Both the position numbers and the translations under genes were made by a program. DNA of 64,000 bases from Aurantiochytrium sp. KH105. Taxonomy: Eukaryota; Sar; Bigyra; Thraustochytrida; Thraustochytriidae. The notes under the pieces were generated by a model, which saw only the letters and a list, made by a program, of their open reading frames with translations, was not told the DNA's origin and did no database searches. This document shows, piece after piece, positions 1-64,000 of this stretch; within the stretch, counting starts at the first letter, position 1; the number at the start of each line of letters is the position of its first letter. Where the stretch lies: NCBI GenBank assembly GCA_003116975.1, contig BGKB01000043.1, positions 310,001-374,000 on the forward strand, read 5' to 3'.

Positions 1-1
1 G

Positions 2-583
2 TCATTATCGTCATCGTCTTCTTCTGACTCTTGCAGTGAGTGCCGCAAGGTTTCGCAAAATCTTCACCGCGTTCTTACGGAAGACACAAAGGAACCTGTA
101 AACTTTGGCTACAACGGTATCTTCCATGGGGTTGATGCCATTGTCGGGTCTCCTGCGTCCATGCTCGTGCAAGAGGCAGCGCGCTTCAACCCAGACGCAA
201 AAATTGTGCTGACCGTTCGAAATCTTGACGCCTGGTGGAAGGAGATGCGTTGTCGCATGCGCAGCTTGGAGCGTAAACATGGCACGTCGCGAAGATCTAA
301 GTCACGATATGCAACGGCGTCAATGTACCATCGTCTCGTCTTTGGGTCAGAGGATCCCGTACGCGAATTTTTGCACAAACGACGATATCGCGATCACCTC
401 CTTGGTCTTGCCGGCATCGCGCCCGAGCGAATACTCGTCATTGATCTCACACGAGATGGTCCGAGCGGCGACGCCTGGCGCCAACTTTGCCGATTTCTGA
501 GAAGTAGCAAGTGCACGCCGCGTTTGGAAGCAAGCAGTTTTCCGTCACTGCGACCTTTTTGCGGAACAAGTGGCATGCGCTAG
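2..583 (+). CDS. Sulfotransferase-like protein, 3' part (5' end outside window)
   Basis: The frame is open from the window edge to a TAG at 581-583, so only the C-terminal ~190 codons are seen. The order GVDAIVGSPAS, then PDAKIVLTVRNLDAWW, then ILVIDL followed by WRQLCRFL matches the central and C-terminal part of the P-loop sulfotransferase family PF17784. In that family an Arg in the TxR segment helps bind PAPS, and the enzymes move sulfate from PAPS to a hydroxyl or amine acceptor; the acceptor here is unknown. The N-terminal P-loop lies outside the window. TTGCAG at 31-36 could be a splice acceptor, so an exon might start at 37. An AATAAA lies at 607-612, just after the stop. Family assignment is fairly safe; substrate is not inferable. 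Confidence 0.65.
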   Translation, partial: SLSSSSSSDSCSECRKVSQNLHRVLTEDTKEPVNFGYNGIFHGVDAIVGSPASMLVQEAARFNPDAKIVLTVRNLDAWWKEMRCRMRSLERKHGTSRRSKSRYATASMYHRLVFGSEDPVREFLHKRRYRDHLLGLAGIAPERILVIDLTRDGPSGDAWRQLCRFLRSSKCTPRLEASSFPSLRPFCGTSGMR

Positions 584-1160
584 GCAGTCGAGGAAGCGGA
601 CCGACGAATAAACGAAACACAGAGAGAAAGATGGGCAGCGAACCGTTCTGCATTGATAGAACGGCTTAACGAATATTCCTTGCATGCCACTGTTGCTTGT
701 GGCGGGCGAAAACGTATCGCGCGTGTGTTTTCCAGACAACTTATGCGGGAGATCAGAATATAATCTTTTGGAGGGATCAGTGGAGCAAAGGAGAATCACG
801 TTGGATACTTGTTGCTATCGGTCTTTCACGGACCAAAATATGACATTAACTTTAGAATGATCGATTAAGTGGAATAATTGTTTGTTTGTTTGGATCATGA
901 CAAAGAAGGTGATGAAAATGATGATTCTACACAGTCTTTTCTCCCAGATCGCGCTCTACAACGACATTAGGACCTAACCTCGTTCCTCTTTTTTTGTTCT
1001 CTCTCTCTCTCTCTCTCTCTTTCTCTTTAAAATTATTTCCATAGCCAAAGGAAAGAACATGAGTCCACGCGTGAAGGTTGCAAGATGTATGAATAGTAAG
1101 AGACGTGAGACACGCGGCCTGGAATCTTGAGACATTGCTGGAGATTTTCGTCTTTTCTCT
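584..1160. other. Convergent intergenic region with (CT)n run
   Basis: This region lies between the tail-to-tail sulfotransferase gene and the acidic-protein gene. It holds an AATAAA at 607-612 and a CT dinucleotide run at about 999-1026. I see no supportable gene in it. Confidence 0.6.
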
Positions 1161-2019
1161 TTACTCCCAGGGATTGTCAAAGAAAAGGCTTGAGTCGGTT
1201 TCGGTCTTGCGCTTTTGTTTCGCATCAAGAAGACTCTTGAGTACACTGCTTCCTTTGTTACTTTTCGCGTCACCGACTTGCATTTTGTCACCAGCACTGC
1301 CGCTGCCGCCTCGCTTGAGACGCCTTTCTGCGATGCGGATCACCACATTCGCGTATTCGAGCTGTTTTTCTGTCTCGGTGGCTTCATCGCCACCGTCGAC
1401 TTCATAACTATCGCCCTCTTCAGCGTCGTCATCGTCATCGTCGTCAGCACTACCACTACCACTCACGAGCTCGTCGGCATCCATCATGTCATCATCACCG
1501 TCGTCGTCATCATCGTCGCTGACGGATGAGGTCGCGGCATCATCGTCATCATTAGCAGCAGCAGCAGCAGCAGCAGCGGCCGCACTTTGCGCTTCGGAAA
1601 CTTCAGCAGCTTCACCCTTTACAACTTCTGTGGTTGCTTGCTCGGGTACACTGGCCTCGAGCGCCTAGAGGGTGAAGAACGGGCGTGCACTCGTCTGTTA
1701 GTCCTCTATTCTTCTTCCTCTTTATCTCCTTCTCCATCTTTGCGCCTCTCAAGTCCAGTCGACTCTAGCTTTTACGTACCATAATTTCAGCCATGGCCTC
1801 ATCGTCGTCGTCCTCGTCTTTGTTGGCGGGGGCGGCTCCATTCTCCGCAGCTGATGATTTCTCCTCCTTTTTCTTCTTTTCGTCCTCGCCTATACGCTGC
1901 TTCTTGGCAACGGGCGCGTCCTCGTCGGCGGTCTTGCGCTCCTCCACGCCGTCCTTCTCCTCCACAAGGCGGTCCACGCCGGCGTCAAAGAACCCGGCGG
2001 GGAGCTCGCCCTCCGCCAT
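1161..2019 (-). CDS. Acidic, probably nuclear protein with one intron
   Basis: I join exon 1 (2019-1780) and exon 2 (1664-1161) across an intron, giving 247 residues in phase 0. Exon 1 begins MAEGELPAGFFDAG and carries a basic stretch (VAKKQRIGEDEKKKK) that could be a nuclear localisation signal. Exon 2 has poly-Ala, several Asp runs and a C-terminal half with LEYANVVIRIAERRLK and a final LFFDNPWE. The LPxGFFD element recalls the ZNF830/CCDC16 splicing-factor family, but the zinc finger of that family is absent, so the resemblance may be chance. The protein is mostly low complexity and may be a scaffold or chromatin/RNA factor. The intron is well supported by consensus sites and frame continuity; function is unknown. 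Confidence 0.6.
1665..1779 (-). other. Spliceosomal intron (115 nt)
   Basis: On the minus strand the donor reads GTACGT (1779-1774) and the acceptor CCCTCTAG (ending 1665). A CTAAC branch-point match sits at 1701-1697, about 32 nt before the acceptor. Without removal the exon 1 frame stops 3 codons later (AAA AGC TAG). Removing it joins two frames in phase. Confidence 0.75.
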
Positions 2020-2383
2020 GGCCTCCGCTCGCAAGGTGGCAGAGCAAGCCAGCCAGCAAGCCGGCCAGCACGCTCGCAAGCACGCCGGCAAGGCAAGCTA
2101 GCACGCTCGCCGGCAACCGCACGCGCCGGCCTGGGCTGGGCTGCCTTGGCTGGGCTGGGCTGGCTGGCTGGACCGCGGCGTCGCGTGGCTCGGCGCGCAG
2201 ATCAGATCCTGTGATCGATCTGAGCACTCGCTCGCTCGCCCGGCCCGGCCCTCCTCGCGCGCGCAAGGCGCGCAAGGCGCGCACGCACGCGGGCTCCGGC
2301 GCGCAGGCGCGCGGTCGCGCGGACGCACGGGCGCGGGCGGCTCGGGCTCGCTCGGCTTGGGCGTTTGCCTCCGCTCTGCGTCC

Positions 2384-2384
<1 letters not shown>

Positions 2385-2435
<51 letters not shown>

Positions 2436-2470
2436 TTCTGTCTCTCTCTGTTTGTCTCTCTCTCTCTGGC
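2385..2470. repeat. CTGT/CT microsatellite
   Basis: A run of CTGT units passes into a CT dinucleotide run, then mixed CTTTCTGT units. It is non-coding and lies in a divergent promoter region. Confidence 0.8.
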
Positions 2471-3068
2471 ACGGAGCCGCGGCGGCCGCCGCTGGGTGCA
2501 GCCGCACGCGCAGCGCGCACACGCCGCGGGAATCGGAACCGCGGTCGGGAACGGGGCAGAACTGGAGGGAGATGGACGTGCAGCGCGGCGTGCACCGTGA
2601 CGTGAGGCGAGACGTGGCGAGGAGAAGGGGTATATGTATACCGTCAATGTGCGCGGCGGGCACCGCGAATGTGCGGGCGGAGGCCGAGGTTGGGAGGCAT
2701 GCTCGTCCTGAGCTGCGGAGGCGGGGGAAGCGAGATTGGCGTCGAGGCGGGGGGGATCGAAAGGGACACTTCAATCTGAGGCCGTGGGCGCGAGGTCAGT
2801 TGGCCGTGCGGAAGAAGGAGGTCAAGGAGAAGACGGAGACGGTGAAGATGAAGGAGAGGGAGATCGGAGAAGGACGCAGCAGCAGTAACAGGGAATTTGC
2901 AAATAGGATACTATACATAGGCTTTGTCCCACCCGGTGAGTGCATGTAGCCTCGAGGACGCCTCTACTCCTCGGCCGCGAAGAAATCGGGGCTTGCTCGC
3001 TCGTCCGTCCACGTGCTCCAGATTGACTACCCCATGTACGCCGAGAAAGGAGCCCATGACTTGCGTGG

Positions 3069-3122
3069 CACGACATGACATGGGCATGGCGCGACATGAC
3101 ATGGGCATGGCACGACATGACA
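3069..3122. repeat. 21-nt tandem repeat, ~2.6 copies
   Basis: The unit CRCGACATGACATGGGCATGG occurs twice in full and once in part, with single-base differences between copies. Confidence 0.85.
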
Positions 3123-3930
3123 TCGAGGCCTCGCTAGGGTAGGCCTGGATGTGATGCCGCTCTCAACTTTGGCGAAATGATGTGTACGCGACCCCTCCGG
3201 GGCCTCAGAGCGCAGCTCTAGATCGCCGCCAGCATCTCCACGCGCGTCCGCCCGCGCTGCGCCCTCGCTGCGCCCTCGCTGCGCCCTCGCTGCGCCCGCC
3301 GCCCCTGCCCGCGTCGAGGCCCGCGTCGAGGCGGGCGGCAGCGGCGGGCGGGCGCGCCACCAGCCAGTTCGCCTTCGCCAAAGAGAGAGAGAGAAACCAA
3401 GCGCGGCCGCTGCTGCTGCCGCTGCCGCTGCCGCTGCTGCTGCTGCGGCGGGCGCGGGGGCAGGCGCGGGGCCAGGGTGAGGCACGACGCGGCTCCCGAG
3501 CCGGCTGCGGCCTCGCCCGCCGCAGAAGGCGGGCGGGTTGGCGCGCGAGGCCCTGGCCATCGCGTGGCGGCCGTCGCCGTCGCTGTCACCGTCGCCGCCC
3601 GGACGCCTGCTGCCACGCCCCGGGTCCACGCTCGCTGCAAGGGCAAAAAGCACAACCGCCTCTTCCTCTTCGTCGCCAGCCCTGCCTGAGAAAGCCGCCG
3701 ACGCCGAGACCAGCGCGCGGGCTCGTGGAACAAACCCAGAATTTGAAGGGCACGCGTCGAGACCGTCCCCTGTGGCGACGCGCTCGACCTCGTCCTCGTC
3801 CCCGTCAGCCCAACAGGCCACTACAACAAAAGCAGCCACAACCACAACACAGCACACGCGGCCCGTGTCTCTTCCGACGTCGCCCGGAGGTCTGCGAGAA
3901 AGGTACCTCTGGAAACTTCATCCCGCGGTG

Positions 3931-5610
3931 ATGCACGGCATCCATGGCCTCGACGCCGTGCGGCGCGGAGACTTTGACCATGTCGTGAACCGCGAGCTGA
4001 GCGGACCCAGCGTGCGAAAGCTGCCACCCAAAGAGCGTCTCGTGCGCGACTTGGCCTTTGCCGTGCAAAGCGCACCATATGCAATGTGGGCGCAACGTGA
4101 GCGCGAGCCCATCAAAGTCTGTCTTGAGCCAGTCAACGACCAAACGCAGCAACAGAAAAAGGAAGAGGCGCAAGACTCTGCACAAATCGTGCGCGACTGG
4201 CTTGCCCGCGCCCAGGAACGAAGCGAGTCCTGGGTCAATCACTTGCAGACAACGCTCGAGGCGCAGCAGCATCTCGAAGACTTTTTGCAAGAGCGCAAGG
4301 GCGATCGCGGCCGTCTTGTGCTTGGAACATATTTCGGTCTCTTGATCGAATACTGGCTCCGCAACTGTAAAGAACTCGGCTTGACCAATGTCAAGTCCTC
4401 GATTGTCGTGCAGGAAAGGGCGACCGTTCTCGGTTCGCTCAAGTTCGTGTGGACGTATGAGGGCCAACTCATGCATCTCGAGTGCTCCATCAAGTTCTTT
4501 TGCTGGACAGGGGATCATCTCGTAGGACCTCACCTTTCTGAAACGCTTCTCACCCGCTTTCGCTTCGCGGAGCGCAAACTCGCGGTGGGCCATGCGGCGG
4601 GGCATAGTCTGCGCTCTTCGCTCGGGATCGACTCGGCAATCCTTTCGCTGGCACTCATCCAGGGCTACGTCTTTTACCCGCTCGACGATTACCTCGCTGC
4701 GAAGGGAGACCCTCGGCTAGCGCTCGGGCTGAATGACCTCGCGCGCAAGAATGCCTCCGGCATTACGACGCACGCGGATCACCTGCTTCCTAACCACGAA
4801 AAGCGCTGGTTCGCTCTCGACTTTGCCGATGCTGCAGCGCGTCTTGCTGGCCCAAACCCTTACAACGAGCGTTGGACAATCTTGCCCAAGTTGTACTGGC
4901 TTTCATCTCTTCGTGTGCACGAGAAGGATTGTGCAGAAAAGTTTGGGACGCCTCTCTTGAACCGAGAAACCATGCGCTGCATCGTCGAGAGCCACTACAA
5001 GGACCAGGCTCTGCAACGCGAGGAGCTCGAACGGGCTAAACAGGACGCCTCGCAGGAAAATGGCGAGATGAGTTCGGAAAAGCAGCATAGTTTCGATTCT
5101 AGTCATCTAAATGGCCCATCTCCGCTCATGCTGGCGCAGCTCGAATACAATGAGGCAGAGGATGTCTGGGTCGAGACGAGCCGTGGGTTCGTCCTCGGTC
5201 CTGCTTGGCAAAGTCGCCACCTTCTCAGTGCCGAAGCTACGGGGTCCGGTGTCCCACACGAGCCGAGTTCCTTGGACATTCACGAGAACAAACACGTGAT
5301 TTGTAGGTTTCGAGGAGCAGTGCCTGCGCAGCAGGGTAACGAGGGACTCAAGAGCAAAAAGGACAAGTCACAAAAGGCGCGGTCAGCAGAATCATGCGAG
5401 CACTGTGAATCGTTCGACCCAAGTACCGCCATCGAGGCTATCATGGTCGAGGGCGACCCCTCGGAGCTTGTGCGGTCCCTCTTTCTTGTTGATGATGCGC
5501 GCAGCGAAGTTGTGCAACTCAAATCGAATGACCACGCCCGCCATGTTGTCGATAGAGTGAGCGAATCTCTCTCGCAATTGACGCTGGGTAACGCAGCCGA
5601 CAATGATGTT

Positions 5611-5652
<42 letters not shown>

Positions 5653-7146
5653 AAGGGGAAAGAGTCGTCGTTCAATGCAGCCGACTTTGCTCTTCGTGCC
5701 GCGATGGCAATCGGCGATCAAGGACCTGGTTGCCCGCGGATCCAATCGCGTGAACTTCGGACGTTTTGCCGGCTTGCTTTGCGCGCGAGCACGGTTGCAA
5801 CCGCACAGCGAGGCGACGAGTCACCATCGGACAGCGTCGTTGCAAAATTTTGTCGATTTTGCATCGCGCGTGGCGACATGGAGCTTTTGCACCTCATGCT
5901 CTTTAGTGGGCGTAGTCTCCAGACACAGGCGCTCACGCTGTCAGTCGAGGCTTCGGATCTAGTAGAGTCATACATCCGAGATCGTCTGGTCGTCGATGTC
6001 GTTCGTGCCGACGGTAGCGTTGAAGACACTGATCTTGGCAACGTTGAGGCCGCGGCTGCAGTGGGCCTGCTTCAGGCTGTTCAGCACCGTTTTACCGACG
6101 AAGAACTCAGCCGCATGTGCGTTCACCTTGTACGCATGCGTCAGTTCGACGCCGCCACAAACCTGGTGCGTGTCGCAAATGTTCCTCCGCAGACCTTGCG
6201 TGCTCTCTACCGCAATTTGCTCACGGAGGGGCGCACCTATAAACGCGCCATGGCGCTCAGACGGTCATACGATGAGCTGCAGGTCAAGTACCCAGAATTG
6301 GACTATCCCAAGGTCCGGGATGCCCTGCAAGCGGGAGACGCTCTGCAATTTATGGCCGACACTGTGCAATGGTCGGCAGACCCGGAAGAGGCTCGTGCCG
6401 GCGAGCGCTTGGCCGTTCTTCTCGTGGACAGCAAAGAGCAACTGGATACGGCGCGGAATCTTTTCCACGCTGCAAGAGAGCGCGCCGGACACGAAAAGAT
6501 TGTCATTGGCATTGACGCCGAGTGGGGCGACTTACAATTCAAGAAGCGCGACCGCGAAGCACTAGAGGGGGCGCCTTGCGAGGAAGACGATACAATTGCC
6601 GACGATGTCCCCTCGTACTTATCGCTCTGGCAGGTCTCTATTGAGGACAAGTATGTCTTTCTCCTTGACCTCGAGACCCTGCTCTCGGAGCCAGGATCCG
6701 ATGTGGGTCAGAGCACGCTGACGTTACTGCTCGAGCTTCTCGATGCGGAAAAGGTCATCATGACCGGCTTCAGCGTACATGAGGATTTGGGGCGAATGCG
6801 CGCCATGTTGCAGCCAGCGCTATCGCGAACCCAGACGGCAGGCATTACCATGAACATCGTTGACAGCCTTACGGTTGCTTCGGCTTTTTTTCCGGAAAAG
6901 GCGCGCAACTTGCTGGGGGACCCGCTCTCAATCAGTCTTGACGCCTGGACAAGGATCTTGCTTGGCGTTCGACTCGACAAGTCGTATCAATGTAGCGAAT
7001 GGTCTGTGCGGCCGCTGGCCCCAGAGCAAATTCGATATGCTGCACTGGACGCTGTGGCGCCTGTTCGTCTCACGCGTGCAGTCCTAGGGCAGGATGCTGG
7101 CGCCAGCGAGTTTGAGAAGTGGGCACGGAAAGTTAGACTTTGGTGA
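3931..7146 (+). CDS. Mut-7-like 3'-5' exonuclease domain protein
   Basis: The 1,071-residue protein is counted from the first in-frame ATG. The C-terminal ~230 residues form a DEDDy exonuclease domain: motif I GIDAEW (Asp862, Glu864), motif II VHEDLGRM (Asp952) and motif III YAALD (Tyr1036, Asp1040). This is the arrangement of WRN/EXD-type and C. elegans MUT-7/EXD3 nucleases, which trim RNA or DNA 3' ends using two metal ions. The long N-terminal part is largely alpha-helical, as in Mut-7 homologues, and is broken by an Asp/Glu run encoded near 5605-5655. The frame is open for 131 more codons upstream without an ATG, so an upstream exon is possible. An AATAAA lies at 7175-7180. Nuclease activity is well supported by the intact residues; the biological substrate is not known. 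Confidence 0.85.
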
Positions 7147-7174
7147 AGAGGAAAGAAGATACCGCCGCGCTCTC

Positions 7175-7180
7175 AATAAA
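7175..7180 (+). terminator. Poly(A) signal AATAAA
   Basis: This is the canonical hexamer, 29 nt after the exonuclease stop codon, in the 203-nt gap before the convergent pseudouridine synthase gene. Confidence 0.5.
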
Positions 7181-7349
7181 GTTATTTGGCAAGTGGTCAG
7201 TGGTATATCATGTTAGGGTGGGTAGGTTCTATTTGTACAATGCGTTGACTGGCGCAAACGAAACTGCCTTTTTGACATGCTCATGTTCGCCTTCTCTGTT
7301 CTTGTCTGTCTCCTTAAATGTCAATCATAAGTGTGTGAGCACGTGCGTC

Positions 7350-8174
7350 TCAAAAGAACGATTCGTCTGGGCGCAGCGTTCTCCATTGGCCGCGTTTGAG
7401 GTCCAGATCCACTTTGCCAACCCTTACGCGGGCGAGACCTGTCACGTCGAGGCCCACAAGCCCGCACATGCGTCGAATCTGCCGTTTCCTGCCCTCGTGC
7501 AGAATGAAGCGCAGAACGTTGGGAACATCGGTTCGCATCACGGTGCACGGCCAGACCGCCCGCCCGTCAAGTTTCAGGTGGCCATTTTGCAAGCGGTCCA
7601 ACGAATTGTTTGTGATGCGTTCTGTTGGCGCAATGCGTACCAGATATTCCTTTTCAATTTCGCGCGAAAGAAGTTTGGATGCGACGAGGCCGCTCTGTGT
7701 GAGAACTAAAAGCCCTGTTGAATCCTTGTCTAGCCGACCGCACGGCGCGACGCCTGCGAGGTAGTTCGGCTCACGCCGAAGGGCTTCGACAATGTCGGCA
7801 GGGGCAGCGCACCTGTCAAGGTCCTCGAGAAGCCTCACGGCAGGAATCTCACTGCTGTTGTCGGGCTGTCCGGATACGATACCAATTGGCTTGTGAATTA
7901 AGAAAGTTCGTTTTGCGTTGAGCTCTTCTTGACCTTGGGGGTCTACGCGCACAACAGCCTGCTCTTGGCCGTCTTCGGCGGTCGGCACGAGGGCGCCAAG
8001 AGCGACTGTCTCGCCGTTAACCGTGACCAAGCCTCTCGCGATAAGGTCGTCGGCTTCTCGTCGGGAGCAAATGCCATGTTGCGCCAGCCACGAATTTACG
8101 CGGATGCCTGATCTTCCCGGCGCGGGCCCGTTGCAGAAGGCACGCGCGCCCGCCACTCGCCAGCTCGAAAGCAT
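7350..8174 (-). CDS. RluF/RsuA-family RNA pseudouridine synthase, probably organellar
   Basis: The 274-residue enzyme has an S4 RNA-binding domain at about residues 24-60 (IRVNSWLAQHGICSRREADD) followed by a pseudouridine synthase fold. The catalytic motif GRLDKDSTGLL is at 146-156, with Asp149 as the nucleophile that isomerises uridine in rRNA. The Lys-Asp-Ser after the Asp is closest to the RluF subgroup. A second conserved stretch, HEGRKRQIRRMC, follows near the C-terminus. The first ATG in frame gives MLSSWRVAGARAFC, which looks like a mitochondrial targeting peptide, so I infer action on organellar rRNA. Two organellar or cytosolic locations cannot be separated from sequence alone. The gene faces the exonuclease tail-to-tail. 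Confidence 0.9.
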   Translation of the reverse strand: MLSSWRVAGARAFCNGPAPGRSGIRVNSWLAQHGICSRREADDLIARGLVTVNGETVALGALVPTAEDGQEQAVVRVDPQGQEELNAKRTFLIHKPIGIVSGQPDNSSEIPAVRLLEDLDRCAAPADIVEALRREPNYLAGVAPCGRLDKDSTGLLVLTQSGLVASKLLSREIEKEYLVRIAPTERITNNSLDRLQNGHLKLDGRAVWPCTVMRTDVPNVLRFILHEGRKRQIRRMCGLVGLDVTGLARVRVGKVDLDLKRGQWRTLRPDESFF

Positions 8175-8889
8175 CGCGCTTTGCAAAAAAAAAGAAAAAT
8201 CATTTCATTGTACATTTTTATTTTTGATTTGATTTGTTGTTTGGGTGCACTGGGAGCGAGCGCTGTGGCGCTTGAGCGAGCGCAAAAACGTGCGGCTGGG
8301 AGAGCAGCAGCCCTCACCGACTGCGAAGCGCAAGAAAGCAAACGCAACCGCAAACGCAAAGCAGATCTTGATTGATGGATTGCTTGATTGATCACGACGA
8401 GGTACGTGTCCTTTCGCTGCTGCTGCTGCTGGTTGTTGCTACTGCTGCGTCCATGCGAGGCGAGGCGAGGTGGGGTGAGGCGAGGTGAGGCGAAGCGTGA
8501 GAACGCTGCGGCGAGCGAGGCGAGGGAGAGAGAGAAGAAGTGCCCCTGTTAGAAACTCCTTCAAAGACGGAACAACCTACGTCTGCCAAGGCAACGAAGA
8601 CAGGAAAAGGAATTTCGCAGGGGTTTTACTCCGTGCGTGACGAGTGGGATTCGACGCTCCGTCATGCCCCGTTAGAACTGCGACAACCCAATCGAGGTGG
8701 AAGGGAAATAGAGAGGTGATCGGGTCAGGAAAAACTTGCACAATCAAGCCAGACATACTGACCACAAACATTCTATTATTGGTATTTTACACAGATCATT
8801 CTCATCCCCCATCTTCTCCGTTGTTCTCCTTGCCTTTCTCTATGACGAGAAGTGAACGAAGGCACATCTACCTAACAGCGCTTACTTGC
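8175..8889. other. Intergenic region upstream of the pseudouridine synthase
   Basis: It lies between two minus-strand genes, so it should hold the promoter of one and the 3' end of the other. It shows an A/T-rich stretch near 8190-8240 and degenerate GCGAG/GTGAG units at about 8456-8525. No gene is seen. Confidence 0.5.
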
Positions 8890-10767
8890 CTAGGAGACGG
8901 CGTCGCAGATTTCGTGAAGCGTCTCGTTCCGAAAAGGTGTGCGCAAAGCCTCGATCAAAGTTGAGGCGAGCGATGCCAAAAAGTCTTCTCGTGAAGTGAT
9001 CTCTTGAGCGCCTACGTCGATGACGAGAGCCACGGTGAGATCTCCTTCTTGGGGATCTTCAGCACCGACTTCGTCACCCAAACCAGACAACGGGCCTTGC
9101 AAGTTGAACAAAAAGCCCGAAACCTCACCTGTCGTAGCGTTACCTTGGAGGGCGCTCAGCACCTGTGCTTGTAGATCTTGCGTTGCGTTCTCATTGCGAA
9201 GCGCTTCGTCACACCAGATTGGCCTGTCCTTTTCCAGTTCGATGGTGGGGGCGTGTGTCGTCGGTCTTGCCGTCGGGTAAGCTGTCGGCCAGGATCTGCC
9301 GCAGTCGCAGTATCCCCACTGCTCGCGCGTTGCAGGGTCGCTCTTGCTATATTCTTGAGTCGTTGGACACCAATAAACCCTGTATAAGACCGGAGGCGTG
9401 CCCGGTGGTGCGGTGGTCTCATTGCCCCAGTAGGGCGTTGCGTCTTCAACATCCACGCATGAAGCGTAGGTCCTTCCTTGGAATGTAAATGGAAATGCAC
9501 AGGACGAACCGTCTGGCACCCAACCACCATCGGTCGTGCACAACGGAGTCGACGTGTCGGCATCCGAGGGTTCAATGACAATTGAAGAAGCTTGAAGCGA
9601 AGAGTTCTGTAGGGCCTCGGAGACCCCCTCCTGCAGGCTCTTCATTACGGCGAGGGGTGCGCTGCGCAGATTTTCGGACGCCTGCGCCACGATGTTGACG
9701 TATGTGACGTTGACAATGGCGCGACACCGGCCCTCGTTAACGCACAAGGTGTCTTGCATACAGTCGCTGTCGAGCTCGCACATTTTTCCTTCCACGCACG
9801 GATCGCAGGCCTGGCCTCCACAGTCGACATCTGTCTCATCGTTGTCCCGAATGCCATTATTTGAGCAAGCAATTGTCGGAGACATTGTCGGGGCTGGTGT
9901 TGTTGGTACTTGTGTTGATAATGGCGAAGGTGTTTCTGGTGTTATTGGTGTTACTGGTGCCTCCGTAATTGGTGCGCTCGCCGGAGCTGATGAAATAGGC
10001 GCAAGAGTCGGTGCTCCCGTCGTCGGGGCCTGCGATGTTGGCTCGAGCGTCGGAACTTGCGTTGGAGCTGACGTGGGCGACGCCGTGGGCGCCCGCGTCG
10101 TGGGTTCCCGTGTTGGGTGCGCCGTGGGCATGGGCGTGGTCGGCGACGGCGTGGGCCAACTAAAGTCATCGCCTTCGCATGAACAATATCCCCAAGTTGG
10201 ACGAAATGAAGCGTCGACGTTGGAATAGAACGATCCTGTTGGGCACCAATAGGCCAAATTGGTTCCTGATCGATTGGGGGTGCGAATGTCTTCGTCGCTG
10301 CCATTGGTCACTTCAAAAGGCTGGTGGGGGAGCTGAATTGGAGCACATGCTTGAAAAGCCTTGCCGACCAGAATACTTGTCCCTTCGTTCTCGACGCGAC
10401 TTTGCACATAAAATGGGAGCGTGCACAGCGTATCTTCGCTTGTGGTCCCGCCGACAGCATAACACTCGACAGCGCGCGCAATGGGGGCGTAGACCAACAC
10501 GACGAGGGCCACGAGACATCTTGCACGCGGTCTTGCTCTTGCTGCTCCCGAGTCTCCCGCTCGTGGCCGTGACAGTGTTCGAGCTTCTGACTTTGCAGCT
10601 CCTCGTTCTGTATGTAGAGGTGTTGCTGCGCGCATCTTGCGCGCAAGGGCCTTGCGAGCGTGGCGGTCACGCATCTCTCCACAGGCGAGCGCTTCGCAGC
10701 ACCGCAGCGAGCTCTCGCAGCTGCACTTTACTTTTGTCCATGTGGTCCAAAGCTTGAGAGCGGCCAT
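8890..10767 (-). CDS. Secreted or type II membrane protein with two FN2-like domains and a PT-rich stalk
   Basis: The 625-residue frame starts at an ATG, with alternatives at residues 32 and 45. A hydrophobic stretch at about 84-98 ending PIARA/VEC could be a signal peptide or signal anchor; the long Arg-rich stretch before it is unusual. Two Cys-rich units (about 101-197 and 410-489) share YWCPT...WGYCxC with CxxPF, resembling fibronectin type II modules. Between them is a Pro/Thr-rich mucin-like stalk (205-298) and a CSNNGIRDNDETDVDCGG unit at 301-318 with further Cys, a pattern common in protist surface proteins. A second PT stretch follows the second FN2-like unit. Many N-glycosylation sequons are present. 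It probably binds carbohydrate or matrix outside the cell, but that is inferred from the modules only. Confidence 0.75.
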   Translation of the reverse strand: MAALKLWTTWTKVKCSCESSLRCCEALACGEMRDRHARKALARKMRAATPLHTERGAAKSEARTLSRPRAGDSGAARARPRARCLVALVVLVYAPIARAVECYAVGGTTSEDTLCTLPFYVQSRVENEGTSILVGKAFQACAPIQLPHQPFEVTNGSDEDIRTPNRSGTNLAYWCPTGSFYSNVDASFRPTWGYCSCEGDDFSWPTPSPTTPMPTAHPTREPTTRAPTASPTSAPTQVPTLEPTSQAPTTGAPTLAPISSAPASAPITEAPVTPITPETPSPLSTQVPTTPAPTMSPTIACSNNGIRDNDETDVDCGGQACDPCVEGKMCELDSDCMQDTLCVNEGRCRAIVNVTYVNIVAQASENLRSAPLAVMKSLQEGVSEALQNSSLQASSIVIEPSDADTSTPLCTTDGGWVPDGSSCAFPFTFQGRTYASCVDVEDATPYWGNETTAPPGTPPVLYRVYWCPTTQEYSKSDPATREQWGYCDCGRSWPTAYPTARPTTHAPTIELEKDRPIWCDEALRNENATQDLQAQVLSALQGNATTGEVSGFLFNLQGPLSGLGDEVGAEDPQEGDLTVALVIDVGAQEITSREDFLASLASTLIEALRTPFRNETLHEICDAVS

Positions 10768-11159
10768 CGATCCCCGCTCAGGCTGGCTGAGTCATAAACC
10801 CGTTACGCGCTCGAGCGAGCCATTTGCGCGCAGTCAAGTTACCCATCCCAGCCTCGTCCTTTGGGCTCGTGCGCTCTCACGGCATAACGCAGCAGCCGCA
10901 GCTTCGCTGGCCACGCAGTTGCGCCACATAGCTGTGTCTGCTCTGGCCGTGCTGCACTACACGTGCTCCTGTGTGATCATGGTGCGGTGCTGCAATTCTT
11001 TTCCTGAAGAAAAGCATCGCCAGGCTCGTCTCTTGGCCTGTCTAACGACCAGGTGAGCCCACCCAAGTTGACTGCTCTCGGAAGCGCAGAACGAGCAGCA
11101 CAAGCAGCAGCAGCAGAGCGCTTTGCTCGAGAGCGCCGTGGACGTCTACCAGGTCTACG
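10768..11159. other. Divergent promoter region
   Basis: This 392-nt head-to-head spacer lies between the FN2-like gene and the RPAIN-like gene. It is GC-rich without a clear TATA element. No gene is seen. Confidence 0.5.
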
Positions 11160-11945
11160 ATGCAGCGCGCGGGCGGCGGCGGTGGCGGCGGCGGCGGCGG
11201 CACCGGATGGACGAGCACGGCAATGGCGAACGCGTGGGGCGCGAACTCCGGACAAATCGCGAGCGGGAAGGATTCGCCCTGGAGCGGCGCGCACGCCGGC
11301 GCCATGACTCCTGCAGGCTCGACGGCGACCGCCGCGCGAGACTCGCGACGCGAGAGACTGGCGCAGCGGTGCAAAGACAGGCTAAAAAGCGCGCGTAGAG
11401 ACCGTCTTCGCACCCATCGAATTCGAACGCTGGCGGAACAGGTTATTCGCGAGGAGATTGGTGCTCTCGAGGAACCACTATGCGAGGAAGACCTTCTCCG
11501 TCTGGAGAAGGAGGTCCTTGCAGAGCTCTATGCGGACGAAGAGCGCGCTCTTCGCGAACTTGAGGCCGAAGATCGCGCACGTGCACGGGAGCTTGAACAC
11601 TATGCCCGGCAAGAGGAGGCGATGAGCTCAACGCATGAGCAACAGCAGCGGTCAATACAGACGGCCTCCTCTGCGCAACTTTTGTGTCCGGTCTGCATGC
11701 GCGCGCACCTACATTTGCGCGGGACCGTGTTTCACTGTGACTGTGGATTTCGTCTGGATGCCAAGAATGAGTGCGTCTCGCTTGAACAGTTGCGGCAGCG
11801 TCTGGCACACGCCATGGAATCTCACGCAATGCAAGCTCCACCTTGCGGCCACCAGCCGCAGTTCTCTCTGAAACGCCACCTTGCTGGCATCGAGCTCTTG
11901 GTCATGGAATGTCAGGGCTGCGCGTGTTTTCATGTGGTCCTCTAG
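11160..11945 (+). CDS. RPAIN: RPA-interacting protein (RPAIN/RIP-alpha-like)
   Basis: The 261-residue protein has the family's two ends. The N-terminal half has the basic helical stretch RRERLAQRCKDRLKSARRDR followed by Glu-rich coiled coil. The C-terminal ~80 residues hold a zinc-binding domain, CPVCMRAHLHL, then FHCDCGFRL, then a later His and CxxC (MECQGCACF). Known RPAIN proteins import replication protein A into the nucleus. The start ATG is followed by a poly-Gly run; a later ATG at residue 22 would remove it. It converges on the syntaxin gene across 139 nt, with an AATAAA at 12039-12044. Confidence 0.85.
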   Translation: MQRAGGGGGGGGGGTGWTSTAMANAWGANSGQIASGKDSPWSGAHAGAMTPAGSTATAARDSRRERLAQRCKDRLKSARRDRLRTHRIRTLAEQVIREEIGALEEPLCEEDLLRLEKEVLAELYADEERALRELEAEDRARARELEHYARQEEAMSSTHEQQQRSIQTASSAQLLCPVCMRAHLHLRGTVFHCDCGFRLDAKNECVSLEQLRQRLAHAMESHAMQAPPCGHQPQFSLKRHLAGIELLVMECQGCACFHVVL

Positions 11946-12084
11946 TCGCTTTGTCTAATATCTTTGGAATTTATAACGTAGAAACAAGTTCATCTGTATG
12001 TGCCAATACATCAACAGTCCGAAAAGAAAAACAAAGAAAATAAAAGCTCGCAGATTCTTTATTCTCCATCTAATGATGGTAAGC

Positions 12085-13242
12085 TCAGCGCCACCAATAC
12101 AGAAAGAAGGAGGCCAGAAGGATGACGGTGACGAAAATTTTGATGATGAAACTCCGCTCCTTGGAGAGATTGTTGTAGTACTTGAGAAGCTCGTTTTGAC
12201 CAGCTTCGACCTCGACGCCAGCCATGTCCAGATTCTCGTCAATACGGTCAACCATCTCGCCTTGCTCAGCAACGAGCGAGGCGACGCGACCGAATACCTG
12301 GCTTGCCTCTGCGAGCATGGATTCGACGTTGCGCATCTCCATCGCGCGCTGACGCTGTATCATGGCCGAACGATCGTATACAGAGCGCTGACGCTGACCA
12401 AACTGCTGCTGTTGCTGCTGCTGCTGCATCGCGTCCTGCGATTCATTTGCGCTTGAGGAAACCATGTGCGGGGCATACGGGTTCGAGGGGGCGAACGAAG
12501 ACGAAGGCGCGGGAGGAGGCGGCGGCGTTGAAGGAGCTGGTGCGTTATGGCCCGCACCGCGGCGTCGCATGCCGGATGCTCCAACCGGGGCAGGACTAGC
12601 AATGCCCGGCGGGCTCGGACTCGCTGGTCCGCCAAGTCTTCCGGCCCGGGGGTCAGCAGCACTTTGAAGACGCGCCTGCGCCGGATTGTATACAGATGGT
12701 TTGGGCGCAGAGAGCTGGACGCGTGCAGCGCCAAACTGCCGCGTCTGCTCGGCCTGTCGCGTACTGAGGGCCTTGGTTCGCGCTTCAAGGCAGTCCTGGA
12801 ACGTCTTGCCGATGGCGCGGAACTTGTGCTGTAGCGTGTCGAGAATAATGGCAAAGTGTTGTTTGAGTTGCTTTGAGGCACTATTTTCGACAATGGCTTT
12901 AAGACTATGAATGCCTTTGAGAATTGCGTCCATTTTACGCTTGATTTCGTCGCTGCTACGAGCGAGCGCTACGCCCGTGTCTTCGTAGAGACTTCGCTTT
13001 TGGGAGTCTCGTGTGAATTTGGTGACTTGCAAAGAGAGCGCATCAAGCTCCTTGGCCAGGAATGTCGATCCGTTCACAAACGCTTGTCGCTGCTTCACCT
13101 GTCGTGGGTTTTCGCGTTGCTGCTGCTGTCGTTGTTGTTGCTGCAGCTGCTGCTGTCTCTGCTCTTGAAGTTTGGGGTCGCCGCTCAGCAGGGTTTCGAA
13201 GCGCCGCGCTGCGGACGCGAGCTCGGCTGATCGGTCGAGCAT
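12085..13242 (-). CDS. STX5: Syntaxin-5/Sed5-type Qa-SNARE
   Basis: The 385-residue protein has all Qa-SNARE parts: a short N-terminal DRSAEL segment of the kind that binds Sly1/SM proteins, an Habc-like helical region, a Pro-rich linker, a SNARE helix and a C-terminal membrane anchor at about 364-383. In the SNARE helix the segment AEQGEMVDRIDENLD contains the zero-layer Gln near residue 328. The closing GQNELLKYYNNLS matches syntaxin-5/Sed5, the SNARE of ER-Golgi and intra-Golgi fusion. Two poly-Gln runs (near residues 30-45 and before the SNARE helix) are lineage-specific padding. No signal peptide is present, as expected for a tail-anchored protein. Confidence 0.92.
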   Translation of the reverse strand: MLDRSAELASAARRFETLLSGDPKLQEQRQQQLQQQQRQQQQRENPRQVKQRQAFVNGSTFLAKELDALSLQVTKFTRDSQKRSLYEDTGVALARSSDEIKRKMDAILKGIHSLKAIVENSASKQLKQHFAIILDTLQHKFRAIGKTFQDCLEARTKALSTRQAEQTRQFGAARVQLSAPKPSVYNPAQARLQSAADPRAGRLGGPASPSPPGIASPAPVGASGMRRRGAGHNAPAPSTPPPPPAPSSSFAPSNPYAPHMVSSSANESQDAMQQQQQQQQFGQRQRSVYDRSAMIQRQRAMEMRNVESMLAEASQVFGRVASLVAEQGEMVDRIDENLDMAGVEVEAGQNELLKYYNNLSKERSFIIKIFVTVILLASFFLYWWR

Positions 13243-14079
13243 CGTGTCTCTTGTCTATCACTCTATTCTGCGCTCGCCGCGCTCGCCCCGCGGGCTTGAC
13301 GTGGCGAGGCGTTGCGTTGCGTTGGCCACGTCAAGGCCTCCCTGCCCGAGTCCTTCTGACCTGTCCGAGGCTGGCGCGTCGAGGTTCCGAGCCGCGAGCG
13401 CCAGAGCCCCTGGCGCCTCTTCGCCAGCGGCGGCTCGCGCTCTCCACACACGCAGGCGCGCGGCAGCGCAGCGGCCCGAGGCAGCTCGGCGTCGCCGACT
13501 TTGTTCTCTGCTGCTCTCGCCAAGGCTCTCGTCTGCTCAGGTCGATGGATGGTATCGGTATCCTCGGGTATCGCTGGCGAAGGCTTCGCGCGGGCAGGAC
13601 GTCCTCGCGGTGTGGGCAGGCTTACAGGAAATAAAATGTAGACGTGCAGGGCTCCTCAGGAACACTCGCTCGCTCGCTCTCTGGCTGCCGGTCTGCCTGC
13701 TCGAATGTCAGAGATCCCGTGACCTGGGCCTGGCTTGAACGAGCTTTCTTTTTTCCCCCGCAAAGAGGAGACTCGAGCTCCACACGCCTTGAGCGAGAGC
13801 TACCGCAGAACGCAAGCTCATGGTTTTGCCAGCGAGATCCTTTGTAGCAAATTCGTCCCGCGTCACATGTCGAGCTTGAAGTCAGCGTCGTGCTTTTCCT
13901 CCCCTTGCGCGCAGAATGCTCGCTCGGCTCGTGCTTCGCTCGAGGCTTGGGCGCGAGCTTGGCCTGCTCAAGTCCCTTCGATTTCTAGTGGGCGAGTGAC
14001 CTGGGCTGGGCTTTGAGAGCGAAGCGAGCACTGGCAGAGCAGGAACGGCGGCGCGCGTGGACCCGTCGCGACGAAGACC
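13243..14079. other. Divergent promoter region
   Basis: This is a head-to-head spacer between the syntaxin and MYND genes. It contains short CTCG runs near 13665-13680 and two similar GTGACCTGGGCTGG-like stretches near 13720 and 13995. No gene is seen. Confidence 0.5.
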
Positions 14080-14886
14080 ATGGCGACGGCGCAGGGCGCG
14101 GAGCTCGTTCGGCAGCTGGAGAAGGCGCCGTGGGGCGCAGAGCCGCAGTGGCACTTCGAGGACAACCTCAAATATGACGTCGGTGGCGCCGATGCAGCGG
14201 CGACGAGTGGTCTGCGCTGCGCGAACCACACGTGCAGTAGGGCCGGGGCGGAAGCCGCGACGACGGAGGGCGACGAGGAGGAGACTGCCACGAAAAAGAA
14301 GCAAATGAGGTGCGCCGCGTGCCAAACGTGCTACTGCTCCCGCGAGTGCCAGGTCAAGAGCTGGAAGACGGGCCACAAGCGCGAATGCCCGGTGGTGGCA
14401 GCCTTCAAGGCGGGGACGCCAACAGCAGAGCAGACCCACACGGTGGTGGAAGACATGCTGAGGCGAATCCGAATGTACATGTGTCCCTTTGCTGCAGGTT
14501 TCTCCCTGCTACACGGAAAAGGTTTTGTATTGCTCCGGTCCAATTCGACGTTGCAACAATGGGTATACGAGTTTCCTATGGATGCAGAAGGCCAGCCCTT
14601 GCGTCGCAGTGTGCAGCTGCAGTACTTGACTTTGGGCGAGTTCGACGGCCTTGCGTTCGAAGACGACTTCGAGCTCGCCGCGGTCCGGCCAAAGCTCGAG
14701 GAGGCGCTCGAGGCCTACGAGGTGCAAACGCAAGTCGTGGTGGTCATTGTACTCAAGTGTGGGTTCTTTGCTTGTGTGACAATTCCTATGGTGCCCGAGT
14801 TTGCCATCGGCAAGCAGCTCGCTGCCATGTACAAGTACGTCGAGATGGAAGGTCCTCTGCAACTAAACGTGGACGACTCCGACTAA
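14080..14886 (+). CDS. MYND-type zinc finger protein
   Basis: The 268-residue protein carries a MYND finger near residues 47-103. Likely ligands are Cys47/Cys52, Cys78/Cys81, Cys86/Cys90 and His99/Cys103, with the typical CYCSRECQVKSWKTGHKREC core. About 20 acidic and basic residues are inserted between the first Cys pair and the rest. The remaining ~165 residues are unlike SET-domain MYND proteins and show no enzyme motif I recognise. MYND fingers usually bind proline-rich peptides in partner proteins. The ATG follows a purine at -3 (GACCATGG), a good initiation context. Confidence 0.8.
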   Translation: MATAQGAELVRQLEKAPWGAEPQWHFEDNLKYDVGGADAAATSGLRCANHTCSRAGAEAATTEGDEEETATKKKQMRCAACQTCYCSRECQVKSWKTGHKRECPVVAAFKAGTPTAEQTHTVVEDMLRRIRMYMCPFAAGFSLLHGKGFVLLRSNSTLQQWVYEFPMDAEGQPLRRSVQLQYLTLGEFDGLAFEDDFELAAVRPKLEEALEAYEVQTQVVVVIVLKCGFFACVTIPMVPEFAIGKQLAAMYKYVEMEGPLQLNVDDSD

Positions 14887-15481
14887 GGCAAGAAAGAGCA
14901 CGCTATTTGTCTTCCTCCTAGTTGTTGTGAGAAACCCATCAAAATTTTTAAAATTGGAGACTTTGCATGACGGAGAAGGGAAACCAAGGCCACGATTCAT
15001 GTACTTTCATTTCTCGTAAAACTTTCTTCTTTATATTAGGAACGTGCGCGTCCGTGCTGTGTCTCTGTGTGCGTGTGAGCCTGCAGATGTGCTTGCATGC
15101 CTTTGCTTGTCTGCGCGCAAAGTGCAAATGTAAATTTGATGGCGACAAAGGAGTAAAAAAAGAAAACTATCCCGACCAGGTTGCCCCGTGACACCCACCA
15201 CATCTGTGTGCATAAAAGAGTAAAGTGATGCCGCAGGGATGAAAGCTTGCAAGCCTGCACGTGCCGCAACTCTCAGCTCGTCTGGCTTATTCTTGCCATC
15301 AAGATTCTCCTGAGCAGAAAGGAAGACGGGTGGTGGTAAACCAGGGATAAAGGTGAAAAGAAAAAACGTAGCGGGGAACGGGAGATGGTAAAGGAGGCCG
15401 AAAAGGCACGATGAACGGCAAGCGAAGAAATCCAATGGACGTGTTCCATCGACTGTAGCTAGCATTCGCATCCTCGAAGGA
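14887..15481. other. Convergent intergenic region
   Basis: This 595-nt tail-to-tail spacer is more A/T-rich near 14935-14960 and 15135-15175. It should hold the 3' UTRs of the MYND and DCN1-like genes. No gene is seen. Confidence 0.5.
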
Positions 15482-16273
15482 CTAGTTGGTGCCGGCAGAC
15501 GAGTCGGTGTTATTCTTGACATACTCTGCAAATTCATCAATGAGCACAGGCCAGGCCTCGTTCTCATCATAACCATTCAGGTCCTTGTCCGTAGCCTTGG
15601 CGAACTGGAGGAGGAGCTGCCACTCGTCGCGAGAAATGGCGTGCTTGCGGTTCTGCTCAATGTACTTTGTCCAGGTGTCGAGCAGCTCGAATCGCTCGGG
15701 AAGGAGAAGTTTCCAGAGCGCCACGGCGGTCTCCGTCTGCATTGATTTTTGACCTGGCGGGCAGGCCCAACCGAAAGCAAAAAAGTAGATCTCCTTGAAG
15801 AGTTCGTCGTCCTTGAGCTCGGCGCGAAGGTCCGGGATCTTCTGCTTGAGCTTGTCAAGGGTGTCCACTCCCATAGCCTGCATGCCACGAACAAACTCTT
15901 CTTTTGTGTACACGAGCATGTTGGCCGCGCCAAAGTACTTGGAAATGACTACCAGGACAATGTCCTCTGGACTGACCTCGAGATCCTGGCAGAATTTGAC
16001 AATGCCATCCACCTGCATTGTCTCTGGTTGATCCTCCTCGGCGTAGGTCTCAAACCAGGCATTGATCTTGGTGAGGTCTACCGGTGGGGGCGTAGGCGCT
16101 GCTGCACTCGCATTGGCGGCTGCACAAAGAATGTAGTCGCCTGCGAGCTCGAGATCCCAATGTGCTGCCTCGAGGGCGTCTGTGGCTGCCTGGCGATCCC
16201 GCAGGCCGCAAAATTGCTGCAGGTCGGAGACCATGCGTTTCTTCCTCGACGAAAGCGACGCATACGCGGTCAT
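15482..16273 (-). CDS. DCUN1D1: DCN1-like (DCUN1D) cullin neddylation factor
   Basis: The 263-residue protein is close in length to human DCUN1D1 (259). The N-terminal UBA-like domain is at about 7-50, with the helix starting VSDLQQFCGL. The PONY/cullin-binding domain covers roughly 60-255 and includes FAFGWACPPGQKSMQTETAVALWKLLL and the ending region WPVLIDEFAEYV. DCN1 proteins act as E3-like scaffolds that pass NEDD8 from UBC12 to cullins. I chose the ATG at 16273 because the frame upstream translates only the GTTT tetranucleotide repeat. The gene is divergent from the methyltransferase gene. Confidence 0.92.
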   Translation of the reverse strand: MTAYASLSSRKKRMVSDLQQFCGLRDRQAATDALEAAHWDLELAGDYILCAAANASAAAPTPPPVDLTKINAWFETYAEEDQPETMQVDGIVKFCQDLEVSPEDIVLVVISKYFGAANMLVYTKEEFVRGMQAMGVDTLDKLKQKIPDLRAELKDDELFKEIYFFAFGWACPPGQKSMQTETAVALWKLLLPERFELLDTWTKYIEQNRKHAISRDEWQLLLQFAKATDKDLNGYDENEAWPVLIDEFAEYVKNNTDSSAGTN

Positions 16274-17230
16274 GATTATTTGTTTGTTTGTTCGTTCGTT
16301 TGTTTGGTTGGTTGTTTGCTCGAATGTCTGTCTGTTTGCTTGCTTGTCCGAGGAAATGGCTGTCCAGTGCAACCTGTCGAAATCGCACGAGCAAGCACGC
16401 AAACGATTGATCTAGCAAGCAAGCAAGCCAGCAAGCAAGTAAGCGAGCAAGCACGCAAACAAACTCTGGCAGATAGGCCCCAGGGCTTGGGCAGAAGGTG
16501 ACGTGCACGAAAGCGAGGGGGGTGGGTGGGGGGTGGTTGCTCGCTCGCTCGCTCGCTCGCTCGAGCTTCGCTAAAGCGCACGCCCGCTCTCTTACCTCCC
16601 TTTCACCCCCGTCTGTCCTGGCCAAGGAACCTTCGCGCACAGCGACGAGCGCACACGAACTAGCTAGCTAGTTGGCGCGGCGACGGGCGCGACTTCGCTG
16701 CTTCTTCGCTGCGAAAGTCGTTCTACGAGCGTCGCATGTCATCCAGGCGGGCCGGTAATTAGAGCCTAGGCCGCCTTAGTACCCGTCAGCCCCACTTGAC
16801 GGCTGTGGTTTTTTTCACCGCCTTGACTCGCATCGCAGCCCGCCAACTCGCTCCCGTCGAGTACCGTACCGGAGGGCATGTCTCGCGACGCAGCACATCT
16901 CTAGGCCAAGACGGCTGCGGATGAATTTCTGGTCCGAGTCGCGCGACAGCGATCAGAACTCGGATGTAGAAAGAGAAGATACAACCCCGTCGCGATTATG
17001 GAAAAGAGACTTTAATGGCATAAACGACGCATTTGGGTCCCTTTGCTTTTCAGGGTGCCAAGTAGAGGTCAAAAAGGAGCCCGGGAGAAAGAAGAAAGTA
17101 AAGTGGATTGCGCAGGGCTCACGCGCGCTGTCCGCTCCGGCGGCGAGTCGCCCTTGCCGGGCGCAGCGCAAACGGAAAGCCGGGGTGGGCAAGTTGGCGG
17201 ACGGACGAGAGAGTCAAGGCGCGTGGCACG
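16274..17230. other. Divergent promoter region with tetranucleotide runs
   Basis: The spacer carries GTTT units (about 16276-16310), GCAA/GCGA units (16410-16455), CTCG units (16539-16563) and a 16-nt perfect palindrome AACTAGCTAGCTAGTT at 16658-16673. No gene is seen. Confidence 0.55.
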
Positions 17231-18292
17231 ATGATTTGGACTGCGTGGTCGTGGCTCGTGTGGCTGCTGGACTGGTTCTGGTGGCTCACCGTGAAACCAA
17301 GTCTATATCTCTTGGGCGCGGGCACCTTGTGGCACCTCTCGCAGCGCTGGTTTTATAGGCTCTTGGCGCGCCAGATCGCACGACCCAGCGGCTGGTTTGG
17401 CAGAAATGTCGCGCATGGGCTCATGAAAGATCTCAACTCGGCTGGTGTCGCTTGGGCTTTTGCACGTCTTCCCTTTCCGGTCGGACCTGCCGCGCAGAGC
17501 ACGACTCGTACGGACGCTGATGCGGACGATGACCTACACAACGCAAAAGACCGAAACGTGTGCGAAGATGTCCATGTCGGCGATGAAGAAATTTCACAGC
17601 AGCACAAAGAAGATGAGAGCAACGGCACGGCCGACGATATTGGCACTCCTCTTGAGCAGCGCGAACGCGTTCGGGGCAAGAGACCTCGGAACGCAGAAAC
17701 GCTGCCGCTAGGAAGCCAGAGCCAAAAGGAAGCATCGCCTGCGTTAAGGATACTTGACGTGGGATGCGGCGGCGGACTCTGCTTTGCGCCCTTCTTGGAG
17801 CGTTTTCCTGACCCGAGCGCGTGCGTTTTGGAGGGTCTCGATATTAGTCCCGAGGCTTTAGAGCATTGCCAGGAGGCTATTCCAGATCCCGAACGGATAA
17901 ACTTGACGCTGGGGTCGGTAGAAAAGCTTCCATGGGAGGACAACAGCTTTGACGGCGTTTTAGCTTTTCATATGTTTGATATTTGGGCAGCCGCCGACCA
18001 AGAGAAGCGCGCGCTTGCGGAGATGGCGCGATGCTTGCGACCTGGTGGTCTTTTGGCTTTAACGACCAAGGAGCAGAGTGCGTACTTGCGAAGTGCCGAG
18101 GTACAGGCCGGCATGCAGCAGGGAATTTGTCGCATTGTGACAAATGCATACGTGCAAGCCGCCATTCGTATGGCTGGTCTCGAGGTGATTCGACAAGAGA
18201 CTCAACCCGAGGCGGACTGCAAAGCAAGAACTCCCGAGAGAGATGCCATACCGATTCCTAGCGTTCTTACGATCGGCCGCAAGCCGTTCTGA
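17231..18292 (+). CDS. Membrane-anchored class I SAM-dependent methyltransferase
   Basis: The 353-residue protein starts MIWTAWSWLVWLLDWFWWL, a Trp-rich hydrophobic segment (about 2-30) that probably anchors it in a membrane. The Rossmann methyltransferase core begins with motif I ILDVGCGGG near residues 174-182, followed by the acidic residue at the end of strand 2 (GLDIS), LPWEDNSFDGVLAF, and CLRPGGLLAL. This is the methyltransferase-11-like layout. An acidic, low-complexity segment of about 80 residues (88-170) lies between the N-terminal helices and motif I. The substrate is not inferable; lipids or quinones are usual for anchored members. The ATG at 17231 is preferred because no ATG lies upstream in this frame. 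Confidence 0.8.
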   Translation: MIWTAWSWLVWLLDWFWWLTVKPSLYLLGAGTLWHLSQRWFYRLLARQIARPSGWFGRNVAHGLMKDLNSAGVAWAFARLPFPVGPAAQSTTRTDADADDDLHNAKDRNVCEDVHVGDEEISQQHKEDESNGTADDIGTPLEQRERVRGKRPRNAETLPLGSQSQKEASPALRILDVGCGGGLCFAPFLERFPDPSACVLEGLDISPEALEHCQEAIPDPERINLTLGSVEKLPWEDNSFDGVLAFHMFDIWAAADQEKRALAEMARCLRPGGLLALTTKEQSAYLRSAEVQAGMQQGICRIVTNAYVQAAIRMAGLEVIRQETQPEADCKARTPERDAIPIPSVLTIGRKPF

Positions 18293-18761
18293 CGCCAAAG
18301 ATTGACTCTGTGCGTGAATCAAGGGTTCGCGCATCTCAAGTCAACAAGCAAGGATGCAAACCTACCAGCAAGCGAGCGAGCAAGCAAGAAAGCAATTTAG
18401 TCAGCCAGCGCAGTACGAGCCTCTTGCCCGAGATATCAGAACATGCCAATCAGATCATGCGCGGGTGAACGTTTGTAGAAGGAACGTGAGATGAAAGGAA
18501 AAGTAAGAGTGTGAAGGAGGCCAAGGTTGGGTGAAAGACTTGCTGCTTTCCTTCAAAGTAGTCTCTGTACAAAATTCAGACAAGTGATAACGCAAGTACT
18601 TTTTTTTTTATTGAAAGTCGGAAAAATAGGCCTACTATGCAACAGGGTCCTGGGGTCAGAGAATTCATGGTCAGGGTCTGCAAACGTCCTCGCGTCGCAT
18701 TGACCAACGTGGCTAGTGATTCATCCGCGAATACGCTATCACACCATGCCGGAAGTCTTGT
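18293..18761. other. Convergent intergenic region
   Basis: This tail-to-tail spacer has GCAA/GCGA units near 18367-18395 and, on the minus strand, AATAAA at 18612-18607, about 150 nt after the channel gene's stop. No gene is seen. Confidence 0.5.
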
Positions 18762-19949
18762 CTACTTGTTCTTAAAGCTTGAGTTGGAAACATTGATGTC
18801 GACAGAGTTTTGAATGTCCTGATATGACATGACGCGCGTCTCAAAAGGGCTGTCGGCACGGCCCTTGATCTCGAATTCGATGCGGCTGCGTTTGGAAGGG
18901 TTCTCCACGCGGCGATTGACTGCGTCCCAGGATGGGCGAAAGACAATTTTGCCAAATGCGAGGAAGACCAACGACGAGAAGAGCCAGGCTCCAGAGAGGG
19001 CGATGGTCACGAATTCATCAACGCGGCAAATACCAATTTCATCGTCTGTAAAGTCGCACTCGCCGCGGTAACCCTCCTCGCCGACAGGAACTTCGAAGGC
19101 GAACTGCATGATGGTATCTGCCAGGAATCGAAGCGCAAGCAAGACGAGGCCAAGAAGAAAGTACTGGTCGAGGCGGGTCAAATACGAGGTCTTGGGCACC
19201 ATGGCGCTCGATACAAAGAGGAAGGCGACAGAGGTAAGCGCGAGAGCCATGGCAAAGTCAAATCGCGCTTCATTGTAAGGAAAAGCAATGAGACAAGCTT
19301 GCGCGCCAATAATGAGTGCATAAACGAAGCCAATGTTCCAGAGGAAGTAGTCCGAACTGCGCTGCAAGAAAATTTGAAAGTGCGCCGATGAGCTCCATGC
19401 TTGACTGTCGTTGACCACCTGCAATTGGACATCCTTGAGATCCCACATGTCGGCAACAGCAGCAAGTTCGCATTGTACAAGCCAATCTTCGCGGTGCATG
19501 GAGCACTCAACGGGGAACGACGCGGGGTCCGTGAGCTCCCATCCCTTGAGCTGCGAATTGTTGCTCATGAGCTGCACGTCGAGCACCTGCCTATCAAACG
19601 GGAAGGCAGCGTGATCGAAGCGATCCTGGACGGTTGGAATTACGGTCCAGCGCATAAAGATGAGGTCCTCCTCCGAGTCGAGCCAGTACGATTCGTCGGT
19701 GGTCAGGGGCTCTGCCACCTCGTTGCCAAAGTCGATATGCGGGACCCAGCGAGGCTTGGCAATGTTGTGAAACCTCATGTGACTGTCCTTGTGGACACCT
19801 TCTACCTCGTACGTGGGCTCGTAGTACGCGAAAACGTCGACCGAGGGCTTCAGCAGCTGTTGCACGTCGTCGACTTCCACCATGGTGATCTTGAACCGCA
19901 CGTACACGGCTTCGGGCGCCGGAGCGGTCACTTGAGTCTTGTAGCCCAT
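18762..19949 (-). CDS. Pentameric ligand-gated ion channel homologue
   Basis: The 395-residue protein has an N-terminal beta-rich domain (about 1-200) with FPFDRQ at 116-121, the site of the Cys loop or its bacterial equivalent; the following VLDVQLMSN lacks both loop cysteines. Four hydrophobic segments follow: M1 (about 203-223), M2 (229-250), M3 (262-282) and M4 (312-334). The M2-M3 linker VPKTSYLTRLDQY is the hallmark of the pentameric channel superfamily, where this loop couples ligand binding to gating. The Pro usual in M1 is absent. No signal peptide precedes the ligand domain, although the fold requires an extracellular N-terminus, so an upstream exon may be missing. The M3-M4 loop is short, as in prokaryotic members. 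Ligand and ion selectivity cannot be told. Confidence 0.8.
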   Translation of the reverse strand: MGYKTQVTAPAPEAVYVRFKITMVEVDDVQQLLKPSVDVFAYYEPTYEVEGVHKDSHMRFHNIAKPRWVPHIDFGNEVAEPLTTDESYWLDSEEDLIFMRWTVIPTVQDRFDHAAFPFDRQVLDVQLMSNNSQLKGWELTDPASFPVECSMHREDWLVQCELAAVADMWDLKDVQLQVVNDSQAWSSSAHFQIFLQRSSDYFLWNIGFVYALIIGAQACLIAFPYNEARFDFAMALALTSVAFLFVSSAMVPKTSYLTRLDQYFLLGLVLLALRFLADTIMQFAFEVPVGEEGYRGECDFTDDEIGICRVDEFVTIALSGAWLFSSLVFLAFGKIVFRPSWDAVNRRVENPSKRSRIEFEIKGRADSPFETRVMSYQDIQNSVDINVSNSSFKNK

Positions 19950-20464
19950 TGTGCTACGCCCGAGGTCGTGCACGTAGCCGCTTCTGCTCTACTCCTGCTC
20001 TGCGTCTGCTCGACTCTTGACGCTAGCCTCGCACGCGCTTGCAGTACTTTCGGGCTTTGCTGCTTTGAGTGGCCGGGACTCTTGATGAGTGTGTGTATGT
20101 GTGTGCACACGCGCGTGCCAGGGCTCCTTCTTGTCGGTCCGAGTCCAGTTTTCCTTTTATTTGCAATAATTTGCGGGTTTGGGGCCTGCGCTCTCGCGGG
20201 GAGGAAAGAGCATCTATAAAGGGTCCGCTCAATCGAGCGTCTGCGCCGTCGCATTGCCTTGCCAACGCCCTCTCGCCGGGAACTTTTGGCGTGCAACTGC
20301 GATTCGTGTCGCCGCGCTGGATTTCCAGCCGCCACTGCAACTTCACTACCATTTGAAGCAGATTCCAGCACAAGGGAATGAGAGTTGTTTTATAGGTTTC
20401 CATGGGAATGAGAGTTGTTTTATAAGTTTCCATGCCGCCTCCACCCGCAACTCATTGAGCGAAG
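19950..20464. other. Region upstream of the channel gene
   Basis: This stretch holds GTGTGTATGTGTGTGC-like sequence near 20090-20106 and a 30-nt direct repeat immediately before the first tRNA gene. No protein gene is seen. Confidence 0.5.
20374..20433. repeat. 30-nt tandem duplication
   Basis: Two copies of a unit starting GGGAATGAGAGTTGTTTTAT differ by a single base. They lie about 30 nt upstream of the plus-strand tRNA-Tyr gene. Confidence 0.85.
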
Positions 20465-20569
20465 CTCGAGATAGCTCAGTTGGTAGAGCGTTGGATTGTA
20501 GCGTTTAGCTAGAAGCGATTCTGGCTGTCTGATTTCCACTGGTCTTCGGTTCGACTCCGGATCTCGAGA
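20465..20569 (+). tRNA. tRNA-Tyr (GTA) with intron, copy 1
   Basis: The acceptor stem is CTCGAGA/TCTCGAG with C1-G72 and A73, the eukaryotic tyrosine identity elements. The D arm is GCTCAGTTGGTAGAGC, the anticodon loop has GTA followed by G37, and the T arm contains GGTTCGACTCC. An intron of about 32 nt sits after position 37; it contains an AGCTAGAA/TTCTGGCT hairpin. A T-rich pol III terminator follows from about 20573. Confidence 0.9.
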
Positions 20570-21673
20570 GCTTCTTTTTTTCTTTTTTTTCTTTTTTTTT
20601 TTTCCCTTGCCACTGATGCCAAAGTCTTTGCGCGCCTGCACGATAACAAGAGAATGAACTAACAGTAACGAACCCGAGATGGTAAATCTCAGGATAGACT
20701 CGGGGTAGACTCGAGCTGCCATATCCACGGATTTATCACGTATTGTCTGCGAGAGCCAAAACAAGTGTATCTGTAGCGGCGCTGAGCATTGATAAGAGCG
20801 ATCTCAACGGGGTTGGAGAGTCGAAACAAAGTCACTCGCACAATAAATACCGTGCGCCCAATCCTCTTGCTTCGCGTCGTGCATGGATTTCCTTTCATCG
20901 GTTCGCACTGTTCTCCTTCCTTCTCGTACCCGTACAGGAAGTCGCCCTCGTCGTGTTCTCATTAGCAGCAGCGTCCAGCGCCGTATGCAAGACAACGTTT
21001 TCGCTCGCATGTTGTGGCCTTTGGAGCATCTACTGACTCTATCGCTAAAGACGAACGTCCGTTGTCATTGGCAGTACTCGAGAGCATATTTGATGAAGTG
21101 GCCTGCCATTTTGTTGTTGCTGATGCTGGTGCTTCGTTTACGGTCTCCTGATTTTTGTGAAAGGGCTTTTGTTTTGCGAAAATCTTCTCACTCCGAGGAA
21201 TAAATTAGAGAAAAGGAGTAGGCCTATAGGCACATTATTCCTCTCTTGGATGAGAATTCATTCTGGGATTCATGAAAAAGAGATAGTCGTCAGGATGTCA
21301 GCACTTGCGTGTCACTCCTCATTATGCCATGTACTTAGTCGTCAGGATGTCAGCACTTGCGTGTCACTCCTCATTATGCCATGTACTTACATGTCACGTC
21401 GATTTGACTTCGAACCATGTAATGTGGAACATATTTTGGCGCCTGCAATCCTTATTCGTGCCCGAACATATGATACACGAAGGTTTATCTCTTTGTAGGC
21501 CTAGCTTCAAATAGCTCTCTGCGAGATGATCAAAATTTTCACCTGCACTTGCTGTGGTCGCTTCCGGCAATGCTGTTAGATTTCATCTGTCCGCCATCGC
21601 ATCTTCGGGAAGAGTACGCTGCAGCAAATGTAGCAGAAAAAAAAAAAGAAAAAAAAAAAAGGATTGACTACGA
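20570..21673. other. Spacer between tRNA-Tyr copies 1 and 2
   Basis: This 1.1-kb stretch starts with a T-rich run (pol III terminator) and contains the 52-nt duplication. It ends in an A-rich run that serves as the terminator of the minus-strand copy 2. Frames here are short and unconvincing. Confidence 0.5.
21284..21389. repeat. 52-nt tandem duplication
   Basis: Two essentially identical units starting TAGTCGTCAGGATGTCAGCA lie directly next to one another, implying a recent duplication. Confidence 0.9.
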
Positions 21674-21778
21674 TCTCGAGATCCGGAGTCGAACCGAAGA
21701 CCAGTGGAAATCAGACAGCCGAAATCTCTCTCGGCTCAACGCTACAATCCAACGCTCTACCAACTGAGCTATCTCGAG
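21674..21778 (-). tRNA. tRNA-Tyr (GTA) with intron, copy 2
   Basis: The mature part is the same as copy 1. The intron hairpin differs (AGCCGA paired with TCGGCT). The A-run at about 21639-21660 reads as a T-run terminator on the minus strand. Confidence 0.9.
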
Positions 21779-21864
21779 TTTGGGCTGAAAACTTGGAAAG
21801 CCTAAACTTGTACTAACTTGAGACGTGGAGTAGTGGAAAAGACAATAGAAAAAAAAAAAACAGC

Positions 21865-21969
21865 TCTCGAGATCCGGAGTCGAACCGAAGACCAGTGGAA
21901 ATCAGACAGCTAGAATAAATCCTAGCTAAACGCTACAATCCAACGCTCTACCAACTGAGCTATCTCGAG
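21865..21969 (-). tRNA. tRNA-Tyr (GTA) with intron, copy 3
   Basis: The mature part matches copies 1 and 2. The intron hairpin pairs AGCTAGGA with TTCTAGCT. The A-run at 21849-21860 forms the minus-strand terminator. Confidence 0.9.
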
Positions 21970-22058
21970 GTCGTGCGTCTCCGAATGGCAAGAGAGCAAC
22001 TGACTGAGCGATCGCACGGAGCGGGGGAAAAAAAAATGTACGAAGGGAAAAAAGAAAA

Positions 22059-22163
22059 TCTCGAGATCCGGAGTCGAACCGAAGACCAGTGGAAATCAGA
22101 CAACCAGAATCGCTTCTAGTTAAACGCTACAATCCAACGCTCTACCAACTGAGCTATCTCGAG
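22059..22163 (-). tRNA. tRNA-Tyr (GTA) with intron, copy 4
   Basis: The mature part matches the other copies. The intron hairpin pairs AACTAGAA with TTCTGGTT. An A-rich stretch at 22048-22058 would act as terminator on the minus strand. Confidence 0.9.
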
Positions 22164-22244
22164 CTTCTTGCCTCTGAGTCGCATCACGACACTTATATAA
22201 TATTCTTGGTGGGTGATTTAGTTTTGATGACAGACACTTTCAAA

Positions 22245-22500
22245 ATACAAGCAAAGGATCAGTATACCGTGGCAAATGGCCTTGATATCACGGTACAGGC
22301 AAAGAATCAGTGTACCGCGGTTAATGGTATTGATACCATGGTACATGCACATGACTAGTATACCGTGGCAAATGGCCTTGATATCAAGGTACGTCAAGGT
22401 ACAAGCAAAGAATCAAAATACATTGGCAAATGGCCTTGTTATTAATCAAGGTACAAGCAAGAATTAAGTACCGTGATCAATAGTCTTGATACTGTTCTAT
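22245..22500. repeat. Degenerate ~48-nt tandem repeat, about 5 copies
   Basis: Units begin with variants of CAAGCAAAGAATCAGTATAC and contain GGCAAATGGCCTTGATATCA. Several units can fold because TACCGTG at one end pairs with CACGGTA at the other. Confidence 0.75.
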
Positions 22501-22512
22501 TATCCCTTCCCT

Positions 22513-22533
22513 GGTGTGTGTGTGTGTGTGTGT
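22513..22533. repeat. (GT)n microsatellite
   Basis: A run of about ten GT dinucleotides lies in non-coding DNA downstream of SCO1. Confidence 0.85.
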
Positions 22534-22754
22534 CTTTGCGAAGTCAAAAATTCTCTTCAAAGCTTGCGCGAGTCTGACCTGACGTGCGTAACAGGGCTGG
22601 TAAATTAGTATTTGTAGTAATGTCTCAACATCAAGTGATCGTGAAGGGGCAGCAGGAGACCCTGGGGATACAAGTTGTTATCACCATCCAAGCAACCTGC
22701 CTTCCCTCGTTTCCTTCCTCCGTAATTTCTCTTTGCAAATCAAATTCATAATCG

Positions 22755-23549
22755 TTACTCTTCTTCCGGTGGCGCAAGGATCTGATTCTTGATACGCTCG
22801 ACAGCCTCATCAGCTTCGGTCAGCTGCGTGTAAAAGTCGAGGAACTTGCCATCAGGCCCAATGAGATAGCTAACGATGCTGTGGTCAACGAGGTAGTCGT
22901 CTTCATTCTCTTCGTCTTGGTCGGCAATAGAGTGGTACACGCGAAAGGCCTTGCAAGCACGCTGAACCTGGCCTGGCGTACCGGTGAGGCCGACCATGCG
23001 TGGGTGAAAGTCCTTGATGTAGTGTGCGACCTGATCGACGCCATCGCGCTTGGGATCAACGGAAATGAAGACAGGCACGACGCGAGGACCAATCTCTGGG
23101 TCTGCGTCGAGCTTTTCGACAATCTCTGTAATCTTGATGAGCTCTGCCGGGCAAATATCAGGGCAGTATGTAAAGCCAAAGTAAAGTAGGGCATGGGTGT
23201 GACCTCCTTCTTTGAGAGAGGCGTCCGTGACAGGCCGGCCCGTGTGGTCAACGAGCGTCCACGGCCCACCGAGAAGCGGTTTGCCAATGACGCGCTGGTT
23301 CTTGGCCTTTACACGCTCAATTTTTGCCTCCTTTTCCTTGACGTAGTACGCCACGAGGCCTGCGCCGACGGTGGCCATGAGCGCGAAGCTCGCCCACGAG
23401 ATCGGCCCGCGACCACGACCCATCCGATCGCTTTGTCCACTCTCACCTGGGCCCGCCGACGCGGCCAAGCGCCGAATCCCAAGCACTCGATGCGCGGGCA
23501 CAGGCGCGGACCGCAGGCCCGCGCGCGCAATCGCTCGCACGCCCAGCAT
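22755..23549 (-). CDS. SCO1: SCO1-type mitochondrial copper chaperone
   Basis: The 264-residue protein has an Arg/Ala-rich targeting peptide (about 1-35), one transmembrane segment (51-70) and a thioredoxin-like domain from about 90. The copper ligands of the family are all present: Cys129 and Cys133 in YCPDICP and His223 in LVDHS. SCO proteins deliver copper to the CuA site of cytochrome oxidase subunit 2 in the intermembrane space. VPVFISVDPKRD and the FHPRMVGLTG segment are typical. Only one paralogue is seen in this window. The 3' end faces the tRNA cluster. Confidence 0.95.
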   Translation of the reverse strand: MLGVRAIARAGLRSAPVPAHRVLGIRRLAASAGPGESGQSDRMGRGRGPISWASFALMATVGAGLVAYYVKEKEAKIERVKAKNQRVIGKPLLGGPWTLVDHTGRPVTDASLKEGGHTHALLYFGFTYCPDICPAELIKITEIVEKLDADPEIGPRVVPVFISVDPKRDGVDQVAHYIKDFHPRMVGLTGTPGQVQRACKAFRVYHSIADQDEENEDDYLVDHSIVSYLIGPDGKFLDFYTQLTEADEAVERIKNQILAPPEEE

Positions 23550-24326
23550 CTTCGATCGCTACTGCTTTCGATTCTCGGCACGCAGCCTCTATGGCTTTGT
23601 TCGGACGCTGCGCTGCCGGCCTTTTGCGCGACAGCTAAAGCTAAAGTCGAAGCAGAGCACACTCGAGAACAAGACAAAAGGGATCAGCGATGATCGCAGC
23701 TTGAAGACCCCATGATCCAGCCAGCACTACAAGCCAACCCAGGCAAAGTTGAAGCAGAGCATAAAAGCATACTTCCCAACATGGCGATCATCCATGCTTG
23801 CAAATTGAAGAAAGCCTACTCCTTTTCCAGCCAGCGGAGCAAACAGGCAGCGCAAGCAAGTTGGCAAGCAAGCAAGCAAGCAACAGAACCACCGAGCGAC
23901 AAAGCGGCGAGACTGGAGGCGGCAAGACATTTCGTCATGCTCAAGCGCAGTGACAAGAAAACCAGGAGCAACCAAGAAATTTTCTGCAAAGGCGATGATC
24001 ACTCTAAATCAGCATTCGCTAAGGTAAGATTAGCCATTCGCACACTAGATCTCGTCGTGATGGTATGCCACGGTGGGCCTGACCGTGGATAAGAGCATCT
24101 ACTGAAAAGGTGAGTCGAGTCGTTGCGCATCACGAAGCCTTGGACCCCAACTCGGCCATGAGAAACAAAGCAAAAAAGCCCAGGTCAAATCCGCAAGAAG
24201 AGACGCGTCAATCAACCCCCGCCCCCTTAAAAAGGCATGGCATTTAAGTAACCTCCTCTCCTTCCCTCCACGAAAATCGTGTCATCAAAAATAAGCCTCT
24301 TGCAATGTTCATCCCTGCAGAGCAAA

Positions 24327-24775
24327 TTGCTGAGTAATTTAGAAGCGCCGGATCAAAGAGCGCAAGCACTGAAGAGACCGTCTCTGCTTCACCGCTCACT
24401 CTTCTATCGATTCTTCAATAAATTTGAGGCTAAGTAGGTTGCTGAGTAATTTAGAAGCGCCGGATCAAAGAGCGCAAGCACAGAAGAGACCGTCTCTGCT
24501 TCACCGCTCACTCTTCTATCGATTCTTCAATAAATTTGAGGCTAAGTAGGTTGCTGAGTAATTTAGAAGCGCCGAATCAAAGAGCGGCAAGCACAGAAGA
24601 GACCTTCTCTGCATCACCACCCACTCTTCTATCGATTCTTCAAGTGGTTTGAGGCTAAGTAGGTTACTGAGCAATTTAGAAGCGTCGGATCAACGAGGCA
24701 CCAAGCACACAAGAGACTTACTCTGCATCGCCACTCACTCTCTATCGTTTCTTCAATCACCCTGCTTCTTTGCTA
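24327..24775. repeat. 112-113-nt tandem repeat, 4 copies
   Basis: Units start at 24327, 24439, 24551 and 24664 with TTGCTGAGTAATTTAGAAGC or close variants, and end with GAGGCTAAGTAGG. Copies 1 and 2 are nearly identical, copy 3 has several changes, and copy 4 is the most diverged. A GAAGAGACCGTCTCTGC segment in the middle is a near palindrome in copies 1 and 2 only. No open frame spans the copies. Confidence 0.9.
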
Positions 24776-26939
24776 TAGGATTCTCACAACGCCAGCTTTT
24801 CATTACAGTGAGAGCTGCTATATTGTAGCAACATGGACAGCTCGTTGTTGCAAATGGTGAGAGCGCTCTCACCCTTGCAATCATAGCTCAAGACACCCTT
24901 GCGTCCCTGCATTGTTGTTACATGACAGGGAGGCTTTCCCACAATTTTGCTTCGTGAAGCAAGACTTGTTTGATGGTGAGGGATCTCCAAGGATCTTCAA
25001 GAGATTGTTCGTCCTCGCGACAGTCAAAAACGCTGAGTTGATAGGTCCACAAACTGTCCAGCCCCAGGCCTCTACGTCCCACCTGCACGCGAATGATTCA
25101 AGCTCCGCCATGATTCATTGCGTTTCAAAACCTTGAAGTCAGCCAAGAGTCGCTCCGCAATTCACTCCATGCAAGCAAGATTGCGACAACGAGTTCTCGA
25201 ACGATAAAAAACCGCTCCACATTTGTACGCGCGCGAGAATCGCCACGCCTACTTCTTGCGCAATTGAGAATTGCTCTGACTCATCCGGAAGGCAAGTAGA
25301 ATGTTGATGATTGTCACTTAGATGATCAGCGCGCTCCATTTTCCCTCTTCTCTGCAAAACGATTCAAGTTGTTTGCCGACCTGAGAAATTGGACCGTAAA
25401 GCCGTCTACCTGTCAGTAAAGGCCAGCCTTTAGTCACAGTGAGAACGAGATCCACGATTTGCGCGCTGACAGTCTGCAGCTGGATTCGAACTCATCGTGC
25501 CGGTCGACTTTTTCCTCGACTCGCTCTGGCAGTCCATCAGTCAGTCGTCCAGCCAGTAAAATTAATCGCCAGTCATCCTCCTCCCCAGTCCAGACTGAAT
25601 TTCGCGCGTCCGGCGCGAGAACGACACGAATGCGCTCGGTGCATTAGAGCGTAAGCAGCGCGAGCCTTGTCGCCATACGTTTCCTTTTCGCCTTCCGCAC
25701 ACCAATTGCTCATTCTCGCCTGGACAGCTGAGCGCCTCCTGACCCAGAATGCCTCTCTGCCAGGCGGAGCGAGGCTAGGCCTCACACAGGACCTCCAAAC
25801 TCCACAGAGACGCTACTGCTAGTCAACTTGCGCCTTTCGGTTAATTTTGGTCACAATTCAGGCCTAGAAAGGTGGGACGAGAAGGCGTTGAAAGTCTCGT
25901 GGCAAATGGCTCCCTCTCAAAAGCTAGACTGCTTCCTCCACGACCTCACAGCTCAATGGAGCAGGCACGAAAGTCGCTGCAAAGCTGGCTGCATTGCGTG
26001 CGTACGCGTCCAGCAGTATATACCTGCCCTCTCGCGTCCCTGTGCTGTGTCTGCAGCTGCAGGCCGCAGCCGCTGCCGACCGTCTGTGCGTGCGAGCGTG
26101 CGTGCGCGATCGAGTCCACTTCCCAGGCCCGCTGCACGCCGTCGACACGGTGGACCCACCGTGCTTGTTCTTGCCCCCTCGACTCGTGCTAGCCTGGCGC
26201 TTGAAGCTCTTGCGAAGTCTGCGGATGGCGGTGCGATGGTCCCTCTTGTGGGGTCTCGTCCGTGCTCTTGCTAGCTAGCTGGCTGGCTGTTTGGTCGTCC
26301 AGTCGCCTCGCCGCTGCCGCTGCCGGCCTCGAAGAATAGATGGGATGAGCGAAGGTATGAATGGTTGAACGAGCGCGTGAGCCTGTTGTGCAGGACTGTG
26401 CCAGGAGCGCAACTTCTTCAACGCCCTCTCGCGGCCGTAAGAGCTCCTGTGCGTCGTGTGGTGGGTGCGCGCGCAGCGCCGGCGTCTGCGTCGCTCTCGT
26501 CTCCCCGCTTGGCTTGCACGCGTCGCTGTCGCTCTGGGCCGCACCGCGTTTGCAACGCATCTACCTCCCAACGGCAGCGAGTCTCAAGCGCGCGGTGACT
26601 GGCAGAGCGTCGATCACAGAGTTTCCGTTCCCGCAGACACGGGCACTGTGTGGTCGGCAAAATAAAAGTTGAAAGCTGGCTGCTTTGCTGTAGCTTGGCG
26701 TAAAATGCTGGATGCTTCAGCCACAGCGGAAGGCAAGCTGACTTTGCCGCAGAGAAGTGTACTTGTGGAGACTTGCGGGGTGTGGAGGGCCTGGCCTTGG
26801 CGAAACTTGCGAAGAAATGCGGCAGATTGTCGTGCGAAGCAGTCCAGCGCAGCGCAGAGCATTCCGTCCGCAGACCGGAAGCGATGCTGCGCGCGCGAGC
26901 TTGGCGGGAGCCTGGCGAGTTTGCTGGCGGGCAGTTTTT

Positions 26940-26974
<35 letters not shown>

Positions 26975-26975
26975 T
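26940..26975. repeat. (CTGG)n microsatellite
   Basis: A run of CTGG units lies in the gene-free region. Confidence 0.8.
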
Positions 26976-27207
26976 TTTGTTGAAACCCTGGCTGGACTCA
27001 TTCGCCCGCGGCCACTCTGACTGCTTTTTCTACAAGCGACGACAGTAAGCCGATACCACCACGACACGTGCATCCAACGGAAAAAAAAAATCATAATAAA
27101 AATGGCACCTCTGCCTGCTTTTTCTAGCCAGGATTTGAGCGTGAATTCGCGTCTTCTCGATCGCGTCCAGAGTCCAGTTCGTCGCTCGCTACACAGTCCA
27201 GTCTGGC

Positions 27208-27260
27208 CACCCTGCAGTGCAGTGCAGCGCAGTGCAGCGTAGCGCAGTGCAGCGCAGATA
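27208..27260. repeat. GCAGT/GCAGC pentanucleotide repeat
   Basis: About ten imperfect five-base units lie in the gene-free region. Confidence 0.75.
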
Positions 27261-27840
27261 AACCCTCCACTGTCCATGCGCCGGGTTGCGTCGGCCGTGG
27301 TCGAGTCGAGCTGACAATGAGTTGAGCTATGTTGAGCTGCGCCGAGCTGAGGGTGCCTTTTCCGTGCCTGCATTATCGCGCTGCACATCCACTCCATCCA
27401 TGTATCCACAAAGAATCCATCAAATAAACCATCCAAAACCGTCGCACTCCGCACCGCATGAACTCAAGTCTAATCCATCTCCGCAAGACCCCAAACGTCC
27501 ACCTGCCGCCGCGAGTCCTGGCTGGCGCCGCGCCGCGCCGCGGCTAAGGTTAATCTCTCTCCCCCTCTCTTGCCTCGCCGCCTTGGAACATGACCGCCTC
27601 CGCCACCGCTGCTGCTGTGGAGCTGCGGGGAGGACAGCTGTAGCGCTGTGGCGTGAGGGGGAGCAGGCGGCGAGGCAGGGCCTGTCTCTGGCGCGCAAGG
27701 GTCGCACGGCGCGAGGCAGGCAGCAAGTGTGAACGAAGCAGGCGAGCAAGCAAGCGAGCAAGCAAGCAAGCAAGCAAGCAAGTGCAACCAAGAACGCAAG
27801 CAGCGGCAAGCTGGCGCAAGCTAGCAGCCAGGCAGGCGAG

Positions 27841-27841
27841 G

Positions 27842-27874
<33 letters not shown>

Positions 27875-27875
27875 C
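27841..27875. repeat. (CTG)n microsatellite
   Basis: About ten CTG units lie in non-coding DNA; neighbouring GCAA units occur at 27750-27782. Confidence 0.85.
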
Positions 27876-28894
27876 AGAAAAGCAAAAGCGAAAAGACCAA
27901 GAAGATCGAGCGCCGGCCAGCCGGCCCTTACGAAGCCGCGGCGCGAAGCCCCAGACTCCGAACTGGAAGCACGGCAGGGCCCGCATACGCTCGACGTCAG
28001 CCAGACAGACAGACAGGCAGGCAGACAGGCAGGCGAGCGGGCGAGCGAGCGAGCGAGCAAGCGCGGCCTGCCGGCCGGCGAAAGTGGTGTTCAGGCGAGG
28101 CCGAAGGAGCCTCTTGCATCCGTGCTTGCTTGCTGCTTCCTTCCTTCCTCCCTTCCTTCCTCTGCTCTTGTTCCTCGGCGTGGCCTTGGAGATTTCAAAG
28201 CGCCAACCCACGGCGACCGCGGCCTCGCGCGCGCGAGGCCCGGCGAGTCCGAGCGACCGAGCGACCGAGCGCGGGGCGGCGCGGCGCGGCGCGGGCGCGG
28301 CGCGGGCGCGGGCGGAGGCGAGGGAGCGGGCGCCGCCGCGACAGGGGTCGACGCCGGGGTCTCGTGGCCGGCCGTGCGTGATCAGGCGCGTGTGCGGCGC
28401 GGAGTTTTGAAAAAAGGGTCGTTGTGCCGACCAAGCACGCAGCACGCCAAGCGAAGCGGCGTACGTGCGTGCGAGCGAGCGAGCGAGCGAGCGAGCCTGC
28501 CGACGTGCATCGTGCGTGCGCGGAGGCTGAGCAAGCCGGCCGCGCTCGCAGCGAGAAGAGGCAGACCCGCACCAAGGGAGGAGCGAACGCTGCGGCCGAC
28601 CGGGACCCGTGCGGGCCCCCGGGAGGACCTAGGGACCGACCGCCCCTCTCCTTTTCCCCCTTCCTGCGCCCTTCCTTCACCTTTCCTGCCCTACGAGCCG
28701 CGAGCCGCGGACGACGCGCGCGAGGACCCGGACGGAGGCCGGGGCGCCCCCGTCCGCGTTCTTCTCTGAAGTGAGCAGAAGGGAGGATTAGAAAGAGAGG
28801 ACGTCGAGCAAAGCATAGCACAGCAAAGCAAGCTGGCGGAAACAGGCGCGCTTCGCAAAGTTAGAGTAGTTAGTCACACAATCCAAGATCCACC

Positions 28895-31045
28895 ATGTGG
28901 GTCGATGCATTCGGAGCCCAGGACCCGGACATCGAGCAACGGACCATTTTTGAGCAAAAAGTGCTCATGGGCAGCGAGCTCGTGATCGCCATGTGCTACT
29001 TTATCATTCCAGCCCTCATCTTCTGGTACATGCGTGGCATCGAGGTTGCTGACGTCTTCCTCACCGTGCGTGTCTGGTTCATGCTCTTCATCCTCTGCTG
29101 CGGCATCACGCACTTTCTCGGCTTTCTCAGCTTTTGGTGGCAAATCACATGGGTCATCACACTTGGCAAGCTGGTCACGGCATTCGTCTCCGTAGCGACT
29201 ATTGTCGTGCTCTTGCAGTACATGTTTGACCTCGACAAACTCATGCGCAAGGCAGCGCAGCTCGAAAAGGACGTCGATGCGTCCATCCGCCAACTCGACT
29301 CGCTCAAGATGCGCAACGAAGAGCTCGCGCGACTTAAAGAGGAGGCGCTTCGCATCGCCAATATGAGGCAAGAGTTCATCTCCACTGTCTCTCACGAGGT
29401 CCGTACCCCTCTCCAGAGCATCATTGGCTTTGGCGAGATCCTCGAGCAAAGCGAGCTCGACCCCTCGCAAAAACAAATGCTCTGCACCATGATGGAAAGT
29501 TCTCGCATGCTCTGCACCATCATCAACGACATTCTTGACTTTAGCAAGTACCAAAAGGAGAACTTTGCCCTCGAGGTTGAGCCCTTTTCCATCGTTGGTG
29601 CCATCGTCTCTGCTCTACGCATTTCCTCAAGTCGTGCTACGGCCAAGGGCGTCGACCTTCGCTACCAGGTCTGTAACCGACTGCCCGGCATCCTCCTTGG
29701 TGACCTCACCCGAGTCGTTCAGATCGTCTCCAACCTCGTATCGAACGGTGTTAAGTTCACCGAAGAGGGCAACGTCACGGTCATGGTGAGCAGTGTCGCC
29801 TCGGAACAGGAAAAGAATGCTTGGATTGAAAAGTTCAACGCCCGCGACAATACTTTTACACTCGAGGACACTCCGGACTCGTCCGAGGCCGATCTTCCCG
29901 AAGAGATTGCAAAGTGCGGCGCTGGAGACGCAAACTTGGACCGCGCATCCAGTTTCAAATCGTCGCGTCCACCTCATATTTCGGTGCAAATCGAGCCCAG
30001 CGAATCATCGGGCCTCCTCGCCGACAAGTCACCCTCGCCGCGTCGCCACGTCCCCCTCGACATGGAAGGTATCGCAACGTCTGCCGTCCCCGACGCGACT
30101 GTGAACAGGCGCGACTGGGGCATTAGACTCGAGGTCAAGGACACGGGCGTTGGCGTGCCCAAGTCGTCGTTCGCCCGCATCTTTCGCCGGTTCATGCAGA
30201 GCGACGCATCCACCACCCGCATCTTTGGAGGCACGGGTCTCGGGCTTTCCATCGTGCAGCAGCTCACAAACTGCATGAAAGGCAGCATCCATCTCGAGAG
30301 CACCATGGGCGAGGGCACTACATTCACGATCTTCCTCAAACTTCCACCTCAGGCAGAAACACCCATTCTCCTCCCAATGTCCTCCCCAGAGGTCCTCCCG
30401 CCGCCCTCCATCTCACCAAGGGCCAGCGACATCGACATCAAGCCTGGTTCCCTCTCTGAAATCGCGCGCATCGGAGACTCTTCAACGACGAGCGAGACAA
30501 AGGAGGTCGACCCGTCGACATCCCGCGCGTCTGCAAATGCCTCCAAGGCCAGCGACAGAAAGAAAGCGCCCCCTAAAGCTGCGCCCGATCTCCTCTGCGA
30601 TATCTCGCGTGTCCTGCTCGTTGATGACAACGAAATCAACCGTGCCGTCACGAAGCCCATGCTGCACAAAGCAGGGGTTCCCAATGTTGACACGGCAAAG
30701 AATGGCCAGCAGGCCTACGAAAGAATGCTCGCTGCAACAGAGCCTTACGACGCCGTTCTCTTAGACCTGCACATGCCGGTTCTCGATGGCTTCGGCGCCG
30801 TGCAAAAAATTCGCCTCAACTTGCGTGCCGCCGACGCTGTCCCCATTTTTGCCTTCACGGCAGCCTCTTTTTCCACCTCTGAGAGTGCTGAACTTCGAGA
30901 AAAGGGCTTTTCCGGCATTGTCTTCAAGCCTTGCACAATTGCGCGCATTCGGACAGCGATGGAGCTTGCTGCGCAGTTCAAGCGCAACGAAATTTCTGCC
31001 GACGACCTCTTCTCGCGGTCCGAGTCCATCTACACGCAAAGGTGA
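28895..31045 (+). CDS. Ethylene-receptor-like hybrid histidine kinase
   Basis: The 716-residue protein has three N-terminal membrane helices (about 28-48, 57-79, 84-109) resembling the ETR1 ethylene-binding domain. Helix 1 has Tyr35, Ile38 and Pro39, and helix 2 has Ile66, Cys69 and His73, in the spacing of ETR1 Tyr32, Ile35, Pro36, Ile62, Cys65 and His69; Cys and His hold the copper cofactor there. ETR1 Asp25 corresponds to Glu28. There is no GAF domain; a coiled coil (115-160) leads to the H-box with His167 (FISTVSHEVRTP). The ATPase has its N-box Asn284 and Gly boxes DTGVGVP and GGTGLGLS. The receiver domain (571-695) has Asp577/Asp578, phospho-acceptor Asp624, Thr655 and Lys678. All phosphorelay residues are intact. 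Strong start context (CACCATGT). An AATAAA lies at 31275-31280. Confidence 0.92.
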   Translation: MWVDAFGAQDPDIEQRTIFEQKVLMGSELVIAMCYFIIPALIFWYMRGIEVADVFLTVRVWFMLFILCCGITHFLGFLSFWWQITWVITLGKLVTAFVSVATIVVLLQYMFDLDKLMRKAAQLEKDVDASIRQLDSLKMRNEELARLKEEALRIANMRQEFISTVSHEVRTPLQSIIGFGEILEQSELDPSQKQMLCTMMESSRMLCTIINDILDFSKYQKENFALEVEPFSIVGAIVSALRISSSRATAKGVDLRYQVCNRLPGILLGDLTRVVQIVSNLVSNGVKFTEEGNVTVMVSSVASEQEKNAWIEKFNARDNTFTLEDTPDSSEADLPEEIAKCGAGDANLDRASSFKSSRPPHISVQIEPSESSGLLADKSPSPRRHVPLDMEGIATSAVPDATVNRRDWGIRLEVKDTGVGVPKSSFARIFRRFMQSDASTTRIFGGTGLGLSIVQQLTNCMKGSIHLESTMGEGTTFTIFLKLPPQAETPILLPMSSPEVLPPPSISPRASDIDIKPGSLSEIARIGDSSTTSETKEVDPSTSRASANASKASDRKKAPPKAAPDLLCDISRVLLVDDNEINRAVTKPMLHKAGVPNVDTAKNGQQAYERMLAATEPYDAVLLDLHMPVLDGFGAVQKIRLNLRAADAVPIFAFTAASFSTSESAELREKGFSGIVFKPCTIARIRTAMELAAQFKRNEISADDLFSRSESIYTQR

Positions 31046-31698
31046 AGTCTTTTCAGTTCGGACCCAGCGACTCTCGAGTTCTTTTGCCTCCTCAACCTCT
31101 GCGACAACAACGAGGTTTTTGGCTCTTATTTTTGACCCCACTTTTCTTCAGTAAACTCATATCATTGACATGCTTTATTATTCGCTCCTTCTCTCGCGCC
31201 TTCAGCGTTCGCTCTTTCGTCCCCTCTGAGATGCGAGGACTCTCGTCTTGCTACGTAAAGAAATAAGCAAGAAAAATAAATAATGAGAACAAGCCCAAAG
31301 GTTGAGAAATCGATTTCTATCCGTTGGGTCGGTCTCCCGACTCAGCCTACTTGAGCCTATCTGAGCCTGGGCCTGCTAAAAATCGTTCAAAACGAAGTCC
31401 TTGCGAGAAGCAGGGCTAAAACGTACACGCTCTGCACCCGACAGCAGTGTAAGCCGGCCTTGTCACAAGCAAAGTGGTGCTTGCGACAATCTAATTTACA
31501 GAACCAACGGTGACGTCGACGACTCGACGTCAGTCAAAGTATAAGAGCGTCCTTCACATTGTCTGAACTCCATTGGTGCGCGTTGCAAAGGGGGAAAGAA
31601 GAAAAAAGCGAGGACAGGAAAGTGGGCGAGCAGAACGTTATTTAGCGTTTCCTCATAGAAGCTGGCCACGACTTACATCACGGCAAGAACCTGCGTCA
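31046..31698. other. Spacer between two plus-strand genes
   Basis: It should hold the 3' UTR of the kinase (AATAAA at 31275-31280) and the promoter of the next gene; AGTATAAGAG near 31539 is a possible TATA-like element. The frame of the downstream gene is open before its ATG but has no ATG there. Confidence 0.45.
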
Positions 31699-34470
31699 AT
31701 GTCTCTTTGCGTATCCATTGATCCGCGCAACGTACCAGCGGCGTGTTATGTGACTATCGATGATCACCGGGGACTCGAAAGAGTTCTGGACTCTGAATCG
31801 GCCCAGGAACATGCAACGTCCGCACCTAGCAAGGCCTTGGATGACGAAGATGACTATTTGAGCGACGATGACAACTATGAAGATGCGCATCACTTTGAAG
31901 TGCGCATCGAACTCTGGAAGGAAGATGAACATGGGGACGAATTTGTCGCGGGTGGCTGGCTCGACGTATCCGGATCAGACAGAACCCAAAGAAATGAGAC
32001 CATTCCACTCCTCGATACCGAAGGCGAACAAGTGACTTCATTGTACGTGCAAATTAGTTTTCCGAGCGTTGAATCAAAGGATGCTGAAAATGATGCTGAA
32101 GAAAGCAGCACACCCGCTGTCGAAGACACTCCGAATGACTTGAACGCTCTTATTGGGGACAACTTGCTGCACGATATCTGTGGACCATGTCCAATTGCCG
32201 CAGTCCGTGCCCTGAAAATCCTCTCCAAACATGTGACGGCTTCGCGTGGAATGCAAGCTAGAATCCGCAAAACGCTTGGACCAAAAGGCCTACGTTCCAT
32301 TCTTTGGCAATTGGAGCGCCATGAAGTTGAGCGCAGCCGCGCCATCCACAAATTTGTGCGAAATCTCGTTACTGATGATTCATCATGCATTCTCCATCTT
32401 GCGCGAGCTGCTGACTGGCCAGGGGTGGTGACAAATACTCACTTTTACTATTTTGTGCCGCATGCGGTCCTTCGCGAGGCCTTTGCAGAAACACATCATG
32501 GCGACTTACACGAGGAAGACTACATCGAGTTTGCGACAGACTTTGTTCGTGAAAATGCCGCTCACATTGCGGTGCCCGCGCTTCCCATCCCAGATGAGGC
32601 CACTGCTCAATCTCTTCGCAAGGTGACTTCAGAAAAATCGACTAGCATCGCTTTCCGTCTCATTAAGCTCTTTTCGACATTTCAGCAGCTCTCCGCCGCG
32701 GGCGCCTTGCCCGACCAGATTGCCGAGGACCCCTTCATCTGCGCGCATGTGTCACTCCCGATCGGAGCACGGGTTCAGACCTGGGAAGACTTGCGACAGC
32801 GGTTCTATTTCCAGCACTATCAGCTTCGAAATACATCTGCAAGCGCTCTCCAAGAAGACATCGTCCTACTTGAAAACTTTGCTTGCGGGATTCAAGGCCG
32901 CGCTGCCTCTGTTACAATCGTCAACCTACGTTCACAACGCAAGTCGCGACTGCGTCTGCTTGCCCGTGTTGAGAATGCACACTTGCAAAGTCCAATGAAA
33001 AATGATCAAGCAGGTCTACCGAGTCAAATCCCTACTGCTCTTGGTCTTCACGAGACGCGCTATGAGGCATTCACAGATCTCGACGATTTCCTGGACCCCC
33101 TCAATCTTTCTGATGCTGAACTTGTGGCTCTTGCGCATCGCTGCGCGTTCACATATCCGAAAGAGAAAGATGCGCGGGTTAAGGGCACGGGTTCCGGGAT
33201 TTTCCTGCTCGAACCACTTCAAGCAGCAAAATCGCAGAGGAAACGGAGAAAGAAGCCATCCTTTGCCCGGCAAGAATGCCCACGGGAAGCGTACCGTGCC
33301 GCCATGCCAGCAATAGCCGATTTGTGGAACGTAGGGAATCGCGTTGCTGCAGGCAAACGCCTTGTGGAGTATGCCACGCCGCTCATACCACACCTTAAAG
33401 GACAGCCCGGAGTGCGAGCATCGCTGAGTGATGACATCAAACGCGTGCGACTGAGGCCGCAAGATGCCCTTGCCATCTTAAAGCTTTGGCATTCTTGCAA
33501 TGCGCAGACAGGGACCTCGAGGCCGGAGGACGAGCTTTCCTCGGCACTCACACTTGTTGCAGAGCTCTGGAATCAGGGCGACCGCGAAGCTACAGGTAGA
33601 CTTCTCGTGGAAAAGGGAACTGCTCTCCTCCCGCAGCTCGAGAGACAGCCACGTCTCCGTACGCACTTGAGCGACGCTATCAAGAGAACTCGACTCAAGC
33701 CGAAAAGTGCTCGCGCCGTGGAGGCCCTGTGGCGTGTGTGCGAGTCAGTGGTGCGGGAGGTGCGAGAGCTTGAGAGTACAAACAATCAACATCATGGAAA
33801 CCGTCACCTCGCAAGGGATATCGTTCTCGCCAATCGCGCTAGCCAGGAGGCCAAACTTGAGACGCAGCGCGTCGAACGAACAAAGAAATTTGAGCGCTCG
33901 CTCTCTCAACACCGTGCTCGAGAATCCGAAAAAGTGCGTCATCAGCATCGGCTCGTTTTCGAGCGAGAGCAAGAGTCTCGCAGGCTGCGAAAGCAACGAG
34001 AGGAAGAAGAGGCAGAGCTCGCTCGAAAAGAGGCTGCTTGGTATCGCGAAGAAGCCCATCTACGAGAAGTTGAACGCAAGCTGCAACGGAAAGAGCTCGA
34101 GCGAGAGGCTAGACGTCGAGCGGAGGCCAAAAAACGCAATGACCAGGCCATCGAGACTCAACGCAAAAGATTGCTTGAGGAGGAGAGACGCGTTGAGCGA
34201 GAGCAAGAGCGTCGTCGTCGCGAGTACGAGGCTCGAGCCAAGGTTCGCACGCAAGCTGCAGCAAGCTCGTCTCGCAAAGTAAAACGCAAAAAGCATTACA
34301 AGCTTCCGCAGCGTTTGGATGTGCCTCGTGAACCTTCTGTACCATGTCGTGTCTGCTCGCCTCGCGCAATGCAAATGGCTCGAGTGGATCGCAAGTCTCC
34401 CAATCTCTTCGATCAGGTTGACTGGGCCGCGGTATGTGACTGGCCTGACTTACCTGACACCGACCCCTGA
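31699..34470 (+). CDS. Unrecognised 923-residue protein with a duplicated helical module and C-terminal coiled coil
   Basis: The N-terminal part (about 1-140) is acidic and has a beta-type segment (HHFEVRIELWKEDEHGDEFV) that could be C2-like. A long alpha-helical middle follows. Two adjacent ~66-residue modules, encoded at about 33298-33500 and 33541-33745, share the pattern ADLWNxGxRxAxGxxLVExxTxLxPxLxxQPxxRxxLSDxIKRxRLxPxxAxxxxxLW. The next ~150 residues (encoded about 33830-34245) are a Glu/Arg/Lys/Gln coiled coil, followed by a basic stretch and a short Cys-containing tail. I do not recognise the family. The ATG at 31699 is the first in frame. Confidence 0.75.
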   Translation: MSLCVSIDPRNVPAACYVTIDDHRGLERVLDSESAQEHATSAPSKALDDEDDYLSDDDNYEDAHHFEVRIELWKEDEHGDEFVAGGWLDVSGSDRTQRNETIPLLDTEGEQVTSLYVQISFPSVESKDAENDAEESSTPAVEDTPNDLNALIGDNLLHDICGPCPIAAVRALKILSKHVTASRGMQARIRKTLGPKGLRSILWQLERHEVERSRAIHKFVRNLVTDDSSCILHLARAADWPGVVTNTHFYYFVPHAVLREAFAETHHGDLHEEDYIEFATDFVRENAAHIAVPALPIPDEATAQSLRKVTSEKSTSIAFRLIKLFSTFQQLSAAGALPDQIAEDPFICAHVSLPIGARVQTWEDLRQRFYFQHYQLRNTSASALQEDIVLLENFACGIQGRAASVTIVNLRSQRKSRLRLLARVENAHLQSPMKNDQAGLPSQIPTALGLHETRYEAFTDLDDFLDPLNLSDAELVALAHRCAFTYPKEKDARVKGTGSGIFLLEPLQAAKSQRKRRKKPSFARQECPREAYRAAMPAIADLWNVGNRVAAGKRLVEYATPLIPHLKGQPGVRASLSDDIKRVRLRPQDALAILKLWHSCNAQTGTSRPEDELSSALTLVAELWNQGDREATGRLLVEKGTALLPQLERQPRLRTHLSDAIKRTRLKPKSARAVEALWRVCESVVREVRELESTNNQHHGNRHLARDIVLANRASQEAKLETQRVERTKKFERSLSQHRARESEKVRHQHRLVFEREQESRRLRKQREEEEAELARKEAAWYREEAHLREVERKLQRKELEREARRRAEAKKRNDQAIETQRKRLLEEERRVEREQERRRREYEARAKVRTQAAASSSRKVKRKKHYKLPQRLDVPREPSVPCRVCSPRAMQMARVDRKSPNLFDQVDWAAVCDWPDLPDTDP

Positions 34471-34910
34471 ATTTGACGATTATTTTTTAACACCATACAG
34501 GTGATTGGTTTCCGTGTCAAGTTCTTTTGCTCGCGAAATGTAAAAGTCGCATGGTTCATGCGACTTGTAAAATCAATCTTTGTTTTCATTTCTCTGAAAC
34601 CCAATCCTGGCAAAATGTACTGGATAATGCACGGGAATGTTACGAGCTGGCAGCGCGAAAGTTAAAGATGGTCTATAAGGGAAAATATTCCATGTCTTAC
34701 ACTCAGACAAAGGGTCTTTGAAGGAGAAATGCCTTTCAAATGAAGAAGCATGAGTGTATGAATCCACTTTCATAAAGTCGCTTGGATTGATTCCCCTTTG
34801 TTGCTGTTCCCTCGCTCTCTTTATATCATAGCAGGATTACTCCCTGCTCATAAGAGGCCACCTCGATCCCAAAAATCATTCTTAGCGCACGAATTTCTTT
34901 TGTCCTATCG
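34471..34910. other. Convergent intergenic region
   Basis: This 440-nt tail-to-tail spacer is more A/T-rich than the genes around it. It should hold both 3' UTRs; nothing else is seen. Confidence 0.5.
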
Positions 34911-37034
34911 TCACAAATCGTCCTCGTCAGCCTCGGAATGTGCCGCGGCAAGAATATCTGACAGTTCCTCAAGATCATCATCATCATCCTCTCCGTCGTC
35001 ACTGCCATCATCGTCGTAATTGCCAGCATGACTGTTACCGTGATCATCGTTTGTCCCATCTTTAGCCCCCGCTCCCATGCGCGAGATGTCAGGAAGAGGC
35101 GGACAATCTGTGATTCCAAGTGCCTCGAAACGAGCGTGGAGTATCCGCGCATGCGCAAGCACGCGTTCTAGGGCGATCTGAAGGGCGCGCGAGGAGGCCT
35201 GTCGACGTTGAACCTCTGCGTCGAGCCTCACGAGTCGCTCGTTCAGAAAAGTGTCTCGTCGAAGGAGTTCTGCCTCGGCGACAGACCGAATATTACGCTG
35301 CTCGAGAATTCCGATAATTCTGGCTCGATGCTCGGCTTTGTGTTTTTGCAAAAGCTCACGGAGGCGCTTCTTATCCCTTCGAAGCGCGTGCAGTTGGTGC
35401 TTGGAGTCGTCAAGTTCGAGCTCCAATTCACGTGCGCGTTCGCTCGCGCGAGAGATCTCGACGCGTGCGAGCATCTCCAAGGCGCCCTCGGTCGCCTCGC
35501 ATTTCCCAAGCGCTGCCTCGGCGGTTTTGCATCTACGTAGCGCTTCGTCTCGAGCTTCCTCCGCCGCCTCGAGACGCGATACAAGATCTTTCTCACGCAA
35601 TGACTCGCTGCGCTTCCCTTCACCATCATCATCATCTTCACCCTCGTCTCGTTCGAGATCGCCGGCCAAGGCCTCATCGCCGCCTGGATTTCCAAACGAG
35701 TCTATTTTCTGTTGTTGCGTTATAGCAGCAGCAGAGGCCGCCGCTTCTTTTGCATCCTGGAGTTCCTCCTCTAATGTGGCCAGCTTTGCCTCAAGACCCG
35801 AGCGCAAAGCCTCGGCCTTTTCGACTCGTCTTTCGGCAATGTCCGCACGCTGACGCTCCGCACTCAGGTTTTCTGCGAGAGCTTGGTGTTCTTGGGCGAG
35901 ACGTTCATTTTCTTGAACGGACCTCGTATTGGAGAAAATTCGCTGTTTTGCTTCTGCGAGCTGCATGCGCAAAGAGTCCATTTCGTCCATCATGCTCATC
36001 TCTCGCGCCTTGAGATCTTTGACTGTTTCCAGGAGCTCAAGCGATTCCGTACGTGCGGACGTTGAGCTTTGTTCCAGATGCGAATGATGTTGGAGCTCTC
36101 CTCGCAAAGTTGCGTGTTCTGATTCGAGCTGACGGATTTCCTCCTCGAGATTCTCCTTGTCGTGGGCCAGCTCTGCGTTTTCGCTTTGAAGGTCGCAAAT
36201 CGTCTGCTTGAGCCGACCATGTTTTTCGCCCATGCGCTCGAGCTTGTCACGCACCATGTGCAGATCGCGCACTTCCCTTCGGAGTCCATCAATCGTGTCA
36301 ACATACGCCTTGCTGGACCGTTCGCGAGCCACAAGTTCCACTTGGAGGTCCTCAATGCGCGCCAATAGTTCACCGACGCGCGCTCTTCCATTGTTGCCCG
36401 CGCGATCGCTGACGTCCACCGAAGGGGAGGAAGGACTCGAGGGATCTTCACTCTCGTTGGCTTTGCGCGGGGCGTTTTCCCGCTCATGATGAAGTTTCGA
36501 CTCGTGAGCTCGGCTCTCTGCGTCGTCGTGGCGAAGGTCCCCGTCAGAGATATCTGGGCCCTGTCCACTGTCTGTTGCGTCCATGGGATCCTGTCTCATT
36601 CCTGCGCGAGCATCTTTTCGCGCGTTCTTGCCCAGTTCGTGCTTGAGGAGGCGGATCTCGCGATTCATTTCCTCTCGCGACATGGGTCTGAAGCGTTTCG
36701 GTCCACCGAGGGTTGCGCGAATAACTATGTCGTCAATCTCTTGTTGACTTTGGCCGGTCCGCGTTCCGAGTTCGCGTTTGAGAACGTCGACCACGAGCTC
36801 CTGTTCTTTTTTCTCGTTGCGCAGCGTTTGAATGAGGGCAGTTCTTCTCGATTCCTTGCTTTGCGCTTTGAGCGCGTCAACTTGCTTTCGGAGCTGGTCA
36901 ATATTCTTCATGAGTGCACGGGTTTTTCTGTCATGTCTGTCCTGAAGATCCATGATTTTGCTCGACTCCGTGACGCCCACCTTGCTGCTCGCGTTTGTCT
37001 CGTCCATACGCGATGACGTCCGTCTTCGACTCAT
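34911..37034 (-). CDS. Long coiled-coil protein
   Basis: The 707-residue protein is mostly heptad-type coiled coil, rich in Glu, Arg, Leu and Ala. Near the N-terminus, MKNIDQLRKQVDALK and a GGPKRFRPMSREEMNREIRLLKHEL-type segment (broken here for length) stand out as the only non-generic parts. A Ser/Asp-rich break follows, then a second long coiled coil, and the tail ends in an Asp/Glu cluster. Such proteins are commonly cytoskeletal, centrosomal or ciliary scaffolds; the presence of IFT56 in this genome makes a ciliary role possible but this is not shown. The ATG at 37034 is the first in frame; upstream codons lack ATG. Confidence 0.75.
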   Translation of the reverse strand: MSRRRTSSRMDETNASSKVGVTESSKIMDLQDRHDRKTRALMKNIDQLRKQVDALKAQSKESRRTALIQTLRNEKKEQELVVDVLKRELGTRTGQSQQEIDDIVIRATLGGPKRFRPMSREEMNREIRLLKHELGKNARKDARAGMRQDPMDATDSGQGPDISDGDLRHDDAESRAHESKLHHERENAPRKANESEDPSSPSSPSVDVSDRAGNNGRARVGELLARIEDLQVELVARERSSKAYVDTIDGLRREVRDLHMVRDKLERMGEKHGRLKQTICDLQSENAELAHDKENLEEEIRQLESEHATLRGELQHHSHLEQSSTSARTESLELLETVKDLKAREMSMMDEMDSLRMQLAEAKQRIFSNTRSVQENERLAQEHQALAENLSAERQRADIAERRVEKAEALRSGLEAKLATLEEELQDAKEAAASAAAITQQQKIDSFGNPGGDEALAGDLERDEGEDDDDGEGKRSESLREKDLVSRLEAAEEARDEALRRCKTAEAALGKCEATEGALEMLARVEISRASERARELELELDDSKHQLHALRRDKKRLRELLQKHKAEHRARIIGILEQRNIRSVAEAELLRRDTFLNERLVRLDAEVQRRQASSRALQIALERVLAHARILHARFEALGITDCPPLPDISRMGAGAKDGTNDDHGNSHAGNYDDDGSDDGEDDDDDLEELSDILAAAHSEADEDDL

Positions 37035-37790
37035 TGTCTTGTCGCTCTTGTGCTCTTCTTTTGCTTCGTTCGACCGACGGCCCCTTTCTTGGTTGTACAG
37101 GTCGTTCGCACTTTGGCCTGTGCTTGTGCCGGCGCAGCGTCCACGATACAACTGTCGCCCTTGCGCCGCCTCGAGGGCGCAATGAGCTCACGCTTTGCGC
37201 TCTGCTCACGTCTCCGCGGCAGCCCGCTGGGAAGGAGAGGCAGGGAGCCTTATCTCGAGCACTTCGTCGGTGCCCTATTGCGCTCAATCCACCTTGTTCC
37301 TTCCCTCGCTGCGTCCTTTCTTCCTTCCTCCATAAAGTCATTCTTTCATTCTATTCTCCTGCGCAACCCTTTTTATCGTAACGGCCATTCCATGCACACT
37401 CTCCCTCCGTAACCCTCTCCACCACTGCATAGATATGCATCACTACTACCCCCTTTCCACTGGCATGAATTCAGACTCATGCCACTGACAGTATTATCAG
37501 TATAGTAAAATCACCGCTCAACCCAGCTTCTTGTGTGGACGCCTCTGGTCACACAACAGGCTCCCTCGCCAGGGCGAGCAGAGACCCACTCTCCCTCAGA
37601 AGCCCAAAGATCCGCCATTCTGCATTTGCTGCATGGCTTGCAAGTCGTCCAAAGGCGCTTTGAGCGGGTTTACCCGCCTTGTCCGCGCGCGGCGCAGGCC
37701 CGCAGCTGGCGCGCGCTGAGAGGACGGTCCCACTGGCGCGGGGCCGGGAGCCGCGGCAGAGGCAGACGAAAGAAAGCGAGGAAACAAAGA

Positions 37791-38059
37791 CAAACAAACA
37801 AACAAACAAACAAACAAACAAACAAACAAACAAACAAACAAACAAACAAACAAACAAACAAACAAACAAACAAACAAACAAACAAACAAACAAACAAACA
37901 AACAAACAAACAAACAAACAAACAAACAAACAAACAAACAAACAAACAAACAAACAAACAAACAAACAAACAAACAAACAAACAAACAAACAAACAAACA
38001 AACAAACAAACAAACAAACAAACAAACAAACAAACAAACAAACAAACAAACAAACAAAC
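37791..38059. repeat. (CAAA)n tetranucleotide array, ~67 copies
   Basis: The array is perfectly regular up to the N run. Its true length is uncertain because it ends in the gap. Confidence 0.95.
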
Positions 38060-38084
38060 NNNNNNNNNNNNNNNNNNNNNNNNN
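38060..38084. other. Assembly gap of 25 N
   Basis: Twenty-five N characters separate a CAAA array from a GAAA array. The size is likely a placeholder. Confidence 0.95.
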
Positions 38085-38085
38085 C

Positions 38086-38087
<2 letters not shown>

Positions 38088-38180
<93 letters not shown>
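38088..38180. repeat. (GAAA)n tetranucleotide array
   Basis: About 23 regular GAAA units start within a few bases of the gap. Confidence 0.95.
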
Positions 38181-38181
<1 letters not shown>

Positions 38182-38532
38182 CAAGAAGCGGAAAGATAGA
38201 GTGCAGAGCTCCCGCGCCTCGCCAAGGCAGCGAGGCGAAGCGAGCGAGCAAACCAGATCGCGCGACCCGAGCGAGCCCGCCGCCGCACGCTCGCGCGCCT
38301 GCACGCCGCCCGCGCAGGAGAGCACGCCGCCGCCGCCGCCGCCGCCGCCGCGCCGCGTCCGCGCAGCAGCGCTCCGCAGGCAGGGAGGCCCGTCGCCGGG
38401 CGCGAGATCGAGAGATCGAGCGAGGGAGGGCGCGAAGAGCGCGAGCGGGGGAAAGAAGGACCGCCGAAGGTCGGGCGGTTCTTGAAGGCCGGGCAGAGCG
38501 GATCGGGCGCGCGCGCGAGCGGCAGGGAGAGG

Positions 38533-39684
38533 ATGGGGCTGCTCAAGGTGAACACGACGGGCATCACGTGCCACGCGTGGAGCCCGGACCGCAAGCGCAT
38601 CGCGGTGTGCGAAAACTCGGAAAAGGTCTTCATCTACAAGGACGCGGACAAGCCGGACCCCGCGCAGTGGGTCAAGGAGCACGAGCTCGTCGGCCATGAC
38701 CTCGTGGTGACGGCCATCGACTGGTCGCCCGTCCACAACAAGATCGTCACGTGCTCGCACGACCGCAACGCCTTCGTGTGGACCCTCGGCAATGGCGAGT
38801 GGAAGCCGAGTCTGTCCATTCTGCGCATCAACCGGGCCGCCCTTGACGTTAAGTGGTCGCCCGACGGCAAAAAGTTTGCAGTGGCGAGCGGCGCCAAGGT
38901 CGTCCCCGTGTGCCACTACGAGACCCACAACGACTGGTGGATCTCGAAAATGATCAAAAAGCACAAGTCCACTGTCACCAGCGTCGCCTGGCATCCGAAC
39001 AGCCAGCTTCTCGCCACGGGCAGCACCGACTTCCGCTGCCGCATTTTCTCCGCCTTCATTTCCGACTTTGATCAGGGCGTGGACTCGGTGCTGGGCGACA
39101 CTTCCAAGCACGCTTTTGGCGACCTTCTCACGGAGTTTGATGCCTCAAACGGCTGGGTCAGCGACGTCGCGTTCTCGCCCAGCGGCGACAGGCTTGCGTT
39201 CGTGGGCCACGATTCGTCGGTGAGCTTTGTGACCTTTGATGGCTCCGGTTCCCCCATGTGCCAGACCCTCAAGTCGAGCCATCTGCCCAATTCGGTGGTG
39301 ATGTTTCTTAGTGACGAGGTTGTCGTCGCCGCAGGGCACGAGTTCAACCCTGAAGTCTACCAGCTTGGCAGGGGCAATGCGTTTGAATGCCTCGGCTTCG
39401 TCGACCAAAAGGGCTCGGGGGGCGCGTCAAGCGTCAAGAAGGCCGCCTCCAACTTTAGCGCAGCCCGTAACATTTGGGCCAACAAGACGACGCGCGGCAC
39501 CGAGGTCAACGATGGCGCGCAAGATCTCTGGACCCGCCATCACAATGCCATTACGGACATCCAGCCCTACTCTGATACGCAGCACTCGATCAAGATTGAC
39601 TCCTTTTCTACATCGGGTCTTGACGGCCGCATCAACATTTGGACCTCGTCGGATTTGGGTAAGGTGTCCAAGCTTTCTCTTTAA
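38533..39684 (+). CDS. ARPC1: ARPC1, WD40 subunit of the Arp2/3 complex
   Basis: The 383-residue protein is close to human ARPC1 (about 370). It starts GITCHAWSPDRKRIAVCENSE and has the ordered WD repeats of the family, including VVTAIDWSPVHNKIVTCSHDRN, ALDVKWSPDGKKFAVASG, TSVAWHPNSQLLATGSTDFRCR and a last repeat ending STSGLDGRINIW. The typical insert before the final blade carries the segment that binds the rest of the complex. The complex nucleates branched actin. The ATG at 38533 is the first in frame and is followed by the family N-terminus. Confidence 0.95.
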   Translation: MGLLKVNTTGITCHAWSPDRKRIAVCENSEKVFIYKDADKPDPAQWVKEHELVGHDLVVTAIDWSPVHNKIVTCSHDRNAFVWTLGNGEWKPSLSILRINRAALDVKWSPDGKKFAVASGAKVVPVCHYETHNDWWISKMIKKHKSTVTSVAWHPNSQLLATGSTDFRCRIFSAFISDFDQGVDSVLGDTSKHAFGDLLTEFDASNGWVSDVAFSPSGDRLAFVGHDSSVSFVTFDGSGSPMCQTLKSSHLPNSVVMFLSDEVVVAAGHEFNPEVYQLGRGNAFECLGFVDQKGSGGASSVKKAASNFSAARNIWANKTTRGTEVNDGAQDLWTRHHNAITDIQPYSDTQHSIKIDSFSTSGLDGRINIWTSSDLGKVSKLSL

Positions 39685-40161
39685 GGCGGGTGCTCAGCTG
39701 CCTCTCTCCCTCTCTCTCTTTCTCTCTCTTTTCTCTTTCTCTCTTGCCCTTTTCCGCTTCGCATCATTTATCCCTCTTTTCAACTTTCCTTTCCTTAGCT
39801 ACCACTTCTACTTTTGAGCTTATGGTGCAATGTTCATTCGATTTCTGTCTGTAGCAATGCAAGCCCTGCCAACTTACTTGTAGGTACTCAGGCACCTTTC
39901 CCCTTCTTCTCTACTGCCTTCACACGGTAATAGTCTTGTACATTCGTACGCGTCGCGAGCGGCATCAAGAGTTTCATCATGATGAAAGGCCTAGATAGCA
40001 ATCTTTCAAGGTCACAAGGCCAATTTATGTTCTCGCAGAGGTTCATCCCGAACTGATGCACATTTAATCACAATGAAAAATTATCGAAAAAAAGCATTGG
40101 CAATCGAAAAAGATAGCGAGCCCCCTGTTGCGTTGTTTACACCAGCAAATCCGCGCCCACA
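39685..40161. other. Convergent intergenic region
   Basis: This tail-to-tail spacer opens with a CT-rich pyrimidine tract at about 39702-39748 and is A/T-richer toward 40060-40140. No gene is seen. Confidence 0.5.
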
Positions 40162-40869
40162 TTAATCCTCAGCACCGCCACCATCTCCGCCCCCGGAAGC
40201 AGCTCCAGCAGCGGCTGCAGCTGCAGATGCTGCAGCCTTTTCGTCAACTGTCGGTGCAAGCTGTACCGGAGCCACCTGGAAGACAAGTTGCATGCTCATG
40301 AGCAAAATGTATGCAAAGACCGCGGCACTCAAAAGAAAGAGGAGTTTGACCATCGTGGAATCTTGACCACCAATTAGGTCTCGCATTGCTCCTCGGAGCC
40401 AATTGCCGCCGCCACCGCTGCTCCCCCCGCCACCGCTGCTTCTAGATTTGGATGATCTGCCCTTGCTCTTGCTGCTTCCCGCAATTGGAATAGCCACTTC
40501 GTCCGCGCTCTTCTTACTACTGCCCTTGTCCTTGGATTTGCGAGAGGTGACTGCTTTTCCTGACGACTTGGATCCTGCGTGCGAGATCGCGAGCTCATGT
40601 GCTGCTGTCGCGTTGGCAATGCCGGCATTTTCACGTTCACGCTTCACTTCAAGTTCCTCAGGTACTGCCACCGCCACCGGCTCTGCGCTCTTGGCGCCCA
40701 AGGTCTCGGCCTCGCGAGCGCTCAGGTTCGCCTGTGATTCGCTCTGCGCGGATAAAGCCTGCGTCTCGGTGCCCGCCCTCAGTTGCCTTCGCGCCTTGGT
40801 GCCTCGTCGCAGCACTGGCAGTGTCGTAGTCGCCGTCGCGAGCCCGGTCCTCGCCGTTTGAGGCGGCAT
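40162..40869 (-). CDS. Unrecognised single-pass membrane protein
   Basis: The 235-residue protein begins with a basic, Ser/Thr/Ala-rich region, then a Ser/Gly/Lys-rich linker (KSRSSGGGGSSGGGGNW) and one strong transmembrane helix at about 173-197. The tail of ~38 residues is Ala/Gly-rich and acidic. The layout of low-complexity cytosolic domain, Gly-rich linker and single helix near the end recalls Sec61-beta, but the Pro and His usually flanking that helix are not seen and the tail is too long. I leave the function open. Confidence 0.6.
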   Translation of the reverse strand: MPPQTARTGLATATTTLPVLRRGTKARRQLRAGTETQALSAQSESQANLSAREAETLGAKSAEPVAVAVPEELEVKRERENAGIANATAAHELAISHAGSKSSGKAVTSRKSKDKGSSKKSADEVAIPIAGSSKSKGRSSKSRSSGGGGSSGGGGNWLRGAMRDLIGGQDSTMVKLLFLLSAAVFAYILLMSMQLVFQVAPVQLAPTVDEKAAASAAAAAAGAASGGGDGGGAED

Positions 40870-42041
40870 TGTCTCGGGGGTCCTTCAAGCCGCTAGGTCA
40901 GCCGAGTGTTTGCTGCTTGCTTGCTTGCGTTGCGCGTGCGCGCTAGACGGAGCCGCAGAGGGTCAAGGCCGTGTCTGGCCGACGCGTAGCGGCCGTCCTC
41001 GCCTCGCCTCGCCTTGCCTCGCCAGCGGCGGCACTGCTTCGACCACTTGAAGTTCACCACCGTATGTATGTATGTGATTTGCTAGCAAGAGTTGGCCTAT
41101 ACGTATACTATACTCCCCAGCAAATCGATCGATCGAGGCATTCTGGGTCAATTTTGACGAGACGAGGAGATTAGCAGCGACATACTCAATGGGATAAATG
41201 GTGAAGAAGCTAGAGAGTGAAGCAGCAATGGTGCCGGGAGTTCTCAGTTGATTGAACATTGATGATCTGTCTGTTGCAGACGAAAAAGAACGCGTGCTAG
41301 AGAGAAGATTTGGATTGAGGGGTCTAAAGTTCTCGCGTCGACATACCGTATCATCTCCAGGGCCAAGATCCCAAAACGATGGCGAAGAACTTGATTGTGA
41401 TAAGGCGCCAGCTATAGAAAGTTGATCGATGCATTATCCAATAGATAAATATCATAAATATCGTTCGGTAGACAATTGCTGCTCGCAATCGCAAATGCCA
41501 TGCGCTACCGACCTTTTCCAGAGCTCTTGCGACTTTCGAAAAGTGAGCCAGACTCGCCGATACATCAAGCGTCCTGCGTTCGACAATCAAATCTGACAGG
41601 ATAAATTTGCGCAGTTCATGCGCAAAACTCTGACCAAATGACACTCAACCGACTAATGAAAGACAGGGCATGAACATGCGTCAGGTTTCGTAAGCATGCG
41701 CTTGGATCTGTCTCAGTAGCCAATGGGTCTGTCGCATAGCTTGCACATGATGCATGTGCACACATGCAACGGCATGCGACATTGGCATGCGACATCAAAG
41801 TATAGTAGTATCTCGGTCCAACCCAAACAGCGTTGTCCGACCGGCGCAGTTCTTCCTTCCTAGCCTAGCCGCCTTGCTTTGCCTTGCACATGTGAGCGCA
41901 AAGATCGGGCAAGCCAGGCAGAACGCTACCACGATTACGGCCGTCGCGTCGCGTCAGGGAATCAACCAACAAGGTCGCAAGGCCACGCAAAGACAGTTAC
42001 GTCGTCGAGCTCGCACGGCAAGCAGCGCGTGCAAGATAGTC
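40870..42041. other. Divergent intergenic region
   Basis: It separates the membrane-protein gene and the crotonase gene. ATGT units occur near 41061-41078 and GATC units near 41125-41138. The crotonase frame is open over its last ~290 nt; the methionines there precede an unrelated, low-similarity leader that I did not include. Confidence 0.5.
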
Positions 42042-42944
42042 ATGACGATGAAATTGTTGGCCAGAGCGTCACGAAGCACGATGCCTCGCGTCGCGCCTCG
42101 ACTTCACCACGTCCGGTGTCTCTCGCAGGCAGCGCCAACGACCGTGGTCACCTCAAAGGCGGCGACTAGCGAGCTCAAGGTCGAGCTCTATGAGGAGGGC
42201 AAGCTCGCCAAGGTGAGCTTTAACAGGCCCGAGCGAATGAATGCTCTTAGCTTTGAGATGGGAGATGCCCTGCTCAAACTGGACAAGGCTCTGGAGGATT
42301 CTGTACTTGCCGTGGTACTTACTGGAGAGGGAGGGCGTGCCTTCAGTACAGGCCGAGACCTCAAGGATAGCAAACATCACACCAAGGAGCAAGCTGCGAG
42401 CTACATGCGACTTGCCAGAGACTCCGTTTTAGCGACGCGAGCCATGTCTCGACCCACCATTGCTGCCATCACTGGCTATGCCTTTGGATGGGGTATCGAG
42501 ATGTCCCTCGCCTGTGATTTGCGTGTCGTTCAGGCAGAGTCCACACTCTGTCTGCCGGAGACGGCTCTTGGCATCTTTCCGGGCGCCATGGGCACGGTAC
42601 TTTTGCCGCGGATTGTCGGCCCCGCGGTCGCCAGAGACCTTATTCTAACGAGCCGACGCTTCGATGGGCAAGAGGCCTTCGAGCTTGGCCTTGCCAACCG
42701 GGTTGCCAAAGGTGCCGAGCAAACGGTACAGACGGCTATGGACCTTGGTGCGCACATTAGCAAAATGGGACCTCTCGGCGTCAAAGCTGCGCGTATTGTC
42801 ATCGACCAGGGACTCGATATGTCCTTCAAGGACCACGCCTTGCTTTCTGATGAGCACCGCTTTCCTTTGAACGATTCGGAGGACTTTAAAGAGGCGCTGG
42901 CTGCCTTTGCAGAGGGACGCAAGCCCGTTTTCAAGGGTTGCTGA
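42042..42944 (+). CDS. Mitochondrial enoyl-CoA hydratase/isomerase family protein
   Basis: The 300-residue protein has an Arg/Ser-rich mitochondrial targeting peptide (about 1-30) and a crotonase domain. FNRPERMNALS, the oxyanion-hole segment GRAFSTGRDLKD and the core TGYAFGWGIEMSLACDLRV are typical. Both catalytic glutamates of hydratases are present at the expected sites: Glu153 (GIEM) and Glu173 (LPETALGIFPG). The usual GGG before the first one reads GWG. It probably hydrates or isomerises an enoyl-CoA in fatty-acid or branched amino-acid breakdown; which substrate is not clear. MTMKLLARASRS was chosen as start because the leader just before it is not family-like. Only 133 nt separate it from the next gene's stop. 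Confidence 0.9.
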   Translation: MTMKLLARASRSTMPRVAPRLHHVRCLSQAAPTTVVTSKAATSELKVELYEEGKLAKVSFNRPERMNALSFEMGDALLKLDKALEDSVLAVVLTGEGGRAFSTGRDLKDSKHHTKEQAASYMRLARDSVLATRAMSRPTIAAITGYAFGWGIEMSLACDLRVVQAESTLCLPETALGIFPGAMGTVLLPRIVGPAVARDLILTSRRFDGQEAFELGLANRVAKGAEQTVQTAMDLGAHISKMGPLGVKAARIVIDQGLDMSFKDHALLSDEHRFPLNDSEDFKEALAAFAEGRKPVFKGC

Positions 42945-43077
42945 CGCGCAACTTGTTTCCTCACTCACATTCTTTTCAACCATTCGTGTAGGTGATAAAA
43001 ATCTGAAAACACATCGAAAATTTCTTTATCAAGGAGTCATCGAATTTACCTTTTTCGATTCACTTTCATTGTTCTCC

Positions 43078-46000
43078 TCAGAACGGAACCGATAAAAGTT
43101 CGTGGATAAGCTTGCGGCGCTCCTCTTTAGGGTCAGCGCGACTAGCTCCATCATCCTGATCAGCATTGGCACCAACAATTCCGCCCAATAAGTCCTCTCG
43201 ACGATCCTTGCTCTCAAGCTCATCGCTGCCCGGCCTCTCAGCATCAAGATGTGCCAATTCTACGTCAGTGTTCTTCTCCTCACTTCCTTTCCCCCCATCT
43301 CTCTTGAATTTCATCAGTTCGTTCTCTGCCACATCCTTTTCTTCTTCGCCATTGACTTCTTCTTCTTCTTCTTCCTCGTCAAATTTAGGCGCCATGGCAA
43401 GTTGCAACGTGCGGCGATGACGTTGCGACCTCTTGAGAGTCTCGTCGAGCACGGGTCTTGTGATCGGGACATTCCAGAACGGGCTCCTCGCAATCCCGCG
43501 TCCAGCGCCTGTGATGAGCGACCCGTAAGGAGCACCATTTTTCAGCCCAAATGCCTTGACGCCACAGTCATAGCTCGTCGTAACGACGAGTTGTAATTTT
43601 GTGGAAATGTCGATGCAGGTGATTCCATCCTCGTGAGCGCTGGACTGGGTCCAGACTTCTTCGCAGAGAATCTCGTTCGTGGCTGAACGTGAGATTCGAT
43701 GCGTGCGAATGGATCCGTACTCGTCTCCCGTGACAAGAAGACCCGAGGCCTCGTCCCACTTCATGCTCAGAACTACGCTCAACTCGGAGCTCTCGGCTCC
43801 TTCTTGCTGGCGCAAATTCGGAACCTCCAGTTCAACATCGCCGCCGTGGTCCACCAGAGGAACTGTCCAAAAGGACAGCACGCTGGAGCGGTCAGCCGCG
43901 ACTAAACATTGCGCCCCTGGAAGGAAGCGGACGGATGTCAAGTCTGCCGAGCAAAACACCTTGCCGTGCAATTTCCCGCTTTCAAAATTCCAAAACCTGA
44001 CAGACTTGTCCAATGATCCGGTCGCAATGAGCGCCTCTTTTGCATTGTAGTCAGTGCACGAAATGTCTCCCTCATGCAAGAACAGACGATCCATTTCTCG
44101 CAACTTGAAGCCGCGATCAGGATCAAACTCGCTATGAAGAACAACAGTTCGGTCCCAGGACACAGAAAGTACTACCTTGTGTCCAATGCAATACATGATC
44201 TGCGAGACTTCTGCAGCATGGCGGTCCAGTGTCTTCATGAGCGCCCCCGTCGTGTAATTGAACACGTGAATGTTACCCGCGTGATCTCCCAACAGGAATT
44301 TACGCTGTCTGTCGTCCATGCACATGGTGGTCACATCGCTCGACATCAGATTCTCAAATCGACGAAGTTGCTTGCCCGTGAAAAGGTCCCACACCTTGAC
44401 GCTGCGTCCCGTCGCGGTGATGATGGTTAGCGAGACCGTATTAATGCAGGCTGCGATGACGGGCATGTCTTCCGCGACCATGTCGGTAACAGGGTCGCAC
44501 TGGTCGAAAAGTTCCACAGACCTAGCCCCCGCCACGACGCGACTCATGTACGAGGCCACATTGCCCTTGTGCGAGCTCTGCTCAGGACTGCAGCTCGTCG
44601 TCGATAGTCCCGTCGAGTGCCGCTTGCCTTGCTGCTGCTGCTGTTGCTGCTGTTGCTCCTGCTGACGTTGGCGCTCTCTTTCCCGCTCAGCCTGCTGCAT
44701 ATCGAATCCTCGCGCAATTACAAACGAAGACATGCCTTCAAGAGGATGCGGAGGGTCGTCTGTGAACGTCTGTAGACACCGGAACGTTCGCAAATCCCAC
44801 ATTTTAAAGGTGCCGCTGGCGTCACCCGTGACAATTTCATGCGCCGATCCTGGAACCCCGCGAATGTCCACGAGAGAGTCCTGATGACCTTTGAGTCGGT
44901 ATGTCAGCGTCGCCGAAAACGGTGTCCAAACGTACGCCTCGTGATCGATACCTCCCGTGACGAGCAGCTGATGCTCTTTGTTGAACATTGCCGCGTAGAC
45001 ACCGTTTTCGTGACCAGAGAGCCGCTGTCGCTTCGCGCACATGTGTAAATCCCAAATGTACACCTGCGAGTCCATCCCGCCCGAGGCAATGCAGTCGAGG
45101 TCATCGAGATGAACCAGACAACTAGCAATGTCCTTGTGAGCATTGGGTATGCAAGCTGTTTCGGTTCGGGCGTCCACGTTCCATGCGTGTACAAGACCCA
45201 TAACACTAGCACTAAAGAGCATGCGATGTCGATCGACCCAACACAGGGCCGCCTGCACATGCGGAGTGGGCCACGAAGACTTGACGGAAAATTGGCGCTC
45301 GCCAGGGGCCAGATCCCAGAGACAAATCGTAGAGTTTGAGCAGGCTGTTGCAAGTGCACCGGGGACCAATCGCGAGCCTCGTCTCACGTTGCTCTTGACG
45401 TATTCCGCGCAGATCGGGATACCCTTGTACCCTTGGAGTCTCCCAAGCGAGCTGGAAAAGTCTTGCGCATCGTACAAATGAATAGTTTTCGTATGATTTC
45501 GCAAAATAGCGACGGTGTCAAGTTCGTCTATGTAAAGCATGTGCTTGACTGCATTTTCCTCGGTTGGTCGGTTGTCCTCCAAGTCTGGGACATATTTGAA
45601 GGGGACCATGTAGTTATCTGCCGCAACACTTCCGGAAGTTTGATCGGTGGTGAACACGGTCGACTTTTCAACAATGAAAGCCGTCAGCTCGTCCCACTCC
45701 ATCGTCCCGTCTCCGTTCACGTCGATTTCCTGGAAAAGCTCGCAAAGATCTCCCTCGCACATCCGCGGCAGATGGCATTTCATGATGTTTACAAACTGCG
45801 CCAACTCCACCTCACCGTCTCCGATTGTGTTAAAGTCGTTTTGCAACTTTGCCATGGTTTCGAAATCGAGATGCTTCATGATTTTCTCCACAAGACTTTG
45901 CGTGTATGCTTTAATCATTGCACATTGCGATCGCGGAGATAAGTAGCTGTGTTTGCGCAGCAAACGTGTGCTCGCGTCGCTCTTTCCATCTAAACTATCG

Positions 46001-46173
46001 TCATCGTCTTCCTCGTCTTGGCCACTACTTTCGTCATCGCTGTCATTCTCGCTTTTGGATGTCGTTGCGCTTGCCGCAGACGAAAACGTGACTCTTGATG
46101 CCCTGTTTTCGAGCGTCTCGGCGTCCTTTTCCTCTCCGTTGCCGCCAAGCTGGAGACGCATTTTCGAGGCCAT
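43078..46173 (-). CDS. EF-hand and WD40-repeat protein (WDR49/WDR64-like)
   Basis: The 1,031-residue protein starts with an acidic leader, then an EF-hand pair at about 105-170. The second hand is canonical (DVNGDGTMEWDE: Asp151, Asn153, Asp155, Glu162); the first is degenerate. At least ten WD40 repeats follow in two propellers, with markers such as TACSNSTICLWDL, IASGGMDSQVYIWDL, VTGGIDHEAYVWT and IATGSLDKSVRFWNF. A poly-Gln insert splits them near the middle. This EF-hand plus double-propeller layout is that of WDR49/WDR64, common in ciliated organisms. The C-terminus is Glu/Lys-rich. Calcium sensing is likely from the intact EF-hand; the partner is unknown. Confidence 0.85.
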   Translation of the reverse strand: MASKMRLQLGGNGEEKDAETLENRASRVTFSSAASATTSKSENDSDDESSGQDEEDDDDSLDGKSDASTRLLRKHSYLSPRSQCAMIKAYTQSLVEKIMKHLDFETMAKLQNDFNTIGDGEVELAQFVNIMKCHLPRMCEGDLCELFQEIDVNGDGTMEWDELTAFIVEKSTVFTTDQTSGSVAADNYMVPFKYVPDLEDNRPTEENAVKHMLYIDELDTVAILRNHTKTIHLYDAQDFSSSLGRLQGYKGIPICAEYVKSNVRRGSRLVPGALATACSNSTICLWDLAPGERQFSVKSSWPTPHVQAALCWVDRHRMLFSASVMGLVHAWNVDARTETACIPNAHKDIASCLVHLDDLDCIASGGMDSQVYIWDLHMCAKRQRLSGHENGVYAAMFNKEHQLLVTGGIDHEAYVWTPFSATLTYRLKGHQDSLVDIRGVPGSAHEIVTGDASGTFKMWDLRTFRCLQTFTDDPPHPLEGMSSFVIARGFDMQQAERERERQRQQEQQQQQQQQQGKRHSTGLSTTSCSPEQSSHKGNVASYMSRVVAGARSVELFDQCDPVTDMVAEDMPVIAACINTVSLTIITATGRSVKVWDLFTGKQLRRFENLMSSDVTTMCMDDRQRKFLLGDHAGNIHVFNYTTGALMKTLDRHAAEVSQIMYCIGHKVVLSVSWDRTVVLHSEFDPDRGFKLREMDRLFLHEGDISCTDYNAKEALIATGSLDKSVRFWNFESGKLHGKVFCSADLTSVRFLPGAQCLVAADRSSVLSFWTVPLVDHGGDVELEVPNLRQQEGAESSELSVVLSMKWDEASGLLVTGDEYGSIRTHRISRSATNEILCEEVWTQSSAHEDGITCIDISTKLQLVVTTSYDCGVKAFGLKNGAPYGSLITGAGRGIARSPFWNVPITRPVLDETLKRSQRHRRTLQLAMAPKFDEEEEEEEVNGEEEKDVAENELMKFKRDGGKGSEEKNTDVELAHLDAERPGSDELESKDRREDLLGGIVGANADQDDGASRADPKEERRKLIHELLSVPF

Positions 46174-46905
46174 CCTGCTCTCCTGTGAATTCTTTTCCCT
46201 TTCGCGTGCGCCTCAGACGCGCGTTTTCACGATATGCTTGCTTCTTCTACGATCTTCACGCGAACGTTGCCTGAAGAGGAGCAACCTGCATGCCTTGAAT
46301 TCCTAAGAGCAAAAGAGGAAGGAGATGTCACTACTATCTGACGCTAGATATTGATAATGATGAAGATGATGTGGATGATATATAAATGATGATGGACGAG
46401 ACGAAGCCCAAGCGCTAGAGAGAGAGACCAAACCTAAGCAAACCTTATCCGTTAAGAACTTGTAGAACTTTTAGAGTTTTCAGAATACACATGTCGAATT
46501 AACACGGAGTTCGCGAGTAAAGTACGTGATCGTCTCCTCATAATCGAAGGCCTCCTGGGCATCAGACCCATCCGGCTTTGCCTCGATCGGCGCGCGGCCG
46601 CGGCAGCGTGCGCGCGACCCCGGGGGAGGACGCCGGCCGGGAGCGCGCGGGCGTGCGGGGTGTCCCTGCAAAATTGCTTCGGCCCGGCAAAGACCTAATC
46701 AGCAGCTAATCATCAGGAAGCATCTTAGGGAACAAGCAGGCAGAACCGGGACCTGCGAGCCCCTGAGCGTCCGTGCGGGCCTTGCGGGGGCGTAGAAGGC
46801 GCGACAAGGCCGGTGGGCGAGCCGCATGAGCGGAGTAGAAGTGAGATTGGCGCAAATGCATCGGAATTATCTTTGTTTATCGTTACGTCTGGGGTCAGCA
46901 AGTCG
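46174..46905. other. Spacer between two minus-strand genes
   Basis: It holds imperfect GAT/GATGAT repeats near 46350-46395 and a GC-rich part at 46570-46660. A 63-codon minus frame at 46480-46671 has a non-repetitive end (FDYEETITYFTRELRVNS) but no support otherwise. Confidence 0.45.
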
Positions 46906-47769
46906 TCAAACCTCCGACCTCTGCTTCTTGAGGGCATGCTTCATGTTGGCGAGCTTGGTCTTGAGCTGCTTGTCTTCCGGAAACAACGCCGGCTTGTCAC
47001 CTGGCATCGCATTCCAGTCTGCCTCGGTCTGGCCCCACTTTTCGCGGAAGAAGTGGAGGGCATCCATCGTGGTCAAGGATTGCTCGAGTGCTTCTTGGAG
47101 CGTTGCGATGTAGCGCGGGTCCAGCCGGTGGCGCTTCCGCTTGGGAGCACGCTCTGCTTGCGTGCTGCCTTGCGTGCTGCTCTGCGTGCTGCTTTGCGTG
47201 TTTTGCGTTGCTTGCCCATGGCCAGCGGATTGCCGAGCTCTTCGCATCTGTGCCCACTTGTTGATGATGGTCTTGTCCTGGAGGAACTTGCTTGGCTTTG
47301 GCCCTCCGAGCGCGGTCAACGCGGCCTCAGTGGCGCCCCATTTGCTCCGAAAGTAGTCGAGGGTCTCGTCCTTTGTCAGATTCTGGTCGATAGCTTCTCG
47401 AAGGGTGGCGACGTAGCGCTTGTCCATGCCTCGGCCCGCTGGAGTGTCGAGAGGACGACCCTCCTTCTGAAGTCTGAAAAGACGTTGGATCTCCGTGTTG
47501 ATGTCGGCTTCCCCCGGTATGTCCATCCTGAAGGGATAGTGCTTCTCCAAGCTCTCGAGAATAAGTGAAGCGGACTGTTTGGCGCCTTGGTCTCGGATAC
47601 CTCGCTCGAAGATCTCGCGGATAGTTGCTCGCCACGGCTCCATGTCGATCTTCTCGCCGTAGAGCTTCCCGTGTGAGGGACGGTGCGCCCAGCCTGGCTG
47701 GTTGCGGTCTGCAATGGGGGTGACAAAACCCCTCGCGTCTTCGTACTCAGGTTGGTCGCTGCGCATCAT
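46906..47769 (-). CDS. Basic protein with three ~65-residue helical repeats
   Basis: The 287-residue protein has three related modules at about 45-103, 115-180 and 216-282. The last two match well: RYVATLREAIDQNLTKDETL against RYIATLQEALEQSLTTMDAL, each followed by YFRSKWGxTEA or FFREKWGQTEA, a KP-rich turn and a basic helix (DKTIINKWAQMRRA, DKQLKTKLANMKHA). The linker between them has three STQ-type units and a basic APKRKRHR stretch that could be a nuclear signal. I do not recognise the family. The basic third helix suggests nucleic-acid binding, by analogy only. The first in-frame ATG is 47769; the frame runs further up without ATG. Confidence 0.7.
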   Translation of the reverse strand: MMRSDQPEYEDARGFVTPIADRNQPGWAHRPSHGKLYGEKIDMEPWRATIREIFERGIRDQGAKQSASLILESLEKHYPFRMDIPGEADINTEIQRLFRLQKEGRPLDTPAGRGMDKRYVATLREAIDQNLTKDETLDYFRSKWGATEAALTALGGPKPSKFLQDKTIINKWAQMRRARQSAGHGQATQNTQSSTQSSTQGSTQAERAPKRKRHRLDPRYIATLQEALEQSLTTMDALHFFREKWGQTEADWNAMPGDKPALFPEDKQLKTKLANMKHALKKQRSEV

Positions 47770-48493
47770 ATCATCCACACGGCAGAACCGGCGGCGGCGC
47801 CTCTTCAGCTGCCTCCATATGGCCCTGTTCCTGCGCAAGCCCGTGCGTGAACCACGCGCACAGGCTACCCTTGACCGCGCGCCCTCTCACAGGTTTTCCT
47901 GGGCAGCAAGGCCCGTACACCCGCGGCGGCACCGCGAGCCCGCCGCACCCCTGCGATCCCCGTCTGCTCCCGCCGTTAGGCGCGCCGCCCTCCCCCTTCT
48001 GCTCCGCCCTTCACGCGCCCGCCTGCCCATATATTATATAGGGCGCCCCGGGGCGCCCGCGGTCTAACTTTGCAACGAGTTGACTTTGCAGACCAAGACT
48101 GCGGCAATCGACGTTTCTCGCCGGTGGGCGAACGGTCGACCAACCGATTCGAAAAAAAAATCAAAGCCGGAGGGGTCTAGGTGCCGATTGGCCTTCGCAA
48201 AATCATGTATTTCTCTCGTGGACTCCGTGTTAAAATAAAAAAATCTGGAGAGAGCCCATCATCATTGCAGATACCTAGCCTAGGCCTTGGGCGCCGGGGC
48301 AAGCACTCTCTCGCTCACTCTCCAGAAGGTTTAACGCGGCGTCCGCGCGCTGCGCGTGCGTGACCTGCCGTCCTTTCTCCCACGTTATCGTGGGGCACAC
48401 CGTGAGCCGCGAGTGAACGAACCCTTCGTAGACCTTGCTTGAGCTACTTTACTTTCGGTGCGTGCAGAGCAGACCAGAGCAGAACAGAGCACG
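47770..48493. other. Divergent promoter region with GC palindrome
   Basis: This head-to-head spacer contains TATATTATATA directly followed by an 18-nt perfect palindrome. The rest is GC-rich with no gene. Confidence 0.5.
48030..48058. promoter_or_regulatory. TATA-like stretch and 18-nt perfect palindrome
   Basis: TATATTATATA (48030-48040) abuts GGGCGCCCCGGGGCGCCC (48041-48058), which equals its own reverse complement. It lies 261 nt upstream of one start codon and about 435 nt upstream of the other. A promoter role is inferred from position. Confidence 0.35.
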
Positions 48494-51400
48494 ATGAAGG
48501 CTCGTGTGCAGGGCAGCAGCAGCACGAGCTTCGAGGAAGCCGTGACGGTAAACCAGCGTGGCTTGATTGATAAGATCCTGGCGAGGTATTCGACAGAGCT
48601 GACTTTGTTTCGAGAGCTGCTACAGAACTCGAACGACGCTAAAGCCACCGAGCTACAGATCCGATTTTCTGGTACAGGGTATTGGGAGGGCCGCGACATC
48701 CGTGAGAACACCAATGCTGACGGCGCTCCTCGCTCCGCCAACGCCCGTGGAAGCGCAAATGACTTGCCCCAGCATCGCAGCCAATCGCAAGCTCAATCGC
48801 AGCAGCAACAGCCGCAACAGCAGCAACAGCAGCAGCAGACATCGTCGGCCCAGACACGTCGTAGGCCGAAATCGGACGAAGAACTTAGCTTTACGGGTCT
48901 ACGTCTGTGCAACAATGGCATGGTCTTTCGGGACGAGGATTGGAAGCGGATTAAAAGCATTGCTGACGGAAACCCAGACGAAACCAAGGTTGGTTTCTTT
49001 GGCGTTGGTTTCTATTCCGTGTTCAGTCTTTCGGATGAACCAACCGTGCTCTCAGGAGCCAAAGCTCTCTCCTTTCACTGGAAAAAGGATTCCCTTTTTG
49101 TCACGCATGGCGCGCCGCCGGCAGCGCGGGCCGACGATTGCGAGGAAGACAAGGTAATGTTCGACATGGTCGAAAAGAACTGGACAATCTTTGATCTGCC
49201 AGTCCGAGACGATCCGCCTCGTCCTAAATTGCCCTCGCCAAAGGAAATGGCCGATTTTCTCGTCCGCTGTCTTACTTTTACGACGACTCTCGAGCTCGTC
49301 GAGGTTTACTATGACGGAAGACTTGCCTTGTCAGTGGGTCGTGAGAGTTCGCAAAGCATCGTTCCCATGAACGCGGACGCGCAGGCACGAATGCCACAGG
49401 GCAGCATGTTTCGCTACCAGGACGCACGGACCGAACCCCTTCGATATGCGATTCAGCACCATGACCGTCCCAAACCGATTGTCGTTGAAATGATGCGCGT
49501 GCTCTCTTCATTTTCCGTCCACGTTGACGAGAAATTCCGCACTGCCATGTTTCGCGTCACAAAGAAGAATCCCCCGCGCAAGGTGGACGTTCAGCTCATC
49601 TTTGACGCAGGCAAGGCCCTCCAGGTCTCGGCAACTGCGGCATCCTGGAAGGCTCTCGAGTCCTTCTCTCCAGCTTCTGCACGAGGAGGTCATTTTTTCA
49701 TTGGCTCTGGCATCACGCAACAAACAACAGGCTCCAAGTGCCACTGCAATGCTCCCTTTATGCCTACCATGGAACGGAACTCGATGGATCTGTCGGATAT
49801 CACGCTTGCGACATGGAACCGCGCTCTTCTTTGGGCAACTGGTTTTCTACAGCGTCTCACCTTTGAGCACTTGTGTTACCAAGCAAAAGCCTTGGGGTCA
49901 GCCGCTGCCACACCGGAGACTGGATCGAAGCAGGATAGTACGGCAATTGCCCATGGCAGTCCCAGTGCCGCCTCATCGCCCGGGTCACCCGCGGGAGCTG
50001 CAAGTGGAGCGGGGTCAACGAATGCTTTGCGCCACGGAAAACTCGAGGCACTCTTTCGCGCTTACGATGCTGACCACGCTGTGCAGAACCAAACCAATGG
50101 TTCAGCTGTTGACCTTACCCAGAAACGGCGCATCGACGTTCTCTCCGCAATGGGAACCTTTGCCATGAAGGAGACCACGCCGGTTCAACAGGTTGGTGAC
50201 ATTGTGCTTGCCGGATTTTACAACGCGATGAGCGAGGCGCCACCGGTGTGGACCACGACTGGACTTCGAAGGGCTACTCATGCGCGCATCAAGGACCGCA
50301 CAGGTCTCCACGAGATCGTATACAAGGCCGCTTCGATTGTAGATCTCCCCTCCGAACTTCCTGGGCACGGAGACGAGGCACAGTCGTCCAACGCACGATC
50401 TTCTGTCGCTGATGTCTTGGCCAAGCAGGCGAAGTCCGCGCTCGGATTTTTTTCGTCCTTTATGGGCAGTGAGGCCTCGGAGGGCGGGTCTGCAGCGCAG
50501 AACCCTAGAAAGACGGACGCACCGACAAAGGAGTCTCTCGCTACTTTGTGCAAGCGCTTTGTTCAAGAGCTTCAGCACCGGCGTCTTCTTCGGGAACTCG
50601 ATGTCCGCGATCTTGCACTGGAACTGCAAGCTCGGAGCCTGCAAGACGATGCAGAAGTCATCAAACTGCTACGCTGGCTTCTTGCGCGTGAGCAGACGCT
50701 GCGTCAGCTCCGCGAGGAAGCTGCCGCTGATCGGGTGACGTGTTTCTGCGACTGGTGCGGAAACCGCATCGCTGTCACCGTCGAATCGCTTAAGCGCGAG
50801 ATTCGTCGCCAGCAAGAAGCTGAGCGATCGCAAGGATTTTTTAGTCGCGTCACGGCCAGTCTCACCGGCAGCGTGGCTGAAAATGTGCGTGTTTCACTCG
50901 AGTGTTCTCGCTGCCAGCAAGTCTCGCTCATTAGTCCTGCAGAAGTCATCAGCTCGCTCTCGCAAGTTCAGACGGCCACCTCGGTACCAAATGCCAAGCT
51001 CTTGCAGCTCGCACGCATGGATGACGGCACGAAGTTGTCATCCTTTTCACTCTACGTGGGTGCAACGCTTCTCAAGCGCATCAACTCGTCCAGCGAAAAA
51101 GGAATGCCGGCAAGACTAGAGGCCTCCTTCTGGGCCTCGTCAAGGGCCAAGCGCAACGTTCTTCCCATTACGATTTCGCAAGAATTCAAAGACGCAGACT
51201 TGCGCTCCGGCGTCCTTGCGCAATGGCTGAAACCTCTTGCCTGGTCAGAATGGAGCGCGACTTGCATCGAGACAGCACGTAAGGCCCCTCTGGAAAGCAG
51301 TACCACGGATGAGGCAAACGTGAAGGATGCGGGCTCAATCGAAAAGGTCAGCCTAGAAAACCTGGCCATCGTTTCTAACGTTTTGCGAGTCGTCGCCTTT

Positions 51401-54400
51401 GCGTTGTACAACAACGAAATTCGGAATGGGGACGACACCATCGTTGTTTCATCTCTCATGGATGCCGAGTGCATGCCAGTACGCTCGCGGCAGCTCATGC
51501 GCCCGTCAAAGACGTACCTTGGCGCTGAGGCCACGGGTGGCTTTTCGGCACTCCCTGTGGCTGCGCTCTGTGAGGCGCTTGAAGACGGTACCTTTCACGT
51601 GAACGACGCTGTTCCGAGAGATGCTGCTGTCGTTCGTCTGCTGAAGATGTTGGGAGTGAAGCAGCATGTTGACCTCGCCTTCGTTTTCGAGGAATTCAAC
51701 AAGGGTTTATTGGGCTGGAACCGCCAGGAAATTCTGCACTACATTGCGTCGATGCGCGGCAAGCTCGACGACAGCGAGATGAAGCGCCTGCGAAAAATGT
51801 GTTTTCTCCCCAAAGTAGAGATCCGCGCCGACGGAAGTGCGCACCCTTCACTGCAATCCTTTAGTGGTTCCACCCTACACTTTGCTTCCAAAGAAATTGC
51901 TGCTCTTCAGGTGCCGATGGTGTATGCTATTGTTGAGGAGGGGCTCCCCTTTGGTCTGTCGCAAGTGCAGGGTCAAGGTCAAGGTCAAGAACAAGGCACT
52001 GACAACAGCGAGGCGAAACAAGGTCGTCCGCAGCGTACCTTTTTCGACGTGAACGCCGAAAAAATCGGTAACGCCACCCAGCTTTTGCTGAAAGACCTTG
52101 GTGTTCGTGCGCATCCTGACCTGGACGTCGTGCTTACGCGGGCAGCGTCAACTCAAGATAAAGAAGTTCGCCAAGCTGCGCTTTGGTACCTGGTGAGGCA
52201 CTTTGAGGAGTTTCGAAACGTGTACACGACACGCGTGCGTGTTGCCTTTGTCCCCTGCACGGATGGCAAGCTCTACCACCCGCTCCGATGCTTTACCAAC
52301 CAAAGCGTTGCGCTTCTTTCGTCTCCATCCGTGGATGCGGACCTTTTGCCCATCAAGTATGCGCGATTGCTTGGTGTGCGCGAGAACCCATCTTCGGAAG
52401 AAATTGCACAGGCGCTTGCTCGCTCGCCGCCTGATCCTCAGCGGGCATCGGATGTCTTTGCCTTTGTTGCCGGTCTTTTGCCATCCATGCAGAGATCTCA
52501 TCTTCACGAGCTTAGTAAGCGGGCTATTGTGCCGCTACCCAGTGACACGGACCAAGCCACTGCCGCCAATTTTCGCTATGTGGCACCAGGCACAATCTAC
52601 TTTCGTCCGCGCGCTCAGGCACGGGGCAAGTACGAAGGCCTTTTCCCCTATGTTCGCTACGAATCCGATGCGGCGAACATGTTTTTGCGTGCTGTTGGGG
52701 TCCGGGACGAGCCAACCGTGGACGAATTGGCAAGCCTCTTGTCTGATAGCGATCAGGCTGCACGCCATCTCGAGCGTGTGGGTACCGACGGTTACCTCCA
52801 AGTCCTGCGCGTACTCGCTGTGGAGCTTGCTTCCATCTCCTCCTCTACCTTGCGACGCATGTCGCGCGCTAAGTGTCTCCTTGGCGTTCGAAGTGTAGAC
52901 TCGAAGATGGACCTTTCCGAGCCGTCAAGCAATCCAAGTGAGGAGGAAATCATCGAAAGTGAGACGGAGTGCGTGACGTACCACTTGGAGTCGCCAAGGC
53001 GGATCTACATTAATGATCACGCGGTAATGTATCGCATCTTTGACCCGCTCGTGGCGCCTCCCGAGGATATTTTCGAGGCTCTATACCACAAGCTCGGAAG
53101 CAAGACACTGTCGTCTGCGGTCGCAGTGCGAACACAATTCAGTACGCCGTATTCTGTAACGCAAACTACGCAAGAGCTTGAGAGCAAGATCAGACGGCGT
53201 GTGCAGCTTTTTTTCTTCAAACGACGCAGGTCTGACTTTACTTCTGATGCGGACAAATGGCTTTCGGTATTCAACACCCAGAGCAAGCACTTTGTGTACG
53301 AGGTGCCGCGAATCGCGCGTTCGTTGATGCTTGATAATGTGCAGAAAATGATCTCGTGCACAGCGTACGCGGTGAATGGTAATCGTGGACGGATGCTGCT
53401 GGTAACCTCGAAGACTTCGGTTTCTGAATGCGCTGCGGAGCTCTGCGACGTCCTGCTGGGAAAAAGCACGCTCAATGACAAGCTTCTTTGGAGCACAATT
53501 CTCCAAAGCTCTGACCAGCAGTTGCGTGACCAAGGCTTTCCTGTGGCGCGAAAAATGAATAATCCAACCATCGCAGTTGCTGCTGCCGCGGCTGCTGCGA
53601 CGCAAGCTGCGGCCGGTATCTCATCTTCTGCAGTTTCCGCTGCTGCTCCCACTGCTGCTGCTCCTGCTGCTGAATCCCAAGCTGCAAAGTCCTTGAATCT
53701 CGAGAATGAGTCTGCTGTGGACAGCAAGACACCTTTGTCCAAAAAGGAAAACACGACTTCGGCGACGTCTAAAGGCGCAGAGACTGGGACCGGCGCAGAG
53801 TCGGCTGCTGCTCCAAAGCAAGTTCCCACGCCAGCATTAACACCTGCGCCGCCAACGCCGCCAACGCCGCCAGGGCCTTCGCCGCCTGCAGCATCACAGA
53901 AACGCCGATCGCTTCGCGGTTTGCTCTCATCGGTCATGCCAAAGGCCAATGCCGCCAACGCTGCAAGTTTAGCCAAGGCAGCCGCGGCATCAGGCATCGA
54001 TGCTAAAACGCTCCAATCCATGATGTCCTCACCTAACTCGGAATCAGGAACTACTGGCGGTTCTGCAAGTGGTGACGCGCAAGCTCAGGCTCAAGATCGG
54101 GCTCAGGCGCAGACGCAGGCGCAGTCGCAAGGTACACAACAACAGCAACTGCAGCCGGGAGGGGGTTCGGGCCAGGCCGACCCTCTAGTGAATCGGGACT
54201 TTCGCATGCAAGCCTTGCAGTCGGGACTGAATCGATGCAGTCCTGGAGGTGGGGCGCCCGTCATTCAATCGGAGGCAGGACAGCGCGTAATGGTGCCGAT
54301 GCTAGACGACCTTCACGAGCACAATCTCGTACGTGTGCCAATACAGTTTGCAGGCATGGACTGCTACGTCGAAAATGGCGCTGGGGACCCCAAGATTTAT

Positions 54401-54838
54401 CAATTGCGGAGTGTAGAGGCAACTGCGTTTGCGCAGCTGCTCTTGGGGATTTCAAAGCATGTATTCGGCTTGCGGAGTGCATCGATTTGCCACTTGTACT
54501 ATCATTTTGAGGGTCAAACTGCAGCATTCAACCGTGGCGGGGCACTGTATTTCAATTTTTATGTCTTTTTGAGGCAATTAGAAGTCTCGCAATGGGACGT
54601 TCACACGCTGGTAGGCTCAGATATGCAGCCGCGCTTTGTGCTGCCCCCAGCTGCCGTGATTGACTGGTTCGGCGTCTTTGGCCATGAGCTTGCGCACAAC
54701 CACAAGGGGGATCACGATGCGGAATTTTCCCATTGGATGATGATGTACCTGACGACTTTTGTCGAAGCGCTTTCTGTGCATCTGGATAACGTGCGCCAAG
54801 CAATCAATCTACAGGAGATGCCCCGTGGTCTTGAGTAG
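48494..54838 (+). CDS. DUF3684/Sacsin-like giant protein with GHKL ATPase and a HELAH motif
   Basis: The 2,114-residue protein begins with an Hsp90/Sacsin-type ATPase: N-box RELLQNSNDAKA (about 35-50), then, after a Gln-rich insert, LCNNGMVF and KVGFFGVGFYSVFS. This is the layout of the DUF3684 family known from fungi. A CxxC pair (FCDWCGN) and a second CSRCQQ pair around residues 750-820 may form a zinc site. The C-terminal third has Ala/Pro/Gln-rich low complexity (encoded about 53570-54190) and then a conserved end with GHELAHNHKGDHDAEF (His2064, Glu2065, His2068). The Sacsin-type ATPase suggests chaperone-like work; the metalloprotease-like end is discussed separately. First in-frame ATG used. 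Confidence 0.85.
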   Translation: MKARVQGSSSTSFEEAVTVNQRGLIDKILARYSTELTLFRELLQNSNDAKATELQIRFSGTGYWEGRDIRENTNADGAPRSANARGSANDLPQHRSQSQAQSQQQQPQQQQQQQQTSSAQTRRRPKSDEELSFTGLRLCNNGMVFRDEDWKRIKSIADGNPDETKVGFFGVGFYSVFSLSDEPTVLSGAKALSFHWKKDSLFVTHGAPPAARADDCEEDKVMFDMVEKNWTIFDLPVRDDPPRPKLPSPKEMADFLVRCLTFTTTLELVEVYYDGRLALSVGRESSQSIVPMNADAQARMPQGSMFRYQDARTEPLRYAIQHHDRPKPIVVEMMRVLSSFSVHVDEKFRTAMFRVTKKNPPRKVDVQLIFDAGKALQVSATAASWKALESFSPASARGGHFFIGSGITQQTTGSKCHCNAPFMPTMERNSMDLSDITLATWNRALLWATGFLQRLTFEHLCYQAKALGSAAATPETGSKQDSTAIAHGSPSAASSPGSPAGAASGAGSTNALRHGKLEALFRAYDADHAVQNQTNGSAVDLTQKRRIDVLSAMGTFAMKETTPVQQVGDIVLAGFYNAMSEAPPVWTTTGLRRATHARIKDRTGLHEIVYKAASIVDLPSELPGHGDEAQSSNARSSVADVLAKQAKSALGFFSSFMGSEASEGGSAAQNPRKTDAPTKESLATLCKRFVQELQHRRLLRELDVRDLALELQARSLQDDAEVIKLLRWLLAREQTLRQLREEAAADRVTCFCDWCGNRIAVTVESLKREIRRQQEAERSQGFFSRVTASLTGSVAENVRVSLECSRCQQVSLISPAEVISSLSQVQTATSVPNAKLLQLARMDDGTKLSSFSLYVGATLLKRINSSSEKGMPARLEASFWASSRAKRNVLPITISQEFKDADLRSGVLAQWLKPLAWSEWSATCIETARKAPLESSTTDEANVKDAGSIEKVSLENLAIVSNVLRVVAFALYNNEIRNGDDTIVVSSLMDAECMPVRSRQLMRPSKTYLGAEATGGFSALPVAALCEALEDGTFHVNDAVPRDAAVVRLLKMLGVKQHVDLAFVFEEFNKGLLGWNRQEILHYIASMRGKLDDSEMKRLRKMCFLPKVEIRADGSAHPSLQSFSGSTLHFASKEIAALQVPMVYAIVEEGLPFGLSQVQGQGQGQEQGTDNSEAKQGRPQRTFFDVNAEKIGNATQLLLKDLGVRAHPDLDVVLTRAASTQDKEVRQAALWYLVRHFEEFRNVYTTRVRVAFVPCTDGKLYHPLRCFTNQSVALLSSPSVDADLLPIKYARLLGVRENPSSEEIAQALARSPPDPQRASDVFAFVAGLLPSMQRSHLHELSKRAIVPLPSDTDQATAANFRYVAPGTIYFRPRAQARGKYEGLFPYVRYESDAANMFLRAVGVRDEPTVDELASLLSDSDQAARHLERVGTDGYLQVLRVLAVELASISSSTLRRMSRAKCLLGVRSVDSKMDLSEPSSNPSEEEIIESETECVTYHLESPRRIYINDHAVMYRIFDPLVAPPEDIFEALYHKLGSKTLSSAVAVRTQFSTPYSVTQTTQELESKIRRRVQLFFFKRRRSDFTSDADKWLSVFNTQSKHFVYEVPRIARSLMLDNVQKMISCTAYAVNGNRGRMLLVTSKTSVSECAAELCDVLLGKSTLNDKLLWSTILQSSDQQLRDQGFPVARKMNNPTIAVAAAAAAATQAAAGISSSAVSAAAPTAAAPAAESQAAKSLNLENESAVDSKTPLSKKENTTSATSKGAETGTGAESAAAPKQVPTPALTPAPPTPPTPPGPSPPAASQKRRSLRGLLSSVMPKANAANAASLAKAAAASGIDAKTLQSMMSSPNSESGTTGGSASGDAQAQAQDRAQAQTQAQSQGTQQQQLQPGGGSGQADPLVNRDFRMQALQSGLNRCSPGGGAPVIQSEAGQRVMVPMLDDLHEHNLVRVPIQFAGMDCYVENGAGDPKIYQLRSVEATAFAQLLLGISKHVFGLRSASICHLYYHFEGQTAAFNRGGALYFNFYVFLRQLEVSQWDVHTLVGSDMQPRFVLPPAAVIDWFGVFGHELAHNHKGDHDAEFSHWMMMYLTTFVEALSVHLDNVRQAINLQEMPRGLE

Positions 54839-55141
54839 AGGAACATGCATTACTTTAGTTTTGGTTTTGCAAAATGGTTTGTCGACAGTGAGCGAGCGAG
54901 CGAGAGAGAGAGAGAGAGAGAGAGGAGAAAAAAGGTTTTCGGGCGTACGTCCGCACATCCTCTTCAATTCATTTAGTTGCGGAACATACTCTTCTCTAAT
55001 ATTTAGACATACGCTCACTTAAGACCAAAAGAACGTGAGTATGTATACGCTTCCCCCTTCCTCCTTCATTTTTTCCTGGAAAGAATAAGAATCGAAAGAG
55101 AGACAATTCTTTAAAGAAGCTTTGATTGTATACGAAGGCAT
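54839..55141. other. Convergent intergenic region with (GA)n
   Basis: This tail-to-tail spacer holds GAGC units passing into a GA run at about 54890-54923. No gene is seen. Confidence 0.6.
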
Positions 55142-56827
55142 CTAGCTGCAGGTGAGGTCGATACGGTTCTCCTTGGCGTACTTGTTAATGACACGAACAA
55201 TGTACTCGACCTGAGGGTTGGAGATGTTCTTGAGCATCTTGACAACCTCGCCAAGAAGCTTGGGCTCGTATTCACCGGCAACTACCTTGGCCAACACGCC
55301 GCACGCTGCACCGCGAAGTGCTTCCCACCACATGGTGTGGGCGTCCCCCTCAAGACGAAAGAGCGTCGAGGCGGCCTTTGCTGCATAGTAAAACTCGCCG
55401 ACTTTGTAGCAGTCGTTTGCAATGAGCTCGAGCAGAGCAAAGGAATCCGTGCTGGTCTCCATCTTCAAATAAAGTTCCCAGGCCTGCTCGGCACGGCCGC
55501 AGCCACGGATCTGAGCGCGGGCGAGATGCGAGAGGAACTCGAACGAGCATCGAATCTTTTCATCCTGAACAAGCTGCAGGGTTTCTTCGGCCTCGCGGTA
55601 CTGACCCGTGTTGGTAAGCGAGATACCGTAGTTGTAGTTGAAGTCATCGTCGTTGTAAAGGTACGCCTTGATAGAGTTGAGATAAATGTTGACATCCTCG
55701 AATTGCTTGAGAAGGAAAAAGCAGCTGGCCATGCACTGGCGACCGGGGATGGTGTCGCACTCGGATGCGCTGGCCCCCACAAGTTGGAAAAACTGCTGCG
55801 CCATCTTGAGATGCTCGCGCGAACCTTTGGCCTGACCAACTGCAGCATTAACGACACCCTTGAGAATATACTCTTGGGGCGTTCCGGGCTCAATATCTTT
55901 CATGAGTTCAAAGGCCTCCTCGATGTCGTCGTTGCGAAGGTGATAGATGACGAGATTGAGACGCGCTTCCGGCAGAAAGTCAACGAGCGCCGGGAGTACT
56001 TTGAGGGCATTCTCACCATTGCGAAAGACGACGAGGTTGTGGCGGATGAGATCGTTGTCGTGTAGGGAATGACCTTGTTCATTGAGGGCCTTGAGCTCGG
56101 CCTCAGCAGCTTTGCCGTTGTACAGCCGAAAGTGGTTGCATGCTTTGAGGTTGATGGCGATGACACTATCAGGATGGCTTTGCAGATACACGGCAAGAAT
56201 TTCAAGCGAGACATCATAGTAGTCGAGCTTGTAGTAGCACATTGCTACGTAGACATTGAGTGCGAGATCATCACGGTGCTGCAGCAAGAGCTGCTTGTAG
56301 ATATCGGTGGCCTCTTGGTAGTGGTTGCGTAGATAGTGGATGGCGGCGAGACTGAGCTGATCCTCCTTTGTGTCGGAAAGCTTTTGGTGGTAGACCATGA
56401 GTTTGTTTTCGTCATTCTGCTTGTGCGCAATGTGAAAGAGAAGTCGATTTTGCAGTCCGCACGTGGGTCCTTGCAGAGCCTCTTCCTCAGCCTCGTCGTA
56501 CATTTGCAAAAAATACATGCAGATGGCAAGGTACAGGTGGACCTCTTTGCCGGTGTCGCCTAGCCTCTGAAGGTCCTGGAAGGCCTCCAAGGCCTTTTTG
56601 TAGTCCCCAAGGTGTGCCGCGCAATACCCGAGCCACATGCAGCTCTCGGCATCGAAGTCGTCGGCATGCTGATTGAACTCCAAGAGCGCGATAGCACCGG
56701 TGTAGTCTCGCGACTTGACATACTCTTCGCGCTGCGGCCTGCGCGCTTTGTTTTTCTTCGCGGCACGAGACCCGAACCTCGCCGCGCCGCCGGAGAGATG
56801 GCCAGGCTTCGTTGCGTTGAGAAGCAT
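55142..56827 (-). CDS. IFT56: IFT56 (TTC26/DYF-13), intraflagellar transport protein
   Basis: The 561-residue protein matches the length of human TTC26 (554). After a basic N-terminus, TPR-type helix pairs run through most of the protein: [53 protein letters not shown] and [22 protein letters not shown]. The C-terminal part includes AREAEETL-type and [16 protein letters not shown] helices and ends in NKYAKENRI, a family-like tail. IFT56 is an IFT-B component that carries motility proteins into cilia. Its presence implies a flagellated stage. It is divergent from the eIF4E gene. Confidence 0.95.
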
Positions 56828-57311
56828 TGTGTCTTGTTTTCAGGAAAACTGTGTCCTCGCTGCGTCTCCAAGCTTCGTCGTCACCCGCCCAGCCTGCGCG
56901 TTTGCTCCTCTGACCTTTCCGTCGCACGTACGCGGAGAGGAGAGAGATAGAGAAATAGAGAGAGACGCAGTCTGTCTCTCTTGGTGGAGACGAAGACTTT
57001 GCACGGAGACCCGGAGACCTGAGCGAGAAGTTCTGCCCAGGTTATCGTTTCCTCACAATGGCATCAGTTTCTTTTTTGTTTTACACCTTGGTTGGTTCCT
57101 TCATTCCATTATTCATAATTCCATTAGTCTATTCATCGACACGCCGGTGACTCATTTGTTCCAGGTTGCTGCGCTCACGTATCGGTCCTTCTCCTTCTTT
57201 CCGCCTCTATTTATCCTCACGCGACTCACTGTCAAGCCGCTCTTCAAGCTCTCAAACCAATCCTCTCTATCTCATCCTCTCCTTTGCCTTCCTCTCCAAC
57301 GCTCGCTCGCT

Positions 57312-57351
<40 letters not shown>

Positions 57352-57742
57352 TCGCGAGAGCCCGACTCGAGCAGAGCCCGCCCCCCGCCCCGCCGAACGG
57401 TCATCTTCGGTCCCGCTTTCCAGCCAGGCTCGGTCCCGGCCCGCCTGATTAAGGGCCGGCCCGCGGCCCGGTTAGGTTCGCGCGCACGAGTGGCTGACGG
57501 CGGCGGCGGTTAGGTTTGCGCGGCCTCTCCGGAGCCGCAGATCACGATCGATCGATCGAGGAGACCTGCGGCGGGAGCGCTGCGTGCTTGCTTGCTGGCT
57601 GGCTGGCGGGGCTTGCGGGAAAGCGCGGCGCAGAGCGGGAACGCGCGGTGGTGCTCGAGGACCCCGTTCGCTCGCTCGTTCGGTCGTTCGCCCGATAGGT
57701 CGCCCGTGCGCGGGAGAGTTTGCGGAGGGAAAAGCGAGCAGG
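56828..57742. other. Divergent promoter region with (GCAC)n
   Basis: This head-to-head spacer between IFT56 and eIF4E has GCTC then GCAC units at about 57301-57352, a GATC run at 57546-57560 and TGGC/TGCT units at 57585-57610. The eIF4E frame is open upstream of its ATG but without ATG. Confidence 0.55.
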
Positions 57743-58399
57743 ATGGCGGACGCACTGGCGGCCAAGGGGCTCCACCCGCTCCAGAACACGTGGGCGTTCT
57801 GGGAGCACCGCAAGGGCGGGACCGGGAGCGACTATGGGTCGAAGATGTTCCAGCTCGGCGAGTTCGAGACCGTGGAGGACTTTTGGCGGTTCAAGAACAA
57901 CCTGCCGCAGCCCAGCGAGGTATTCTACACGCCGCAGTCTGGCCACAAGAAGTTCGTCGACAGGGAGATTGACGGCTTCAGCATGTTCAAGGGCGGTATC
58001 AGGCCCGAGTGGGAGGACAAGGCCAACATGTACGGCGGCGAGTTCTTTTGCCGCCAGACCATGGCCCCTGCGCAGCTCGACAATGCGTGGGAAAAACTAT
58101 TGCTCGGACTCGTGGGCGAGACGATCGATAACGGCGACGAAATTTGCGGCGTCCGCGTTGTGGACAAGAGCAAGAGCAACCGCCCCACGTACCGTCTGGA
58201 GATGTGGTTCCGCTCGCGGGACAAGGACGTTCTGGAGCACCTTCGCACCCAAGTGCAGAAATGCCTGGGAGCGAACCTGCTCAAGGAATACATGGAGCAC
58301 AACGTCGCGATGAACACTCACGGCGCTGGCGCCCCCAAGGGTCGCAGCGGTAGCACTGGTCCATCCGGTGGCCCGGGCGGTCGCCCCTTCCGAGGATAA
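57743..58399 (+). CDS. eIF4E family cap-binding protein with class II-like cap pocket
   Basis: The 218-residue protein has the full eIF4E fold markers: HPLQNTWAFW at the N-terminus, FETVEDFWRF (Trp48, equal to human Trp73), IRPEWEDKANMYGGEF (Trp90/Glu91, equal to Trp102/Glu103) and EMWFRS (Trp155). At the site of the first cap-stacking Trp (human Trp56) there is Tyr31, as in 4EHP/eIF4E2-type proteins. The spacing from this residue to the next conserved Trp is 17 in both. Binding of the mRNA 5' cap is expected; whether it promotes or represses translation is not. The tail is Gly/Pro-rich. First in-frame ATG used. Confidence 0.92.
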   Translation: MADALAAKGLHPLQNTWAFWEHRKGGTGSDYGSKMFQLGEFETVEDFWRFKNNLPQPSEVFYTPQSGHKKFVDREIDGFSMFKGGIRPEWEDKANMYGGEFFCRQTMAPAQLDNAWEKLLLGLVGETIDNGDEICGVRVVDKSKSNRPTYRLEMWFRSRDKDVLEHLRTQVQKCLGANLLKEYMEHNVAMNTHGAGAPKGRSGSTGPSGGPGGRPFRG

Positions 58400-58845
58400 A
58401 TGTTCCGATCCGACTCGTCTGTGTACAATTTACGAGCGACCTGCCCATACCGCTGCCACGAGCAAGCAAGCAAGCCAGCGAGTGAGGGGGCGAGGAGGGA
58501 AAAGGGGAAAGGGCGGTAAATCTTTTAGAGAACTGCTAATGTGCTGCGAGACAAGCTGCGGGTTGGCTTGTCGGCCCAACTCGCTCCCTCTTTTTGCGGT
58601 GTCTTGCCTTGATATTATCGCATTGGTAGCTAGCCAGCTCTCGTTTGGCAAAAATGTTCATCGAGAGTGAAAATCAACTTACTACCGGGAAACTCCACCA
58701 CACACTCATACAAAAATAAAAAAGGAAATTAGAAAAGTATCGTAAAATCATCAAAGAACAACGATCTCTGCAAAGTCAGTCTTATCACACATAAAACTTT
58801 GAATAAAGACGCAGAGATGGCACGGGCACGCTGTTGGGCCAAGTC
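58400..58845. other. Convergent intergenic region
   Basis: This tail-to-tail spacer has GCAA units near 58461-58480 and an AATAAA at 58715-58720 for the eIF4E transcript. No gene is seen. Confidence 0.5.
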
Positions 58846-59820
58846 TCATGAGGGAGTAAAGTTCGAGAGGTTGGAAGCGGCAAACTGGACCTGCAGCGTC
58901 TCGATGACATTGTCATGTCCGCGAAGAACGGCCAAGTCAAGCGCTCCAAAACCGTCGTTATCGCAAATATTTACATCAAGCGGAGGCAAGTTCTGACACA
59001 TGCGAAGCGTGTCGCGCGATACAAGCAGAAGCGATAGGACGCAACCTTCATGGCCTCCAATCGCCGCAACCATGAGCGGAGTGAATCCTGATACTGGACT
59101 CTGCGCATTGAGATTGGCACCTGCAAGACCCAACGCCTCGACACATCGACGGTGACCCTCGCGACACGCCAGATGAAGAGGAGTGAATTGGTCGTACCTT
59201 GTTTGCAGCTCTGACTTGGCGCCATGCTGCAAAAGATAAAGAGTTGTCTCTTCGTCGCCAATCTCGCATGCTATGTGGAGCGGCGCGTAGCCGTCCTGCC
59301 GCTGTACGTTAACATCAGCCCCATGCTCCAGATATAAGTCTGCAAGATCAAGTCGTCCCAGAGCTGCGGCCCAGTGTAAACCGGCCCATCCTTCAGAGTC
59401 CACGCTGTTGGGGTCCACGCCAACCTCGAGGAGCGCTTTTATTTGTTTGCGGTCCAAAAAACGATTTGCACCCACCACCGTCTTACAAGGAGGGTGGAAG
59501 GGCAAAGTTGCTGTGCTTGGCATGAAGCCTCTCGCTCGCTTACATACAACGCATGCGCTCACGCTGACAGAATTCGTTTTCGTGCACAGAGCACAGAGCC
59601 AAGTGCTCTCTGTCTTAGTGTCCCTTGGATGACACGTACGACCTGTATTCACGGAGTCGTCTTCGCTTCCACTATGACTCTCGCTGTCATCGTCGTCCAC
59701 GTCGTCCACGTCGTCCACGTCGTCGCGAAGAGCGCTGCCTCTGGAGTTATCTCCCTTGAGAAGAGCAGGGCGGTCCGGCAGGATCGACGCACGGACGGAG
59801 TGCGCCCGGCTCAACTGCAT
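58846..59820 (-). CDS. RanBP2-type zinc finger and ankyrin-repeat protein
   Basis: The 324-residue protein starts with an acidic stretch containing DDVDDVDD repeats, then a RanBP2-type finger at about 74-96 (Trp74, Cys76, Cys79, Cys90, Cys93). From about residue 120 there are five or six ankyrin repeats, for example GWAGLHWAAALGRLDLADLYLEHGADVN and GYAPLHIACEIGDEETTLYLLQHGA (each shown in part). RanBP2 fingers bind ubiquitin, Ran or RNA; the ankyrins bind other proteins. The combination suggests an adaptor in ubiquitin signalling, which is inference. First in-frame ATG used. Confidence 0.88.
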   Translation of the reverse strand: MQLSRAHSVRASILPDRPALLKGDNSRGSALRDDVDDVDDVDDDDSESHSGSEDDSVNTGRTCHPRDTKTESTWLCALCTKTNSVSVSACVVCKRARGFMPSTATLPFHPPCKTVVGANRFLDRKQIKALLEVGVDPNSVDSEGWAGLHWAAALGRLDLADLYLEHGADVNVQRQDGYAPLHIACEIGDEETTLYLLQHGAKSELQTRYDQFTPLHLACREGHRRCVEALGLAGANLNAQSPVSGFTPLMVAAIGGHEGCVLSLLLVSRDTLRMCQNLPPLDVNICDNDGFGALDLAVLRGHDNVIETLQVQFAASNLSNFTPS

Positions 59821-60765
59821 CGTTTCGCCCGCTTGCTCTGTGATGGCTACGCGCACAGCCGCTGTGCGCTGCGCCTAGCTCGCGGCTTTGCGCCAAGCTC
59901 ACTTATCTTGTGTATCTTGCACGTGCTTTTTGCAGTGACGACTCGGCAGATAGCCGTTACGAAGTCATTCTGCTTGTGCCGCCAGTGGTGGTGCTGGACT
60001 TATCGGACCCGACTTCGGAAACTCACTGTCAAGTTAGTTTGGTTACTAGACTCTTTGAACTTCGAACTTGGCGTCTCCTTCTTTATATTCCTCGCGCCAT
60101 GGGCGCTGAAGTTCGACTTTCCTGTTAGCCCGCTCATTGAGCCAGCGTAGCCTGCATCACTGCGGTGTCGGTGAGCTGATCCACCGAGCTGTTTCGAGCG
60201 CCCCCGCCCACACCCGTGACCAAGGCTTACCCAAGACCAGTATGGTGTGCGCGTCTGACTGACATCACAGGGTGTAAGTTGCTCGTTATTTATGCTTCCC
60301 TTATACCCTTTTGGTATTCGTTGTAGGCTACTGCTGAGTGATCTGTTTTGTTAAGAGCCAGAAAGGTGGCCGGCCACATGTGCGTTGCGTTACCTCTCGA
60401 GTCCGAGCATGCATATGTATGTGTTCATGCGCGCGCGATTCATTCATTATTTCATTTCCCAGGAGTGCCGCGCTGCCCGAGCGGCCTGCTGGACGAGCAG
60501 CAGGAGCTGCAATCGCTCCGCGCGCCGTCTACACGGCCCGCCGGCGCCACGGTTGCCTGCGCTGGCCACTCCTTGCCGCCGGCCTGGAACCGAGTGGCGC
60601 TCTCAGTTCCTGGACTCGTGAAGAAGAGGCCGGAGAGGTCAGCAGACAGTCTGACTTTCTTTAAGGAGAAGGCACGACGCACAAGTACAAGCATCTAGCC
60701 GAGCTGGCACGTTGAGGCACAAGTGAAGGACTGGCAGCGAGCGCGAAGGGTCTTAACAGGCTACC
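59821..60765. other. Divergent promoter region
   Basis: This head-to-head spacer lies between the ankyrin gene and the 7TM-RGS gene. It has no strong repeat. A long plus-strand frame overlapping the ankyrin gene and this spacer is antisense shadow. Confidence 0.5.
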
Positions 60766-62535
60766 ATGCAGGTATTCTTCGCGAACGAGAGGTATGCCGG
60801 TATATTCCTTTACCTTGGCGTCTTTTTTTTACACATTCTTCCCTTATTTCTGCTTTACAAGTGGCGACACATTCGTTATATCAAAGTGCGAGGGGTGCGA
60901 GAAGCGATTCGTATTGTTATTCCGATTGCGGTCCAAAATTCCGCAAAAGTGTTAGCGCTGTGCAATATTGCTTTTGCATCATGTCGATCGTACGAGGTCA
61001 TTTCAACAACTTGTGCGCTGTTTATCTTACGTCCATTTTTACAGCTGTATTCGCACTTTTACTTGTGCTTTCGGTATGGTGCAAACGTCTCATCGCATTC
61101 GGAGGACGACAACACGGGAACAGTTGTTCAACCCAATCTGTTCCAGCGATTCGCTCGCTGTTATCTGGCTGACATCCCGAAATACATACGATATTTACAG
61201 ATTGCGGAAACGCTGGGAGCGATCGGTTCTCTTACGTCAATCTTGCTCCTCATCGAAGCACATCCTGATGGGTCACCTTGGCTCACCATGTTTGAATGCG
61301 TGGAGACACAATGGTCGCCAATATATCTCGTTGTAGGGTACTTTCTCGTGGGAGGTTTGTACTCGTCAATCTGTGTCGCCATTGGCATCGGAATCTCGTA
61401 TGAGTTCGGGGTTGTGTCCAAGGAAGGAGATCATCTTGGAGTGAAACGTCTGGTGAAGCGGACGAACGTTCGAATCATTGTCTTCGGAACGCTAACTTCC
61501 TTAGCTGTGATGGCGTCTCGCCTCGGGTGGGTTAACAGAATGCCGGAACATGCTCTATATGTGATTGCAGGGGCGTGGTTCATGTACGATATTTGTTTTC
61601 AGCCTCTTTTCTATGTATGGAGGAACTGGCGTGATCTTCACATAACAAACAACATTCTCGGGGACAGTCGTCAGATGTCTGAATTTGACCTGCTTGAAGG
61701 CTTTATCAACTCAAGCGAAGGGTACGCCTTGCTTTTACCCTTTTTCAAAGCGGAGCTGTGCGTGGAAATGTTGCTTTTCATCCGGGAAGTGAGCGCCTTT
61801 GAGGCTAACTTTGATGACCGCAATATGTCGTTTTCTGCAGCGCAAAACAGTGACAATTCCCGTGGAACCCAGGTCTCCAGCTCAACAGCAGGTGAGGTTG
61901 CCACAGTAACCTTGAGCGCTGCTGGGGAGGCTTTTCTGCAAATGAAGGTGCGCGAAGCGATCCGAATTTTCGAAAAATTTGTCACTCCAGGGGCTCCGTA
62001 TGAGATCAACGCGGAGAGCGGTGCCGTAACCACATGCAAGGCGTTAATCGAGAGCGACAACGTCCGTTCATTCATGAAACGGCAGAGTCCGTCTCCCTTC
62101 TCAGAGAGTGGACGACGTTTTTCTTCGTTGCGACGAGGGCGTTTGGATTCGCTCAAGGTTGCGCCCGACGGTACCGACGGGAGCGGTAGTCAAAAGAAAA
62201 ATATGAACAGTCTCGAATTGCTCGACTTGGCGGAAGACGATGCTGGAGACGTTGGTGAGACCGGCGTAGTGCACTTCGGCGCCAAGTATCCGCTACCAAC
62301 ACGCTGCTTTTCGGAGCTCAAGATCCAGCAAATCGAGCTCATGTTGATGGATCTCTTTGCTCGCTTTTGCGCTGCAGACCCTGCAAACGGGAATGCATGG
62401 ACAAAGTACTGCGAGACGCAGCGCGAAATTGAACGTTTTCATACAGCAGCATCGCGAAGTACCAATGCGACGAAGCAAAGCAACAATTCGACTGTGAGTG
62501 ACAAGGTGGCCTCCTCGGCCTATATTGAATCATGA
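60766..62535 (+). CDS. 7TM (GPCR-like) protein with RGS domain
   Basis: The 589-residue protein has a hydrophobic N-terminal half (about 1-290) with roughly seven membrane segments; the first is YLGVFFLHILPLFLLY and the last lies near HALYVIAGAWFMYDICF. The loop after helix 1 has WRHIRYIKVRG. A cytosolic RGS domain starts near residue 304 (FDLLEGFINSSEGYALLLPF, then LLFIREVSAFE) and continues after a Ser-rich insert of about 40 residues with REAIRIFEKFVTPGAPYEIN. The tail has SELKIQQIELMLMDLFARF. RGS domains speed GTP hydrolysis by G-alpha, so receptor and off-switch are on one chain, as in AtRGS1 and many protists. ATG in good context (ACCATGC). Confidence 0.85.
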   Translation: MQVFFANERYAGIFLYLGVFFLHILPLFLLYKWRHIRYIKVRGVREAIRIVIPIAVQNSAKVLALCNIAFASCRSYEVISTTCALFILRPFLQLYSHFYLCFRYGANVSSHSEDDNTGTVVQPNLFQRFARCYLADIPKYIRYLQIAETLGAIGSLTSILLLIEAHPDGSPWLTMFECVETQWSPIYLVVGYFLVGGLYSSICVAIGIGISYEFGVVSKEGDHLGVKRLVKRTNVRIIVFGTLTSLAVMASRLGWVNRMPEHALYVIAGAWFMYDICFQPLFYVWRNWRDLHITNNILGDSRQMSEFDLLEGFINSSEGYALLLPFFKAELCVEMLLFIREVSAFEANFDDRNMSFSAAQNSDNSRGTQVSSSTAGEVATVTLSAAGEAFLQMKVREAIRIFEKFVTPGAPYEINAESGAVTTCKALIESDNVRSFMKRQSPSPFSESGRRFSSLRRGRLDSLKVAPDGTDGSGSQKKNMNSLELLDLAEDDAGDVGETGVVHFGAKYPLPTRCFSELKIQQIELMLMDLFARFCAADPANGNAWTKYCETQREIERFHTAASRSTNATKQSNNSTVSDKVASSAYIES

Positions 62536-62698
62536 AAACAACAAAAAACAAAAAAGGTTTCTGTAGATTTGAATGTACTCAGTGCAGGACTCGAATGTAG
62601 ACTTGAGTCTTCCGCCGCAGAGCGCCCGTTCGTCGCAAAGAAGCGCCCGTTCACTCTTTCTTTGTCGCTCCGGGTACACACACTTAAAATCAGAATTG
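62536..62698. other. Short convergent spacer
   Basis: Only 163 nt separate the stops of the 7TM-RGS gene and the last gene. It begins with an A-rich stretch. Confidence 0.5.
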
Positions 62699-64000
62699 TC
62701 AATGCACAGCTTGTTGCAGAATTCCGGCGATTCTACGAGGATCGTTAAGTCCGAGGAGACCATCAGAGGTCAAACGCGCCTGCTCGGCTGCAGAGTTAAA
62801 ATTCGAAGCCTTTTGTGCGCTCCCCGTATGCTCGGCTGCGCGGGCAGCCTGAGACGTAAGGACTGTGGCAAGGGCCGCATTAACCTTGGCTGCAGGCTCG
62901 TTCTTCATGCTGCGACCGAGCCATCCAGCATTCGAGCAAGACTCTGCTAGGCTGACACGGGCCCGCGCGAGCTCCGTGATTTCGGACTCGGCGACATTCC
63001 AGTCAGAGCACGTAAGACGCTGAATTCCGGCACGTGCGCTAGCAGCACGCCGGCCAAAACCATCGTTGAGCAAGTCCACACCAACGAGATCCTCGGCCTC
63101 TTGATGGGTTCCGTCGGCAAAGGAAAGCACGCCGCCCCCAACGTCAACCGCGAGATTGCCGCGAGAAAGCTGTGTCGAAGCGGTGAACCAGCGCACAGCA
63201 CCGGTTCCCTTGTCAATTAAAGCGAGGCCAGCTTGAATGGGCACGCGCGCCGATCCGCGCGAGGTGCCGATGCGAACGAGGATTCCATTGTCGCGGATGA
63301 TGGGTGCGGACAGAACGCGAGCCTCCTCGAGTCTGTGCAAGCGCGGGAAGAGTCCGCGAAAGTCGGCGGACCAAGAAAGCTCTGGAGCTCGTCCTCGCGG
63401 CGAGAGAATGAGACGGTGCATTCTGTTATCGTCTGTAATGACGATCTCAGCGCCATCCAAACTGCTTTCCACGTTACGAAGAGGGCGGTATTCCGGTCCA
63501 CAGAGATCAAGAGACCACAGGTCTTGGAGGCCGTCTGCCTGAAACCCATACGCGTGGCAACCGTGCAGCGTGACGACTTGCTGACCGTCAAGGGCAGCAA
63601 GAACGAGCGCTGGGCCGGAAGCTTGCGCAGTTCCCTTGGGAAGTGCTTTGGCCTTGGACACTCTGAACATAAAAGGCTGGTAAAGGTCTGCATCAGCGTC
63701 GATGAGACGCACCAGGTAGACCGCATCAGACCCTGTCTGTGAGGACGGGTCGAGAATGGTGTTCGATTTGATGTAAATATTTCGTCCAAGGGTGGCAAGG
63801 CGGCGCGAGTGCACGCAGTCAGTTCCACTAGGACATGCGAGCTTACGGCGAGGAGCACAAATCGTGCCCGTGGAGGGGTCGATGCCCACGAGGTCGCCGT
63901 CAAGAGTCAGCGCAACGTGACACTTGCCGCCAACGGCTGGCGCAATGTCAACGATCCGGCAGGCATCCACACCTTCTGGTAGTGAAAGACTCCATCCGGG
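62699..64000 (-). CDS. Unrecognised beta-rich protein, 3' part (5' end outside window)
   Basis: The frame is open to the window edge (PGWSLSLPEGVDACRIVD and on), leaving at least 433 residues. The sequence is rich in short beta-type units such as GKCHVALTLDGDLVGIDPSTG, GAEIVITDDNRMHRLIL and GLALIDKGTGAVRW, resembling PQQ/propeller blades. Scattered Cys (CAPRRKLACPSGTDC, HGCHAYGF) suggest disulfides and a secreted or lumenal location. The EMC1 protein has a comparable PQQ-like propeller, but I see too little to assign it. The C-terminus is Ala-rich and helical. Confidence 0.6.
   Translation of the reverse strand, partial: PGWSLSLPEGVDACRIVDIAPAVGGKCHVALTLDGDLVGIDPSTGTICAPRRKLACPSGTDCVHSRRLATLGRNIYIKSNTILDPSSQTGSDAVYLVRLIDADADLYQPFMFRVSKAKALPKGTAQASGPALVLAALDGQQVVTLHGCHAYGFQADGLQDLWSLDLCGPEYRPLRNVESSLDGAEIVITDDNRMHRLILSPRGRAPELSWSADFRGLFPRLHRLEEARVLSAPIIRDNGILVRIGTSRGSARVPIQAGLALIDKGTGAVRWFTASTQLSRGNLAVDVGGGVLSFADGTHQEAEDLVGVDLLNDGFGRRAASARAGIQRLTCSDWNVAESEITELARARVSLAESCSNAGWLGRSMKNEPAAKVNAALATVLTSQAARAAEHTGSAQKASNFNSAAEQARLTSDGLLGLNDPRRIAGILQQAVH

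Follow-up and report, generated by a model that had tools for sequence, protein, structure and literature searches.

A predicted hybrid histidine kinase of the ethylene-receptor family with glutamate at the Asp25 site in Aurantiochytrium sp. KH105

Background

Can a heterotrophic marine protist sense ethylene, and can it do so with a receptor in which one binding residue of the plant protein has been replaced? The question is raised by a gene on contig BGKB01000043.1 of the thraustochytrid Aurantiochytrium sp. KH105. The gene lies in a stretch of 64,000 nucleotides (hereafter, the window; 55.4% G+C). A sequence-only reading of this DNA had described the product as an ETR1-type ethylene sensor on a hybrid kinase in a non-plant protist. 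The genome report for the strain gives 76.7 Mb of scaffolds in its text (86.0 Mb in a table) and 54.4% G+C, and the organism is thought to be diploid (PMC5924542).

Receptors of this type have been recorded in several groups outside plants. Ethylene-receptor homologues are listed for the Labyrinthulomycetes, filamentous marine protists, in a 2019 review that cites Kabbara 2019 and other work, so the receptor lineage is not new (PMC6944256). Homologues occur in several SAR groups, none of them functionally tested by 2020 according to a review of that year (PMC7700396). Early-diverging fungi carry homologues of both plant receptor subfamilies (PMC5285503). Among the matches listed in a literature search on thraustochytrids and ethylene, judged by titles and abstract openings, there is no ethylene-receptor paper.

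Gene and domain architecture

The gene begins with the ATG in CCACCATGTGG and runs as a single open frame of 716 codons (Table 1). A Pfam scan of the protein finds four domains in the order ETR1_N, HisKA, HATPase_c and Response_reg. The only other entry at E ≤ 1 is ZapB (E = 0.078), which falls under its cut-off; neither a GAF domain nor any other sensor family is listed at that threshold. The three domains that define a hybrid histidine kinase (HisKA, HATPase_c and a receiver) are present with their catalytic residues. Residues kept for the phosphorelay are H167 in an SHEVRTP motif, N284, D416, a GGTGLG box at 445, D577-D578, D624, T655 and K678, and the phosphorelay is intact, as the sequence-only reading had it. 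The end of the sensor is separated from the H-box by 53 residues, and the protein lacks the GAF domain that follows the sensor in plant ethylene receptors of subfamily 1.

Table 1. Coordinates of the receptor gene and its parts in the window, and of the paralogue
Feature	Location	Strand	Remarks
Hybrid histidine kinase gene	28895..31045	+	716 aa, read as one exon; copy from the other haplotype on contig C221
Ethylene-binding-type transmembrane domain ETR1_N, residues ~24-113	28964..29233	+	Pfam, hydropathy, AlphaFold2: three long helices
Glu28 codon (GAG), ETR1 Asp25 site	28976..28978	+	Alignment
Cys69 to His73 (CGITH), counterparts of ETR1 Cu(I) ligands C65 and H69	29099..29113	+	Alignment
HisKA dimerisation/phospho-acceptor domain, residues 157-220	29363..29554	+	Pfam; His167 = 29393-29395
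HATPase_c catalytic domain, split by insert	29570..30346	+	Two Pfam stretches, best = 403-484; start estimated
Insert within HATPase_c, ~97 residues (306-402)	29810-30100	+	Bounds estimated
Receiver domain (Response_reg), residues 573-689	30611..30961	+	Pfam; acceptor Asp624 = 30764-30766
Paralogue, second ethylene-receptor-type hybrid kinase	L003:1405-3252 (contig C96); L004:28-1875 (contig C147)	L004 minus	7/7 binding residues

The catalytic domain is interrupted between its N-box and G1 box by an insert rich in serine, proline and acidic residues. This insert is an open frame in both haplotypes of the gene (see below), and the paralogue has a shorter version. That it is an unspliced intron seems unlikely: splicing at one GT-AG pair, judged by eye, would disrupt the frame, and both haplotypes read through. 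Introns are nevertheless possible for this gene, since 4.7 exons per gene were modelled in a related strain (PMC5924542).

Two other features of the window may be recorded here. A gene of the SCO1/SenC copper-chaperone family lies at 22755-23549 (minus strand), about 5 kb from the receptor gene. It is probably the ordinary mitochondrial one, and its linkage to the receptor is likely to be chance. At 20465-20569 (plus strand) and at 21674-21778, 21865-21969 and 22059-22163 (minus strand) lie four tRNA matches, all 105 bases long and equal in score. Three are in tandem, about 190 bases apart, and the matches seemingly carry an insertion at the anticodon arm. ARAGORN finds no tRNA in the window.

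The sensor domain

The N-terminal region matches the ETR1_N family (PF25487) far above its cut-off. In the whole protein the match scores 72.8 bits (E = 2.8e-20), where the cut-off is 27. The first 119 residues scanned by themselves give 8.5e-22, and the same sensor reaches 77.5 bits in the profile search of the genome. The sequence-only reading had named a missing profile match as grounds for abandoning it; the match is there, and together with the intact relay residues it bears out an ETR1-type sensor on a hybrid kinase.

Hydropathy marks hydrophobic stretches at residues 22-49, 48-82 and 84-114, and none past residue 140. Residues 1-130 were modelled with AlphaFold2 from an alignment of the window sensor with 39 bacterial relatives drawn from the best 80 loci (see below); the mean pLDDT is 91.2 and the pTM 0.75. 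The model contains long helices at 11-46, 56-78 and 85-129 and a short one at 50-53. The two methods agree on the three transmembrane helices characteristic of the family. Solved structures include no relative by sequence (best E values 0.36 and 0.091, both to unrelated molecules) and no match to the modelled fold (Foldseek, best E 0.84). Because no solved structure resembles the model, the predicted fold could not be compared with that of an experimentally solved receptor. Among viral predicted structures the best match is a protein without a name (E = 2.8e-3), and phage records give no match.

The lack of a similar solved structure might be taken to favour a chance match, or a generic three-helix membrane domain unrelated to ethylene binding. 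Such an explanation is improbable in the extreme. It is refuted at the sequence level by the margin of the ETR1_N score over its cut-off and by the alignment of the motif residues at the right spacing (see below), and the profile matches just four places in a 76 Mb assembly. The predicted product of the gene is anchored in the membrane and belongs, as a hybrid histidine kinase, to the ethylene-receptor family.

A second receptor and two haplotypes

With the window sensor as query, six-frame searches of the strain's own assembly (76,034,492 bases in 367 contigs; introns disregarded) find four places, which are also the four matched by the ETR1_N profile. They comprise the window gene, a 99% copy on contig C221, and a pair on contigs C96 and C147 that is 34% identical in the sensor domain. 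Each pair is taken to be a single locus in its two haplotypes. The window gene and its C221 copy were compared over 619 of 716 codons, of which 43 differ silently and 15 by an amino acid change. Within residues 1-115 the corresponding counts are 7 and 1, which fits constraint on the sensor. Glu28 is present in both haplotypes.

The C96 and C147 copies represent a paralogue and differ from each other at 34 codons silently and at 6 with a change of amino acid. This second protein has 615 residues counted from its ATG (sequence P0002 starts one codon earlier), and its domains follow the same order: ETR1_N (1.6e-15), HisKA, HATPase_c and Response_reg. Its spacing between sensor and kinase is likewise too short for a GAF domain.

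Binding residues and the Asp25 site

The window sensor was aligned with the paralogue and with Arabidopsis ETR1. Y35, I38, P39, I66, C69 and H73 align with ETR1 Y32, I35, P36, I62, C65 and H69, and neither motif is gapped. Six of the seven ETR1 binding residues thus stand at the positions and spacing given in the sequence-only reading. Cys69 and His73 fill the places of Cys65 and His69, the copper ligands by which the family is recognized, again as that reading held. K92 and S99, aligned with ETR1 K91 and S98, are also kept. The seventh residue was correctly picked out as changed: E28 aligns with ETR1 D25. Measured against the full set of seven residues defined by ETR1 mutagenesis, the window protein has six, and the paralogue, with Asp at this site, has all seven.

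This substitution affects a residue of some consequence. Mutating either Cys65 or Asp25 abolishes binding in ETR1, and in models of that receptor Asp25 positions His69 and bonds Lys91 (PMC11819568). An Asp-to-Asn change at the site leaves a receptor that works with about 100-fold lower affinity, and natural variants exist (PMC13012798). A literature search on D25E and ETR1 found no test of glutamate at this position. To call the window protein a complete receptor, as had been done, therefore goes too far: Asp25 matters in ETR1, and the glutamate that replaces it is found in only 1 of 172 bacterial domains.

That count comes from a survey assembled in several parts. The first set consisted of the best 80 of 273 confirmed bacterial relatives from a genome scan, with Asp at the site in 76, Glu in none, and L, S, N and a gap in the other four. 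To these were added 30 best-match loci and 20 hand-picked places, chiefly among the weak matches, from the phylum of the cyanobacterium L008, in which 74 of 292 genomes have ethylene-type sensor matches. The phyla of L005 (29 of 398 genomes matching) and L047 (28 of 294) contributed 30 loci each. The pooled survey has 190 loci, 189 of them with a match, and its alignment comprises 193 distinct domain sequences. Since some of the 193 are weak matches outside the domain, counts are restricted to the 172 domains (170 loci) that have both Cys65 and His69, a sample that is bacterial only and biased to high-scoring copies. Asp occupies the site in 162 of these, Asn in 3 and Gly in 2, with Ser, Glu, Ile, Gln and a gap once each. 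All seven binding residues are present in 147. In L161, the sole row with Glu, the K91 site is occupied by Leu, so the combination of Glu25 and Lys91 seen in the window protein occurs in 0 of 172.

Domains of the ethylene-binding type are also encoded by nine putatively viral contigs from a viral collection (L203-L211). A first scan of such contigs gave 85 pattern matches with none confirmed, and a second with another profile confirmed 9 of 28. Asp is found at the Asp25 site in seven of the nine and Glu in none. L203 and L204 share an identical protein start. L203 carries HisKA and HATPase domains, L205 an HWE kinase, and L207 is a stand-alone domain.

Downstream components in the genome

The assembly has HisKA domains at 16 places (seemingly 8 pairs) and receiver domains at 36 (seemingly 18 pairs). 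Hpt is found at two places that form one pair (Pfam 9.3e-8, HSIKGSS motif). DNA was compared for the two receptor pairs; the rest were paired by their nearly equal scores. A homologue of RTE1 is present as one pair (L091 and L092, on contigs C33 and C47; 1.7e-47). RTE1 acts with ETR1 in plants. It also occurs in organisms that have no ethylene receptors, so its presence is weak support for ethylene sensing. An EIN3 search of the genome gave no match, but its controls gave none either, and absence is not established.

Enoyl reductase domains of the PfaD type are also found in the assembly, as two pairs (1.2e-212 and 4.5e-204) within open frames of 1845-2152 amino acids. This family was matched as well in 3 of 14 bacterial controls, above the cut-off in one, so the match alone is not specific. 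Thraustochytrid PfaB is described as a single protein with KS-CLF, AT and ER domains (PMC12895367).

Proposed mechanism and alternatives

By analogy with ETR1, the three N-terminal helices would form the sensor and hold Cu(I) through Cys69 and His73. A small olefin, most likely ethylene, would bind the copper, and the helices would relay the resulting change through the short linker directly to the kinase. His167 would then be phosphorylated and would pass the phosphate to Asp624, and from there it would probably reach the only kind of Hpt in the genome; the residues are observed, and their order of use we infer.

With moderate confidence, we favor a working copper-based olefin sensor, most likely for ethylene, with an affinity below that of the paralogue. 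Weaker ethylene binding would be expected because the affinity-setting Asp of ETR1 is Glu28 here. The match of the isolated sensor to ETR1_N, the six binding residues with Lys92 and Ser99, and the three-helix model all argue for such a sensor, as do the intact His, Asp, Asn and G-box residues and haplotype differences that fit constraint. The Hpt and RTE1 pairs are consistent with it, and related domains in Azospirillum and Synechocystis bind ethylene (PMC11819568). What weighs against it is the site itself, with Glu so rare and its pairing with Lys91 absent from the bacterial sample, and with Asp25 mutants of ETR1 losing or weakening their binding (PMC11819568, PMC13012798).

The same substitution could instead have changed the ligand. 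The window protein would keep Cu(I) and now sense carbon monoxide, another small alkene or the copper supply, while the paralogue would stay an ethylene receptor. Intact copper ligands beside an affinity residue altered in both haplotypes would suit this division, as would the paralogue's full set of seven residues. We nonetheless think it unlikely, as there is no direct pointer to another ligand, the change from Asp to Glu is conservative, and Lys92, the equivalent of the residue proposed to pair with Asp25 in ETR1, is kept. It is more doubtful that ethylene binding has been lost, leaving a ligand-blind dimer partner of the paralogue or a constitutive kinase or phosphatase. Abolished binding in ETR1 on mutation of Asp25 (PMC11819568) and the near absence of Glu from natural domains point in that direction, but the other six residues are all kept, and the ratio of silent to changing differences in residues 1-115 is what a domain still in use would be expected to show.

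The preferred olefin sensor may form part of a larger arrangement. Only tentatively can it be suggested that one cell has two ethylene-type receptors, with Asp in one and Glu in the other at the affinity residue, that share a single Hpt relay.

Relation to known receptors

The window protein shares with Arabidopsis ETR1 a three-helix sensor bearing the Cys and His of the Cu(I) site, followed by a histidine kinase and a receiver, and is 34% identical to ETR1 over the first 130 residues. It differs in having no GAF domain, Glu28 in place of Asp25, and the ATPase insert of about 97 residues. The homologues in Labyrinthulomycetes and other SAR groups, known here from the reviews' descriptions, have the same kind of domain and very probably belong to the same organism group (PMC6944256, PMC7700396). 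SynEtr1 and AzoEtr1, bacterial receptors demonstrated by experiment, follow the same sensor-kinase logic with phosphorelay output; unlike the window protein, they have all seven residues and a response regulator that is a separate protein, and AzoEtr1 has been expressed in the yeast Pichia (PMC11819568).

Direct coupling of sensor to kinase is also seen in bacteria. The H-box pattern used here is found further along the same frame in 33 of the 80 loci (the best 80 of 273 relatives), and in 7 of the 33 it lies 80 residues or fewer from the sensor. Four Limnobacter loci (L007, L016, L017 and L019) resemble the window protein in leaving no room for a GAF domain, but they have Asp at the Asp25 site and 16 residues between sensor and H-box, against 53. 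Lineage and the missing GAF domain had been singled out as the points of interest. The absence of GAF holds, but neither point is novel, given the earlier Labyrinthulomycetes homologues and the GAF-less spacing of those seven bacterial kinases and the paralogue.

A tree had been proposed for placing the protein among cyanobacterial, plant and fungal copies. Trees of the sensor (83 rows) and the kinase (36 rows) include bacterial copies, with ETR1 as the only plant copy and no fungal copies. The end branches leading to the window protein, the paralogue and ETR1 are 1.99 to 3.63 changes per column long, and the window protein and paralogue join weakly (65/97 in the sensor tree, 90/52 in the kinase tree). 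With such long branches and weak joining, the trees do not place the origin of the receptors and permit no conclusion on transfer or a plastid source.

Conclusion

With two receptors unlike each other at the affinity residue, few other kinases and one Hpt pair, this genome makes a clean natural test. The two receptors could show whether ethylene sensing is preserved, weakened or redirected by a change from Asp to Glu, and whether ethylene evokes any response in a heterotrophic marine protist. If the two do work together, an Asp/Glu receptor pair would read ethylene, or two small ligands, over a wide concentration range near plant or algal debris.
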